Origin: Klebsiella michiganensis
GTDB taxonomy: Bacteria > Pseudomonadota > Gammaproteobacteria > Enterobacterales > Enterobacteriaceae
Direction of reading: 5' to 3'
NCBI RefSeq assembly: GCF_002925905.1
Contig: NZ_PRDB01000004.1
Location: 372,001-436,000, forward strand
Length of the DNA stretch: 64,000 bases
Of this stretch, positions 1-64,000 are shown piece after piece. Both the position numbers and the translations under genes were made by a program. Every line of letters starts with the position of its first letter. The stretch's first letter is position 1. Below the pieces are notes generated by a model. That model worked only from the letters and a program-made list of their open reading frames with translations. It ran no database searches and had not been told where the DNA came from.

Positions 1-1107
1 CGTGGTCATCATCGATAATGTCACCGTCACCAGCAGCAGGGCCATCTGATCGTTTTGAAACAGACGAAGCGAAGCGGGGAGTGAGAACAGCACAAAGGCA
101 AACTCTCCCCCCTGGCTCAGCACGCCGGCAAACTGCACCCGTTCAGAGCTGCGCAGGCCATAAACCCGTGCCAGAAGATACAGGACGAGACCTTTTACCG
201 TCACCAGTATCGCGACGCTGGCCACAACCCACAGTAAATGGGTATAAAGCACCCCAAGGTTCAGCGCCATGCCAACGGAAATAAAGAACAGCCCGAGGAG
301 AAGCCCTTTAAACGGCTCAATGGCGATTTCCAGCTCGTGGCGATACTCGCTCTCTGCCAGCAGGACGCCGGCGATAAAGGTCCCCAGCGCCATCGACAAA
401 CCGAGCGCATCCATAAACAACGCCGATCCAAGAACCAGCAGTAGCGTCGCCGCGGTAAAGACCTCCCGCACGCCGGAGCCGGCGATAAACCGAAATACCG
501 GCCTCAGCAGATAACGACCTCCAACCAGCATTCCGCCGAAGGCCAGCACCTTCATCCCGATGGTGAGCCAGTTAAAATGGTCGTCACCTGACCCTGCGAG
601 CAGGGGAACCAGCGCCAGGGCCGGGATCACAGCCAGATCCTGAAACAGCAGTACGGAGAAGCCCAGCTGCCCGGACTCGCTGCGGCTCATGCCTTTCTCC
701 CGCATCAGCTGCAGCGCCATCGCGGTGGAAGACATCGCCAGCCCAATTCCGCCAACCACCGCAGCGCGCCATGAGAAGTCGCTAAGCATGAGCAAACCGC
801 CAAGTATCAGCGCGCTGAAGGCGACCTGAGCGGCCCCGACGCCGAAAATGGAGCTTCTCAGCCGCCACAGCTTGGACGGATTCAACTCCAGTCCGATGAT
901 AAACATCAGAAAGACGACGCCTAATTCTGAGAAGTGAAGAATTTCATCCACATCGCTGATGAAGCCTAATCCCCAGGGGCCGATGGCGATACCGGCCAAC
1001 AGATACCCCAGCACGGCACCAATACCCAGCCTCGCCGCCAGCGGCACCGCCACTACGGCGGCAAACAGAAATAACACCCCGGCCAGCAGTAAATCAGCTC
1101 CCGCCAT
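1..1107 (-). CDS. kefB: Glutathione-gated K+/H+ antiporter KefB, N-terminal part (cut by window edge)
   Basis: The reverse strand from the ATG at 1107 is open to the window edge, giving 369 codons of a protein that is about 600 residues in E. coli. The translation begins [19 protein letters not shown] and is a run of hydrophobic membrane segments with conserved stretches such as [10 protein letters not shown] and [12 protein letters not shown], typical of the CPA2 sodium/proton exchanger domain of KefB/KefC. The cytoplasmic RCK/TrkA-N domain that binds glutathione lies outside the window. In the family, KefB releases K+ and acidifies the cytoplasm during electrophile stress. Its start overlaps the end of kefG by 14 bases, so the two are probably translated from one message. 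The truncation is due to the window edge, not a mutation. Confidence 0.95.
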
Positions 1108-1654
1108 TTGGACCTCCCGCCGTTACAGGGTTAGCCAGCCAATCGCGGTAGGCGCGAGCGCGGCTTTTCAGATCGTCGGGTGATTGCCGACGCGCCCAGT
1201 AGACGATAATCGGGCTCATCCAGTGCATGCGGCACATACCGGCGGTCAGTTCGAAAGGGCGGAGAATATCATTCATCGGATAACGGTGGGCATCGCGCCG
1301 GTAGGCGCTCTCCGGCTCGCCGGTAGTAATGACGCTACGCCAGTACTTTCCCGCCAGCTGATTCCCTCCCGCCCCGCTGGCAAAGCCGCGGCTGAGCACC
1401 CTGTCCAGCCACTCTTTCATCAGCGCCGGGCAGCTCCAGGTATAGAGCGGATGCTGGAAAACAATCACCTCATGCTGGCGCAGGAGATCCTGCTCGCAGG
1501 CGATATCGATAAAAAAATCCGGATAGTGCGCGTAGAGATCGTGCACGGTAACATTCGACAACTGTAAGGCCGGTTCAAGCAAAACCCGGTTGGCCACGGA
1601 ATCCTGAGATTCTGGGTGGGCATACAGCAGCAAAACTTTCGCTGTCTGAGACAT
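1094..1654 (-). CDS. kefG: KefG, ancillary flavoprotein of the KefB K+ efflux system
   Basis: This 186-residue protein belongs to the flavodoxin-like quinone reductase family (Flavodoxin_2 fold). It starts [20 protein letters not shown] and contains the family signature [20 protein letters not shown]. In E. coli, KefG is needed for full KefB activity and binds the antiporter on the cytoplasmic face. The start at 1654 is chosen because a strong GGAGGGG ribosome site lies just upstream and because it gives the family length; an in-frame ATG 28 codons upstream has no such support. The gene precedes and overlaps kefB on the same strand. It is divergent from yheS, and the 175 bases between them must hold both promoters. 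Confidence 0.95.
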
Positions 1655-1829
1655 CTTTCCCCTCCCGAACGTCTTCTGGCGGCCTGTGCAGCGGCTGCGT
1701 CCCGACGCAACCAGAATGACTTTGTGTATCATCTTCATTTTGGGCTACCATTGCGGCCCGGTTGAGCGATTCGCTCGACACTACATTATCATAATGACAA
1801 ATTAACATAGTCAGAACATACGGCGCCTT

Positions 1830-3734
1830 ATGATTGTTTTCTCCTCCTTACAAATTCGTCGCGGCGTACGCGTCCTGCTGGACAACGCTACCGCCACCAT
1901 CAACCCAGGGCAAAAAGTCGGCCTGGTGGGTAAAAACGGCTGCGGTAAATCCACGCTGCTTTCGCTTTTGAAAAACGAGATTAGCGCCGACGGCGGCTCA
2001 ATGACCTTCCCCGGCAGCTGGCAGCTGGCCTGGGTTAATCAGGAAACGCCTGCGCTTGCGCAGCCGGCTATTGACTATGTTATTGATGGCGATCGCGAAT
2101 TCCGCAAGCTGGAGGCGGACCTGCACGAAGCCAACGAACGTAATGACGGCCATGCCATCGCGACGGTCCACGGTAAGCTGGACGCCATCGACGCCTGGAC
2201 CATCCGCTCGCGTGCGGCCAGCCTGCTCCACGGGCTCGGTTTCAGCAACGAACAGCTTGAAAGACCGGTGAGCGACTTTTCCGGCGGCTGGCGTATGCGT
2301 CTCAACCTCGCGCAGGCGCTGATTTGCCGTTCCGATCTGCTGCTGCTTGATGAACCGACGAACCACCTCGATCTCGACGCGGTCATCTGGCTGGAGAAGT
2401 GGCTCAAAGGCTACCCGGGGACCCTGATACTGATCTCCCATGATCGCGATTTTCTCGATCCGATCGTCGACAAAATTATCCATATCGAACAGCAAACGAT
2501 GTTCGAGTACACCGGCAACTACAGCTCATTTGAAGTGCAGCGCGCGACCCGTCTTGCGCAGCAACAGTCGATGTATGAGAGCCAGCAGCTGCGCGTCGCG
2601 CATTTGCAGAGCTACATCGACCGTTTTCGCGCTAAAGCCACCAAAGCTAAACAGGCGCAAAGCCGTATCAAAATGCTCGAGCGTATGGAGCTCATCGCCC
2701 CTGCCCACGTTGATAACCCGTTTCACTTTAGCTTCCGCGCGCCGGAAAGCCTGCCCAATCCCCTATTGAAAATGGAAAAGGTCAGCGCCGGTTATGGCGA
2801 GCGCGTGATTCTCGACTCAATCAAGCTGAATCTGGTTCCCGGTTCGCGCATCGGTCTGCTGGGGCGTAACGGGGCCGGTAAATCGACGCTGATTAAACTG
2901 CTGGCCGGCGAGCTACAGCCGCTGCAGGGTGAAATTGGTCTGGCGAAAGGCATCAAGCTTGGCTACTTTGCCCAGCATCAGCTGGAGTTCCTGCGCGCCG
3001 ACGAATCCCCGCTGCAGCATCTTGCCCGTATTGCGCCGCAGGAGCTGGAGCAGAAGCTGCGCGACTATCTGGGCGGTTTCGGCTTCCAGAGCGATAAAGT
3101 CAACGAAGAGACAAAGCGTTTCTCCGGCGGCGAGAAAGCGCGCCTGGTGCTGGCGTTAATCGTCTGGCAGCGGCCTAACCTGCTGCTGCTTGATGAACCC
3201 ACCAACCACCTCGATCTCGATATGCGCCAGGCGCTAACCGAAGCGCTCATTGATTTTGAAGGCGCGCTGGTGGTGGTTTCGCACGACCGTCATCTGATTC
3301 GCTCCACCACCGATGACCTTTATCTGGTGCACGACAGCAAAGTCGAACCTTTCGATGGCGATCTTGAAGACTATCAGCAGTGGCTGAGCGACTCGCAAAA
3401 GCAGGAAAGCCAGACATCGGAAGAGCCAAAGGAAAACGGCAACAGCGCCCAGGCGCGTAAAGATCAGAAACGCCGGGAAGCCGAACTGCGTACGCTGACC
3501 CAGCCGCTGCGCAAAGAGATCGCCCGACTGGAAAAAGAGATGGAGAAGTTCAACGCGCAGCTGGCGCAGGCGGAAGAGAAGCTGGGCGACAGCGAATTGT
3601 ACGATCAAAGCCGCAAAGCCGAGCTCACTGCGTGTCTACAGCAGCAGGCCAGCGCGAAGTCCGGGCTGGAAGAGTGTGAAATGGCCTGGCTGGATGCCCA
3701 GGAGCAGCTGGAGCAGATGCTGCAGGAAGGCTAG
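1830..3734 (+). CDS. yheS: ABC-F family ATPase YheS
   Basis: This 634-residue cytoplasmic protein has two ABC ATPase cassettes and no membrane segments, the layout of ABC-F translation factors. The first Walker A (GKNGCGKST) is at about residues 34-42 and the second (GRNGAGKST) at about 345. Each cassette has an SGG signature (FSGGWRMRL, FSGGEKARL) and a Walker B ending LLLDEPTNHLDLD. Between them is the basic, Arg/Lys-rich linker typical of the family, and the C-terminal 100 residues are a charged coiled coil. ABC-F proteins bind the ribosomal E site, but the exact role of YheS is less well defined. The length matches E. coli YheS (637). A terminator follows at 3754-3777. In E. coli yheT comes next; here a three-gene NAD module intervenes. 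Confidence 0.95.
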   Translation: MIVFSSLQIRRGVRVLLDNATATINPGQKVGLVGKNGCGKSTLLSLLKNEISADGGSMTFPGSWQLAWVNQETPALAQPAIDYVIDGDREFRKLEADLHEANERNDGHAIATVHGKLDAIDAWTIRSRAASLLHGLGFSNEQLERPVSDFSGGWRMRLNLAQALICRSDLLLLDEPTNHLDLDAVIWLEKWLKGYPGTLILISHDRDFLDPIVDKIIHIEQQTMFEYTGNYSSFEVQRATRLAQQQSMYESQQLRVAHLQSYIDRFRAKATKAKQAQSRIKMLERMELIAPAHVDNPFHFSFRAPESLPNPLLKMEKVSAGYGERVILDSIKLNLVPGSRIGLLGRNGAGKSTLIKLLAGELQPLQGEIGLAKGIKLGYFAQHQLEFLRADESPLQHLARIAPQELEQKLRDYLGGFGFQSDKVNEETKRFSGGEKARLVLALIVWQRPNLLLLDEPTNHLDLDMRQALTEALIDFEGALVVVSHDRHLIRSTTDDLYLVHDSKVEPFDGDLEDYQQWLSDSQKQESQTSEEPKENGNSAQARKDQKRREAELRTLTQPLRKEIARLEKEMEKFNAQLAQAEEKLGDSELYDQSRKAELTACLQQQASAKSGLEECEMAWLDAQEQLEQMLQEG

Positions 3735-3753
3735 CGGCAATATGCCATACGAG

Positions 3754-3777
3754 AAGGCGGGCTAACCCGCCTTTTTT
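3754..3777 (+). terminator. Rho-independent terminator after yheS
   Basis: An inverted repeat (AAGGCGGG / CCCGCCTT with loop CTAA) is followed by six T residues on the plus strand. It lies between the convergent yheS and nadV. The A residues on its left side are too few to be sure that it also terminates nadV. Confidence 0.85.
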
Positions 3778-3795
3778 CATCCTCCGCACCGTGGC

Positions 3796-5289
3796 TTAGC
3801 GCTGCGCCGCCAGCCGGGCGCGGATCTGCGACAGCGAGACATAGCCGTACAGCTTGCCATCCAGAAAGCGCGTTTTTAACTCACCCTGCTGCTCCTGTTC
3901 CAGCGTTTGCCCATCGTACAGCTGCAGTTCCCCCAAGGCGTCGCGTTCCACGCGCAGCAGACCACGCGCCGAACGTTTAAGACCATTATCGGTTTTCGGC
4001 TCCTTAAAGAGGGCTCTTCCCTCGCCGTTCACCTCCCCCCAGGTTGCCTTCATCGCGAAGCCGAAGGTATCGCGGGTGTTGTACTGGTAGGTAAATGAAC
4101 CCACGCCGAACACCACGTTAGCGCTGGCAAAACCTTTCGCTTCCAGGCGACGCAGGATCTCATCCGCTCTGGCGAGAGTAATGGAATCGCCGTAAATCAG
4201 GCCGACATGCGGATCCAGCACCTTGTATCCTTTTTCGTTGATAGTACCGCCAAAAATTTCCCACAGAACCTCCACGGAGCCTTTCTCCTCGGCGCTGCGC
4301 TCGCTGCGGGTGTCGTCGTCAGCTGCGGTTCCGCACAGAATCGCCACCGGATCGCCGCTGTCCGGACGGAATACCACGCGCCCCTGACGCTGCATAATTA
4401 TTGCCTGCAGCTCGCGGGTGTATTCGGTCAGCACCTGCCAGTAGTCCCAGGTATCCGAGACGATAGAGACGAAACCCTGCGGGTGGACTTCGGTAATCAG
4501 CCGGCGAAAGGTTTCAATTTCCCGCTCGCGCTCGCCCATACACATCACGCTGTGTTCCGTAGCCGGAATGCTGGCACCGATGAGCTCATCTTCACCGCGA
4601 GTGTAATAATCACGGGCATACAGCAGCGAAGGCAGGCTATCGGTCCCTTTGAAGCTGGCCAGATGTCCGCAGCCCGACTGCGCAGTGTCGTGCAGTCCGG
4701 ACATCCCCCGAAACGAAAAGTCGTGACATTGGAAATCAAGGTGCGTCAGATCGCTACAGGTTTTCTCCGCCCAGCGTTCGCAAATCAGGCGATAGTGGTG
4801 GGCGATGGTCGCGTTGGTTGACGCTTTCCACAGCTCCGCCGAAAGCACCGTCTCCAGATAGTTCACCAGCCAGAAGAACTCAGGTTGCGTATTGGTGATG
4901 GTCAGCACCGGTACTTTCATCGGCACCTTGGTGCCTTCATCCAGCGCTTTGATATGCAGCGGTAAATAGCCAAGCCGATGCAGAGCGCGAATAGGCTCCA
5001 CCCCAACCGTATCGCGCCCCAGATAGCCGTCCATCACCTGCTTATACTCGTTCACGACCTCCTCTTCCGGGCGGGCGAAAAACGCCTCGTTAAACAGATC
5101 GACCAGGAACCACTGCAGAAAGCCCTGCAGGCCGAAAAACACCAGCTTGCCATCGGCCTGCGGCGACTGGAAAAAACGATCGCTGCGCGGGGTAAAGTTA
5201 GAGTAAACCTTCGTTGTCCCCTGCGGATACTGCACGCGATGGGAAACTTTATAACCATCAATGGCCAGAATCGGATTTATTTTCATCAT
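3796..5289 (-). CDS. nadV: Nicotinamide phosphoribosyltransferase NadV (NAMPT family)
   Basis: This protein of about 497 residues belongs to the nicotinate/nicotinamide phosphoribosyltransferase family and resembles NAMPT/NadV rather than PncB. Family landmarks are all present: SFKGTDS, where the Asp contacts the nicotinamide; IPATEHSVM, with the phospho-accepting His; VVFRPDSGDPV; and YGDSITL. The enzyme makes NMN from nicotinamide and PRPP, bypassing deamidation to nicotinate. The start is placed at the ATG at 5289, two bases past the stop of the upstream gene, because GGGG lies five bases before it; a second ATG at 5286 is equally possible. The neighbour upstream encodes a PRPP synthetase homologue, the source of the second substrate. 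Expression is probably controlled from the twin operators at 6182-6222. The protein is not part of the conserved enteric backbone. Confidence 0.9.
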   Translation of the reverse strand: MMKINPILAIDGYKVSHRVQYPQGTTKVYSNFTPRSDRFFQSPQADGKLVFFGLQGFLQWFLVDLFNEAFFARPEEEVVNEYKQVMDGYLGRDTVGVEPIRALHRLGYLPLHIKALDEGTKVPMKVPVLTITNTQPEFFWLVNYLETVLSAELWKASTNATIAHHYRLICERWAEKTCSDLTHLDFQCHDFSFRGMSGLHDTAQSGCGHLASFKGTDSLPSLLYARDYYTRGEDELIGASIPATEHSVMCMGEREREIETFRRLITEVHPQGFVSIVSDTWDYWQVLTEYTRELQAIIMQRQGRVVFRPDSGDPVAILCGTAADDDTRSERSAEEKGSVEVLWEIFGGTINEKGYKVLDPHVGLIYGDSITLARADEILRRLEAKGFASANVVFGVGSFTYQYNTRDTFGFAMKATWGEVNGEGRALFKEPKTDNGLKRSARGLLRVERDALGELQLYDGQTLEQEQQGELKTRFLDGKLYGYVSLSQIRARLAAQR

Positions 5290-5290
5290 G

Positions 5291-6160
5291 TTATCCCCAA
5301 TGTGCGCGGTAGATGGCGTCAATATCGATAAGCTCCAGCTGCGGATGAGCCAGGGCAGGAGAAGTCAAAGAGGTGGTGGCGTAAACGGCATCGATGCCGT
5401 TATTCAACAGATGCTCTACGCCTTTGGAAAAAATACCGTGGGTGACGTACAGACTCACGCTGCGGGCGCCCGCCTCGCGCAGCACCTGCGCCGAGCCGAT
5501 AAAGGTGCCGCCAGCGTCGCAGAGGTCGTCAACAATAAGCACCGCTTTCCCCGCGACATTACCGGCCAGCAGGGAAAAACCGGTTAACGCGCCGCTGGCA
5601 AGATCACGCTCTTTACCGAGGATCGCGAACTCTCCGGCACCGCAGGCTTTAGCCACAGGATGAATCTTCTTTAGCGCGCCGGCATCCGGCGCCACCAGCA
5701 TCAGCTCCCCGGCAGCAATAGCCTGACGCAGACCGGCGCTCTGCAGAAGACAGTGCTGTTGAGCCACCGCGACCATATTATTGACTGCCGCCGCTGCGGC
5801 ATCGCTGTGCGGGTCAAGCACCACGACTTTGTCAAAGCCAAGGGTATTAAGCTGCCGGGCAAAGACCTTCAGCGCGAAGCTGTCTCCCGGCACCATATGA
5901 CGATCCTGACGCGCCCACGGCAGCCACGGCAGTTCCAGATGGCTAAACGTCACGTCGGTAACATGACGCACGGCCTCCACCAGCTGCGCCAGCAGCATAA
6001 AATCGTTCATGTCGCGCAGAGCAACCGCCCGGATGCGCATCAGACGGGCGGAAGGCGGTAGTGGATCGGTCACCTTCAGCCACACAGCGCCATCGGGAAA
6101 GACGCCGCTGGCAAGCGTAAACGCCTCATCATCCAGTTCCAGGGTAAATTTTTCGCTCAT
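5291..6160 (-). CDS. Ribose-phosphate pyrophosphokinase paralogue (PRPP synthetase-like)
   Basis: This 289-residue protein is shorter than the housekeeping Prs (about 315) but keeps its key motifs: PWARQDR at about residue 80 (PYARQDR in Prs), VVLDPHSD for the ribose-phosphate/ATP site, LGKERD with the catalytic Lys-x-Arg, and the PRPP loop VLIVDDLCDAGGTF. It should form PRPP from ribose 5-phosphate and ATP. The gene lies directly upstream of nadV with one base between stop and start. This suggests co-translation and a dedicated PRPP supply for nicotinamide salvage; that job is inferred from context. The N-terminus lacks the usual Prs opening, so allosteric control by ADP/phosphate may be reduced. 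Two NrtR-like palindromes lie 22-62 bases upstream of its ATG. Confidence 0.87.
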   Translation of the reverse strand: MSEKFTLELDDEAFTLASGVFPDGAVWLKVTDPLPPSARLMRIRAVALRDMNDFMLLAQLVEAVRHVTDVTFSHLELPWLPWARQDRHMVPGDSFALKVFARQLNTLGFDKVVVLDPHSDAAAAAVNNMVAVAQQHCLLQSAGLRQAIAAGELMLVAPDAGALKKIHPVAKACGAGEFAILGKERDLASGALTGFSLLAGNVAGKAVLIVDDLCDAGGTFIGSAQVLREAGARSVSLYVTHGIFSKGVEHLLNNGIDAVYATTSLTSPALAHPQLELIDIDAIYRAHWG

Positions 6161-6181
6161 GATGACCTCCGCTCATTAAAT

Positions 6182-6198
6182 TGTGTCCCTAAGACACA
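6182..6198. promoter_or_regulatory. nrtR: NrtR-like operator 1 (palindrome)
   Basis: The sequence TGTGTCCCTAAGACACA is a palindrome of TGTGTC and GACACA around CCTAA. It lies in the 196-base gap between the divergent PRPP-synthetase/nadV pair and nrtR, and an almost identical second copy starts 23 bases further on. Sites with TGTC/GACA-type arms are known for NrtR regulators of NAD genes. The assignment to this NrtR is inferred from position and symmetry. Confidence 0.75.
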
Positions 6199-6205
6199 AT
6201 CAATA

Positions 6206-6222
6206 ATGTCCCTAAGACACAT
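6206..6222. promoter_or_regulatory. nrtR: NrtR-like operator 2 (palindrome)
   Basis: The second copy, ATGTCCCTAAGACACAT, shares 15 consecutive bases with operator 1 (TGTCCCTAAGACACA). The centre-to-centre distance is 23 bases, about two helical turns, so two dimers could bind the same face of the DNA. Such a pair would control both divergent units. Confidence 0.75.
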
Positions 6223-6356
6223 ACTCTGCAAGCGTTAAATGTCATTTAAGCGGAGATGTTAATTAAGCAGTTGAAAAACAATAATAAAAATGTAGGCTTG
6301 CTGCTCAGGAAGGGGCTGGTACACTTGTCAGCGTTCTTTTCCGCTGCGAGCGCTCT

Positions 6357-7076
6357 ATGACCAACGATGCCGAATACCTCAGCCAATACGATGCCAGCCG
6401 CTTTCCCTCGCCGCTGGTGACCGTCGATAGCGTCCTGTTTACCCTGCATGAAGGGGCGCTGTGCGTTCTGCTGGTTGAGCGCGCTAATCCACCGCAACAG
6501 GGGGCGTGGGGGCTACCCGGCGGCTTTATCGATCTGGCGCACGATGATTCAACCCGCGCCACGGCGCTACGTAAGCTCACGGAAAAAACCGGGATTTCAC
6601 CGTCATGGCTGGAGCAGCTCGACACCTTCTCCGGGCCGGATCGCGATCCGCGCGGCTGGAGCCTGACTATCGCCTGGTTTGCGTTAATCTCGTGGGTAGA
6701 GTGTCAGCCGCATATCGCCAGCGTCAGCGATGCCCGCTGGGTGCCGGTGGCGCAGCTGGATTGCTATTCGCTGGCTTTCGATCATCAAAAGATTATCGAC
6801 GCCGGTCTGCATCGCTTACGCCAAAAAACGATGTACTCTTTACTGCCGGTTTACTGTCTGCCGGAGACCTTTACCCATGGTCAGCTGCTGGAAGCCACGG
6901 AAATCATCCTTGGTCAGCCGATTCAACGCAAAAGCCTGATTCGCCGCTTCGAAGCCTCCGGAATGTTTGAAGAGACCGGTGAAACAGCGGCAACCGGCGC
7001 GCGGAAAGCGCGGCTATGGCGGCGTAAACCCGGCGTCGATTTTCATCTCTTTTCACGTAACCTGCTGACCGATTAG
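6357..7076 (+). CDS. nrtR: NrtR-type Nudix-related transcriptional regulator of NAD metabolism
   Basis: This 239-residue protein has an N-terminal Nudix-like domain (about residues 18-145) and a C-terminal winged-helix segment, the architecture of NrtR. The Nudix region reads GAWGLPGGFIDLAHDD and then RKLTEKTG. The catalytic REUXEEXG signature is changed at both metal-binding positions (RKLTEK instead of RExxEE), as expected for a domain that senses an ADP-ribose-type ligand and no longer hydrolyses it. NrtR proteins repress NAD biosynthesis or salvage genes. Here the gene is divergent from the nadV pair, with a double palindrome in between, so it probably represses them and itself. The start at 6357 follows a poor ribosome site (GAGCGCTCT), but no better one is seen. 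Confidence 0.85.
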   Translation: MTNDAEYLSQYDASRFPSPLVTVDSVLFTLHEGALCVLLVERANPPQQGAWGLPGGFIDLAHDDSTRATALRKLTEKTGISPSWLEQLDTFSGPDRDPRGWSLTIAWFALISWVECQPHIASVSDARWVPVAQLDCYSLAFDHQKIIDAGLHRLRQKTMYSLLPVYCLPETFTHGQLLEATEIILGQPIQRKSLIRRFEASGMFEETGETAATGARKARLWRRKPGVDFHLFSRNLLTD

Positions 7077-7157
7077 CCGCAAGGCCACATATGGGCTAAC
7101 CTGCGCACTTCATGCGCGGTATAGTATGTTATAAAGATTATTTATTGCTCTGGTGCT

Positions 7158-8180
7158 ATGGTTGATATCACTCCTACAGAAATGACGCCCCCTGAAGACG
7201 ACTCGCAGCAGTTTCATCCGATGCGCGGCGTAGGCAATCGTCATTTGCAAACCATGTTGCCGCGGCTAATCCGTCGCAAACTCCGCTTTACTCCCCACTG
7301 GCAGCGTCTGGAATTGCCAGACGGCGATTTTGTCGATCTGGCATGGAGTGAAGACCCTTCTCAGGCGCGCCATAAACCTCGTCTGGTGGTATTTCATGGC
7401 CTAGAGGGGAGCCTACACAGCCCTTACGCACACGGACTTATCCATGCGGCAATGCAGCGCGGCTGGCTGGGCGTGGTGATGCACTTTCGCGGCTGTAGCG
7501 GCGAACCCAACCGGAATAACCGCATCTACCACTCGGGCGAAACGGAAGACGGCTCCTGGTTTCTGCGCTGGCTCCAGCGCGAGTACGGCACGGTTCCCAC
7601 CGCCGCGGTGGGATATTCGCTCGGGGGCAATATGCTGGGCTGCCTGCTGGCAAAAGAAGGCGACGCTATCCCCGTTGATGCCGCGGTTATCGTCTCGGCG
7701 CCGTTTATGCTGGAAGCCTGTAGCTATCATATGGACAAAGGTTTCTCCCGCGTTTATCAGCGCTATCTGCTCAACCTGCTGAAAGCCAACGCCGCGCGTA
7801 AGCTAAAAGCCTATCCCGGCTCTCTGCCCGTCGATTTACGCCAGCTAAAAAGCATGCGCCGTATCCGCGAGTTTGACGATTGCATTACGGCCAGGATCCA
7901 CGGTTTTGCCGATGCGCTGGACTACTATCGCCAGTGTAGCGCCATGCCGCGCCTGAGCGATATCACTAAGCCCACGCTGATTATTCACGCGAAGGACGAT
8001 CCCTTTATGGATCACCACTCGATTCCCCCGCAGGAGCAGCTGCCGGCGAATGTCGAATATCAGCTCACGGAGCACGGCGGGCACGTTGGCTTCGTCGGCG
8101 GCACGCTGCGTAAGCCTGAAATGTGGCTTGAAAAACGCATCCCGGATTGGCTAACCCGTTGGCTAGGAGCGCAAATATGA
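7158..8180 (+). CDS. yheT: Predicted alpha/beta hydrolase YheT
   Basis: This 340-residue protein matches E. coli YheT in length and opening (PMRG then HLQTMLPRL). It has an alpha/beta hydrolase fold: VVFHGLEGS forms the oxyanion-hole region, GYSLGGNM is the nucleophile elbow with the catalytic Ser at about residue 155, and the late [10 protein letters not shown] and TEHGGHVGF hold the acid and His of the triad. It belongs to the ABHD1/YheT esterase group, and the natural substrate is not known. There is no recognisable ribosome site before the ATG. The stop overlaps the yheU start as ATGA, so the two genes are translationally coupled. No signal peptide is present. Confidence 0.93.
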
Positions 8181-8395
8181 TCATTCCCTGGCAAGATCTC
8201 GATCCCGAAACGCTGGATAACCTGATCGAAAGTTTTGTATTACGTGAAGGCACCGATTATGGTGAACATGAACGTTCGCTGACGGATAAAGTCGCGGATG
8301 TTAAACAACAGTTGAAAAGCGGAGAAGCCGTGCTGGTGTGGTCAGAACTGCACGAAACGGTGAACATCATGCCCCGCAAGCAGTTTCACGGCTAA
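8177..8395 (+). CDS. yheU: Small conserved protein YheU (UPF0270)
   Basis: This 72-residue protein starts [20 protein letters not shown] and matches the UPF0270 family in length and sequence. The start at 8177 overlaps the yheT stop (ATGA). An in-frame ATG ten codons upstream lies inside yheT and is not used in the family. It is acidic and probably cytoplasmic; its function is unknown. It sits between yheT and prkB, as in E. coli. Confidence 0.93.
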
Positions 8396-8430
8396 GGCGG
8401 CACACACTATCGTTTACTCTGGGAGTTGTT

Positions 8431-9303
8431 ATGTCTGCCAAACATCCGGTGATTGCCGTCACGGGCTCCAGCGGCGCGGGAACCACGACCACCAGCCTCG
8501 CCTTTCGCAAAATTTTCGCCCAGCTTAATCTGCACGCCGCCGAAGTTGAAGGCGATAGTTTTCACCGCTATACCCGTCCGGAAATGGACATGGCGATCCG
8601 TAAAGCGCGCGATCAGGGCAAACATATCAGCTACTTTGGCCCCGAGGCTAACGACTTCGGCCTGCTGGAACACACGTTCTCCGAATATGGGCAAAGCGGC
8701 AAAGGCCAGTCGCGCAAATATTTACATACCTATGACGAGGCCGTGCCGTGGAATCAGGTTCCGGGGACCTTCACGCCCTGGCAGCCGCTGCCGGAACCGA
8801 CTGACGTCCTGTTTTATGAAGGCCTGCACGGCGGCGTTGTGACGCCGCAGCATAACGTAGCAAACCATGTCGACCTGCTGGTCGGCGTGGTGCCCATCGT
8901 CAATCTTGAGTGGATCCAGAAGCTTATCCGCGACACCAGCGAGCGCGGACACTCTCGTGAGGCGGTCATGGATTCCGTGGTCCGCTCGATGGAAGATTAC
9001 ATCAACTTTATCACCCCGCAGTTTTCACGCACCCACCTCAACTTTCAGCGCGTACCGACGGTGGATACGTCCAACCCGTTTGCGGCCAAAGCCATTCCTT
9101 CACTGGATGAAAGCTTTGTCGTTATCCATTTCCGTAATCTAAAAAATATCGATTTCCCCTGGCTACTGGCGATGCTGCAGGGCTCGTTTATTTCGCATAT
9201 GAATACTCTGGTGGTACCGGGCGGGAAAATGGGGCTGGCGATGGAACTGATTATGGCGCCGCTGGTTGAGCGGCTGATGGAAGGCAGGAAAATCAGCGAG
9301 TAG
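8431..9303 (+). CDS. prkB: Phosphoribulokinase-like protein PrkB
   Basis: This 290-residue protein of the phosphoribulokinase/uridine kinase family has a P-loop GSSGAGTTTT near the N-terminus and a conserved FYEGLHGG segment with the Walker B-like acidic residue. Such proteins are encoded next to crp in enteric bacteria without a Calvin cycle, so the true substrate is uncertain. The start at 8431 follows GGGAG at a proper distance and gives the E. coli length (289). An upstream in-frame ATG would overlap yheU and is rejected. It is the last plus-strand gene before the yhfA-crp pair. Confidence 0.93.
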   Translation: MSAKHPVIAVTGSSGAGTTTTSLAFRKIFAQLNLHAAEVEGDSFHRYTRPEMDMAIRKARDQGKHISYFGPEANDFGLLEHTFSEYGQSGKGQSRKYLHTYDEAVPWNQVPGTFTPWQPLPEPTDVLFYEGLHGGVVTPQHNVANHVDLLVGVVPIVNLEWIQKLIRDTSERGHSREAVMDSVVRSMEDYINFITPQFSRTHLNFQRVPTVDTSNPFAAKAIPSLDESFVVIHFRNLKNIDFPWLLAMLQGSFISHMNTLVVPGGKMGLAMELIMAPLVERLMEGRKISE

Positions 9304-9346
9304 CCAGAACCCCGGAGGCGCGATTGCCGGCCGGGGCGCGTTCGGC

Positions 9347-9751
9347 TTACCCTTCGATCACTTCATAAGAGTGGGTAATGTTTACCGCTTTCTCAAGCAT
9401 CAGCGCGACGGAACAATACTTTTCCGCCGACAGGTCGACCGCGCGAGACACGGCAGCGTCCTTCAGTTCTTTACCGGTCACGATAAAATGCAGATTGATA
9501 TGGGTAAACAGACGCGGCGCCTCTTCGCGGCGCTCCGAGGTCAGCTTAACTTCGCAGTTGGTGACGTTCTGGCGGCCCTTCTGCAATATGGAAACCACAT
9601 CAATCGCGCTGCATCCGCCTGCCGCCATCAGTACCATTTCCATTGGGCTGGGCGCTTTATCCCCGGAATTGCCGTCCATCAGAATCTGGTGGCCAGAAGC
9701 CGACTCACCGATGAAGGTTAACCCTTCAACCCACTTCACTCGCGCTTGCAT
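9347..9751 (-). CDS. yhfA: OsmC family protein YhfA
   Basis: This 134-residue protein starts MQARVKWVEGLTFIGESASG and belongs to the OsmC/Ohr family. It has the conserved Cys of the AAGGCSAIDV helix (about residue 50); the second peroxidatic Cys appears as EKYCSVALM near residue 107. OsmC/Ohr proteins reduce organic hydroperoxides, but the function of YhfA itself has not been settled. The start at 9751 is preferred to an ATG 32 codons upstream because it matches the family length. It is divergent from crp, as in E. coli. Confidence 0.92.
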   Translation of the reverse strand: MQARVKWVEGLTFIGESASGHQILMDGNSGDKAPSPMEMVLMAAGGCSAIDVVSILQKGRQNVTNCEVKLTSERREEAPRLFTHINLHFIVTGKELKDAAVSRAVDLSAEKYCSVALMLEKAVNITHSYEVIEG

Positions 9752-10055
9752 AAATTTAACTCCAGGGCTGTAATTTTCCTGACAGATTACGCGTACATAA
9801 CAATTCTCGCAACGGAAGGCGACCTGGGTCATGCTGAAGCGAGACACCAGGAGACATGCGGCGAAAGCTATGCTAAAACAATCTGGATGCTACAGTAATA
9901 CATTGATGTACTGCATGTATGCAGAGGAGTTCACATTACAGGCTGCAGAAAACTTTCAGCCGGATTCCCAGGTATAGGGATTCAATACGATTGCATGCCC
10001 GGATGCCGTGTAGTGTCGGCACCCGGAGATAGCTTATAACAGAGGATAACCGCGC
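9752..10055 (+). promoter_or_regulatory. crp: crp promoter and long leader, divergent from yhfA
   Basis: This 304-base gap has no gene. Its left half (about 9867-9935) matches, as I recall it, the E. coli crp control region almost base for base. It includes a site at 9920-9935 whose right half is a perfect TCACA (TGCAG-N6-TCACA), in the position expected for CRP autoregulation. The rest is the untranslated crp leader, ending in AGAGGATAACCGCGC before the ATG. It must also hold the yhfA promoter on the other strand. Confidence 0.7.
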
Positions 10056-10688
10056 ATGGTGCTTGGCAAACCGCAAACAGACCCTACCCTTGAATGGTTC
10101 TTGTCTCATTGCCACATTCATAAGTACCCATCAAAGAGCACGCTGATCCACCAGGGTGAGAAAGCAGAAACGTTGTACTACATCGTTAAAGGCTCCGTGG
10201 CTGTACTCATCAAGGATGAAGAAGGTAAAGAGATGATCCTCTCTTACCTTAATCAGGGCGATTTCATCGGTGAATTAGGCTTGTTTGAAGAAGGCCAGGA
10301 GCGTAGCGCTTGGGTACGTGCGAAAACCGCATGTGAAGTGGCCGAAATCTCCTACAAAAAGTTCCGTCAGCTGATCCAGGTTAACCCGGACATCCTGATG
10401 CGTCTCTCTTCGCAGATGGCTCGTCGTCTGCAGGTCACGTCTGAGAAAGTCGGCAACCTCGCCTTCCTTGACGTTACCGGTCGTATCGCTCAGACGCTGC
10501 TGAACCTGGCTAAACAGCCGGATGCGATGACCCACCCGGACGGTATGCAAATTAAAATTACCCGCCAGGAAATTGGTCAGATCGTCGGATGCTCCCGCGA
10601 GACCGTTGGCCGCATCCTGAAAATGCTGGAAGATCAAAACCTGATCTCCGCGCACGGTAAAACTATCGTCGTCTACGGTACCCGTTAA
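10056..10688 (+). CDS. crp: cAMP receptor protein CRP (CAP)
   Basis: This 210-residue global regulator is identical to E. coli CRP as far as I can recall, except for Ser instead of Ala at residue 119 (MRLSSQM; 118 in mature numbering). It has an N-terminal cAMP-binding beta-roll with [15 protein letters not shown], a long dimerisation helix, and a C-terminal helix-turn-helix at about 169-191 including the recognition helix CSRETVGR. It binds TGTGA-N6-TCACA sites with cAMP and activates or represses catabolic genes. Several candidate targets lie in this window (ppiA, pckA, malT). Base composition is lower in GC at wobble positions than in its neighbours, as expected for a highly expressed, conserved gene. 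Confidence 0.99.
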
Positions 10689-10694
10689 GTCGGT

Positions 10695-10728
10695 AAAACG
10701 GCGTATTGCCTAACAATACGCCGTTTTT
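10695..10728 (+). terminator. Rho-independent terminator after crp
   Basis: A 14-base inverted repeat (AAAACGGCGTATTG / CAATACGCCGTTTT, loop CCTAA) ends in a T tract just before the yhfK start. The stem is perfect. Confidence 0.92.
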
Positions 10729-10739
10729 GTTTTCCCCTC

Positions 10740-14061
<3,322 letters not shown>

Positions 14062-14062
14062 T

Positions 14063-14101
14063 TATGATAATCTAATCACAAAATATGCATAAAAAATCAA
14101 C
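14063..14101 (-). promoter_or_regulatory. argD: Tandem ARG boxes (ArgR operator) upstream of argD
   Basis: Two 18-base elements, TATGATAATCTAATCACA (14063-14080) and TATGCATAAAAAATCAAC (14084-14101), resemble the ArgR half-operator consensus WNTGAATWWWWATTCANW. They are separated by exactly three bases, the spacing at known ArgR operators. The right-hand box is the better match. They lie between pabA and argD, where arginine would repress argD. Confidence 0.65.
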
Positions 14102-14117
14102 TCATGGCAACTACAAA

Positions 14118-14681
14118 TCACCGATTGAGGAAGTTTGCCAGCAGCTGGTGGCCCTGCTCGCTGAGAATACTCTCCGGATGAAACTGCACGCCCTCGAGAT
14201 CGAACACGCGGTGGCGAATGCCCATGATCTCTCCCTCTTCGCTGCGGGCGGTCACCTCAAAGCATTCAGGCAGCGTTAGCGGATCAATGAGCAGGGAGTG
14301 GTAGCGGGTCACCGTAAGCGGGTTATTCAGTCCAAGGAACACCCCTTGGCCGGTATGGCTGACGGGGGACGTTTTCCCGTGCATGACTTTGGCGGCTCGT
14401 ACGATAGCGGCGCCGAAAACCTGGGCGATGGCCTGATGGCCGAGGCAAACGCCTAAGATCGGCGTTTGGCCGGAAAAATGGCGGATCGCCGCCAGTGAAA
14501 TCCCCGACTCATCCGGCGTACAGGGGCCCGGCGAGATAACGATTTTCGCTGGCGCCAGGGAAATAATGTCCGCTAACGTCAGCTCGTCGTTACGCCTGAC
14601 CAGCACTTCCGCCCCAAGTTCGCAGAAATACTGGTACAAATTCCAGGTGAAAGAATCGTAGTTATCGATAAGCAGGATCAT
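14118..14681 (-). CDS. pabA: Aminodeoxychorismate synthase, glutamine amidotransferase subunit PabA
   Basis: This 187-residue class I glutamine amidotransferase matches E. coli PabA in length. The catalytic Cys79 is in LGVCLGHQ, the oxyanion loop is SPGPCTP, and the His-Glu of the triad is in QFHPES near residue 168. It supplies ammonia from glutamine to PabB for 4-amino-4-deoxychorismate in folate synthesis. The start [19 protein letters not shown] is typical. It lies just downstream of fic and upstream of argD on the same strand, as in E. coli. Confidence 0.97.
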
Positions 14682-14712
14682 AGCGGCTCCGGGAACAAAG
14701 AACCGCGCTATT

Positions 14713-15315
14713 CTACTCAGTTTCCGTCGCTTCGCTTACCACTTTGCGAAATATCGTCCGCAGTGGAGAAAGGTCGCCCATCGCTCCGCTCTGGTTGGCC
14801 TGGTTCCACGCATCGACCGCAATATCGCGCCAATCCAGCGTATAGCCCGCATGAATAGCCAGCTGCTCAAAGAAAATGCGTTGCGCCATGCCGTTACCGA
14901 GACGGAAAGGATGCAGGACGTTAATTTCGCAGTAGTAATGAGCAAGACGTTCAATGAATTTATCCTGCGCGAGACCCACCAGATAACCTTCCTCTTCAAG
15001 ATCCTGAAGCAGCGCGTTCCCCTCTTTTTCGATATAGGCAAAATGGCAGAAACGGGTGTCGCCCTGATAGATATCAACTTCACGCAGCTGCCCTGCCCAG
15101 TCGAAGACATCCTGATAGAGCTGGCGATGAATAGCGCAGAGATGAGGCAATCCCCGCACCAACGGCCCGAGTTCAATGGTTGCCGCGCGTAATGCGGTCA
15201 GCTCCCACGCCGCCTGCTCAAGTCGCTGAGCCTGGCGAATTCCCAGGCGGTTGCGCATCACCTTAAGACCGGGGTAGAGATAGGGGTCCCGCCCCTCGCC
15301 GAATTTATCGCTCAT
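14713..15315 (-). CDS. fic: Fic-domain protein (AMP transferase toxin FicT)
   Basis: This 200-residue Fic protein is close to E. coli Fic. The Fic motif is [12 protein letters not shown] at residues 135-146. It keeps the catalytic His and the last Arg, but compared with the canonical HPFxDGNGRxxR the acidic residue is Leu and the first Arg is Met. Class I Fic proteins transfer AMP to targets such as DNA gyrase/topoisomerase IV and are held inactive by a small antitoxin. The altered motif suggests weak or different activity, as in E. coli K-12. The start overlaps the end of yhfG by 11 bases, so the antitoxin is made first. Confidence 0.93.
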
Positions 15316-15472
15316 AGTGGCTCCTTAACGCCGCAATGCGCGCCAGGACTTCTTCGGGGGTAAGGGTTATCAGCGGAACATCGACGCCCTCCAGCCGTCG
15401 GCTGGCCTGAAAATTCACGTTACGTCGATCCTCCCAGAGACGGGACTTCTGTTTTTCGGTGAGCTTTTTCAT
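15305..15472 (-). CDS. yhfG: YhfG, small antitoxin partner of Fic (FicA)
   Basis: This 55-residue protein reads [20 protein letters not shown] at its start, with AGGTGTTAA just before the ATG. It carries the class I Fic inhibition motif (S/T)xxxEG as SRRLEG at residues 24-29; the Glu is expected to point into the Fic ATP site and block binding of the gamma phosphate. The end overlaps the fic start by 11 bases. E. coli YhfG has the same length and position. The whole pair is intact, with no frameshift. Confidence 0.9.
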
Positions 15473-15548
15473 TTAACACCTCCCTGACGCGTCCGCAGTT
15501 GCCACAAGTATAAGCGGCAAAAAACGATTTCGCAGGGAAGCGGGGGCT

Positions 15549-15571
15549 GCGCGGGTACGGGTTACCCGCGC
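15549..15571 (-). other. Stem-loop downstream of ppiA
   Basis: A perfect nine-base stem (GCGCGGGTA / TACCCGCGC, loop of five) lies just after the ppiA stop codon. It lacks a T tract on the ppiA strand, so it could protect the mRNA end or act as a weak terminator. Confidence 0.4.
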
Positions 15572-15580
15572 AAAATAAAA

Positions 15581-16159
<579 letters not shown>

Positions 16160-16290
16160 TTAACGGAGCAGAATAAAAACCGAGTGCTTTGATTCTAAAG
16201 AGCCTTTGCATCCTGGGCCAGCCTTTTACCTAATTTTACTTAGCTGAAACAGTTGTAACGGTGGGCCTGGCGATCGGCCAAATAGATAAA

Positions 16291-16306
16291 TGTGATATGA
16301 GTCACA
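16291..16306. promoter_or_regulatory. ppiA: CRP-binding site between ppiA and tsgA
   Basis: TGTGA-TATGAG-TCACA is an exact match to the CRP consensus. It lies 141 bases before the ppiA start and 122 before tsgA, within the 277-base divergent gap. It probably controls ppiA, known to be cAMP-CRP-dependent in E. coli, and possibly tsgA. Nothing else is recognised in this gap. Confidence 0.85.
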
Positions 16307-16427
16307 CTAAGAATTGCAAAAAGATATAAATTTCAGAATAAACGTTTGCTTGAATCACGCTAACGCATAAAATCTGTCCGCCCGGCGCAGAGTCAACGCG
16401 CTTTACATTTCTATTCACAGGCCAGTC

Positions 16428-17612
16428 ATGACTAACAGCAATCGTATCAAGCTCACATGGATCAGCTTCTTCTCCTACGCCCTGACCGGCGCGTTGGTGA
16501 TTGTCACCGGGATGGTGATGGGAAATATCGCAGATTATTTTCATCTGCCCGTTTCCAGTATGAGCAACACCTTTACTTTCCTTAATGCCGGTATCCTGAT
16601 CTCTATCTTCCTGAACGCCTGGCTGATGGAAATTGTTCCGCTGAAAACCCAGCTGCGTTTTGGCTTTATCCTGATGGTTCTGGCCGTCGCGGGTTTAATG
16701 TTCAGCCACAGCCTGGCGCTGTTTTCCGCTTCGATGTTCGTGCTTGGCCTGGTCAGCGGGATTACCATGTCGATTGGTACCTTCCTGATCACCCATATGT
16801 ATGAAGGCCGTCAGCGCGGAGCGCGTCTGCTGTTCACCGACTCCTTCTTCAGCATGGCGGGGATGATCTTCCCGATGCTGGCCGCTTATCTGCTGGCGCG
16901 CAGCATCGAATGGTACTGGGTTTATGCCTGCATCGGCCTGGTCTACGTCGCTATTTTCATTCTGACCTTCGGCTGCGAATTCCCGGTATTGGGCAAAAAA
17001 GCCCTGCAGGATAGCCAACCGGTAGTGAAAGAGAAATGGGGTATCGGCGTGCTGTTCCTCTCCATCGCTGCGCTATGCTACATCCTCGGTCAGCTGGGCT
17101 TCATCTCCTGGGTGCCGGAATACGCCAAAGGCCTGGGCATGAGTCTTGGCGACGCGGGTAAACTGGTGAGCGATTTCTGGATGTCGTACATGATCGGCAT
17201 GTGGTCTTTCAGCTTCATCCTGCGCTTCTTCGACCTGCAGCGTATTCTGACCGTGCTGGCGGGCGTAGCGACGGTACTGATGTATCTGTTTATCAACGGT
17301 TCGCCGGAGCATATGCCATGGTTTATTCTGACCCTCGGCTTCTTCTCCAGCGCCATCTATACGTCGATCATTACCCTGGGTTCACAGCAAACCCGAGTGT
17401 CGTCGCCGAAGCTGGTGAACTTCATTCTGACCTGCGGCACCGTGGGTACTATGCTGACTTTCGTCGTGACCGGCCCTATCGTTGCCGCCAGCGGTCCGCT
17501 GGCAGCGCTGCATACCGCTAACGGCCTCTATGCCGTGGTGTTTGTGATGTGTCTGATCCTCGGCTTCGTCTCCCGCCACCGTCAGAACAACGCGGCAGCG
17601 GAATCGCACTAA
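16428..17612 (+). CDS. tsgA: MFS transporter TsgA
   Basis: This 394-residue protein of the major facilitator superfamily has about 12 hydrophobic segments and matches E. coli/Salmonella TsgA (393). It starts [20 protein letters not shown]. In Salmonella the gene was named for a tellurite/selenite response; the physiological substrate is not known. The stop codon overlaps the end of the convergent codA by four bases. In E. coli tsgA is followed directly by nirB; here codA is inserted. Confidence 0.93.
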
Positions 17613-18931
17613 GCCTCAGGCCCCTTTGTTCCGGCAAAGGGGCTATTTCGGGTAAAGAACAGCTCCTCCCCGCCCCGATCCATCTGAACCCAGGTTTGCG
17701 CCAGCTGCGTGGTGGCAATGACTCTCCCCTGGCGGATTGACCAACGCACCGGAACCTGACAACGCACGGCCTCAAACCCGTTTTCCGCGGGCAGAATCAC
17801 CAGATTCGCCGTGTTCCCCGTCGCAATACCGTAATCGCTCAGGCCAAACGTGCGCGCGCTATTTTCCGTGACCAGCTTCAGTCCCTCGTTAATCTGCTGA
17901 TAGCCCATCATCTGGCAAACGTGCAGACCCATGTGCAGCACCTGCAGCATATTGCCGGTCCCCAGTGGATACCAGGGGTCAAATACATCGTCATGGCCAA
18001 AGCAGACGTTAATGCCCGCCGCCATCAGCTCCTTCACGCGCGTGATACCGCGACGCTTCGGATAGTCGTCAAAGCGTCCCTGGAGGTGAATATTGACCAG
18101 CGGGTTAGCGACGAAGTTAATGCCGGAGAGCTTCAGCAAACGAAAAAGACGTGACGTATAGGCGCCATTGTAGGAGTGCATCGCGGTGGTATGGCTGGCG
18201 GTCACTTGCGGACCTATCCCCTCTTTTAACGCCAGGGCCGCCACGGTTTCAACGAACCGCGACTGTTCATCATCAATTTCATCGCAGTGGATATCCAGAG
18301 GCCGCTGATACTTTTTCGCCAGACGGAAAGCAATGTGCAGGGATTCCACGCCATATTCGCGCGTAAATTCAAAATGCGGAATCGCGCCCACCACGTCGGC
18401 ACCCAGACGCAGCGCCTCTTCCAGCAGGCCCTCACCATTGGGGTAGGATAAAATGCCCTCCTGGGGGAAGGCGACAATCTGCAGCTCTACCCACGGCGCG
18501 ACCTCCTGCTTTACCTCGAGCATGGCTTTGAGCGCGGTCAGCGTCGGATCGGAAACATCAACGTGGGTACGAACAAACTGGATGCCGTTGGCGATCTGCC
18601 ACTTCAGCGTCTTCCACGCGCGGGCTTTAACGTCCTCATGGCTCAATAAAGCCTTACGCTCCGCCCAACGCTCAATCCCTTCAAACAGCGTCCCGGACTG
18701 GTTCCAGTTCGGCTCTCCGGCGGTTTGGGTCGTATCAAGGTGGATATGCGGCTCAATAAAAGGGGGGATGGCCAGTCCGCCGCGGGCGTTCAGCACTTCA
18801 AAATTCTCTTTGCGCGCCTCCCCCATAGGGGTGATATCCCCGAAGCGCCCCTTGTCTATCGCTATCTGCCATAACCCTTCGCGATCGGGCAGACGAACGT
18901 TCTCAATTAACCAAAGCGGCGCTGCTGTCAT
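17609..18931 (-). CDS. codA: Cytosine deaminase CodA
   Basis: This 440-residue amidohydrolase is very similar to E. coli CodA (427). Metal ligands are visible: HIH in [12 protein letters not shown] (residues 62 and 64), His and the catalytic Glu in [12 protein letters not shown], and Asp in [10 protein letters not shown]. It converts cytosine to uracil and ammonia. The start at 18931 follows GGGAG; an upstream in-frame ATG 28 codons earlier is not supported. No codB permease gene is adjacent, unlike the E. coli codBA operon, so cytosine must enter by another route or come from inside the cell. The last residues (about [11 protein letters not shown]) are encoded by a hairpin that could also end tsgA transcription. 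It is divergent from nirB. Confidence 0.95.
17620..17643 (+). other. Hairpin at the tsgA/codA convergent junction, inside codA
   Basis: A nine-base perfect inverted repeat (GCCCCTTTG / CAAAGGGGC, loop TTCCGG) lies eight bases after the tsgA stop and within the last codons of codA. It is followed by TATTTCG, not a strong T run, so it is at best a weak terminator for tsgA. Confidence 0.5.
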
Positions 18932-19022
18932 ATCGATGACTCCCGTAATTGTTGCTGAAGTTTTACTCAACCCGCCGGGGGTATCCGTTGCTAATTTTGT
19001 ACATAAAAAAAGCAAAAAGGAA

Positions 19023-19038
19023 AAGCCAGCGTTTTCCG
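19023..19038 (-). promoter_or_regulatory. codA: Possible PurR box upstream of codA
   Basis: AAGCCAGCGTTTTCCG matches about 11 of 16 positions of the PurR operator consensus (ACGCAAACGTTTTCGT), mainly in the right half. E. coli codBA is PurR-controlled, which makes this worth noting, but the match is partial. Confidence 0.25.
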
Positions 19039-19070
19039 TTACTTATAAAAATACTGACAAATCATAAACA

Positions 19071-19086
19071 TACCACTTAAGTAGTA
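19071..19086. promoter_or_regulatory. nirB: NarL/NarP 7-2-7 site in the nirB promoter
   Basis: TACCACT-TA-AGTAGTA is a pair of inverted NarL/NarP heptamers with the 2-base spacing needed for NarP as well as NarL. It lies about 29 bases before the FNR box, where E. coli nirB has its nitrate/nitrite-responsive site. Confidence 0.75.
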
Positions 19087-19099
19087 GGCAAAGGTGTAA

Positions 19100-19113
19100 T
19101 TGATTTGCATCAA
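19100..19113. promoter_or_regulatory. nirB: FNR box of the nirB promoter
   Basis: TTGAT-TTGC-ATCAA is a perfect FNR palindrome. The downstream stretch GTTAAGGTAGGCGGTAAT carries the nirB -10 region as in E. coli, putting the FNR box near -41.5, the class II activating position. It implies anaerobic induction of nirBDC-cysG. Confidence 0.9.
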
Positions 19114-19171
19114 TAAGTGTCGCGGCTGAATCGTTAAGGTAGGCGGTAATATAAAAGAAATCGAGGCAAAA

Positions 19172-21715
19172 ATGAGCAAAGTCAGACTCGCTATCATTGG
19201 TAATGGTATGGTCGGCCACCGCTTTATTGAGGACCTTCTTGATAAATCCGACGCCAGCCTGTTCGATATTACCGTCTTCTGTGAAGAACCCCGTATCGCC
19301 TACGACCGCGTGCACCTCTCCTCCTACTTCTCTCACCATACCGCCGAAGAACTCTCTTTGGTACGGGAAGGTTTCTACGAGAAGCACGGCGTTAAGGTGC
19401 TGGTCGGCGAACGCGCCATCACCATCAACCGCCAGGAGAAGGTTATCCACTCCAGCGCGGGGCGTACCGTTTTCTATGACAAGCTGATTATGGCGACCGG
19501 TTCCTATCCGTGGATCCCGCCGATTAAAGGTTCTGAAACCCAGGACTGCTTTGTTTATCGTACCATTGAAGACCTTAACGCGATTGAAGCCTGCGCCCGC
19601 CGCAGCAAACGCGGCGCGGTCGTCGGCGGCGGTTTGTTAGGCCTCGAAGCCGCGGGCGCGCTGAAAAATCTCGGCGTTGAGACCCACGTGATTGAATTCG
19701 CACCCATGCTGATGGCGGAACAGCTGGATCAGATGGGTGGCGAACAGCTACGTCGCAAGATTGAAAGCATGGGCGTGCGCGTGCACACCAGTAAAAACAC
19801 CAAAGAGATCGTTCAGGAAGGTACCGAAGCGCGTAAAACCATGCGTTTTGCCGACGGCAGCGAGCTGGAAGTCGACTTTATCGTCTTCTCTACCGGTATC
19901 CGCCCGCGCGATAAGCTGGCCACCCAGTGCGGTCTGGAAGTCGCTCCGCGCGGCGGCATCGTGATTAACGACGCCTGCCAGACCTCTGACCCGGATATCT
20001 ACGCCATCGGTGAATGCGCCAGCTGGAACAACCGCGTTTACGGCCTGGTCGCCCCGGGCTACAAAATGGCTCAGGTTACCGTTGACCATATCCTCCAGAC
20101 CGAAAACGCCTTTGAAGGCGCGGATCTCAGCGCCAAGCTGAAGCTGCTGGGCGTTGACGTCGGCGGCATTGGCGACGCTCACGGTCGTACGCCGGGCGCG
20201 CGCAGCTACGTTTACCTCGACGAAAGCAAAGAGGTCTACAAACGCCTTATCGTCAGCCCTGACAACAAGACCCTGCTCGGCGCGGTGCTGGTGGGCGATA
20301 CCAGCGATTACGGCAACCTGCTGCAGCTGGTGCTGAACGCCATAGAACTGCCGGAAAACCCCGACTCGCTGATCCTCCCAGCGCACGCGGGCAGCGGTAA
20401 GCCGTCCATCGGCGTCGATAAACTGCCGGACAGCGCGCAAATTTGCTCCTGCTTCGATGTCACCAAGGGCGCATTGATTGCCGCCATTAATAAAGGCTGC
20501 CACACGGTGGCGGCGCTGAAGGCGGAAACCAAAGCCGGTACCGGCTGCGGCGGCTGTATCCCGCTGGTGACTCAGGTGCTCAACGCCGAACTGGCGAAAC
20601 AGGGCATCGAAGTTAACAATAACCTGTGCGAGCACTTTGCATACTCCCGTCAGGAACTGTTCCACCTCATCCGGGTGGAAGGCATCAAAACCTTTGAAGA
20701 GCTGCTGGCGAAACACGGTAAAGGCTACGGCTGTGAGGTTTGTAAACCGACCGTGGGCTCGCTGCTGGCTTCCTGCTGGAACGAATATATCCTCAAGCCG
20801 CAGCATACCCCGCTGCAGGATACCAACGACAACTTCCTGGCCAACATCCAGAAAGACGGCACCTACTCCGTTATCCCGCGCTCTGCGGGCGGCGAAATCA
20901 CGCCGGAAGGACTGGTGGCCGTCGGCCGTATCGCCCGCGAATTTAATCTGTACACCAAGATCACCGGCTCTCAGCGTATCGGCCTGTTCGGCGCGCAAAA
21001 AGACGATCTACCGGAAATCTGGCGTCAGCTGATCGACGCGGGCTTCGAAACCGGTCACGCGTATGCCAAGGCGCTGCGGATGGCGAAAACCTGCGTAGGC
21101 AGCACCTGGTGCCGCTACGGCGTAGGCGACAGCGTGGGTTTCGGCGTCGAGCTGGAAAACCGCTACAAAGGCATTCGTACGCCGCATAAAATGAAGTTTG
21201 GCGTCTCCGGCTGTACCCGCGAATGTGCGGAAGCCCAGGGTAAAGACGTCGGCATCATCGCCACTGAGAAAGGCTGGAACCTTTACGTCTGCGGCAACGG
21301 CGGCATGAAGCCGCGCCACGCGGATCTGCTGGCAGCGGATCTTGACCGCGAAACGCTGATGAAATACCTCGACCGCTTCATGATGTTCTACATCCGTACC
21401 GCCGACAAACTGACCCGTACCGCGCCGTGGCTGGATAACCTGGAAGGCGGCATCGATTATCTGAAGTCGGTCATCATCGACGACAAGCTGGGCCTGAACG
21501 AACATCTGGAAGAAGAGATGGCCCGCCTGCGTGAAGCGGTAGTCTGCGAGTGGACGGAAACCGTTAACACCCCAGCGGCCCAGGTGCGCTTTAAACACTT
21601 CATCAACAGCGATAAGCGCGATCCGAACGTCCAGGTGGTCCCTGAGCGTGAACAGCATCGCCCGGCCGCGCCCTACGAACGTATCCCGGTAACTCTGGTG
21701 GAGGAAAACGCATGA
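19172..21715 (+). CDS. nirB: NADH-dependent nitrite reductase, large subunit NirB
   Basis: This 847-residue cytoplasmic enzyme has the NirB layout: FAD/NADH pyridine nucleotide-disulphide oxidoreductase domains (residues 1-300, with GNGMVG and GGGLLGLEAAG), a BFD-like [2Fe-2S] domain (CSCFD near 425, then TGCGGC), and the siroheme/[4Fe-4S] half with Cys in KTCVGSTWC and GCTRECAEAQ. It reduces nitrite to ammonium with NADH under anaerobic conditions. The ribosome site GAGG precedes the ATG. The stop overlaps nirD as ATGA. Operon order nirB-nirD-nirC-cysG is conserved, and the siroheme is provided by CysG. Confidence 0.98.
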   Translation: MSKVRLAIIGNGMVGHRFIEDLLDKSDASLFDITVFCEEPRIAYDRVHLSSYFSHHTAEELSLVREGFYEKHGVKVLVGERAITINRQEKVIHSSAGRTVFYDKLIMATGSYPWIPPIKGSETQDCFVYRTIEDLNAIEACARRSKRGAVVGGGLLGLEAAGALKNLGVETHVIEFAPMLMAEQLDQMGGEQLRRKIESMGVRVHTSKNTKEIVQEGTEARKTMRFADGSELEVDFIVFSTGIRPRDKLATQCGLEVAPRGGIVINDACQTSDPDIYAIGECASWNNRVYGLVAPGYKMAQVTVDHILQTENAFEGADLSAKLKLLGVDVGGIGDAHGRTPGARSYVYLDESKEVYKRLIVSPDNKTLLGAVLVGDTSDYGNLLQLVLNAIELPENPDSLILPAHAGSGKPSIGVDKLPDSAQICSCFDVTKGALIAAINKGCHTVAALKAETKAGTGCGGCIPLVTQVLNAELAKQGIEVNNNLCEHFAYSRQELFHLIRVEGIKTFEELLAKHGKGYGCEVCKPTVGSLLASCWNEYILKPQHTPLQDTNDNFLANIQKDGTYSVIPRSAGGEITPEGLVAVGRIAREFNLYTKITGSQRIGLFGAQKDDLPEIWRQLIDAGFETGHAYAKALRMAKTCVGSTWCRYGVGDSVGFGVELENRYKGIRTPHKMKFGVSGCTRECAEAQGKDVGIIATEKGWNLYVCGNGGMKPRHADLLAADLDRETLMKYLDRFMMFYIRTADKLTRTAPWLDNLEGGIDYLKSVIIDDKLGLNEHLEEEMARLREAVVCEWTETVNTPAAQVRFKHFINSDKRDPNVQVVPEREQHRPAAPYERIPVTLVEENA

Positions 21716-22038
21716 GCCAGTGGAAAAACATCTGCAAACTCGATGACATCCTGCCGGAAACCGGCGTCTGCGCGCTGTTAGGCGACAAACAGGTGGCGAT
21801 TTTCCGCCCCTATCACGGCGACCAGGTGTTTGCGATTAGCAATATCGACCCGTTCTTTGAATCCAGCGTCCTGTCTCGCGGCCTGATCGCCGAGCATCAG
21901 GGCGAACTGTGGGTGGCCAGTCCGCTGAAAAAGCAGCGCTTCCGCCTGCGCGACGGCCTGTGTATGGAAGATGAAAGCCATTCGGTGGCGCACTATGAAG
22001 CCCGAGTGAAAGACGGCGTCGTGCAGCTACGCGGTTAA
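21712..22038 (+). CDS. nirD: Nitrite reductase small subunit NirD
   Basis: This 108-residue protein is the small NirD subunit that pairs with NirB. It has a Rieske-like fold by family, but the CxH and CxxH cluster ligands of true Rieske proteins are not visible, as in enteric NirD, so it should carry no iron-sulphur cluster. The start overlaps the nirB stop. A strong hairpin with a T run follows at 22048-22073, so the expression of nirC and cysG may be reduced relative to nirBD. Confidence 0.97.
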   Translation: MSQWKNICKLDDILPETGVCALLGDKQVAIFRPYHGDQVFAISNIDPFFESSVLSRGLIAEHQGELWVASPLKKQRFRLRDGLCMEDESHSVAHYEARVKDGVVQLRG

Positions 22039-22047
22039 TCACTTTAC

Positions 22048-22073
22048 GGGAGGCGCAACGCCTCCCTTTTTTT
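22048..22073 (+). terminator. Terminator or attenuator between nirD and nirC
   Basis: GGGAGGCG-CAA-CGCCTCCC followed by seven T residues is a textbook intrinsic terminator lying inside the nirBDC-cysG unit. It could set the nirBD to nirC ratio, or nirC may have its own promoter in the 101 bases that follow. Confidence 0.85.
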
Positions 22074-22174
22074 GCATTTTTTTCTTCAATTGATGGCACA
22101 ACGTCATTTGTACTGCATCGCGAAGGCAGCTAACCAAGAGCCAGCGCAAGGGATGAGGTGCTAAAGGAACTCCT

Positions 22175-22981
22175 ATGTTTACAGACACAATAAACAAGTG
22201 CGCGGCCAACGCCGGGCGCATTGCGCGCCTCTCGGCCAATCATCCACTCAGCTTCTGGGTAAGCGCCATGATGGCGGGTGCCTACGTCGGCCTCGGCATC
22301 ATCCTTATATTCACCCTCGGCAACCTGCTCGCCCCTGCCGTTCGCCCGCTGGTGATGGGCGCCACCTTTGGCATTGCGTTAACGCTGGTGATTATCGCCG
22401 GCTCTGAATTGTTCACCGGCCACACTATGTTCCTGACCCTGGGCGTGAAGGCGGGGACCATCAGCCAGGGGCAGATGTGGGCGATTCTGCCGCAAACCTG
22501 GATGGGTAACCTTGTGGGTTCCATTTTCGTGGCGCTGCTGTATAGCTGGGGCGGCGGCAGCCTGCTGCCGGTCGATACCAGCCTCGTCCACACCGTCGCG
22601 CTGGCAAAAACCAGCCAATCCGCGATGGCGCTCTTTTTCAAAGGCGCACTGTGTAACTGGCTGGTGTGTCTGGCGATCTGGATGGCAATCCGTACCGAAG
22701 GCGCGGCAAAATTTATTGCTATCTGGTGGTGTCTGCTGGCGTTTATCGCGTCCGGCTATGAGCACTCCGTCGCGAATATGACGCTGTTCGCCCTCTCCTG
22801 GTTTGGCCATCATAGCGATGCCTACACGCTTGCGGGAATCGGTCACAATCTGTTATGGGTAACACTCGGCAATACTTTGTCCGGTGTCGTATTTATGGGA
22901 TTGGGTTATTGGTATGCTACGCCGCAATCGGAGCGCCCCGCCCCGGAAAAAACTAACGAGACTAAGAGTCTGGCTCAGTAG
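22175..22981 (+). CDS. nirC: Nitrite transporter NirC (FNT family)
   Basis: This 268-residue inner membrane protein of the formate/nitrite transporter family has six hydrophobic segments and the family signatures FTGHTMFLTLG and GALCNWLVCLAIW. It moves nitrite (and protons) across the inner membrane, feeding NirB. Length matches E. coli NirC. The ribosome site AAGGA precedes the ATG. Confidence 0.97.
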   Translation: MFTDTINKCAANAGRIARLSANHPLSFWVSAMMAGAYVGLGIILIFTLGNLLAPAVRPLVMGATFGIALTLVIIAGSELFTGHTMFLTLGVKAGTISQGQMWAILPQTWMGNLVGSIFVALLYSWGGGSLLPVDTSLVHTVALAKTSQSAMALFFKGALCNWLVCLAIWMAIRTEGAAKFIAIWWCLLAFIASGYEHSVANMTLFALSWFGHHSDAYTLAGIGHNLLWVTLGNTLSGVVFMGLGYWYATPQSERPAPEKTNETKSLAQ

Positions 22982-23088
22982 ACGTAATCGGTGCAGGCAG
23001 GTTGAACATTGCCCAGGTTCAACCTGATAAATAAGATAGCCTGATAGCCAGATTCTAAGGCTGCTGCCAATAATTAAGAGGGAATGTC

Positions 23089-24462
23089 GTGGACCATTTG
23101 CCTATATTTTGCCAATTACGCGATCGCGACTGCCTGTTAGTCGGCGGCGGCGATGTGGCTGAACGTAAAGCTCGCCTGTTACTGGACGCCGGCGCCAGAT
23201 TAACGGTCAATGCCCTGGATTTTGTGCCGCAATTCCAGGTATGGGCCGATGCAAACATGCTGACCCTGGTTCAGGGCGAGTTTAATCCTGCTCTGCTTGA
23301 TAACTGCTGGCTGGCCATTGCCGCAACCGACAACGAAGCGGTTAATCAACGAGTCAGCGCGTCAGCGGAAGAAAGGCGAATATTCTGTAACGTGGTCGAC
23401 GCCCCTCAGCAGGCCAGCTTTATTATGCCGTCGATTATCGACCGCTCGCCGCTGATGGTGGCCGTCTCATCCGGCGGCACCTCGCCGGTTCTGGCGCGCC
23501 TGCTGCGCGAAAAGCTGGAATCAGTTTTACCGCTGCATTTAGGCCAGCTGGCCCACTACGCAGGTCAGCTGCGCTCAAGAGTAAAGAAACAGTTTGCCAC
23601 CGTCGGCGAGCGCCGACGCTTTTGGGAGAAACTGTTTGTTAACGACAGGCTGGCACAGTCGCTGGCCAACGAGGACCGCCAGGCCGTCGCTGACGCCACG
23701 GAGCAGCTGCTGACCGAGCCGCTGGATCATCGCGGTGAAGTGGTACTGGTAGGCGCCGGCCCCGGCGACGCCGGACTGCTGACCCTCAAAGGCCTGCAGC
23801 AAATACAGCAGGCCGATGTCGTGGTTTATGACCGCCTGGTCTCCGACGATATCATGAATCTGGTGCGCCGCGATGCCGACCGGGTCTTCGTGGGTAAACG
23901 CTCGGGCTACCACTGCGTACCGCAGGAAGAGATTAACCAGATTCTGCTGCGCGAAGCCCAGGGGGGGAAACGCGTTGTACGACTGAAAGGCGGCGATCCG
24001 TTTATCTTTGGCCGCGGCGGCGAAGAGCTGGAAACCTTGTGCCATGCCGGTATTCCGTTCTCCGTTGTACCGGGAATTACCGCGGCCTCAGGCTGTTCCG
24101 CCTACTCGGGCATTCCCCTGACCCACCGGGATTTTGCTCAGGGCGTGCGCCTGGTCACCGGCCACCTTAAGACCGGCGGCGAGCTGGACTGGGAAAACCT
24201 GGCGGTTGAAAAGCAAACCCTGGTGTTTTATATGGGCCTGAACCAGGCCCCGGCGATCCGGGAAAAACTGATTGCCCACGGCATGGCGGCGGATATGCCC
24301 GCAGCCATCGTTGAAAACGGAACGGCGATAACGCAGAAGGTTGTCACCGGCACGTTAGAACAATTGGATATTCTGGCCCAGCAAATGGCCAGCCCGGCGC
24401 TGATTATTGTCGGCCGCGTGGTCGGCCTGCGCGATAAGCTAAACTGGTTCTCCAACCATTAA
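23089..24462 (+). CDS. cysG: Siroheme synthase CysG (multifunctional)
   Basis: This 457-residue protein fuses a precorrin-2 dehydrogenase/ferrochelatase half (NAD site [14 protein letters not shown]; regulatory Ser in [13 protein letters not shown] near residue 128) and a SAM-dependent uroporphyrinogen III methyltransferase half from about residue 216 ([29 protein letters not shown]). It makes siroheme for NirB and for sulphite reductase. The start codon is GTG at 23089, after AAGAGGGA, as in E. coli; the ATG five bases upstream is in another frame. Confidence 0.98.
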
Positions 24463-24497
24463 TGACGCTGATGTAGCTCAAAACCGCTCACAAATTA

Positions 24498-24528
24498 AAA
24501 AGCCGGATGCATTGCACCCGGCTTTTTA
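24498..24528. terminator. Bidirectional terminator between cysG and trpS
   Basis: An inverted repeat AAAAAGCCGGATGCA / TGCACCCGGCTTTTT with one internal mismatch has an A run on one side and a T run on the other, so it can stop both convergent units. Confidence 0.87.
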
Positions 24529-24551
24529 TTGCGCTGAGACCAGCAAATTGC

Positions 24552-25556
24552 TCAGGGCTTAGCGACGAAACCAATCGCTTCGTAAACCGCTTTCAAGGTA
24601 ATGGAAGCGCGAGCGCTGGCTTTCTCTGCACCCTCTTTCATGACCTGATTGAGGAATGCTTCATCACCGCGGAATCGGTGATAGCGCTCCTGCAGTTCGG
24701 TCAGCATGCCGGAAACGGCTTCAGCCACTTCGCCCTTCAGGTGACCGTACATTTTGCCTTCAAAATGCTGCTCCAGCTCTGGAATGCTCTGACCGGTAAC
24801 GGCAGAGAGGATATCCAGCAGGTTGGAGACGCCCGCTTTGTTCTGGATGTCGTAGCGAACAACCGGCGGCTCGTCGGAGTCGGTGACCGCGCGTTTGATC
24901 TTCTTCACCACAGATTTCGGGTCTTCCAGCAGGCCGATAACGTTGTTGCGGTTATCATCTGACTTGGACATCTTTTTGGTCGGCTCCAGCAGCGACATCA
25001 CGCGCGCGCCGGATTTTGGAATAAACGGTTCCGGCACTTTAAACACGTCGCCGTAGATAGCGTTGAAACGCTGGGCGACATCGCGACTCAGCTCCAGGTG
25101 CTGTTTCTGGTCTTCGCCAACCGGGACCAGGTTAGTCTGATACAGCAGAATGTCGGCAGCCATCAGTACCGGATAGTCAAACAGACCGGCGTTAATGTTT
25201 TCCGCATAGCGCGATGACTTGTCTTTAAACTGGGTCATACGGCTCAGTTCGCCGAAATAGGTGTAGCAGTTCAGCGCCCAGCCGAGCTGCGCGTGCTCCG
25301 GCACGTGGGACTGAACGAAGATGGTGCTTTTTTGCGGGTCGATACCGCACGCCAGATACAGCGCCAGGGTGTCCAGCGTGGCCTTACGCAGCTGCTGCGG
25401 GTCCTGACGAACGGTAATCGCGTGCTGGTCAACGATGCAGTAAATGCAGTGGTAATCGTCCTGCATGTTTACCCACTGACGCAGCGCACCCATATAGTTG
25501 CCAATGGTCAATTCACCGGAGGGCTGTGCGCCACTAAAAACGATGGGCTTAGTCAT
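24552..25556 (-). CDS. trpS: Tryptophanyl-tRNA synthetase TrpS
   Basis: This 334-residue class I aminoacyl-tRNA synthetase has the HIGH-like motif TIGN in [15 protein letters not shown] and the KMSKS motif in [13 protein letters not shown] near residue 195. It charges tRNA-Trp. It is the last gene of the dam cluster; the gph stop is three bases upstream of its ATG. The length matches E. coli TrpS (334). Confidence 0.98.
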
Positions 25557-25559
25557 TTT

Positions 25560-26309
25560 TTATTCCTGAGTTTCACTGTACGGTAGCCCGAAAGCGGGCA
25601 AGAGTTCATTAAATTGGTCAAAGATATAATCCGGCTCGCTCAGCGAAATCGGCTCGCCGTAGTTGTAGCCGTAGGTCAGGCCGATCGAGCTGCAGCCCGC
25701 GGCCTTCGCGGCCTGAATATCGTTGCGCGAGTCGCCAACGAACAGCAGATCCGCGGGTGCCAGCCCCAGTTTCTCCGCGACCAGAAGCAGCGGTTCCGGA
25801 TGAGGTTTTTTGTTTTTTACATCATCGCCGCCGATAACAACGGTAAAATATTTCGCGATATCCAGCGACGCCAGAATCGGCGCGACAAACGGCGTCGGTT
25901 TATTGGTTACCAGCGCCAGCGGCAGACCCTTTGCGTGCAGCGCGCCCAGCGTATCGGCAACGGCGGGAAACAAAAAGCTCCCCTCTTCCGCCACTTCGCC
26001 ATAGTAGCGGTCGAACAGCTTGCGCAAAATGGCCTGCTGTTCAGCCTGCGGGATATCGTCATGATCGACGGAAGGTTTACCCTGCGCCGCTCTCAGCGCC
26101 GCGCGCTCCTGACGGGCCCAGGTCAGAGCCCGCTGGATCAGAACGTCAGCGCCGTTGCCAATCCAGGTCACGACGCGCTCTTCGCCCGCCATCGGCAGTT
26201 CCAGCGCATACAGGGCGTTATCAACGGCAGCAGTCAATCCCGGCGCGCTGTCTACCAGCGTCCCGTCGAGATCGAACGCCACGCCGCGAATATTTTGTAA
26301 CTTATCCAT
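25560..26309 (-). CDS. gph: Phosphoglycolate phosphatase Gph
   Basis: This 249-residue HAD-family phosphatase has the nucleophile motif [13 protein letters not shown] at about residue 13, the Lys of motif III ([11 protein letters not shown]) and the acidic motif [12 protein letters not shown]. It removes 2-phosphoglycolate formed during repair of oxidised DNA 3' ends. Its ATG overlaps the rpe stop by eight bases and its stop is three bases before trpS, so it is translated within the dam operon. Confidence 0.96.
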
Positions 26310-26979
26310 GGCTAACCTTTGCTAATTCGCTACGCATTTGATCGACCACTTTTTTGTAGTCAGGCTGATCGAAAATGGCCGATCCGGCAACAAACATATC
26401 CGCACCGGCTGCGGCAATCTCAGCGATATTGCTGACTTTTACGCCGCCGTCGACTTCCAGACGGATGTCGTAGCCGGATTCATCAATGCGACGACGAACT
26501 TCACGCAGTTTTTCCAGGGTGTGCGGAATAAAAGACTGACCGCCAAAGCCTGGGTTGACGGACATCAGCAGGATGATATCCAGCTTATCCATCACGTAGT
26601 CGAGGTAGCTCAGGGAAGTGGCCGGGTTAAACACCAGACCGGCTTTACAGCCGTGCTCTTTGATAAGCTGCAGCGTGCGGTCAACGTGTTCAGAAGCTTC
26701 CGGATGGAAAGTAATGATGCTGGCGCCCGCGGCGGCAAAATCAGGAACGATGCGGTCAACGGGCTTGACCATCAAATGCACATCAATCGGCGCGGTGATA
26801 CCGTAATTTCGCAGTGATTTAAGCACCATCGGACCAATGGTCAGATTCGGCACGTAGTGGTTGTCCATCACGTCAAAGTGCACAACATCCGCACCCGCAG
26901 CCAACGCATTGGCGGTATCCTCGCCCAGACGGGCAAAATCAGCCGACAGAATCGAAGGGGCAATCAAATACTGCTTCAT
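26302..26979 (-). CDS. rpe: Ribulose-phosphate 3-epimerase Rpe
   Basis: This 225-residue TIM-barrel enzyme interconverts ribulose 5-phosphate and xylulose 5-phosphate in the pentose phosphate pathway. Conserved features are [13 protein letters not shown], the metal ligands in [13 protein letters not shown] and DVHLMV, and LEVDGGV for the catalytic Asp and phosphate grip. The start at 26979 is chosen over the ATG two codons upstream, because AAGGAG lies at the proper distance from it and directly abuts the other. Confidence 0.97.
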
Positions 26980-26996
26980 CCGCATCTCCTTGAAAT

Positions 26997-27824
26997 TTAT
27001 TTGGTCTTGGGCGGACGGTACAGAGCCAGAAGCTCGTCCACCTTCTTACGTGTACCACCGTTGCTGCTGATGCTGCGTCGAACCTTAACAATATGCGTCT
27101 CAGCGGCGTTTTTGTACCACTCCTCAGTGAGCGGCGTGCGATGGTTTGAAATCAGCACTGGAATGCGCTTTTTCATCAGCGATTCCGCCTTTTTAGCCAG
27201 CAGCTCCTGCTGCTCCTGGCTAAAGCTATTCGTATGATAAGCCGTAAAATTCGCCGTTGATGACAGCGGCGCATAGGGTGGATCGCAGTAAACAACGGAG
27301 CGGTTATCTGCCCGCTTCATGCACTCTTCATAAGATTCACAATGAAACTCTGCATGCTGCGCCTTCTCCGCGAAATGATACAGCTCAGCTTCGGGAAAAT
27401 AGGGCTTCTTATAGCGACCAAACGGCACGTTAAACTCACCGCGCAGATTGTAGCGACACAGGCCATTGTAGCCATGACGATTCAGATACAGGAACAGCAC
27501 CGCGCGACGCAGCGGCTCCTGACTCTGGTTGAACTCATCACGGAACCGATAATACTGCTCTGCGACGTTGTTCTCTGGCGTAAACATCTCACGCGCCGCC
27601 GTAACATAGTCATCGGTACGCAGCTTGACGATGTTATACAGACTAATCAAATCACTATTGATATCAGCGAGGATATAACGAGAAAAGTCGGTATTCAGAA
27701 ATACCGACCCGGCGCCCACAAAAGGCTCAATCAAGCAGTCGCCCTGCGGCAAATGCTTCTTAATATCGTCAAGCAGGGGGTATTTACCCCCTGCCCATTT
27801 CAGAAAAGCGCGATTCTTTTTCAT
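26997..27824 (-). CDS. dam: DNA adenine methyltransferase Dam (GATC)
   Basis: This 275-residue N6-adenine methyltransferase of the alpha group has the SAM motif [10 protein letters not shown] (about residues 35-44) and the catalytic DPPY at 181-184. It methylates GATC for mismatch repair, replication timing and gene control. The N-terminus [16 protein letters not shown] is typical of Dam. It lies between damX and rpe, as in other enterics, and is three residues shorter than E. coli Dam at the C-terminus. Confidence 0.97.
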
Positions 27825-27902
27825 GCTGCCTAACTAATTACACATTCTCCGGCTGTGGAGAAAGCTCCGACAGCATCCTGCGCTTCAGACTACACTGCGG
27901 CA

Positions 27903-29204
27903 TTATTTCAGGTCAGACTGAACCTGATGCAGCGGTTTTGCCCACGGATTTTTTGCCTGTACATCTGCTGGCAGCGTAGCAACAGCACGTTTCGCTTCAT
28001 CTTTCGAAGCGTAGATGCCGCTCACCAGGACATACCAGGGCTGACCGTTACGCGTAGTCTCATAGACAACATATTTTTCCAGCTTCTCTTTCTTCGCCCA
28101 ACTGTTGAGGTTGTTGTAGTTAGAAGAGCTGCTGAGCTGCAGCGTGTAGTGACCGGACGGCGCAGATTTCATCGAACTGACGTCACCCGCACTTTTACCC
28201 GCAGCGGCCGTAGCAGCCGGAGCGGCAGCGGCAGTTGCTGCTGGCGCGGTGGTCGCGGTCGCAGCACTCGCGGTAGTCGCGGCTGGTTTGGCCTGGGCAG
28301 TTGCGGCAGGCTTAGTCGGCTGCGCGGCTGCCGGCGTCGTGGTCGCGACGTTTTCGACACGCTTAGGCTGGACCGCTGCCGGCTTCGGCTGGGTCGGCGC
28401 TTTCGCCGTGGCCTGCGGTTTCGGTTCGATAACCGTATGCTTACGCTCCGCCGGGCGCGGTGTCGCCGCCGTCTGACGCTCTGTCGTCGCCTGGCGCGGG
28501 GCCGCGGTGCCATTGCGCACTGGCGCAACGGTGGCTGGTTCAGTTGGCAGAGTAGAATTCGCGACCGCGCTATCAATCTGACCCTGCTGCTGGGTCAGCG
28601 CATTGTTCAGATCGCCCTGAACCTCAACGCGCTGCTGGCCTTGGGGTTCAGCCGTCGCCTGACCTTGAGTCGGGTTAGACGCGATAGGCGGCAGAGAAAC
28701 ATCCTGCGGCTGCGCGTTGTTTGCCGCTGATGAATCCTGAGCAGCAGGCTGGGTATTATTATTGTCCTGCTCGCCGGACAGGTTGATGCTCTTCTCGCCG
28801 GAAGCCGTTTGCTCGCTGGATGAGGATGGTGATTTCAGCGCGGAACCCACGCCAACGATCAGCAGCAGCAGAACGAGGATCCCCACGCCCATCATGATGT
28901 ACTGACGGGAAGCCGGTTTCGCAGGCGCCTTCTTACGCTTACGAGGACGACGCTCAACCTGACGCTCTTCGTCATCGTCTTCGTCAGACTCTACTTCTTC
29001 TTCGTACTCTTCATACTGTTCTTCATCGCGCTCACGGCGTGCTTTGCTGCCGCGCGTCGGGCGACCATCGTCAGCATCATCAAGTTCGACATCATCAAAA
29101 TTGATTTGCGGATCGGCATCACGCTCTGAAGACTGACGAGAACGACCAGTACGACGATCGCTGCGATCGGCTTTCATATCGTCTTCTGGTTTTAATTCAT
29201 CCAT
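27903..29204 (-). CDS. damX: Cell division protein DamX (SPOR domain)
   Basis: This 433-residue bitopic inner membrane protein has a charged cytoplasmic N-terminus (1-100, rich in Asp/Glu/Arg), one membrane helix at about 104-122 ([20 protein letters not shown]), a long Ala/Thr/Pro/Gln-rich periplasmic linker and a C-terminal SPOR domain from about residue 350 ([20 protein letters not shown]). SPOR domains bind denuded septal peptidoglycan, so DamX localises to the division site. The linker at about 260-345 is low complexity (Ala/Thr/Lys/Pro), which makes its opposite strand look open over a long stretch. It sits between aroB and dam. Confidence 0.95.
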
Positions 29205-29288
29205 TTAACACCCCACTAAAAGGCTTATGCTCACGACTATTGCACGTCACCCGAAATGATAACGCCGCGCGAACGCGGCCAGACCTTC

Positions 29289-30383
29289 TTATTGTTGCGC
29301 CTGCTGAGTATCAGCAATCGCGCCAAGAACAACATCATGCGGGACTCCGCCGCGTATCTCGCTCTTCCCTATCGCGAGGGGTAGCACCAGCCGCATCTCG
29401 CCCGCCAGCACCTTTTTATCACGCATCATATGGGGCAAATACGCCTCTGCTGCCATCTCCTGCGGGCCACTTACCGGCAAGCCAGCACGCCGCAGCAGAT
29501 GAATAATGCGCTGCGTATCCTGCGGATTAAACCGCCCCAGACGTTCGGATGCACGCGCCGCCATCACCATACCGGCAGCGACCGCTTCACCATGTAACCA
29601 GTTACCGTAGCCCATCTCAGCTTCGATAGCATGACCAAAAGTATGGCCAAGATTGAGTAAAGCACGTAACCCGGTTTCGCGCTCGTCGGCGGCGACAACT
29701 TCAGCTTTCAGCTCACAGCAGCGACGGATACAGTACGCCATCGCTTTTTCATCCAGCGCCAGCAATGCATCAATATTATTTTCCAGCCAGTCGAAAAATT
29801 CGCCGTCAAGAATAACGCCGTACTTGATCACTTCAGCCAGGCCGGAAGAGAGCTCACGCTTCGGCAGCGTTTTGAGACAGTTAAGATCGACAACAACAGA
29901 AACCGGCTGCCAGAAGGCGCCAATCATGTTTTTGCCGAGAGGATGGTTGACGGCCGTTTTGCCGCCGACCGAAGAATCCACCTGCGACAGCAGAGTGGTA
30001 GGAACCTGAATAAAGCGCACGCCACGCTGGTAGCTGGCCGCTGCAAATCCCGTTAAATCACCAATCACCCCACCGCCGAGCGCCACTAACGTCGTGTCGC
30101 GGCCGTGTGGTTTTTGCAATAGCGCGGTAAAAACGGTATCCATCACCGCCAGGCTTTTAAACTGCTCGCCGTCGGGAAGAATCACGCTATCGACTTTTAC
30201 GCCCGCTTGCTCAAGTACGGAGCGTACGGTATCCAGATAAAGCGGCGCCAGCGTTTCATTGGTGACCAGCATGACCTGGTCGCCTGATTTCAGTGGCAGG
30301 AAGGAAGCTGGATCGTTAAACAAACCAGCCGCGATGGTAATCGGGTAACTACGTTCCCCGAGGGTTACAGTAAGCCTCTCCAT
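29289..30383 (-). CDS. aroB: 3-dehydroquinate synthase AroB
   Basis: This 364-residue enzyme converts DAHP to 3-dehydroquinate, the second step of the shikimate pathway, using NAD+ and a metal. The NAD-binding [13 protein letters not shown] (about residue 105), the metal-site [24 protein letters not shown] and the KYGVILD segment are present. Length is close to E. coli AroB (362). It follows aroK by 54 bases and precedes damX. Confidence 0.97.
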
Positions 30384-30437
30384 AACGCGACGTCCACCTC
30401 AGTTGCTTTTACTCTGACGCACTTTATTAAGCCAGAA

Positions 30438-30959
30438 TCAGTTGCTTTCCAGCATATGAATAATCTGGTTTGCTACCACTTTCGCGCTTTGATCGTCAGT
30501 GCGGATAGTGACATCTGCAATCTCTTCGTACAGCGGATTGCGTTCATCCGCCAGCGCTTCCAGTACTTCGCGAGGCGGAGCATCAACCTGCAGCAAAGGA
30601 CGCTTTTTATCGCGCTGCGTACGGGCAAGCTGCTTTTCGATAGTTGTTTCCAGGTAGACCACCACGCCGCGGGCGGAGAGACGGTTACGCGTTTCACGGG
30701 ATTTTACAGAGCCACCGCCGGTTGCCAGCACGATTCCCTGTTTTTCCGTCAACTCATTGATGATTTTTTCTTCACGGTCGCGGAAGCCGTCTTCGCCTTC
30801 TACATCAAAGACCCAACCCACATCTGCGCCAGTGCGTTTCTCAATTTCTTGATCGGAATCGTAAAATTCCATGTTGAGCTGTTGGGCTAACTGGCGCCCA
30901 ATAGTGCTTTTGCCGGCACCCATAGGCCCAACCAGAAAGATATTGCGTTTCTCTGCCAT
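30438..30959 (-). CDS. aroK: Shikimate kinase I AroK
   Basis: This 173-residue P-loop kinase phosphorylates shikimate. Its Walker A is [12 protein letters not shown] (residues 11-22), the shikimate-binding residues are in DSDQEIE and DGFRDREE, and ATGGGS forms the Gly-rich loop. It is the first gene of the dam cluster. The 270-base gap upstream (30960-31229) holds the operon promoter region; apart from AT-rich stretches nothing specific is recognised in it. Confidence 0.97.
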
Positions 30960-31229
30960 TTTTTCGGTACTACTAAGACTATTCGTTAATGGTAAACCCG
31001 CTTCGCAGACACCCAGCGCAGCAGGACATGAACTGAAACCTCATATGCAATTAGAGCGAGAGTCAGACTAAAAATTATCTCAATACTCCGGCTGGTTTGG
31101 CAACAGAATAAATCACCGGACAAGAAAGGGAGGATTGATGTCGTACCCGACTCTCAAATCGGTACCCCTTGTATGCTAAATCCGTCCTCACGTCAAACAC
31201 CTGAAACGTGTTTAGCATGAAAAACCCGC

Positions 31230-32468
31230 TTAATGCACTGCCAGAATACGTGGAGTGATGAAGACAACCAGTTCACGTCGTTCGTTATCCTTACCGTCAC
31301 GGCGAAATAACTGACCAAGCCAGGGGATGTCGCTAAGGAGAGGAATACCATCGCGAGACGTTTTATTTTTCTGCGCAAAGATCCCGCCTAACGCCAGGGT
31401 CTCGCCGCTTTTCATTTCAACCTGCGTTTCTATTTCTTGTTTATCGATAGCCAGCGCTTCACCATTTTCCTGTTTGAGCACCTGGCCCGGCGTATTTTCG
31501 CTAATCCTGAGTTTTAAACGCACGCGATCGTGATGCAGCACCGTCGGCGTCACCTCCATCCCCAGCACCGCCTCTTTAAACTCAACGGAGGTCGCCCCGC
31601 TTTCGCCGCTGGAGACCTGATAAGGTATCTCGCTGCCCTGCTTAATGCTGGCGGGCTGCATATGGGAAGCCAACAGCCGAGGGCTGGCGATAATGTCCAC
31701 CTGCTGCTTCTGCTCAAGCGCGGAAAGTTCCAGCTCCAGAAGCCGCCCGCTGATGCGGCCGATGTTAAACCCGGCCCTCGTGCTGGCATCCCCTACCGCC
31801 AGGTTGCTGCTCAAGGTGGTTAATTTACCGGAGCCCGGCGGGCTGCTGGCGTCGGCCAGGCTCCACTTAACGCCTAGTTCGCGCAGGCTGGTTTCGCTCA
31901 TTGAGACGATGTGCGCCGCCAGCTCAACCTGGCCGACGGGCACATCCATTTCCCGTGCCCACGCTTTTAACGCCGGGAGGTGCCGGGCATCATCACGAAT
32001 CAACAGGCGGTTGGTTCGCTTATCGACCATCATATGCCCGCGAGCGCTGAGCAGTTTTTCACCCGCCTTCGCTAAATCTTCTGCATCCGCATAATGCAAG
32101 GTCACGCTATGCCCCTGCAAAGGAAGATTCTGCAGGCGCTTTGCTTTTTCCGCTTCCAGCTGCAGCCGCTGCGCCTTTTGCCACGCCTGAGTGTGCACGT
32201 ACAGGACCGAACCTTGCTGAGTCAGGGCCAGACCGGCGCTGTCGATAACCGAGCGCAGCGCCTGTAACCAGGGCACCTCCTTCAGATGAAGAGATACCGT
32301 ACCGCTGACGTCAGGAGCCACCACGAGATTTTTTTGCTTCAGCTCCGCCAGCGTTTGCAGTACCTGAGACACCGGCGCATCATCGACGACCAGCGACACG
32401 GGAAGATCCTTTTTGGCCGCGACGACCATCAGCGGCAGGAGCAGAAACAGCAGGCTTGTCCATCGCAT
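31230..32468 (-). CDS. hofQ: HofQ, secretin-like outer membrane protein
   Basis: This 412-residue protein of the secretin (GspD/PilQ) family has a signal peptide (MRWTSLLFLLLPLMVVAAKK), short N-domains (LPVSLVVDDAPVSQVLQTL) and a C-terminal secretin pore domain with the signature VEFKEAVLGMEVTPTV and SGETLALGGIF. In Haemophilus the orthologue ComE forms the DNA uptake pore; in E. coli hofQ is needed for use of DNA as a nutrient. It ends the hofMNOPQ row, and its 5' end overlaps hofP by 89 bases. Confidence 0.93.
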   Translation of the reverse strand: MRWTSLLFLLLPLMVVAAKKDLPVSLVVDDAPVSQVLQTLAELKQKNLVVAPDVSGTVSLHLKEVPWLQALRSVIDSAGLALTQQGSVLYVHTQAWQKAQRLQLEAEKAKRLQNLPLQGHSVTLHYADAEDLAKAGEKLLSARGHMMVDKRTNRLLIRDDARHLPALKAWAREMDVPVGQVELAAHIVSMSETSLRELGVKWSLADASSPPGSGKLTTLSSNLAVGDASTRAGFNIGRISGRLLELELSALEQKQQVDIIASPRLLASHMQPASIKQGSEIPYQVSSGESGATSVEFKEAVLGMEVTPTVLHHDRVRLKLRISENTPGQVLKQENGEALAIDKQEIETQVEMKSGETLALGGIFAQKNKTSRDGIPLLSDIPWLGQLFRRDGKDNERRELVVFITPRILAVH

Positions 32469-32787
32469 TATTCTTTATTCCCTTTCGCAGCCAGACCCAC
32501 TGTGCGGGTTCACACCCAGGACCGGTTGATATTGTCATTTTCTCTGGCGTCAGGCGCGTCACCCGCCAGCCCGTGGGCAAAATCGCCTCCGCCCTCACGC
32601 GACGCCATTTCCCGGCGCTATCCTGCACGATACCCATAAGCGCCAGCGAATCGCCGATAGCACCGCCGTAGCGCCACTGGCTAAGCTGCGCCGTCCGGCA
32701 GCGGTCCACCGGGGGCTGAAACGGATCGCGCTCTTCAGCCAGCAGCGGGAGCGGGAACAGCAGCCAACACCACCATTTAAGGCGCAT
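32380..32787 (-). CDS. hofP: HofP, DNA-utilisation/pilus assembly protein
   Basis: This 135-residue protein corresponds to E. coli HofP (134). It begins with a short hydrophobic segment (KWWCWLLFPLPLLA) that is probably a signal peptide or anchor, followed by RDPFQPP, a motif seen in PilP-type lipoprotein partners of secretins, and LSQWRYGGAIGDSLALMGI. Its last 30 codons overlap the start of hofQ in another frame, an unusually long overlap that seems real because both proteins are full length. It probably links the inner membrane HofMNO complex to HofQ. Confidence 0.85.
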   Translation of the reverse strand: MRLKWWCWLLFPLPLLAEERDPFQPPVDRCRTAQLSQWRYGGAIGDSLALMGIVQDSAGKWRRVRAEAILPTGWRVTRLTPEKMTISTGPGCEPAQWVWLRKGIKNNAMDKPAVSAPAADGRRGQKGSSRVAGRR

Positions 32788-33217
32788 CTTCCGCCTCCAG
32801 ATGCAGGGTCAACCGTAACGCCTGCTTTTCCGGCTGCAGGGAGAAAGCCGTAGCGCGCATCCCGCAGCGAGCCAGCCAGGAAAAGAGCGCGGGCACCGCT
32901 TGCCAGTCAACAGCCAGCTGCATCTCGCCTGCGGAGCCCCCTGGCCGCCAGGCGATAAGCGTCGCCCCGGCAATCGGAAGATCAATAGGCGTAAAAACCT
33001 GGGTCGCGTCTTCCTCCATGCCGGCGGTCTGTAAAGCGCTACGCAGCGGCAGCAGTTTTCGCCACTGCGCCTGTACCTGCGGCGAGCGCCCCGCCGACGT
33101 TTCTGCCTGGAGAGGCAGCAGTAGCCAGAACCCGATTACGGCGATGAGGACCAGAGCGACGGATATCATGAACAGATATTTTCGCCCCGTCAGCCAACGT
33201 TCAACGTCCCACTGCAT
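32777..33217 (-). CDS. hofO: HofO, PilO-like inner membrane protein
   Basis: This 146-residue protein matches HofO in length and place. It has a short basic N-terminus (MQWDVERWLTGRKY), one membrane helix at about 15-36, and a periplasmic domain, the layout of PilO. The start at 33217 is preferred to an in-frame ATG 38 codons upstream that would lie deep inside hofN. It overlaps hofN by 17 bases and hofP by 11. Confidence 0.87.
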   Translation of the reverse strand: MQWDVERWLTGRKYLFMISVALVLIAVIGFWLLLPLQAETSAGRSPQVQAQWRKLLPLRSALQTAGMEEDATQVFTPIDLPIAGATLIAWRPGGSAGEMQLAVDWQAVPALFSWLARCGMRATAFSLQPEKQALRLTLHLEAEDAP

Positions 33218-33740
33218 TGTCGTCCTCTTCGGCCATGGAAAAGTGAAATAACCAGCGCCCTTCGCTGTCGCGGTGCGTTTCTCCCGCCTTTGGCGGACGC
33301 AAGCCGGCAACGCTCCCCAGCGCCTTTTCAAGCTCAGCCAGCCCCTTTAGATGCAACGTGAGTCCGCTCAGTACCAGGGTATTCTGTCGGTATTCCAGCA
33401 GCGTTAACCAGGCGTGCTCCGGCATACGCGACGCTATCGCCTGTAACGTTGGCTGCCAGGCTGCGGTTCTCTCGCGCCGCAGATAGCGCAGGCGCCGTTG
33501 TTCCTGCTGCTGCAGGCGCTGGCGCATGGCGCGTTCACGCTGCTGTAATGCGCTATAAAGCAGGTCGTCAGCGCTTATCCTCGCCGTTTCAAGCGAGTGG
33601 CTGGCCCGTTTGTTGAGCCGTGAGGCGAGGATCGCCACAAGCAGAATAAGTAGCAAACCCACAATCAGCAGTCCTGCCATCCGCAGACGTTGCCGTCGAC
33701 GCGTTTCGCGCCAGGGAAGGAAGTTAACGATGTGGCTCAT
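33201..33740 (-). CDS. hofN: HofN, PilN-like inner membrane protein
   Basis: This 179-residue protein has the PilN signature at its start (MSHIVNFLPWRETRRRQR), one membrane helix at about 22-43, a coiled-coil stretch rich in Arg/Gln (RERAMRQRLQQQEQRRLR) and a small globular C-terminus. It should bind HofM through its N-terminal peptide, as PilN binds PilM. The ATG overlaps the hofM stop. Confidence 0.9.
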   Translation of the reverse strand: MSHIVNFLPWRETRRRQRLRMAGLLIVGLLLILLVAILASRLNKRASHSLETARISADDLLYSALQQRERAMRQRLQQQEQRRLRYLRRERTAAWQPTLQAIASRMPEHAWLTLLEYRQNTLVLSGLTLHLKGLAELEKALGSVAGLRPPKAGETHRDSEGRWLFHFSMAEEDDNAVGR

Positions 33741-34528
33741 GGCTGACCCGCTCCCAGCGCCAGGCCGAGGGCAACGGTAAAGCTATCGCCACGGGCCGGG
33801 AGCGGGGGCTGCAGGCGATGAATGACACTCCATGCGTCAAAATTCTGGCCGTCGAGCGAGGCAGAGGTGCAAAGGCGAAACTCTCCGGCGTTCACCCGGG
33901 AAACCAGGCCGGGAAAAGAGGGTACGTCGCTGCATGGACAGCATCCCCAGCTATCGGCGGTCGCCCAAAGCCAGCTCGCTTCGTCACGCCACGCCAGCCC
34001 CTGAACCTCGACGGGCAGCCAGGGGAAAAAGGCGCCAAGCGCGCTGGCGTCCGGCACAATTCCGACCACCTTCAGCTTAAGGCGGCTTGCCAGCTGGCCG
34101 AGGACGTTAATATCCAGGCGCTGCGCGGCGGTGACCCGCCAGCCATCGGCCGCTCTGGCGTCCACATAATCGACGCAGAGCGATGACGCGGGCATTTCCA
34201 GCTGCTGCGCCATCGCGCTGGCGATCCAGGTCGCCTGCTCGCTTTCTCGTAATGAAATCTGCGGGCGCGGAAGCTGCTTTTGCAGCGTTCGCGCCGCCGG
34301 GAAGGCAATACACGCCTGATGCTGCAAAGGCAGCTCCCGCCGCCAGGACTGCAGCTGGCGGGCCAGCGACTCAACGTCCACCACGATGCCCTGCCGCACG
34401 GTGCCGGGCATCAGCGGGATACTCCACCAGCGACGTAGCGCCCAGCGTGAACGCTCGAGTAATAACGCGACGATAGCAATATGGTCCTGCTGAATATGCA
34501 TTCCTATGCGCCAGTTTCTAAAAGCCAT
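33737..34528 (-). CDS. hofM: HofM, PilM-like cytoplasmic protein
   Basis: This 263-residue protein is the PilM-like member of the set, with an actin/FtsA-like fold by family. It starts MAFRNWRIGMHIQQDHIAIV and is similar in length to E. coli HofM (259). It has no membrane segment and should sit at the inner face of the membrane. It is the first gene of the five overlapping hof genes and is divergent from mrcA, with a 117-base gap for both promoters. Confidence 0.9.
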   Translation of the reverse strand: MAFRNWRIGMHIQQDHIAIVALLLERSRWALRRWWSIPLMPGTVRQGIVVDVESLARQLQSWRRELPLQHQACIAFPAARTLQKQLPRPQISLRESEQATWIASAMAQQLEMPASSLCVDYVDARAADGWRVTAAQRLDINVLGQLASRLKLKVVGIVPDASALGAFFPWLPVEVQGLAWRDEASWLWATADSWGCCPCSDVPSFPGLVSRVNAGEFRLCTSASLDGQNFDAWSVIHRLQPPLPARGDSFTVALGLALGAGQP

Positions 34529-34645
34529 GCCTACGATCTCCTTATCCGCCGATATGCTTCGCTATATCAATGCTCCAGGCTTGCCTTTATACTACTGCGC
34601 GTTTGTTTATAAACTGCCCAATGAAAACTAAATGAGAAATCTCCG

Positions 34646-37204
34646 GTGAAGTTCGTAAAGTATCTTTTTATCCTTGCAGTCTGTTGCGTACTGCTGGGAG
34701 CAGGCTCGATTTTTGGTCTCTATAAATATATAGAGCCGCAGCTCCCCGACGTCGCAACCCTGAAGGATGTGCGCCTGCAGATCCCGATGCAGGTCTATAG
34801 CGCGGATGGCGAGCTGATTGCGCAATATGGCGAAAAACGCCGTATTCCCGTCACGCTGCAGCAAATGCCGCCTGAGCTGATAAAAGCGTTTATCGCCACC
34901 GAAGATAGCCGTTTTTATGAGCATCATGGCGTTGACCCGGTCGGAATTTTCCGCGCGGCCAGCGTCGCGATGTTCTCCGGCCACGCCTCGCAGGGCGCCA
35001 GTACGATTACTCAGCAGCTGGCGCGCAACTTCTTCCTGAGCCCTGAGAAGACGCTGATGCGTAAGGTGAAAGAAGCCTTCCTCGCGATCCGCATCGAGCA
35101 GTTGCTCAATAAAGATGAAATCCTTGAGCTGTACCTGAACAAAATCTATCTTGGCTACCGCGCCTACGGCGTCGGCGCGGCCGCGCAGGTCTATTTTGGG
35201 AAATCCGTCGATCAGCTTACGCTGAGCGAAATGGCGGTCATTGCGGGCCTGCCTAAAGCGCCGTCGACGTTTAACCCGCTCTACTCCATGGATCGCGCAA
35301 CCGCCCGCCGCAACGTTGTTCTCTCACGGATGCTGAGCGAAGGCTACATCACGCAGTCGCAGTACGATCAAGCGCGTAGCCAGACGATTGACGCCAGCTA
35401 CCATACGCCGGAAATCGCCTTCTCCTCCCCGTATCTTAGCGAAATGGTGCGTCAGGAAATGGTCAGCCGCTACGGCGAGCAGGCTTATGAAGACGGTTAT
35501 CGCGTCTACACCACCATTACCCGTAAAAATCAGCAGGCAGCCCAGCAGGCGGTGCGGAATAACGTGCTGGATTACGACATGCGCCACGGCTATCGCGGCC
35601 CGGAAAAGGTGCTGTGGAAGGTGGGCGAAACGCCGTGGGATAACCAGAAAATCCTCGATACCCTGAAAAAAACCCCGAGTACCGGACCGCTCTCTCCGGC
35701 GGTAGTCACTTCGGCAAGCCCGCAGGAAGCCGTCGCACTCATGAGCAACGGCACCTCGGTGTCGCTGAATATGGAAGGCGTCCGCTGGGCGCGTCGGTTT
35801 ATCTCTGATACCCAACAGGGCGCCACGCCGCGTAAAGTGAACGATGTGGTACAGGCCGGGCAGCAGGTGTGGGTCCGCCAGGTGGGTAGCAGCTGGTGGC
35901 TATCGCAGGTGCCTGATGTCAACTCGGCGCTGGTATCGATCAACCCGCAAAACGGGGCGATCATTGCGCTGGTCGGCGGCTTCGATTTCAACCAGAGCAA
36001 GTTCAACCGCGCGACTCAGGCGCTGCGCCAGGTCGGTTCTAACATTAAGCCGTTCCTCTACACAGCGGCAATGGATAAAGGCTTAACGCTGGCGAGCATG
36101 CTCAACGATGTGCCGATTTCCCGCTGGGATGCCGGCTCCGGCTCCGACTGGCGGCCAAAAAACTCCCCGCCGCAGTATGCGGGCCCTATCCGCCTGCGTC
36201 AGGGGCTGGGTCAATCAAAGAACGTTGTCATGGTTCGCGCGATGCGGGCCATGGGCGTGGACTACGCGGCAGAGTATCTTCAGCGCTTCGGCTTCCCGGC
36301 GCAGAACATCGTGCGGACAGAATCGCTGGCGCTGGGCTCCGCGTCTTTCACCCCGCTTCAGGTTGCTCGCGGCTATTCGGTGATGGCTAACGGCGGTTTC
36401 CTGGTCAGCCCTTATTTCATCAGCAAAATCGAGAACGATCAGGGCGGCGTCATTTTTGAAGAGCGGCCAAAAATTGCCTGCCCGCAGTGCAATATTCCGG
36501 TGATTTATGGCGATACGCCGAAGTCCGATGTGCTCGAGAACAAAGACGTTGAGGACGTAGCGACCTCTCAGGACCCGCAAAACCCCGGCGTTCCTCCGCA
36601 GCCGCAGCTGGCGCAGGCGAACCAGTCGCTGGTGGCGCAAAGTGGCGCACCGGAGTATGCGCCGCACGTGATCAACACCCCGCTGGCGTTCCTGATTAAA
36701 AGCGCCCTGAACACTAATATCTTCGGCGAACCGGGCTGGATGGGCACCGGCTGGCGAGCGGGACGCGATCTGCAGCGTCACGATATCGGCGGCAAAACCG
36801 GGACCACCAACAGTTCAAAAGATGCGTGGTTCTCGGGCTACGGCCCTGGCGTGGTGACGTCGGTATGGATCGGCTTCGATGACCACCGTCGCGACCTTGG
36901 CCGCACCACTGCCTCCGGGGCAATCAAAGATCAGATATCGGGCTATGAAGGCGGCGCCAAAAGCGCTCAGCCGGCCTGGGATGACTTTATGAAAAACGTG
37001 CTGCAAGGCGTACCGGAAGAACCGCTTACGCCGCCGCCGGGTATTATTACGGTCAACATTGACCGCAGTACCGGTCAGTTGGCCAGCGGCGGTAACAGCC
37101 GCGCTGAGTACTTTATTGAGGGCACTCAGCCTACCCAGCAGGCGGTTCATGAAGTCGGCACCACCATTACCGATGGCGGGGGGGAAACCCACGAACTGTT
37201 CTGA
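34646..37204 (+). CDS. mrcA: Penicillin-binding protein 1A (MrcA/PonA)
   Basis: This 852-residue bifunctional class A PBP has an N-terminal membrane anchor (about residues 7-28), a glycosyltransferase domain with the catalytic Glu in ATEDSRFYEHHG and the QGASTITQQLARN motif, and a transpeptidase domain with SxxK (SNIKPF), SxN (QSKN) and KTG (GGKTGTT). It polymerises and cross-links peptidoglycan in the periplasm. The start codon is GTG (GTGAAGTTCGTA), as in E. coli. A terminator follows directly. Confidence 0.98.
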   Translation: MKFVKYLFILAVCCVLLGAGSIFGLYKYIEPQLPDVATLKDVRLQIPMQVYSADGELIAQYGEKRRIPVTLQQMPPELIKAFIATEDSRFYEHHGVDPVGIFRAASVAMFSGHASQGASTITQQLARNFFLSPEKTLMRKVKEAFLAIRIEQLLNKDEILELYLNKIYLGYRAYGVGAAAQVYFGKSVDQLTLSEMAVIAGLPKAPSTFNPLYSMDRATARRNVVLSRMLSEGYITQSQYDQARSQTIDASYHTPEIAFSSPYLSEMVRQEMVSRYGEQAYEDGYRVYTTITRKNQQAAQQAVRNNVLDYDMRHGYRGPEKVLWKVGETPWDNQKILDTLKKTPSTGPLSPAVVTSASPQEAVALMSNGTSVSLNMEGVRWARRFISDTQQGATPRKVNDVVQAGQQVWVRQVGSSWWLSQVPDVNSALVSINPQNGAIIALVGGFDFNQSKFNRATQALRQVGSNIKPFLYTAAMDKGLTLASMLNDVPISRWDAGSGSDWRPKNSPPQYAGPIRLRQGLGQSKNVVMVRAMRAMGVDYAAEYLQRFGFPAQNIVRTESLALGSASFTPLQVARGYSVMANGGFLVSPYFISKIENDQGGVIFEERPKIACPQCNIPVIYGDTPKSDVLENKDVEDVATSQDPQNPGVPPQPQLAQANQSLVAQSGAPEYAPHVINTPLAFLIKSALNTNIFGEPGWMGTGWRAGRDLQRHDIGGKTGTTNSSKDAWFSGYGPGVVTSVWIGFDDHRRDLGRTTASGAIKDQISGYEGGAKSAQPAWDDFMKNVLQGVPEEPLTPPPGIITVNIDRSTGQLASGGNSRAEYFIEGTQPTQQAVHEVGTTITDGGGETHELF

Positions 37205-37205
37205 C

Positions 37206-37234
37206 AAAAAAAGCGCCTGCGGGCGCTTTTTTTT
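37206..37234 (+). terminator. Rho-independent terminator after mrcA
   Basis: An A-rich/T-rich inverted repeat (AAAAAAAGCGCC / GGCGCTTTTTTT, short loop) lies immediately after the mrcA stop. Its symmetry means that it could also stop transcription from nudE. Confidence 0.9.
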
Positions 37235-37348
37235 GGCTGACGGAAAACCGGTTGTAGATATCGTGCCACGGCTGGCGCCTTTACCACGACCTACCGCAAC
37301 GGCGCCGTGAGGCAGCCGCGGGGCATTTTTCGTTATCCGGGAGTGACG

Positions 37349-37909
37349 CTACAGCCGCCCCTGAGCCTGCAGCCATTCGCGCAGCAGGAACAGCGCACTA
37401 ACGTTACGCGCTTCGTTAAAGTCTTCTTCATCAAGCAGCGTCATCAGCTGCGACAGCGGCCAGCGAACCTGGGGCAGCGGCTCGGGCTCGTCGCCGGGCA
37501 GCGATTCCGGATAAAGATCTTCCGCCACCAGAATGTTCATCTTGCTGGAGAAGTAGGAGGGGGCCATGCTCAGCTTTTTCAAAAACGTCAGTTTTTGCGC
37601 GCCAAAGCCGACCTCTTCTTTTAGCTCGCGGTTGGCGGCCTCCAGTACGCTTTCACCCGGATCGATCAGGCCTTTTGAGAAGCCCAGCTCATAGGATTCC
37701 GTACCGACAGCGTATTCGCGAATCAAGATTATATGGTCATCGACAATCGGCACAATCATCACGGCTTCACGGGTAGAAGGCCGCATCCGTTCATACACTC
37801 GGCGCACGCCGTTGCTGAACTCGAGGTCCACGCTTTCAACATTAAAAAGGCGCGAGCGCGCGACTGTTTCAACGTTGAGAATAGTGGGTTTTTGTAATGA
37901 TTTGCTCAT
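37349..37909 (-). CDS. nudE: ADP-compound hydrolase NudE (Nudix)
   Basis: This 186-residue Nudix hydrolase has the complete Nudix box (GLIDPGESVLEAANRELKEE followed by VG), so it should be active. E. coli NudE cleaves ADP-ribose, NADH and Ap3A. The start at 37909 (MSKSLQKPTILNVETVARSR) matches the family; an ATG two codons upstream is the alternative. It is convergent with mrcA and divergent from igaA. Confidence 0.96.
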   Translation of the reverse strand: MSKSLQKPTILNVETVARSRLFNVESVDLEFSNGVRRVYERMRPSTREAVMIVPIVDDHIILIREYAVGTESYELGFSKGLIDPGESVLEAANRELKEEVGFGAQKLTFLKKLSMAPSYFSSKMNILVAEDLYPESLPGDEPEPLPQVRWPLSQLMTLLDEEDFNEARNVSALFLLREWLQAQGRL

Positions 37910-38230
37910 TGTCATCGGTCTATGCTGTGATTACAACGGCCATTGTGCGATACGCAGCACGGTTTCGGCAATCCTAATCGCTACTAATTTACATAGTTGC
38001 AACTTTCCCGTCCCGAGCCCGATTATCACAATGACTAAAAAGTCAATAGGTTGAATAGTATTTGAGAATATACTGATTCCTGGATTTTAACGTTTTTGAT
38101 AAGGTTGTATGCTGCTGCTTTGCATAAGAGATGTTCCCGCTTTAACAGAGTGCCGATTGCGACGGCTGTTTTACCTCCATTGATGAATGGCAACCGACGA
38201 TACCAGTAAGAAAAGAATAACTATGATGGG
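37910..38230. promoter_or_regulatory. nudE/igaA divergent intergenic region
   Basis: This 321-base gap is AT-rich in its middle (about 38030-38100). It must hold the nudE and igaA promoters; a TATACT element is seen at 38069-38074 but no good -35 lies 17 bases before it. A candidate 24-codon leader ORF lies at 38109-38183. Confidence 0.5.
38109..38183 (+). CDS. Candidate 24-residue leader peptide upstream of igaA
   Basis: An ATG at 38109, preceded by AAGG at a good distance, opens a 24-codon frame (MLLLCIRDVPALTECRLRRL then FYLH) ending at TGA 47 bases before igaA. It contains four Arg codons that are rare in enterics (AGA, CGA, CGA, CGG). It could be a regulatory leader or chance; I do not recognise it. 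Confidence 0.25.
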   Translation: MLLLCIRDVPALTECRLRRLFYLH

Positions 38231-40366
38231 ATGGGCATGGGCACCTTTCTGATATTTTTGATAGCTCTGCTAATCTGCGCATTGCTTATCGGGTGGTGGT
38301 ATCGCACGCATGCAAGACGTCGTCGCCTGCCGCTGCTGCAGGCCTTTAGCGATGCCGCGACGCGCAAGCTTTCCGATGAAGAGCGCAGCGCCGTAGAAAA
38401 ATACCTCGACCGTCTCAGCCGCAACCAGCAGCTGCCGGCATCAGGCGCCAGCAGCGCGCCGGTAAACCTGACCCTGAACGAACAGAGCGGCACCGTTTAT
38501 AGCGTCACCCGAGCCATCACTCGCTACGGCATCACCACCGACGACCTCAACAAATGGCGCTACTTTCTTGATTCCGTGGAAATTCATCTTCCCCCCTTCT
38601 GGGAACAACACATCAATGATGAAAACAGCGTCGAATTAATCTCCACCGATAGCCTGCCGCTGGTGATTGCTCTCAACGGGCAAACCCTCAGCGACTACCC
38701 GCACGAGTCCCGAGGGTTGGCGCTTGAAAAATCCTCCGTGCCTCAGGCTTCCATCCGCGGAGAAGAGAGCGAACAAATTGAGCTGCTGAACATCCGCCCG
38801 GAAACCCCTGAAGAGTACGCGCTCAGCCGCCCTGACGGTCTGCGCGAAGCCATCCTGGTGGTCACCGCTTTCCTGCTGTTTTATTGCAGCCTGATGACTC
38901 CCAACGTTTTTTCCCCCTGGCTACTGGGCGGCGGGTTGCTTCTCCTGCTTGCGGGCATATGGGGTATTTACGCCCCCCCACGTAAAACATCGCTGCGGGA
39001 AATTCACTGCCTGCGCGGCATGCCTAAACGCTGGGGGCTGTTTGGTGAAAACAACCAGGAACATATCAATAATATTTCCCTCGGTATTATCGATCTTATC
39101 TACCCGCGCCACTGGCAGCCGTGGATCGCGCAGGACCTCGGCCAACAAACGGATATCGACATCTATCTTAGCCGCCACGTTGTCCGCCAGGGGCGCTTCC
39201 TGTCGCTGCATGATGAGGTCAAAAACTTCCCGCTTCAGTACTGGCTCCGCAGCGCGATTATCGCCCTGGGCGCGCTGCTGGTCGTCGTGATGCTGTGGGC
39301 CAGCGTACCGCTGAATATGCCCTTTAAATTCACCCTTTCATGGCTCAAGGGCGCACAAACTATCGAAGCCACGACGGTTGCCCAGCTGGAGAAGTCAAAG
39401 ATTCGCATCGGCGACACGCTGCGCCTGAAAGGCACTGGAATGTGCAACATCCACTCGCCGGGCGCCTGGACGGCAAAAGAGAACTCGCCGTTTATGCCGT
39501 TCGATTGTTCACAAATCGTCTGGAATGATGCCCCTCCCCTGCCGCTGCCGGAGTCAGATATCGTCAGTAAAGCCACCGCCCTGATGCAGACAGTTCAGCG
39601 CCAGCTCCATCCCGAATCCGATGACGATTCGCGCGTCAGCCCGGCGCTGCGTTCCGCCATTCAGAAGTCAGGCATGGTGCTGCTGGATGACTTTGGCGAT
39701 ATCGTCACCAAAACTAACGACCTGTGCTCTGCGAAAGACGATTGCGTTCGTTTGAAGAATGCGCTGGTTAACCTCGGTAATACCCGCAACTGGGAAACCC
39801 TGACCAAACGCGCAAACGCGGGTAAGCTGGATGGCGTCAACGTCCTGTTACGCCCGGTAAGCGCGGAGTCGCTGGAGAATCTGGTCACCACCTCCACCGC
39901 CCCGTTCATCAGCCGTGAAACCTCGCGCGCGGCGCAGGCGCTGAATAGCCCGGCGCCCGGCGGTTTCCTGATTGCCAGCGATGAAGGCAGCGACCTGGTG
40001 AATCAGCCATGGCCAGGCACCGGGTTATACGACTTCCCTGCACACCAGCAGTGGAGCGAACTGCAGCGCCTGGCGGGCATGTTAATGCACACGCCGTTCC
40101 AGGCAGAAGGCATCGTCACCAATCTTTATACCGATGCCAACGGGACGCAGCACATCAACCTGCATCGTATTCCCGATCGCACCGGTCTGTGGCGCTATCT
40201 CGGCACCACGCTGCTGCTGCTGACCATGCTGGGCTGTACGGCGTATCACGGCCTTCAGGCTTTTCGTCGCTATCAGCGCCATCGCCAGCGTCAGGAAGAG
40301 ATTCAGAAATACTACGAAAGCTGCTTGAATCCGGATCTCCTTTCCTCGCCGGAACCGCAAGAATAA
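38231..40366 (+). CDS. igaA: IgaA/YrfF, inner membrane repressor of the Rcs stress system
   Basis: This 711-residue inner membrane protein is collinear with Salmonella IgaA/E. coli YrfF. It has an N-terminal helix (about 5-22), two helices near 208-242, a helix near 340-358 and one near 655-675, with a large periplasmic domain (about 360-650) that has Cys residues in GMCNIHS, PFDCSQI and LCSAKDDC. IgaA represses the Rcs phosphorelay by contact with RcsD and responds to RcsF. Loss is lethal unless Rcs is off. The annotated start is 38231; comparison with YrfF would also fit the ATG two codons later (38237). Confidence 0.94.
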   Translation: MGMGTFLIFLIALLICALLIGWWYRTHARRRRLPLLQAFSDAATRKLSDEERSAVEKYLDRLSRNQQLPASGASSAPVNLTLNEQSGTVYSVTRAITRYGITTDDLNKWRYFLDSVEIHLPPFWEQHINDENSVELISTDSLPLVIALNGQTLSDYPHESRGLALEKSSVPQASIRGEESEQIELLNIRPETPEEYALSRPDGLREAILVVTAFLLFYCSLMTPNVFSPWLLGGGLLLLLAGIWGIYAPPRKTSLREIHCLRGMPKRWGLFGENNQEHINNISLGIIDLIYPRHWQPWIAQDLGQQTDIDIYLSRHVVRQGRFLSLHDEVKNFPLQYWLRSAIIALGALLVVVMLWASVPLNMPFKFTLSWLKGAQTIEATTVAQLEKSKIRIGDTLRLKGTGMCNIHSPGAWTAKENSPFMPFDCSQIVWNDAPPLPLPESDIVSKATALMQTVQRQLHPESDDDSRVSPALRSAIQKSGMVLLDDFGDIVTKTNDLCSAKDDCVRLKNALVNLGNTRNWETLTKRANAGKLDGVNVLLRPVSAESLENLVTTSTAPFISRETSRAAQALNSPAPGGFLIASDEGSDLVNQPWPGTGLYDFPAHQQWSELQRLAGMLMHTPFQAEGIVTNLYTDANGTQHINLHRIPDRTGLWRYLGTTLLLLTMLGCTAYHGLQAFRRYQRHRQRQEEIQKYYESCLNPDLLSSPEPQE

Positions 40367-40372
40367 TTCTCT

Positions 40373-40401
40373 GCGCGACCGGGTATGATACCCTGTCGCG
40401 C
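40373..40401. other. Long hairpin between igaA and yrfG
   Basis: GCGCGAC-C-GGGTAT / ATACCC-T-GTCGCGC is a near-perfect hairpin filling most of the 61-base gap between igaA and yrfG. No T run follows, so it is more likely an mRNA processing or stability element than a terminator. Confidence 0.45.
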
Positions 40402-40427
40402 AATTTCCCCCTCGCTGGAGACTCACC

Positions 40428-41099
40428 ATGCATTTTGATATCGCCTGGCAGGAGGTTGATACCGTTCTGCTGGATATGGACGGCACACTGCTCGACCTCG
40501 CCTTCGACAACTACTTCTGGCAAAAACTGGTGCCGGAAACCTGGGGCGCCGCGCGGGGTCTCAACCTGCAGGAAGCCAGGGACGCAATGCGCCAGGAGTA
40601 CCACGCGGTGCAACATACGCTAAACTGGTACTGCCTGGACTACTGGAGCGAGCGCCTGGGTTTGGATATTTGCGCGATGACCAGCGAGCAGGGGCCAAGG
40701 GCCGCGCTGCGTGAAGATACCGTGCCGTTCCTCGAGGCGCTAAAAAACAGCGGCAAACGGCGGATTTTGCTGACCAACGCCCATCCGCATAATCTGGCGG
40801 TGAAGCTAAAGCACACCGGGCTGGATGCACACCTTGATTTATTGCTTTCCACCCACACATTTGGTTATCCGAAAGAAGATCAGCGGCTGTGGCACGCCGT
40901 GGCTGAAGAAACCGGCTTCGACGCGCGTAATACGCTCTTCGTCGACGATAACGAGGCGATTCTGGACGCGGCGGCGGAGTACGGCATCCGCTATTGCCTC
41001 GGTATCACCAACCCCGATTCCGGGCTGGCGGAAAAAAGCTACGCTCGCCATCCGGGGTTGAATGACTACCGGCATCTGATCCCCTCGCTGACCCTATAA
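40428..41099 (+). CDS. yrfG: GMP/IMP nucleotidase YrfG (HAD family)
   Basis: This 223-residue HAD hydrolase has motif I DMDGTLLDLAFDN (about residues 16-28), motif II LTNAHP and motif IV FVDDNEAILDAA. E. coli YrfG dephosphorylates GMP and IMP. The ribosome site is weak (CTGGAGA). It lies 11 bases before hslR, so yrfG-hslR-hslO is likely one unit. Confidence 0.94.
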   Translation: MHFDIAWQEVDTVLLDMDGTLLDLAFDNYFWQKLVPETWGAARGLNLQEARDAMRQEYHAVQHTLNWYCLDYWSERLGLDICAMTSEQGPRAALREDTVPFLEALKNSGKRRILLTNAHPHNLAVKLKHTGLDAHLDLLLSTHTFGYPKEDQRLWHAVAEETGFDARNTLFVDDNEAILDAAAEYGIRYCLGITNPDSGLAEKSYARHPGLNDYRHLIPSLTL

Positions 41100-41110
41100 C
41101 AGGAGAGGCC

Positions 41111-41512
41111 ATGAAAGAAAAACCCGTCGAAGCCGTCAGGCTGGACAAATGGCTGTGGGCGGCCCGCATTTATAAAACCCGTGCGCTGGCGCGCGAGATG
41201 ATTGAAGGCGGCAAGGTGCACTATAACGGACAACGCAGTAAGCCGGGCAAAGTGGTCGAGCTGAACGCGACCCTGCTGCTTCGCCAGGGCAATGACGAAC
41301 GAACCATCGTGGTAAAGGGCATTACCGAACAGCGCAGACCCGCCAGTGAAGCCGTCGCGCTTTATGAAGAGACGGCGGAGAGCATCGAGAAACGCGAGAA
41401 AATGGCGCTGGCGCGGAAGATGAACGCGTTAACCATGCCGCATCCCGACAGGCGACCGGATAAGAAAGAGCGCCGCGACCTGATGAGATTTAAACACGGC
41501 GATAGTGAATAA
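41111..41512 (+). CDS. hslR: Ribosome-associated heat shock protein 15 (HslR)
   Basis: This 133-residue S4-domain RNA-binding protein starts MKEKPVEAVRLDKWLWAARI; the S4 fold covers about residues 9-70 and the C-terminus is a basic tail. HslR rescues stalled 50S subunits that carry peptidyl-tRNA. The ribosome site AGGAGAGG is strong. It is followed by hslO after 18 bases. Confidence 0.96.
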   Translation: MKEKPVEAVRLDKWLWAARIYKTRALAREMIEGGKVHYNGQRSKPGKVVELNATLLLRQGNDERTIVVKGITEQRRPASEAVALYEETAESIEKREKMALARKMNALTMPHPDRRPDKKERRDLMRFKHGDSE

Positions 41513-41530
41513 CTGTGGCCCGCAAGAGAG

Positions 41531-42415
41531 ATGATTATGACTCAACACGATCAATTACACCGCTATCTGTTTGAAAACTATGCCGTACGCGGTGAGCTGG
41601 TAACCGTTTCAGAAACTTTAGAACAGATTCTGACCAACCATAGCTACCCGCAGCCGGTGAAAACCGTGCTGGCGGAACTGCTGGTTGCCACCAGCCTGCT
41701 GACCGCCACGCTGAAGTTCGCCGGCGATATTACCGTTCAGCTGCAGGGCGATGGCCCGCTGTCGCTGGCGGTGATCAACGGCAACAACCAGCAGCAGATG
41801 CGCGGTGTAGCCCGCGTCCAGGGCGAGATCCCGGAAGGGGCGGACCTGAAAACCATGGTCGGTAACGGATATCTGGTCATTACCATCTCTCCGGAAGAGG
41901 GCGAGCGCTATCAGGGCGTGGTCGGTCTCGAGGGGGATACCCTTGCGGCCTGCCTCGAAGATTACTTCCAGCGCTCCGAACAGCTGCCGACCCGACTGAT
42001 CATTCGTAGCGGTGAACACGACGGTAAACCGATGGCCGGCGGCATGCTGCTGCAGGTTCTGCCGGCGCAGGACGCACAGGCGGCGGATTTCGAACATCTG
42101 AGCACCCTGACTGAGACCATCAAAGCTGAAGAGCTGTTTACCCTGCCAGCGAACGATGTGCTCTGGCGCTTGTATCACGAAGAAGAAGTCACCGTTTACG
42201 AGCCGCAGAACGTCGAGTTTAAATGCACCTGCTCTCGCGAGCGCTGCGCCGGCGCGCTGAAAACGCTGCCGGATGAGGAGATCGATAGCATCCTGGCCGA
42301 TGAAGGTGAAATCGATATGCACTGCGACTACTGCGGTAATCACTACATCTTTAATGCGATGGATATTGCCGAAATTCGTAACAACGCCTCCCCGGCCGAC
42401 CCGCAGCTCCACTAA
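41531..42415 (+). CDS. hslO: Redox-regulated chaperone Hsp33 (HslO)
   Basis: This 294-residue holdase chaperone is switched on by oxidation. The C-terminal zinc motif is complete: CTC in [10 protein letters not shown] and CDYC in [10 protein letters not shown]. The start [16 protein letters not shown] matches E. coli; the ATG two codons later is an alternative. In E. coli yhgE follows before pckA; here pckA comes next. Confidence 0.97.
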
Positions 42416-42427
42416 TCATCGCTTCGT

Positions 42428-42454
42428 CAGGCGCGGTTTCCCTTTTCGCGCCTG
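42428..42454 (+). other. Stem-loop after hslO
   Basis: CAGGCGCG / CGCGCCTG with an 11-base loop lies 13 bases after the hslO stop. It has no T run right after the stem (CTTTTT comes about 10 bases later), so terminator function is uncertain. Confidence 0.4.
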
Positions 42455-42763
42455 GCGTCAACGCTTTTTCTGCGCGTGGTGAATCGATTCCCCATGAAAG
42501 AGTTACGTAATTTTCTTTCAGGTAAGCGATTACATTCACATTTCAACAGTTTTTTTAATTACTTTTTAACCATTAAGAAACATCTACCCCCAACTATGCC
42601 CCAATTCCTGAGATAATCCCCTACGCCTCGTGACAGGAGTCACAACGTTTTTCGTAAGTCCGCCGTTTGTCGAGATACGTAAATCTATGAGCCTGGTCGC
42701 GGTCTATACCCCGTAATAAACCCTACAATTTAAAGCAGTACATATTGGCTAAGGAGCAGTGAC
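42455..42763 (+). promoter_or_regulatory. pckA: pckA promoter region with CRP site
   Basis: About 309 bases with no gene. A CRP-like site CGTGA-CAGGAG-TCACA lies at 42629-42644, one mismatch from consensus. pckA is catabolite-regulated in E. coli, which fits. The ribosome site is AAGGAG before the ATG. Confidence 0.65.
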
Positions 42764-44386
42764 ATGCGCGTTAATAATGGTTTAACCCCGCAGGATCTCA
42801 AGGCTTATGGTATCAATGACGTCCAGGATATCGTTCATAACCCCAGCTACGACACTTTGTATGAAGAAGAGCTCGCCCCCAATCTGGAAGGCTATGAACG
42901 TGGCGTATTAACAAATCTTGGTGCAATCGCCGTAGATACCGGTATTTTTACCGGCCGTTCTCCAAAAGATAAGTATATCGTTCGTGACGACACCACCCGC
43001 GATACGGTGTGGTGGGCTGATAAAGGCAAAGGCAAGAACGACAACAAGCCGCTCTCTGAGGAAACGTGGCAGCACCTGAAGGGGCTGGTGACCCGCCAGC
43101 TCTCCGGCAAGCGTCTGTTTATCGTTGACGCCTTCTGCGGCGCCAATGCCGACACCCGCCTGAGCGTCCGCTTTATTACCGAAGTCGCCTGGCAAGCGCA
43201 TTTCGTGAAGAACATGTTTATCCGACCAGGCGATGAAGAGCTGGCAAACTTCAAGCCGGACTTCATCGTGATGAACGGCGCCAAGTGCACCAACCCGCAG
43301 TGGAAAGAACAGGGTCTGAACTCCGAGAACTTCGTCGCGTTCAACCTGACCGAGCGCATTCAGCTCATCGGCGGCACCTGGTACGGCGGCGAAATGAAAA
43401 AAGGGATGTTCTCGATCATGAACTACCTGCTGCCGCTGAAGGGCATCGCCTCCATGCACTGCTCCGCCAACGTAGGGGAAAAAGAGGATGTCGCCATCTT
43501 CTTCGGCCTTTCCGGTACCGGCAAGACCACCCTCTCTACCGATCCGAAACGCCGTCTGATTGGCGATGACGAACACGGCTGGGATGACGACGGGGTCTTC
43601 AACTTCGAAGGCGGCTGCTACGCCAAGACCATTAAGCTTTCCGAAGCCGCGGAGCCGGATATCTACCATGCGATTCGCCGCGATGCGCTGCTGGAGAACG
43701 TGGTGGTGCTGGCCGACGGCACCGTCGATTTTAACGACGGTTCGAAGACCGAAAACACCCGCGTCTCTTATCCGATCAACCATATCGAGAACATCGTTAA
43801 GCCGATCTCTAAGGCCGGTCATGCCACCAAGGTTATCTTCCTGACCGCCGACGCCTTTGGCGTCCTGCCGCCGGTTTCTCGCCTGACCGCCGACCAGACC
43901 CAGTACCATTTCCTGTCTGGCTTCACCGCCAAACTGGCAGGTACCGAGCGCGGCGTTACGGAGCCGACGCCAACCTTCTCCGCCTGCTTTGGCGCGGCGT
44001 TCCTGTCGCTGCACCCGACGCAGTACGCGGAAGTGCTGGTGAAACGCATGCAGGCCTCCGGCGCCCAGGCTTATCTGGTCAACACCGGCTGGAACGGTAC
44101 CGGTAAACGTATCTCTATCAAAGATACTCGCGCCATTATCGACGCCATTCTTGATGGTTCGCTGGACAACGCCGAAACCTTCACTCTGCCGATGTTTGAG
44201 CTGCAGATCCCGACCGAGCTTCCCGGCGTGGATACCCATATCCTTGACCCGCGCAACACCTACGGATCGCCGGAGCAGTGGCAGGAGAAAGCGGAACAGC
44301 TGGCGAAGCTGTTTATCGAGAACTTCGAGAAGTACACCGATACGCCGGCGGGCGCTGCGCTGGTGGCCGCGGGGCCGAAACGCTAA
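42764..44386 (+). CDS. pckA: Phosphoenolpyruvate carboxykinase (ATP) PckA
   Basis: This 540-residue enzyme converts oxaloacetate to PEP with ATP, the entry step of gluconeogenesis. The kinase P-loop [11 protein letters not shown] (about 248-258), the Mg/Mn site [19 protein letters not shown] and the PEP-binding RSPKDKY are present. Length matches E. coli (540). A terminator follows 17 bases after the stop and malQ lies immediately beyond it. Confidence 0.98.
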
Positions 44387-44403
44387 TCGGGTCCGCAGAA
44401 ATG

Positions 44404-44433
44404 AAAAAGCCGGGAATCGCTTCCCGGCTTTTT
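44404..44433. terminator. Bidirectional terminator shared by pckA and malQ
   Basis: A perfect 13-base inverted repeat (AAAAAGCCGGGAA / TTCCCGGCTTTTT, loop TCGC) lies 17 bases after pckA and 13 bases from the malQ stop codon. It can serve both convergent genes and marks the point where the usual envZ-to-gntT block is missing. Confidence 0.92.
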
Positions 44434-44446
44434 TATCGCGTTGACA

Positions 44447-46540
44447 TCACGCTGGCTTCTTCTTACTCGCCGCCTTACGCCGCTTATCCAGATCCTTAAG
44501 CAGCTTATTCACCTGCTCATCGGCAAACATCGCCTCGAGGGTGGTGGAGAGCTTGCGACGCCAGTTTGGATACTCCGTGCTGGTGCCCGGAATATTGACC
44601 GGCTCGGCCATCTCCAGCCAGTCTTCCGGCTGCAGGCCCAGCAGGGCGCTGTTGCTGTCGGCAATATAGCGCTGCATTCCACGATTGAGGGTCGACGTCA
44701 TCGCCATCAGAGACGCTTTGTGCCCGGTACGCTTCGGCAGACAGCCGTAGCGGTGCAGAGCGTCCAGCAGCCCCTGCTTCGCCCGCTCGCGGTCCTGATA
44801 CAGTCCGCGCAGTACCACCGCATCCGGATACAGGCCAAGCGATTTACCCAGCGTCAGGTCGCCGCTTTCCCAGTAGCCGCGCAGCGTTGGCAGGTCATGC
44901 GTCGTAGCCACAGCCATTGATTGCTCCGGATACGCCTTCGGCGCACGGAAAGTCTTCTCGTGGTCATTTTCGAAATAGAGCACTTTGTAAGAGTAAACGC
45001 CGCTTTTACGCAGCTTACCGACGATCTCTACCGGTACGGTTCCCAGATCCTCGCCGATCACCATACAGCGATGACGCTTACTCTCCAGCGCCAGAATCGA
45101 CAACAGATCGTCGACCGGATACTGCACATAGGCGCCGTGATCGGCCGTTTCACCGTAAGGGATCCACCACAAACGCAGCACCGACATCACGTGATCGATG
45201 CGCAGCGCCCCGCAGTTTTGCATGTTGGCGCGCAGCAGTTCGACAAACGGCTCATAGGCGCGCGCCACGATGATATGCGGATCCATCGGCGGCAGGCCCC
45301 AGTTTTGTCCCAGCGGGCCCAGGATATCCGGCGGCGCGCCGACGGAAGCTTTCAGGCAGTACAGCTCGCGATCGCACCAGGTTTCCGCCCCGCCTTCCGC
45401 AACGCCCACCGCCAGATCGCGATACAGGCCGATCGGCATAGCGTCGTTCTGGCTGGTATGCCAGCATTCGGCAAACTGAGTGAAAGCGAGCCACTGCAGC
45501 CACAGGTAAAAATTCACCTCATCGGCGTGTTCGGTGCAGAACGCTTTAACCTCCGGGCTATCGGTATCCTGATAAGCCTTCGGCCACGCGGGCCAGCCCC
45601 AGCGCAGCGGATCCTGCTTAACCTGCCAGGCGTGCAGCGCGTCAAACGCCGCCTGCCAGTACAGGCTTTCCCCCTCGCGCGCCACAAACTGACGGAACTC
45701 CGCCGTCGTCTCATCGTTACGTGCGGAAAAACCTTTCCAGGCCATGCGCAGCGCAGTGAGCTTAAGGGCGGTCACGGCGGTGTAGTCAACATCATCGGTC
45801 TGACGCGCGGCCTGTAGGGCCTGCTGCGTAGCCGGTGATTGCCACCATTTCTGCGCCTCTTTGCTGTGTCGGAAATCCTCTACCGCATTGACATCAATAT
45901 AGATAACGTTGAGCCAGCGGCGTGAAGAGGGGCTGTACGGACTGGCGCTCTCCGGATTAGCCGGATAGAGCGCGTGAATCGGGTTAAGCCCGATAAACGC
46001 ACCGCCGCGGTGGGCGATTTCCGGCAGCATCGCGCGTAAATCGCCGAAGTCGCCAATCCCCCAGTTCTTCTCCGAGCGCAGCGTATACAGCTGTACGCAG
46101 GTTCCCCACAGCTTCTTGCCATCCTTCAGCGCCTGCGGTTCGTAGCAGCGCGCGGGCGCAACGATGACCCGGCAGTGCCAGCGGTCGCCGTCCTGAGTCA
46201 GCGTCAGCGTGTGGTACCCTTCCGGCAATCTTGCCGGCAGCGGCAGCGTTTCACCGCCGCGCGCCTGGCCCTGATACTGTTTCCCTTCTTCGGTGGTGAG
46301 GATCCAGTGGAACTCCCCCTGGCCCGCCACCGGCAGAGACATCTTTTTGCCGTAGGTGAACACCTGCACCGCAGGCAGCGGGTTAACCGCCGCCTTCACG
46401 GCGGTCGCAGTACGATGCATCGCATCAAGCAGCCGCTGCTTGGTCACCGCAGCAATGGACTGCGGCTTTCCATGAGCGTTGATGTAGCTTGGGCTTATTC
46501 CCGCCGCCAGGGCAGCGTTATCAAGGCGTTTAGTCTCCAT
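44447..46540 (-). CDS. malQ: 4-alpha-glucanotransferase (amylomaltase) MalQ
   Basis: This 697-residue GH77 enzyme transfers maltodextrin units and releases glucose. Conserved features are LRIDHVMSVLRLWW (nucleophile Asp), VIGEDLGTVP (acid/base Glu) and ATTHDLPTLRGYWE (Asp). The N-terminal MalQ extension (1-130) is present. It follows malP by ten bases on the same strand and is controlled by MalT. Confidence 0.97.
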   Translation of the reverse strand: METKRLDNAALAAGISPSYINAHGKPQSIAAVTKQRLLDAMHRTATAVKAAVNPLPAVQVFTYGKKMSLPVAGQGEFHWILTTEEGKQYQGQARGGETLPLPARLPEGYHTLTLTQDGDRWHCRVIVAPARCYEPQALKDGKKLWGTCVQLYTLRSEKNWGIGDFGDLRAMLPEIAHRGGAFIGLNPIHALYPANPESASPYSPSSRRWLNVIYIDVNAVEDFRHSKEAQKWWQSPATQQALQAARQTDDVDYTAVTALKLTALRMAWKGFSARNDETTAEFRQFVAREGESLYWQAAFDALHAWQVKQDPLRWGWPAWPKAYQDTDSPEVKAFCTEHADEVNFYLWLQWLAFTQFAECWHTSQNDAMPIGLYRDLAVGVAEGGAETWCDRELYCLKASVGAPPDILGPLGQNWGLPPMDPHIIVARAYEPFVELLRANMQNCGALRIDHVMSVLRLWWIPYGETADHGAYVQYPVDDLLSILALESKRHRCMVIGEDLGTVPVEIVGKLRKSGVYSYKVLYFENDHEKTFRAPKAYPEQSMAVATTHDLPTLRGYWESGDLTLGKSLGLYPDAVVLRGLYQDRERAKQGLLDALHRYGCLPKRTGHKASLMAMTSTLNRGMQRYIADSNSALLGLQPEDWLEMAEPVNIPGTSTEYPNWRRKLSTTLEAMFADEQVNKLLKDLDKRRKAASKKKPA

Positions 46541-46550
46541 AGGCCTGTCC

Positions 46551-48941
46551 TTAGCGTTTTGCCTGCCAGATACGTTGCTGATAATCGCGAATCGAGCGGT
46601 CGGAGCTGAACATGCCGCAGCGCGCGGTGTTCAGGATCGCTGCGCGCGTCCAGGCCTCCTGGTCGCGATACAGCGCATCAACCTGCTTCTGCGCCGCCAC
46701 GTAGGCTTCAAAATCAGCCAGCACCAGGTACGGATCGCCGCCTTTCAGCAGGCTATGCAGCATCTGGTCAAAGGCATGCTTATCGCCATCGCTATATTTG
46801 CCGCTCTCCAGCTCTTTCAGCACCGCGTCCAGCAGCTTGTCTTTCTTACGCCATTTCAGCGGATCGTAGCCTTTGGCCTTCAGCGCTTTCACTTCTTCCA
46901 CGGTATGACCGAAGATAAAGATGTTTTCGTCACCCACCTGCTCAGCGATTTCCACGTTCGCCCCGTCCAGGGTTCCCACGGTCAGCGCGCCGTTCAGCGC
47001 CAGCTTCATATTGCCGGTACCGGAGGCCTCTTTACCCGCCGTAGAGATCTGCTCGGAGACATCCGCCGCCGGGATCAGCATTTCCGCCGCCGAGACGCAG
47101 TAGTCCGGCAGGAATACCACTTTCAGCTTATCGCCAACCAGCGGATCGTTATTGATCGCTGCGGCAACCTTGTTGATCGCCCAGATAATATTCTTCGCCA
47201 GGTAGTAGCCCGGCGCCGCTTTCGCACCGAACAGGAACACGCGCGGTACGCGGTCCGTCTGCGGGTTCTCGCGGATTTCTTTGTACTGCGCGAGGATGTT
47301 CAGCAGGTTGAGGTGCTGACGTTTGTACTCGTGCAGACGTTTAATCTGGATATCGAAAATCGCCTGCGGATTAATCTCGATACCGGTACGCCGCTTCACA
47401 AACTCCGCCAGACGAACCTTGTTGGCCAGCTTAATGTCGCGATACGTCTGACGGAACTTAGCGTCATCGGCATATTTTTCGAGGTTGATCAGCTGGTCGA
47501 GATCGTTGGCCCACTCTTTCTTCAGGGTTTTATCCAGCAGCGCGGCCAGAGCCGGGTTGCACTGTTTGATCCAGCGGCGCGGGGTAATACCGTTGGTGAC
47601 GTTATGGAATTTATTCGGCCACAGCTGGTGATATTCCGGGAACAGATCTTTCACCACCAGGTCGGAGTGCAGCGCGGCAACGCCGTTAACCGCAAAGCCA
47701 CTCACCACGCACATGTTCGCCATGCGAACCTGTTTATCGTGCACCACCGCCAGTTTCGCCCATACCTGCTTATCGCCCGGCCAGGTTTTATCCACCAGCG
47801 TTTTAAAGCGGTCGTTAATCTGTTTGATGATCTGCATGTGGCGCGGCAGCAGCGCTTTCACCAGCTTCTCATCCCAGCACTCCAGCGCTTCCGGCATCAG
47901 GGTGTGGTTGGTATACGCGAAGGTTTTGCTGGTAATCGCCCAGGCGTCGTCCCAGCTCAGCTGATGCTCATCAATCAGCACGCGCAGCAGTTCCGGAATC
48001 GCAATCGTCGGGTGAGTATCGTTAAGCTGGATGACTTCATAATCCGCCAGCTCCGCCAGCTTGCGGCCCGCCAGATGATGGCGACGCAGAATATCGGCAA
48101 CCGAGCAGGCGCACTGGAAGTACTGCTGCATCAGACGCAGTTTTTTACCCGCCTGATGGTTATCGTTCGGGTAGAGAACTTTCGTCAGTTTTTCGGCGTC
48201 AATGCCCTGCTGTTCGGCACGCAGGAAATCGCCGTCGTTGAATTTGGTCAGGTTAAACGGATGCGCGTGCTTAGCCTGCCACAGGCGCAGCGGCTGAGCC
48301 ACGTTGTTGCGGTAGCCCAGAACCGGCAGATCCCAGGCTTCGCCGGTAATCACGAATGCCGGTATCCACTCACCGCTTTTGGTCACTTTACCGCCGAGGC
48401 CAACCTGCACGTCCAGCGCTTCGTTGTGGCGGAACCACGGGTAGCTATTACGCCCCCAGTCATCCGGCGCTTCCATCTGCTGGCCGTCAGCGAAAGACTG
48501 GCGGAACAGACCGTACTGGTAGTTCAGGCCGTAGCCGGTCGCCGACTGGCCAACGGTAGCCATTGAATCAAGGAAACAAGCCGCCAGACGGCCAAGACCG
48601 CCGTTGCCCAGACCCGGGTCGATTTCCTCTTCCAGCAGGTCGGTCAAATTAATGTCGTGGGCCTGAAGCTCATCGCTGACCTGCTGATACCAGCCAAGGT
48701 TAAGCAGGTTGTTGCCGGTCAGGCGACCGATCAAAAACTCCATGGAGATATAGTTTACGTGGCGCTGCCCTTCGGCCGCTTTTGCTACCGGCTGAGCCGA
48801 CAACAGCTCGGACAGCGCACCGCTAACGGCGCGCCACCACTGACGCTGGGTCATCTCGGAAGCGGACTGTAAACCAAAATGCTGCCACTGACGCGTCAGT
48901 GCAGCCTGAAACTGAGCTTTGTTAAAAGAAGTCTGTGACAT
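46551..48941 (-). CDS. malP: Maltodextrin phosphorylase MalP
   Basis: This 796-residue GT35 phosphorylase releases glucose 1-phosphate from maltodextrins. The PLP Lys is in [34 protein letters not shown] and the tower-type helices are conserved. It is assigned to MalP rather than GlgP by length, by the malPQ order and by its divergence from malT. A second phosphorylase gene (glgP) lies 7 kb away. Confidence 0.97.
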
Positions 48942-49002
48942 AAGTAATCCGGGTCCTTTACTAAAACGTTAGCGTTAGTGTGCCGACCTCCCGGAGTCGC
49001 GT

Positions 49003-49047
49003 CCTCATCCCGCCAGGGATTAGCCGGGGAGGAGTAGCAGGGATGAG
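49003..49047. promoter_or_regulatory. malP: Cluster of MalT boxes for the malPQ promoter
   Basis: Three GGA(T/G)GA cores lie within 45 bases: one in minus orientation (core 49004-49009, in GGGATGAGG) and two in plus orientation (GGGGAGGAG, GGGATGAG). MalT binds such arrays, and their place about 60-110 bases before the malP start fits the E. coli malP promoter. Confidence 0.65.
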
Positions 49048-49421
49048 CGAAAAGTGTGATCGTGGCCACTATTACGTTAGCCTACCGGCAAAAATTATGC
49101 TGCAAAATTCGCCATACCGAAACAACAAACCGGCCCGCCTTGCGCTCAAAATTTTGTTACAAGCCAGGACGATAAAAGCAAGCGAAATGCTGTTTTGTAA
49201 ATATTGCCAAATAAAAGTAAATATCAGGGGAATAAACGTACTTTAATGTAGAAATAGCTCAAAAAGATGACTTATAAGATTTCGCTGATAATATTTTATT
49301 AAAAACAAACAGCTACTAATTTTGTAATAAAAGATTAGCTTATCGTGCCTGTAACCTGCGCAATCCCAATAACCGCGCACGCTGACGCGGATTTCTGTGA
49401 ATTTCTCTCTATGTCCAAATT

Positions 49422-49437
49422 TGTGACATAGAGCAAA
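49422..49437 (+). promoter_or_regulatory. malT: CRP site of the malT promoter
   Basis: TGTGA-CATAGA-GCAAA has a perfect left half and a degenerate right half, and the flanking bases (AAATT before, TTC after) resemble the E. coli malT CRP site. It lies 124 bases before the malT start. Confidence 0.7.
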
Positions 49438-49560
49438 TTCAAGAGCATAAAACTCGGACATAACTTGCAATAAAATTCATTATGGCCGACCTTATTGGAT
49501 ATTAATTACGAAGCGCAAAAAAATTCGCAACTCCTCCCTTGCACAGCGAAATGAAGAACT

Positions 49561-52266
49561 ATGTTGATTCCGTCTAAATTAAGTCGCCCGGTCCGCCTTG
49601 AACACACTGTGGTTCGTGAGCGATTGCTGGCGAAACTTTCCGGCGCGAACAATTATCGTCTCGCGTTGGTGACCAGCCCGGCTGGCTACGGTAAGACCAC
49701 GCTCGTGTCTCAATGGGCGGCGGGGAAAAACGATCTCGGCTGGTTCTCCCTGGATGAAGGCGATAACCAACAGGAGCGTTTTGCCAGCTATCTTATCGCC
49801 GCCGTTCAACAGGCAACCGGCGGCCACTGCGCGGCCAGCGAAGCGATGGTGCAAAAGCGCCAGTACGCCAGCCTGCCTTCCCTCTTCGCACAACTGTTTA
49901 TTGAACTGGCCGACTGGCAGCGCCCGCTGTTCCTGGTGATTGATGATTACCATCTGATCAGCAATCCGGTGATTCATGACGCAATGCGTTTCTTCCTCCG
50001 CCATCAGCCAGAAAATATGACGCTGGTGGTGCTGTCGCGTAATCTGCCGCAGCTGGGTATCGCCAACCTGCGCGTGCGCGATCAGCTGCTGGAAATCGGC
50101 AGCCAGCAGTTGGCTTTTACCCATCAGGAAGCCAAGCAGTTTTTCGACTGTCGTCTCAGTTCGCCCATTGAGGCCGACGACAGCAAAAGGCTGTGCGACG
50201 ATGTTGCCGGCTGGGCCACCGCGCTACAGCTGATTGCCCTCTCGGCGCGCCAGAACAATACTTCCGCCCACCACTCCGCTCGTCGTCTTGCCGGCATTAA
50301 CGCCAGCCATCTTTCTGACTATCTGGTCGATGAGGTGCTGGATAACGTGGACCCGCGGACGCGTAATTTCCTGCTGAAAAGTTCGCTACTGCGTTCAATG
50401 AACGATGCGCTCATCGTCCGCGTTACCGGCGAAGAGAATGGCCAGATGCAGCTGGAAGAAATTGAACGTCAGGGCTTATTCCTGCAGCGGATGGACGATT
50501 CCGGCGAATGGTTCCGCTACCATCCGCTGTTCGGCAACTTCCTGCGCCAGCGCTGCCAGTGGGAGCTGGCGGTTGAGCTGCCGGAAATTCACCGTGCGGC
50601 GGCAGAAAGCTGGATGGCGCAAGGCTTCCCGAGCGAAGCCATTCACCACGCCCTGGCCGCGGGTGACGCCAAAATGCTGCGCGATATTCTGCTCAACCAC
50701 GCGTGGGGCATGTTTAACCACAGCGAACTGAGTTTGCTGGAGCAGTCCCTCGCCGCGCTGCCGTGGTCAAACCTGCTGGAAAACCCGCGTTTAATTCTTT
50801 TGCAGGCCTGGCTGATGCAGAGCCAGCACCGCTATAGCGAAGTGAATACCCTGCTGGCGCGCGCCGAGCAGGAGATGGATACGGAAATGGACACCGCCAT
50901 GCACGGGGATTTCAACGCCCTGCGCGCCCAGGTGGCGATCAACGCAGGCGATCAGGACGAAGCCGAGCGCCTGGCGATGGTGGCCCTTGATGAACTGCCG
51001 CTGGCCAGCTACTACAGCCGTATCGTTGCCACATCCGTACACGGTGAAGTTCTGCACTGCAAAGGCCAGCTGAGCAAATCGCTGGCGGTCATGCAGCAGA
51101 CGGAACAGATGGCCCGCCGTCATGACGTCTGGCACTACGCGTTATGGAGCATGATCCAGCAAAGCGAAATCCTCTTTGCGCAGGGGTTCCTGCAGGCCGC
51201 CTGGGAAATTCAGGAAAAAGCGTTCCAGCTGATTCGCGAACAGCACCTTGAGCAGCTGCCGATGCACGAGTTCCTGCTGCGGATTCGCTCCCAGCTGCTG
51301 TGGGCCTGGGCGCGGCTGGATGAAGCGGAGACCTCCGCGCGCAGCGGCATGAACGTGCTTTCCTCCTATCAGCCGCAGCAGCAGCTGCAGTGCCTGACGC
51401 TGATGGTACAGTGCTCGCTGGCACGGGGCGACCTGGATAACGCCCGCAGCCATTTGAATCGCCTGGAAAACCTGCTGGGCAACGGCCATTACCATAGCGA
51501 CTGGGTATCCAATGCCGACAAAGTCCGGGTGATCTACTGGCAGATGATCGGCGATAAAGCCGCCGCGGCAAACTGGCTGCGCCAGACGCCAAAACCGGAA
51601 TTCGCTAACAACCATTTCTTGCAGAGCCAGTGGCGCAATATAGCCCGCGCGCAGATCCTGCTCGGCGATTTTGATTCCGCCGAAATGGTGCTGGAAGAGC
51701 TAAACGATAACGCCCGCTCGCTGCGTTTGATGAGCGACCTGAACCGCAACCTGCTGCTGCTCAACCAGCTCTACTGGCAGGCCGGGCGTAAGAGCGAAGC
51801 GCAAAAAGCGCTGCTGGAAGCGCTCACCCTCGCTAACCGCACCGGGTTTATTAATCATTTTGTCATTGAAGGCGAAGCGATGGCGCAGCAGCTGCGCCAG
51901 CTGATTCAGCTCAATACGCTGCCGGAGCTGGAGCAGCACCGCGCCCAGCGTATTCTGCGCGATATCAACCAGCATCATCGGCATAAGTTCGCCCACTTTG
52001 ACGAGAGCTTCGTCGAACGGCTGCTGAACCACCCGGAAGTGCCGGAGCTTATCCGCACCAGCCCGCTGACCCAGCGCGAATGGCAGGTCCTGGGACTTAT
52101 CTATTCCGGCTACAGCAACGAGCAGATCGCCGGTGAGCTGGACGTGGCCGCCACTACGATTAAAACGCATATCCGTAACTTGTATCAGAAGCTGGGGGTG
52201 GCGCACCGCCAGGATGCCGTTCAGCATGCCCAGCAGCTGTTGAAAATGATGGGATACGGGGTTTAA
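49561..52266 (+). CDS. malT: Maltotriose-responsive activator MalT
   Basis: This 901-residue signal-transduction ATPase (STAND) has Walker [11 protein letters not shown] (about residues 38-47), Walker [10 protein letters not shown], helical sensor repeats (about 440-800) and a C-terminal LuxR-type helix-turn-helix ([20 protein letters not shown]). It activates malPQ and the other mal genes with maltotriose and ATP. The length is that of E. coli MalT (901). Confidence 0.98.
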
Positions 52267-52430
52267 GCCGCTATCGGCTCGCTTCAGGCAACATAACCGT
52301 TACGTCATCGCCGGCGGCAGGTTTCCCTCCGCCTGGCGGCGGAGATAATCCCGTCACTCATCAACATCCGCCATCAATCGCGCGCGTCAGGCGGAGCAAC
52401 GCTCTGGCATGACCCGGAAATGCTAAAGGT
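52267..52430. other. Gap between malT and glpR
   Basis: These 164 bases hold no gene. A hairpin CTCCGCC / GGCGGAG (52327-52344) is visible without a T run. In E. coli the rtcA-rtcB-rtcR genes lie between malT and glpR; they are absent here. Confidence 0.6.
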
Positions 52431-53189
52431 TCAGCACAGCTCCAGCTGAAGGTTGTTATCGGTAATCACCTTCAGTACGCCGGCGGGCGGCATCACATCG
52501 GTGTAGACCGCATCAACCATACTGATGCTGCCCATGTTGACCATCGCATTACGGCCAAATTTAGAATGGTCAACGACCAGCATCACGTGGCGGGAGTTTT
52601 CAATAATCGCCCGTTTGGTGCGCACTTCGTGGTAGTCGAACTCCAGCAGCGAGCCATCGCTGTCGATACCGCTGATGCCGAGAATGCCGAAATCAAGGCG
52701 AAACTGGGAGATAAAGTCCAGGGTGGCCTCACCGATAATACCGCCATCCCGGCTGCGCAGCTCGCCGCCGGCCAGGATAATGCGGAAGTCCTCTTTCACC
52801 ATCAGCGTATTGGCGACGTTGAGGTTATTGGTGACGATGCGCAGGTCGTTATGGTTAAGCAGCGCATGGGCCACCGCTTCCGGCGTGGTACCGATATCGA
52901 TAAACAGCGTCGCGCCATCGGGGATTTCGCTCGCCACCTTGCGGGCGATGCGCTCTTTTTCCTGGGTTTGGGTCGATTTTCTGTCGTGCCAGGACGTATT
53001 CACCGAGCTGGACGGCAGCGCAGCGCCGCCGTGATGACGCAGAATCATTTTCTGATCGGCTAAATCATTCAGATCGCGGCGAATGGTCTGCGGGCTGACG
53101 GCAAACTGCTCGACAAGCTCTTCGGTACTGACGTATCCCTGTTTTTTTACCAGCTCGATAATCGCGTCATGACGTTGTGTTTGTTTCAT
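52431..53189 (-). CDS. glpR: Glycerol-3-phosphate regulon repressor GlpR (DeoR family)
   Basis: This 252-residue DeoR-family repressor has an N-terminal helix-turn-helix (VSTEELVEQFAVSPQTIRRD, about residues 18-37) and a sugar-phosphate sensor domain (IDIGTTPEAVAHALL, NNLNVANTLM). It represses glpD and the rest of the glp regulon until glycerol 3-phosphate binds. The frame is intact, unlike the K-12 MG1655 glpR allele. The start at 53189 matches GlpR; an in-frame ATG 18 codons upstream would overlap glpG. Confidence 0.96.
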   Translation of the reverse strand: MKQTQRHDAIIELVKKQGYVSTEELVEQFAVSPQTIRRDLNDLADQKMILRHHGGAALPSSSVNTSWHDRKSTQTQEKERIARKVASEIPDGATLFIDIGTTPEAVAHALLNHNDLRIVTNNLNVANTLMVKEDFRIILAGGELRSRDGGIIGEATLDFISQFRLDFGILGISGIDSDGSLLEFDYHEVRTKRAIIENSRHVMLVVDHSKFGRNAMVNMGSISMVDAVYTDVMPPAGVLKVITDNNLQLELC

Positions 53190-53208
53190 GAAATATCCCT
53201 GGGAATCT

Positions 53209-54039
53209 CTACGTTCGTTTTCGCACATTCTGCGTATCAACAAACGCCATCGCCAGCCCGGTCACCAGACCGGCCACGTGCGCACCGTTCGCAATCGACA
53301 TGCCGAAAACATCAAACCATCCAGCAATTAACCATACTAAAGAGAAGAGTATCAAGCCGCGCTGTAAATAAACGCCGCTCTGCGGATCGCGCTCGCCCCG
53401 TAGCCAGACATAGCCCATTAGCGCATAGACTACGCCGGAGAGTCCGCCAAACCACGGGCCGCTGAACTGATGCTGCACAAAGCCGCTCAGCAAAGCGGCG
53501 ATCACCGTAATCACCACCAGCTTGCCGCTGCCGATGCGCTTTTCTACCGCTCCGCCGAGGTACCACCACCATAGCAGGTTGAACAGAATATGCATCAGCG
53601 AGAAGTGCATAAGCGCATGGCTAAAGTAGCGCCAGACTTCAAATTTCAGCGAAGGATCGTAGGGCCAGGCCAGCAGCAGCATGACCGGTTGATCGCCAAT
53701 GACCGTTTGCAGGACAAAGACGGCGATGCAGGCGAAGAGCACGCCCCAGGTCACCGGCCCGGCGTTATGGCGAAGCGTCGCTAAAAAGGGAAAGCGCTGG
53801 TAGTGCAGCCCGCTATTGGTGTGCCCCGACTGCCAGCTGGCAGCGAGGTAACGCGGATCGGCGGGATTTTCCAGAAAGCGGGCCAGCTCGGCCTGTACGC
53901 GTCCGGCCTGGGACTCATCAGCCAGCCAGATATCGCTCTGCGTATGCTGCTGAATAGTCAGAATAATGCCCTGCGTCGCCATATAGTCGACAAACGCCTG
54001 GGCCACGCGCGGGTTGGCAAAAGAGGTAATCATTAACAT
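53209..54039 (-). CDS. glpG: Rhomboid intramembrane protease GlpG
   Basis: This 276-residue rhomboid protease has a soluble N-terminal domain (1-90), six membrane helices, and the catalytic dyad Ser201 ([14 protein letters not shown]) and His254 (NGAHVAG), plus the WR motif in loop 1 ([14 protein letters not shown]). It cleaves membrane proteins within the bilayer. It lies between glpE and glpR on the same strand, with 20 bases to glpR. Confidence 0.97.
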
Positions 54040-54098
54040 GCAGCGGATCGCTTATTCCACACAAAGGGAGATATTATAGCCACAACCGGCGCTAACGC

Positions 54099-54428
54099 CT
54101 AAAGTGCGCCATGCGCGACTTCCGCCGGAAAATGCCGGTGCCAGGCATCAAACCCGCCGTCCACGCTGTAAACCTTGTCGTAACCCTGCTGCAGCAGATA
54201 CTGCGCGGCGCCTTTGCTGCTATTGCCGTGATAGCACATCACCATGACCGCCGTATCAAAGTCGTTGTCGCGCATAAACGCGCCCAGCGTATCGTTGGTC
54301 AGATGGAATGCGCCCGGCGTGTGGCCCATCGCATAGCTTTGCGGGTCGCGAATATCGACCAGCACCGCCGTCTGCTGGTGCATTTTCTGGTGGGCTTCTT
54401 CTACGTTAATACATTCAAAGCGATCCAT
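54099..54428 (-). CDS. glpE: Thiosulphate sulphurtransferase GlpE (rhodanese)
   Basis: This 109-residue single-domain rhodanese has the active-site loop CYHGNSS with the catalytic Cys65 and starts [16 protein letters not shown]. It moves sulphane sulphur from thiosulphate to cyanide in vitro; thioredoxin is a likely acceptor. It is the first gene of glpEGR, divergent from glpD. Confidence 0.96.
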
Positions 54429-54585
54429 AAGCTCTCTTCTTTATATACGGATATACAGGCAGGCGGCGAAACGCCCTGGATTTTAGCGTCTAGTGTACAG
54501 CCTGGCGCTAAATAAACGCCAATATGTTACACGCATCACTCTGAAATGTTTTTTTGATGTTACCAATAGCGCGATTGTTTGCTAT

Positions 54586-54605
54586 ATTGAGCGATATCGA
54601 ACATT
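54586..54605. promoter_or_regulatory. glpD: GlpR operator at the glpD promoter
   Basis: ATTGAGCGATATCGAACATT resembles the GlpR operator WATGTTCGWTAWCGAACATW; the right half-site CGAACATT is exact. It lies 36 bases before the glpD start, where glpD is repressed in E. coli. Confidence 0.75.
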
Positions 54606-54640
54606 TGTGAGCTTAAACGAAAGTGTAAGAGGTGGCGAGC

Positions 54641-56149
54641 GTGGAAACCAAAGATCTGATTGTGATAGGGGGAGGCATCAACGGTGCCGGTATCGCGGCA
54701 GACGCCGCAGGGCGTGGTTTATCCGTACTGATGCTGGAGGCAAGCGACCTTGCCTGCGCCACATCCAGCGCCAGCTCAAAGCTGATTCACGGCGGGCTGC
54801 GCTACCTTGAACACTATGAGTTCCGCCTGGTGAGCGAAGCGCTGGCCGAACGCGAAGTGTTGTTGAAAATGGCCCCGCATATCGCCTTCCCGATGCGCTT
54901 TCGTTTACCGCATCGCCCGCACCTGCGTCCGGCGTGGATGATCCGCATTGGCCTGTTTATGTACGATCATCTGGGCAAGCGCACCAGCCTACCCGGCTCA
55001 ACCGGGTTGCGTTTTGGCACAGAATCGGTACTTAAACCTGAAATCGTGCGCGGTTTCGAATATTCCGACTGCTGGGTTGACGATGCGCGTCTGGTGCTGG
55101 CCAATGCCCAGATGGTTGTGCGTAAAGGCGGGGAAGTGCGCACGCGGACCCGCGCCATCTCGGCAAAACGTGAAAACGGTTTGTGGATTGTCGAAGCCGA
55201 AGATATTGATAGCGGCGAGAAGTTTACCTGGCAGGCGCGCGGTCTGGTTAACGCCACCGGCCCGTGGGTCAAACAGTTCTTCGACGAAGGGATGCATCTG
55301 CGCTCGCCGTACGGTATTCGCTTGATCAAGGGCAGCCATATCGTGGTGCCGCGCGTGCACACGCAGAAACAGGCCTACATCCTGCAAAATGAAGATAAAC
55401 GCATTGTGTTTGTGATCCCGTGGATGGATGAATTTTCCATCATCGGCACCACCGACGTGGAGTATAAAGGCGATCCGAAAGCGGTAGCGATCGACGACAA
55501 CGAAGTTAACTACCTGCTGAACGTCTATAACGCCCACTTTAAAAAGCCTCTCACGCGAGACGATATCGTCTGGACCTACTCCGGCGTGCGCCCGCTATGC
55601 GACGATGAATCCGACTCGCCGCAGGCGATCACCCGCGATTACACTCTTGATATCCATGATGATAACGGGCAGGCGCCGCTGCTGTCGGTCTTTGGCGGCA
55701 AGCTGACCACCTATCGCAAGCTGGCCGAACATGCGCTGGAGAAACTGACGCCTTACTACAAAGGCATCGGCCCGGCATGGACCAAAACCGCGGTGCTGCC
55801 CGGCGGCGATATCGGCAGCGACCGTGACGACTACGCGGCGAAACTGCGCCGCCGCTTTTCGTTTATCAGCGAATCGATGGCCCGCCATTACGCCCGCACC
55901 TACGGCAGCAATAGCGAGCTAATCCTTGATAAGGCGACCTCACTGGACGATCTGGGTGAGCATTTCGGCCATGAGTTTTTTGAAGCCGAACTGCGCTATC
56001 TGGTTGAGCACGAATGGGTTCGTTCGCTGGATGACGCGATCTGGCGTCGCACTAAACAAGGTATGTGGCTGAATGACGAGCAGCAGGCGCGCATCAGCGA
56101 GTGGCTGGCGCAGCACGCGGGAAAGTCTGAGCTGTCGCTGGCGTCGTAA
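54641..56149 (+). CDS. glpD: Aerobic glycerol-3-phosphate dehydrogenase GlpD
   Basis: This 502-residue FAD-dependent, membrane-associated enzyme oxidises glycerol 3-phosphate to dihydroxyacetone phosphate and passes electrons to ubiquinone. The N-terminal FAD site is DLIVIGGGINGAGIAADAAG, followed by CATSSASSKLIHGGLRYLEH. The start is set at the GTG at 54641 (METKDLIVIGG), which lies eight bases after AAGAGG and matches E. coli; a GTG three codons upstream is possible. A terminator follows. Confidence 0.97.
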   Translation: METKDLIVIGGGINGAGIAADAAGRGLSVLMLEASDLACATSSASSKLIHGGLRYLEHYEFRLVSEALAEREVLLKMAPHIAFPMRFRLPHRPHLRPAWMIRIGLFMYDHLGKRTSLPGSTGLRFGTESVLKPEIVRGFEYSDCWVDDARLVLANAQMVVRKGGEVRTRTRAISAKRENGLWIVEAEDIDSGEKFTWQARGLVNATGPWVKQFFDEGMHLRSPYGIRLIKGSHIVVPRVHTQKQAYILQNEDKRIVFVIPWMDEFSIIGTTDVEYKGDPKAVAIDDNEVNYLLNVYNAHFKKPLTRDDIVWTYSGVRPLCDDESDSPQAITRDYTLDIHDDNGQAPLLSVFGGKLTTYRKLAEHALEKLTPYYKGIGPAWTKTAVLPGGDIGSDRDDYAAKLRRRFSFISESMARHYARTYGSNSELILDKATSLDDLGEHFGHEFFEAELRYLVEHEWVRSLDDAIWRRTKQGMWLNDEQQARISEWLAQHAGKSELSLAS

Positions 56150-56164
56150 CACCGCAAACAGTAA

Positions 56165-56188
56165 CGGGGCCTGCGGGCCCCGTTTTTT
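56165..56188 (+). terminator. Rho-independent terminator after glpD
   Basis: CGGGGCC / GGCCCCG with a short loop is followed by TTTTTT, 15 bases after the glpD stop and before the convergent glgP end. Confidence 0.9.
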
Positions 56189-56200
56189 ATGGCTAATCCG

Positions 56201-58663
<2,463 letters not shown>

Positions 58664-60097
58664 TTACAGCAAGCGTTGATAAAGTTCGCGGTAAGAATTT
58701 GCGGCAACCTGCCAGCTAAAATCCATATTCATCGCCTGACGCTGGACGTAGCGCCAGAGCGACGGGCGCGACCACAGGACGAATGTGCGTCGAATAGCCC
58801 GCAGCAGCGACAAAGCGTTGCTATCTTCAAAAACAAAGCCGGTAGCCAGACCGTCGGCGAGGTTCTCCAGCGAGCAATCGGACACGGTGTCCGCCAGTCC
58901 GCCGGTACGCCGCACCAGCGGTAGCGTGCCGTACTTCAGGCCGTACAGCTGGGTTAAGCCGCACGGTTCAAAACGGCTGGGCACCAGAATCACATCGGCG
59001 CCGCCCATAATGCGGTGCGAGAAGGCTTCATGGTAGCCAATCTGTACGCCCACCTTGCCCGGATGCTCGGCCGCGGCGGCCAGGAAGCCCTCCTGCAGCA
59101 CCGGGTCGCCCGCCCCCAGCAGCGCCAGCTGACCGCCCTGCTCCAGCAGGCCCGGCAGCGCCTCAAGCACCAGGTCCAGCCCCTTCTGGCTGGTCAAACG
59201 GCTGACAACGGCAAACAGCGGCGCTTTGTCATCCACCTTCAGCCCCATGGCGATTTGCAGCTGGCGTTTGTTTTCCGCTTTTTCTTCCAGCCGATCGCGA
59301 TCGTAGCGCGCGGCCAGCAGCAGGTCGCTTTCCGGATTCCAGATATGGTCATCCACCCCGTTGAGGATCCCGGAGAGGCGGCCCTCATGCTGCCGCTGAC
59401 GCAGCAGCCCTTCCATGCCGTAAGCGAACTGCGGCTCGGTGATTTCGCGCGCATAGGTCGGGCTGACCGCCGTAATATGGTCGGCGTAGTAGAGCCCCGC
59501 CTTCAGAAAGGAGATCTGGCCGTTAAATTCAAGGCCATGAACGTTATAGAACGACCAGGGCAGCTCAATGTCGTTCATATGCCACGAGTAGAACATCCCC
59601 TGGTAGGCCAGGTTATGCACCGTAAAGACCGACTTAGCCGGGTGGCCGCGCGCCGCCAGGTAGGCCGGGGTCAGGCCCGCATGCCAGTCGTGGGCGTGAA
59701 CAACGTCAGGGCGCCAGAAAGGATCCAGGCCGCAGGCCATCTCGCTACCGACCCATCCCAGCAGCGCAAAGCGCAGCACGTTGTCGGTATAGGCGTGCTG
59801 ATTAGTATCGTGGTAAGGGCTCCCTGGGCGATCGTAGAGATGCGGGGCATCAATCAAATAGATGCCCACGCCGTTAAAGTGACCGAACAGCAGAGTGATG
59901 CGCCCGGCAAACGTCTCGCGGCGCGTCACCACCTGCGCATCCGTCACGCCGCGGCGGATATCAGGAAACGCGGGCAGCAGTACGCGCGTGTCGACGCCCC
60001 CGGCAATTTGCGCTGCAGGCAGCGCGCCGATCACATCCGCCAGTCCACCGGTTTTTAACAGCGGGAACATCTCTGAACATACATGTAATACCTGCAT
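58664..60097 (-). CDS. glgA: Glycogen synthase GlgA
   Basis: This 477-residue GT5 enzyme transfers glucose from ADP-glucose to growing glycogen. The N-terminal KTGGLADV motif (about residues 15-22) binds ADP-glucose, and the C-terminal [29 protein letters not shown] contains the catalytic-site Glu. Its ATG shares one base with the glgC stop (TAATG), so translation is coupled. Confidence 0.98.
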
Positions 60098-61392
60098 TAG
60101 CGCTCCTGTGGATACCCCAATTTCCGCAGCATGTCGCGGGTGACCAGCACGATACCTTCCTCCGAGCGGTAGAAACGGCGTGCATCCTCTTCCGCGTTCT
60201 CCCCAACAACCATACCTTCCGGGATCACGCAGGCGCGGTCAATAATGCAGCGACGCAGGCGGCACGAACGGCCAACCCAAACCTCTGGCAACAAGACTGC
60301 CGAATCAATATTACAGAATGAATTCACCCGCACGCGCGGGAACAGCACCGACTGCACAACCACCGAGCCGGAGATAATACAGCCGCCTGAAACCAGCGAG
60401 TTCAGGGTCATCCCGTGGCTGCCCGAGCGGTCCTGGACGAATTTTGCCGGAGGCAAAGGCTCCATATGGGTGCGAATCGGCCAGTTCTGATCGTACATGT
60501 CCAGTTCCGGGGTCACCGAAGCCAGATCGAGGTTGGCTTTCCAGTACGCTTCCAGGGTCCCCACATCGCGCCAGTAGGGCTCAGACTGCGGATCGGACTG
60601 CACGCAGGAGAGCGGGAAAGGATGTGCATAAGCCATGCCAGCTTTGGTGATTTTCGGAATGATGTCTTTACCAAAATCGTGGCTGGAGCTTTCATCGCTG
60701 TCGTCTTCTTCCAGAAGCTCATAAAGGTAATCCGCGTCAAAGACATAGATACCCATACTCGCCAGCGATTTGCTGGCATCGCCCGGCATCGCAGGCGGAT
60801 TAGCCGGTTTTTCGACGAAATCGATAATCTTATCGCTCTCGTCCACCGCCATGACCCCGAACGCCCGTGCTTCTTCAATAGGCACTGGCATACAGGCCAC
60901 GGTGCAACGCGCGCCTTTTTCGACGTGATCGATAAGCATGCGCGAGTAGTCTTGTTTGTAAATATGGTCGCCCGCGAGGATAACGACGTACTCCGCCTTG
61001 TAACGACGAATGATGTCGAGGTTCTGCGTCACCGCATCCGCCGTGCCGCGATACCAGTTTTCCCCCTGCATCCTTTGCTGGGCGGGCAGCAGGTCAACAA
61101 ACTCGTTCATCTCTTCATTGAAGAACGACCAGCCGCGCTGGATATGCTGCACCAGCGTATGCGATTGATACTGGGTGATGACGCCGATGCGTCGAATGCC
61201 TGAGTTAATACAGTTAGATAACGCAAAATCGATAATGCGGAACTTGCCGCCGAAATGGACAGCAGGTTTCGCGCGTTTATTGGTCAGATCCTTCAGACGG
61301 GTACCACGTCCCCCGGCAAGGATCAGCGCAACGGATTTGATCGGCAACTGACGCGCCAGCATCAATGGATCGTTCTTTTCTACCCCAACCAT
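60097..61392 (-). CDS. glgC: Glucose-1-phosphate adenylyltransferase GlgC
   Basis: This 431-residue enzyme makes ADP-glucose, the regulated step of glycogen synthesis. It has the nucleotide motif [21 protein letters not shown] (about residues 24-43), WYRGTADAV, and a C-terminal left-handed beta-helix. Lys39 and nearby residues that bind fructose 1,6-bisphosphate are present. The start at 61392 ([17 protein letters not shown]) gives the E. coli length (431); upstream in-frame ATGs would run into glgX. Confidence 0.97.
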
Positions 61393-61472
61393 AATTAACT
61401 CCTTTTTTACTCCCCAGCTTGCCTGCCCTTCTCGTCGCGCCGCCGCTTCGAGACCAACCGGAAGCCCCGAGG

Positions 61473-63449
61473 TTACGACCTTTGAAATACGCACACTCCG
61501 TGCGCGGGCCCATGCCAGACAGCTATAGTGACCGGATTATCCTCTCCGGCGAAAGGTGGAATGGCGCGCCATTCCCCCGCGGGTAAAACCATCTCTGCCA
61601 CCTCGGCGGTGGCGTTGAGCGCCATCAGCCAGCGATCGGACAATATGATCTGCATACGCGGCGCACCGTGCTGCCATTCATCGGCGGACAGCGGCTGCGC
61701 ATGTTGGTTTAACCAGCGAACGCTGCCGTCTCCCTCCTGCCACCAGCGATTCTCGGTTAAAGCCGGAACCCGCTGGCGCAGATGAATTAACGCGGCGGTG
61801 AACGCGGTCAGCCCGCGGTTAGTATGGTTCCAGTCCAGCCAGGTCAACGCATTGTCCTGACAGTAAGCATTGTTGTTGCCATGCTGGCTGTGACCGTGTT
61901 CGTCACCCGCCAGCAGCATCGGCGTTCCCTGCGCCAGCAGTAGCGTCGCCAGAAGAGCGTGAACGCTGGCACGGCGCCGTTCAATCACGGCAAGACTCCC
62001 TTCTAATCCTTCTATACCATGATTGTTGCTGTAGTTATTGTTAGTCCCATCGCGATTCTCCTCCCCGTTTGCCTCATTATGTTTCTGATTGAAACAAACG
62101 CAGTCGCGCAGGGTGAAACCATCGTGCGCGGTGACCAGGTTAACCGCCGCCGAAGGCGCTCTGCCGTTACGCTGAAAAACGTCGCTGGATGCGGCAAAAC
62201 GCTGAGCGAAGTCGCCCAGCGAGACGTTCTGCTGCAGCCAGAATCGACGCGCGGTATCGCGGAAATGGTCGTTCCACTCGGCGAACAGCGGCGGAAAGTT
62301 ACCCACCTGGTAGCCGCCCGGGCCGATATCCCAGGGTTCCGCGATCAGCTTGACCTCCGCCAGACGCGGGTCGTTACGGATGGCCTCAAACAGCGGCGCA
62401 TCCTGACGAAACGCCGGCGTCCGCCCCATCACCGAGGCGAGGTCGAAACGAAAGCCGTCAACGTGGCACTCGTCAACCCAAAAACGCAGGCACTGGCGGG
62501 CATACTCCACCACGCCGGGGTGGCTGAGGTTGAGGGTGTTCCCGCAGCCGGTCCAGTTGTGGTAATCGCCGTCTTCCCTGATCCAATAATAGCTACGGTT
62601 ATCGATTCCGCGCAGGGAGAAGGTCGGCCCTTCCAGGTCTATCTCCGCGCTATGGTTCAGCACCACGTCAAGGATCACTTCGATGCCCGCCGCATGCAGC
62701 GCTTTTACCGCATCGCGAAACTCGTTTAACGCCTGCTCCGGCGCGCTGGCGTAGCGCGTGTCGAGGGCGAAAATCGCCAGCGGGTTGTAGCCCCAATAGT
62801 TGCTTAACCCCATCCGCTGAAGGCGCGGTTCGCTGGCGAACTGCGCCACCGGCATTAACTCTAGTGCAGTAATGCCCAGCATGCGGAAGTAATCGATCAT
62901 CACCGGATGACCAAGCGCTTTATAGGTGCCGCGGATATTCTCCGGCAGATCGGGGTGCAGATACGTCAGCCCCTTGACGTGGGCTTCATAAATCACCGTC
63001 TGGCCCCACGGCGTGCGCGGCGGCTTATCGCCGCGCCAGTCGTAATGCAGGTCGATCACCCGCGACTTCGGCGCTATCGCTGCGCTGTCGCGGTTGTCGG
63101 GAGCGAAGTCGCCGCCGTGGAGACGCTCATCGTCAGGCAGCCCACCCTCCACGTGATGGCAGCAGGGGTCAAGCAGCAGCTTCGCCGGGTTGAAGCGGTG
63201 CCCTTGCGTTGGGTCCCAGGGCCCGTGGACGCGGTAGCCGTAGCGCAGGCCAGGCCCGACATCGGCGAGCCAGCCGTGCCAGATATCGCCGCTGCGCGCG
63301 GGCAGGTCGACGCGCCGTTCATTACCCTGCTCGTCAAACACGCAGAGTTCCACCCGCTCCGCGTGGGCGGAAAAGAGCGCGAAATTCACGCCCTTACCGT
63401 CGTAGCTGGCCCCTAAAGGCGCGGGCTGTCCTGCCGCGAGTGCGATCAT
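61473..63449 (-). CDS. glgX: Glycogen debranching enzyme GlgX
   Basis: This 658-residue GH13 isoamylase-type enzyme hydrolyses alpha-1,6 branches left by GlgP. It has an N-terminal CBM48 ([20 protein letters not shown]), the catalytic motifs [12 protein letters not shown] (nucleophile Asp), LIAEPWDIG (acid Glu) and [10 protein letters not shown] (Asp). The start at 63449 overlaps the glgB stop as ATGA. Length is close to E. coli GlgX (657). Confidence 0.97.
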
Positions 63450-64000
63450 TGCGCCTCCCGCACCAGCCACACCGTCGCCAGCGGAGGCAGCGTAATGGAG
63501 AGGGAGTGTTCACGACCGTGGCTGGCGATCGGGTCGCTCTCAACGACGCCGCCGTTGCCGGTGTTGCTGCCGTGGTAATGCATGGAGTCGGTGTTGAGCT
63601 CTTCACGCCAGCGGCCGGGCTGGTTGATGCCAAAACGGTACTCATGACGCGGGACCGGGGTGAAGTTGCTGGCGACGATAATTTCATTGCCCGCCCTGTC
63701 GCGACGAACAAAGATAAATACCGAACGCTCATGGTCGTCCACCACCAGCCATTCGAAGCCGTAGGGATCGAAATCCAGCTCGTGCAGCGCTTTATGGTGA
63801 CGATAGGTATGGTTGAGGTCGCGCACCAGCCGCTGGACGCCGTGGTGCCAGTTATCGCCGCCTTCCAGCAGATGCCAGTCGAGGCTTGCGTCGTGGTTCC
63901 ATTCGCGCCCCTGAGCAAACTCATTGCCCATAAACAGCAGCTTTTTACCCGGGAAGGCAAACAGCCAGCCGTAGTAGGCGCGCAGGTTAGCGAACTTCTG
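63446..64000 (-). CDS. glgB: Glycogen branching enzyme GlgB, C-terminal part (cut by window edge)
   Basis: The frame is open to the right edge and holds the last 184 codons. Sequence such as [20 protein letters not shown] and [14 protein letters not shown] is characteristic of the C-terminal part of GlgB. The catalytic TIM barrel lies outside the window. It forms alpha-1,6 branches in glycogen and is the first gene of glgBXCAP. Confidence 0.95.

Follow-up and report, generated by a model that had tools for sequence, protein, structure and literature searches.

A probable chromosomal NARP1-type NAD+ reconstitution operon beside a repressor gene of the ADP-ribose-sensing NrtR family in Klebsiella michiganensis

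The closest described relatives of the locus reported here are the adps-namat pairs of the NARP1 pathway. Phage NARP1 (Adps and Namat, e.g. of Bacillus phage SPbetaL1) resembles the pair of the window (the whole 64-kb stretch of DNA analysed) in the adps-namat order, the clamp signature and 19 of 20 contacts; the window pair differs in being chromosomal, in lying between yheS and yheT, and in having its own NrtR with putative tandem operators. The Adps of SPbetaL1 is biochemically proven, whereas the window pair is known from sequence, its Adps-like member being 29.7% identical to that of the phage. The NrsAB pair of ICP1 is proposed in PMC11559045 to consist of Adps and Namat homologues acting against NAD+ depletion; it is phage-borne, whereas the window pair is chromosomal. 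Chromosomal NARP1 is already published: Paenibacillus foliorum has a bacterial adps-namat pair too, and that one has been demonstrated biochemically, although the testing authors left the role of chromosomal NARP1 in bacteria undecided, and the words NrtR, Nudix, Klebsiella and Enterobact- are absent from their main text (PMC12774641). The literature searched contains no report of a chromosomal NARP1 coupled to an ADP-ribose switch.

The NrtR regulons of M. smegmatis (nadABC), S. sobrinus (pnuC/pncB) and P. aeruginosa (pncB, nadD2, nadE) have a Nudix-wHTH repressor in common with the window, and are also alike in the palindromic operator (23 bp in M. smegmatis), the degenerate Nudix box and, by analogy, ADP-ribose as anti-repressor. 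The operator letters are different, the window having TGTC-N5-GACA. The enzymes of these three regulons presumably do not use ADP-ribose, whereas the regulated enzymes of the window would do so on the NARP1 reading. Rodionov 2008 may list some NrtR-nadV-prs clusters. The NadV of H. ducreyi (pNAD1) belongs to the same superfamily as the window protein, is 47.4% identical to it and retains the nicotinamide-binding residues, but its clamp aromatics are replaced (F392Q and Y396R in SPbetaL1 numbering) and its plasmid is without a prs gene. Canonical NAMPT (human, Xanthomonas) shares the nicotinamide pocket and the catalytic core but is without the adenine clamp, and the canonical-type bacterial members compared are 36-37% identical to the window protein.

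Three genes are present between yheS and yheT in the window (Table 1), placed and assigned to families as in the first-pass annotation. Its NAMPT-superfamily enzyme, second PRPP-synthetase paralogue and NrtR were all borne out by profile matches, namely NAMPT_N and NAPRTase for the namat-like protein, the ribose-phosphate diphosphokinase subfamily TIGR01251 for the prs-like protein, and NUDIX and NrtR_WHD for the nrtR product. The adps-like gene ends one base upstream of the namat-like gene (stop TAA 5293-5291, then ATG 5289-5287). Rfam models at gathering scores have no match anywhere in the 64-kb window. The locus is read here, with fairly good confidence, as a chromosomal NARP1-type NAD+ reconstitution operon under an ADP-ribose-sensing repressor; going by the sequences, the pair would most likely be a chromosomal NARP1 that converts ADP-ribose and nicotinamide into NAD+. 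Directly visible in the sequences are the gene order, the clamp and catalytic residues, the tandem palindromes with their conservation, the constant place and the scars of loss.

Table 1. Features of the putative NAD+ reconstitution locus and its flanks (positions within the window)
Feature	Positions	Strand	Remarks
yheS, left flank	1830..3734	plus	
namat-like gene (nadV of the first-pass annotation)	3796..5289	minus	497 aa from ATG 5289; NCBI model name nicotinate phosphoribosyltransferase PRK09198
namat-like gene product, clamp residues			R38, F399, Y403, T405, R406, D407
adps-like gene (PRPP-synthetase paralogue, prs-like)	5291..6160	minus	289 aa; AF2 mean pLDDT 89.3
divergent promoter region, adps/nrtR interval	6161..6356		
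putative NrtR operator 1	6180..6200		ATTGTGTCCCTAAGACACAAT
putative NrtR operator 2	6203..6223		ATAATGTCCCTAAGACACATA; 23 bp from operator 1
nrtR	6357..7076	plus	239 aa; Nudix + NrtR winged helix; degenerate Nudix box
nrtR last 27 nt	7050..7076	plus	retained as a scar by two close module-less Klebsiella genomes
yheT, right flank	7158..8180	plus	

The comparison of NAD+-contact residues, at the 20 positions of SPbetaL1 Namat taken from PMC12774641, revealed 19 identical residues in the window protein, adenine clamp included, and 13 in each of three canonical-type NadV proteins (L132, L133 and L139). The canonical NAMPT/PRPP route is characterized by a pocket entrance without a clamp, whereas the window protein has one. 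Its segment GSFTYQYNTRD fits exactly the Namat helix signature GSX-phi-X-phi-X-phi-TRD (PMC12774641), positions 3 and 7 being aromatic, and all 39 named enteric orthologues retain the clamp aromatics. In the clamp loop Arg38 aligns with Arg40 of SPbetaL1; the stacking residue (accepted as Arg, or as Lys/Tyr plus the next residue) is Arg in 37 of the 39 named loci and His in L059 and L060. The best solved-structure match of the protein is 9w5w/9w5x (567 bits, against 218 bits for human NAMPT), entries identified as SPbetaL1 Namat by the agreement of their aligned sequence with the phage gene. Overall similarity was rejected as functional proof, as the H. ducreyi NadV is 56.5% identical to SPbetaL1 Namat and yet clamp-less, whereas the window protein is 53.6% identical.

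The prs-like protein scores 131.9 bits against the 113-bit cut-off of the broad subfamily TIGR01251, and falls short of the thresholds of all other listed PRPP-synthetase models, equivalogs included. Its phosphate loop reads DAGGTF, as against DTGGTL in nine ordinary Prs proteins of the same GTDB order (table rows other than L170-L204); the Adps-type group varies at this site too, with D-G/A, or with SF/SY in SPbetaL1 and FADO. The changed loop and the set-apart group agree with a descent from Adps, at 29.7% identity to the proven enzyme and in a poorly resolved tree. In this Prs tree (100 of 150 aligned rows, L002-L032 and most near-identical Citrobacter rows being excluded), which includes no archaeal outgroup, the branches are long, and it does not decide between Adps and PRPP synthetase. 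The motif K-x-R-D..T-G was discarded as an Adps mark, since it also occurs in 4twb, a PDB PRPP synthetase and archaeal class III enzyme.

Among 274 NadV-type loci, chosen by similarity to two queries and from earlier matches, an Adps-type gene accompanies 164 of 178 clamp-bearing and none of 96 clamp-less ones, as counted with an Adps profile built from many of those same loci. The association is essentially one evolutionary contrast, with one clamp change on the NadV tree. That tree (81 of the 274 loci, the viral ones mostly random draws) was built with the clamp columns removed; in it the enteric proteins fall inside the phage Namats, next to three from enterobacterial phages (SH-aLRT 98), in keeping with the kinship with phage pairs noted at first pass. 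Phages of enterobacteria thus have enzymes that neighbour the enteric ones in the tree, and at three such phage loci no NrtR is present among the annotated genes nearby.

The nrtR product carries a Nudix domain followed by the NrtR winged helix (PF00293 and PF21906, both over cut-off), and scores 219 bits with NCBIfam NF050029, under its 400-bit equivalog cut-off. Its Nudix box is degenerate, RKLTEKTG for REUxEExG; the E-to-K change recurs in the degenerate box of M. smegmatis NrtR, a protein that ADP-ribose (50 mM as printed) releases from DNA (PMC6800001). ADP-ribose also releases S. sobrinus NrtR from DNA. In P. aeruginosa, salvage under NrtR control is de-repressed by a toxin that cleaves NAD+, the toxin product being ADP-ribose-1''-phosphate, not ADP-ribose. 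All 40 enteric regions have two TGTC-N5-GACA palindromes ahead of adps, against 0 of 8,000 shuffles, which preserve base composition only and not dinucleotides; the exact tandem occurs at one place in the own genome. The nrtR gene is present on 77 of the nearest 80 bacterial loci.

Since NrtR homologues are freed by ADP-ribose, substrate and inducer of the module are probably one compound. NAD+ split in the cell, presumably by a cleaving enzyme, would yield ADP-ribose and nicotinamide; ADP-ribose would bind NrtR, which would leave both putative operators and allow the expression of adps and namat. Adps would then convert ADP-ribose and ATP into ADP-ribose pyrophosphate, from which Namat would form NAD+ with nicotinamide, two steps overall. 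Being inducer as well as substrate, ADP-ribose would shut the loop off through its own consumption.

The main function given at first pass, the conversion of PRPP and nicotinamide into NMN, is probably wrong, as the adenine clamp and the partner gene suggest Adps and Namat. Ordinary nicotinamide salvage, in which PRPP from the paralogue would feed an NMN-forming NadV, with NadR or PncC acting next, fits the family names of the enzymes but is considered unlikely. Namat does yield NMN as a side product: SPbetaL1 Namat forms it from PRPP too, at about half the human rate, and the clamp has little effect on that reaction (PMC12774641). NMN formation is likely as a second activity of the window pair, and the own genome has NadR and two CinA/PncC-type proteins that could use NMN. 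A review credits the Chitinophaga pinensis NAMPT with good NMN production, and the clamp is present in its relatives L084 and L088, the C. pinensis sequence itself being outside the comparison; a clamp-bearing pair of Acinetobacter (L163) adjoins NadM, which fits an NMN route. Against salvage as the main function, all 39 named orthologues keep the clamp despite its slight effect on the PRPP reaction of SPbetaL1 Namat, the phosphate loop of the paralogue is changed, an ordinary Prs is already encoded elsewhere in the own genome, and the clamp-less NadV of H. ducreyi pNAD1, for example, has no prs gene beside it on the plasmid.

A dual-purpose module, with PRPP as donor in normally growing cells and ADP-ribose pyrophosphate as donor during NAD+ stress, is rather less probable still: Namat is bifunctional in vitro (PMC12774641) and ordinary NAD genes are under NrtR in other bacteria, but a housekeeping role would be limited by ADP-ribose-gated expression. 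That the pair is a recently captured phage anti-defence pair, or prophage relic, is highly improbable. Its NadV-tree neighbours are enterobacterial-phage Namats and a NadV-type match occurs in 1,936 phage records, the top one of which, labelled phage, reads as chromosomal; however, yheS lies directly after nadV in 27 of the 39 named loci, the module has its own repressor and putative operators, and its tree is broadly parallel to that of its flanks from Serratia to Citrobacter, so that the age of the locus disfavours recent capture.

A chromosomal NARP1 under NrtR control is thus preferred, and its dedicated repressor, of an ADP-ribose-sensing family, leads us to propose on-demand NAD+ repair once defence systems, toxins or competitors have cleaved NAD+. 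How an NAD+-rebuilding cell reconciles repair with suicide-type NADase defences is a question thereby raised. In the 20 Klebsiella genomes, neither of two NADase-related gene families is significantly associated with the module: SIR2_2 occurs in one of five with the module and eight of 15 without (p 0.32), and RES in two of five and eight of 15 (p 1); neither was found in the own genome. PADLOC gave weak, short matches only. The names nadV and nicotinate phosphoribosyltransferase may mask a different reaction in many genomes. It is tentatively suggested, at somewhat under even odds, that the module is an old substrate-switched NAD+ repair circuit of enterobacteria and relatives, that the phage anti-defence pathway is a pared-down version of a host stress response, or vice versa, and that in Bacteroidota and Gammaproteobacteria many of the nadV-prs pairs adjoining nrtR are misnamed NARP1s.

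The fixed place in the crp region held up, the neighbourhood being conserved from Citrobacter to Erwinia. Each of the 39 named enterobacterial loci (L033-L071) has all three genes together, the adps-type gene included, so the arrangement is not due to chance. Sampling of 392 genomes from the GTDB family gave 40 with an intact orthologue (at least 75% identity), which approaches an origin ancestral to the whole family and leaves it unproved. The description as an accessory insertion holds in part. It is favoured by replacement, which must have occurred since Klebsiella has two module lineages; it is disfavoured by the module and flank trees (the latter with 40 of 42 module rows), broadly parallel across Serratia, Erwinia, Mangrovibacter, Franconibacter, Kosakonia and Citrobacter, and by scars of loss. 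The module occupies the yheS/yheT place in five of 20 Klebsiella genomes (six rows for five genomes; L035 and L171 are one genome, as are L033 and L170), and the nrtR tail survives in two close module-less ones, so that the patchy distribution is partly due to loss. Matches occur in 52 plasmid records, none of them reaching 60% identity, and therefore no recent plasmid source is seen. The module DNA has no match by blastn in a collection of 5,426 E. coli genomes, of which 5,375 match yheT-prkB; in one E. coli record yheS and yheT overlap by one base.

The trio of a nadV-like, a prs-like and an nrtR gene was found between yheS and yheT at the position described in the first-pass annotation, and the ATG of the nadV-like gene does follow the prs-like stop by one base, as stated there. 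The genome measures 6.19 Mb, and the window is 95.95% identical across 13,292 bp to Klebsiella grimontii strain 06D021, which assigns it to K. grimontii or a closely related species. In one E. coli record yheS and yheT overlap by 1 base, and blastn of the module DNA against 5,426 E. coli genomes gave no match.

Genes of the module and its flanks in the window
Gene	Start	End	Strand
yheS	1830	3734	+
nadV-like (namat-like)	3796	5289	-
prs-like (adps-like)	5291	6160	-
nrtR	6357	7076	+
yheT	7158	8180	+

The NadV-like protein is named nicotinate phosphoribosyltransferase by its NCBI model and carries the NAMPT N-domain of Pfam. Its best solved matches are 9w5w/9w5x (567 bits), 9ke8 (454) and human NAMPT (218), and the 9w5w sequence, as aligned, corresponds to the gene of the Bacillus phage SPbetaL1, for which the two-enzyme NARP1 pathway is proven: Adps converts ADP-ribose to ADP-ribose pyrophosphate and Namat joins this to nicotinamide, giving NAD+. 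Namat is set apart from NAMPT by an adenine clamp, made up of the helix GSX-phi-X-phi-X-phi-TRD plus one stacking residue from a loop (Lan et al., PMC12774641). The window protein displays the helix GSFTYQYNTRD and an Arg aligned to the loop stacking residue, and the clamp aromatics are present in all 39 named enterobacterial loci. Lan et al. (PMC12774641) give 20 residues that contact NAD+; 19 of them are identical in the window protein, as are 18-19 in three relatives from Bacteroidota, 15-16 in H. ducreyi NadV together with three of its relatives, all from one family, and 13 in three canonical-type NadV. The match to the order-level nadV copies L125-L131 is interrupted around residues 323-332 and falls into two segments; these copies have long frames (530-597 aa) and retain the clamp.

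The prs-like protein scores above the cut-off of the broad subfamily TIGR01251 and below every equivalog cut-off listed. Its group has DAGGTF at the phosphate loop and further shared differences; the ordinary Prs used for comparison, nine from the same GTDB order with three identical sequences and that of its own genome among them, have DTGGTL there, and the proven SPbetaL1 Adps has SSFGGTF. It is 29.7% identical to SPbetaL1 Adps, 37-39% to three enterobacterial-phage homologues and 23.6% to the Prs of its own genome, and its AlphaFold2 model is confident (pLDDT 89.3, pTM 0.86). Since one of the motifs of the group also occurs in the PRPP synthetase 4twb, the Adps label is carried mainly by the partner gene and the phosphate loop.

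The partnership was examined in 274 NadV-type loci of bacteria and viruses, picked by similarity, with an Adps profile built from many of them. An Adps-type gene lies on the locus DNA of 164 of the 178 clamp-bearing loci and of none of the 96 clamp-less ones; of the 14 exceptions, five come from contigs shorter than 5.6 kb and the others from longer DNA. A NadV tree from which the clamp columns were removed shows a single change of clamp (SH-aLRT 82); the linkage therefore amounts to one contrast and not many. The enteric proteins and the order-level copy L124 fall within the clamp clade, where they adjoin the Namats of Cronobacter phage A24, Salmonella phage 7-11 and Shigella phage Sf14 (SH-aLRT 98, with a long-branch warning at this point). 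Sf14 shares the subfamily Ounavirinae with Bas63, whose Namat was modelled by Lan et al. (PMC12774641). Among the nearest bacterial loci (the best 80 of 501 relatives), the prs-like gene is present on all 80 and nrtR on 77. As for viral loci, 14 of 80 clamp-bearing ones (L238, L244-L247, L256, L258, L260, L261, L274, L276, L277, L279, L280) display no Adps-type gene on their DNA, and 11 of the 14 have the helix GSFTYQFNTRD in common; their Adps may lie elsewhere in the genome or have been replaced. The locus L163 (CAKLQF020000015.1), titled Acinetobacter phage MD-2021a, reads as a contig of a bacterial chromosome, with an AraC regulator, TauE and methionine synthesis, and carries a prs-nadV pair that has the clamp, with NadM next to it downstream.

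NrtR combines a Nudix domain, its catalytic box degenerate (RKLTEKTG), with the NrtR winged helix. Two TGTC-N5-GACA palindromes, putative operators, stand just upstream of the adps start in all 40 enteric intergenic regions (the window and the 39 named loci), spaced by 23 bp in 35, 22 bp in four and 33 bp in one; some loci have a third site. The two-palindrome arrangement arose in none of 8,000 composition shuffles, and the exact tandem occurs in the window's genome a single time, before adps. Five order-level regions showed a palindrome site in two cases and none in three. The NrtR of Serratia rubidaea (L064) differs at the C-terminus from the FSRNLM-E of its relatives, as if frame-shifted near the end.

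The anatomy of the circuit proposed here is observed directly; its enzyme steps and ligand we infer from homologues. Cleavage of NAD+ would raise ADP-ribose and nicotinamide, ADP-ribose would lift NrtR, and Adps and Namat would rebuild NAD+, thereby removing the inducer. ADP-ribose frees the NrtR homologues of M. smegmatis (50 mM as printed; PMC6800001) and S. sobrinus (PMC12735969) from DNA, and the P. aeruginosa toxin NatT, which cleaves NAD+ and yields ADP-ribose-1''-phosphate, induces salvage under the control of NrtR (PMC11535050). The first-pass annotation had assigned to the pair the PRPP route to NMN. Counted in its favour and against the proposed circuit are the real NMN-forming activity of Namat (PMC12774641), the NadR and CinA/PncC-type proteins of the window's genome as possible NMN users, and a Chitinophaga enzyme that a review lists as a good NMN producer, though its tabulated Km is 5,220 umol/L, units as printed (PMC11681623). 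The clamp and the contact residues argue for the NARP1 reading. NADase genes did not track with the module among 20 Klebsiella genomes. Chromosomal NARP1 has already been published by Lan et al. (PMC12774641) and, as cited in that paper, by Tesson et al.; no mention of NrtR together with NARP1 was found in the open-access literature searched. A NARP1 with its own putative ADP-ribose switch, domesticated in enterobacteria, is put forward as the new element.

The GTDB family was sampled with 392 genomes, 46 of which gave NadV matches. Forty are intact with at least 75% identity, that of the window's genome included; four show 36-38% identity, one is broken in a 49%-complete assembly (G028) and one is an 80-residue fragment (G193). 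The order sample gave matches in 41 of 394 genomes, 38 of them below 60% identity. The gene directly after nadV is yheS in 27 of the 39 named loci, and yheT lies on the opposite side in 36. The 12 without an adjoining yheS include two that end early and ten that lack yheS within 8 kb of DNA. Four of these ten were examined (L036, L041, L044 and L054), which come from Kosakonia, Phytobacter, Citrobacter and Intestinirhabdus. In each, nadV is followed from ~9.7 kb by an operon for malonate decarboxylase (mdcA onward), confirmed with models in L044 alone, so the interval has accepted other cargo too.

The module and flank trees, both midpoint-rooted, are broadly congruent: Serratia and Erwinia lie outside, and Mangrovibacter, Franconibacter, Kosakonia and Citrobacter are each grouped. 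They differ, for instance, in the placement of Entomohabitans and Superficieibacter. Within Klebsiella, 5 of 20 genomes bear the module at the yheS-yheT place. The module-less genomes G760 and G759, with flanking proteins 97-98% identical, retain the last 27 nt of nrtR, whose FSRNLLTD-type end is conserved across the family; the remnant is exactly FSRNLLTD-stop in G760, has two changes in G759, and a decayed form occurs in G242. These remnants are deletion scars. In eight other intervals the match starts at or just past the nrtR stop, making 11 of the 15 module-less intervals compared. In Klebsiella the modules, six rows that stand for five genomes, form two lineages, one with Pluralibacter (98) and one with the Citrobacter and Intestinirhabdus copies (89), as compared to a single clade of Klebsiella flanks (100), and the grouping of all Klebsiella modules in one clade is rejected (p-AU 0.0076). 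Taken together, the distribution and the trees point to an old locus that was lost repeatedly and in some cases replaced at the same place. In another Klebsiella genome (G369, locus L179, ~3.0-8.0 kb), the yheT-yheS interval spans about 5 kb and holds, by eye, a 1,035-aa transporter-like and a TetR-like frame, the module being absent.
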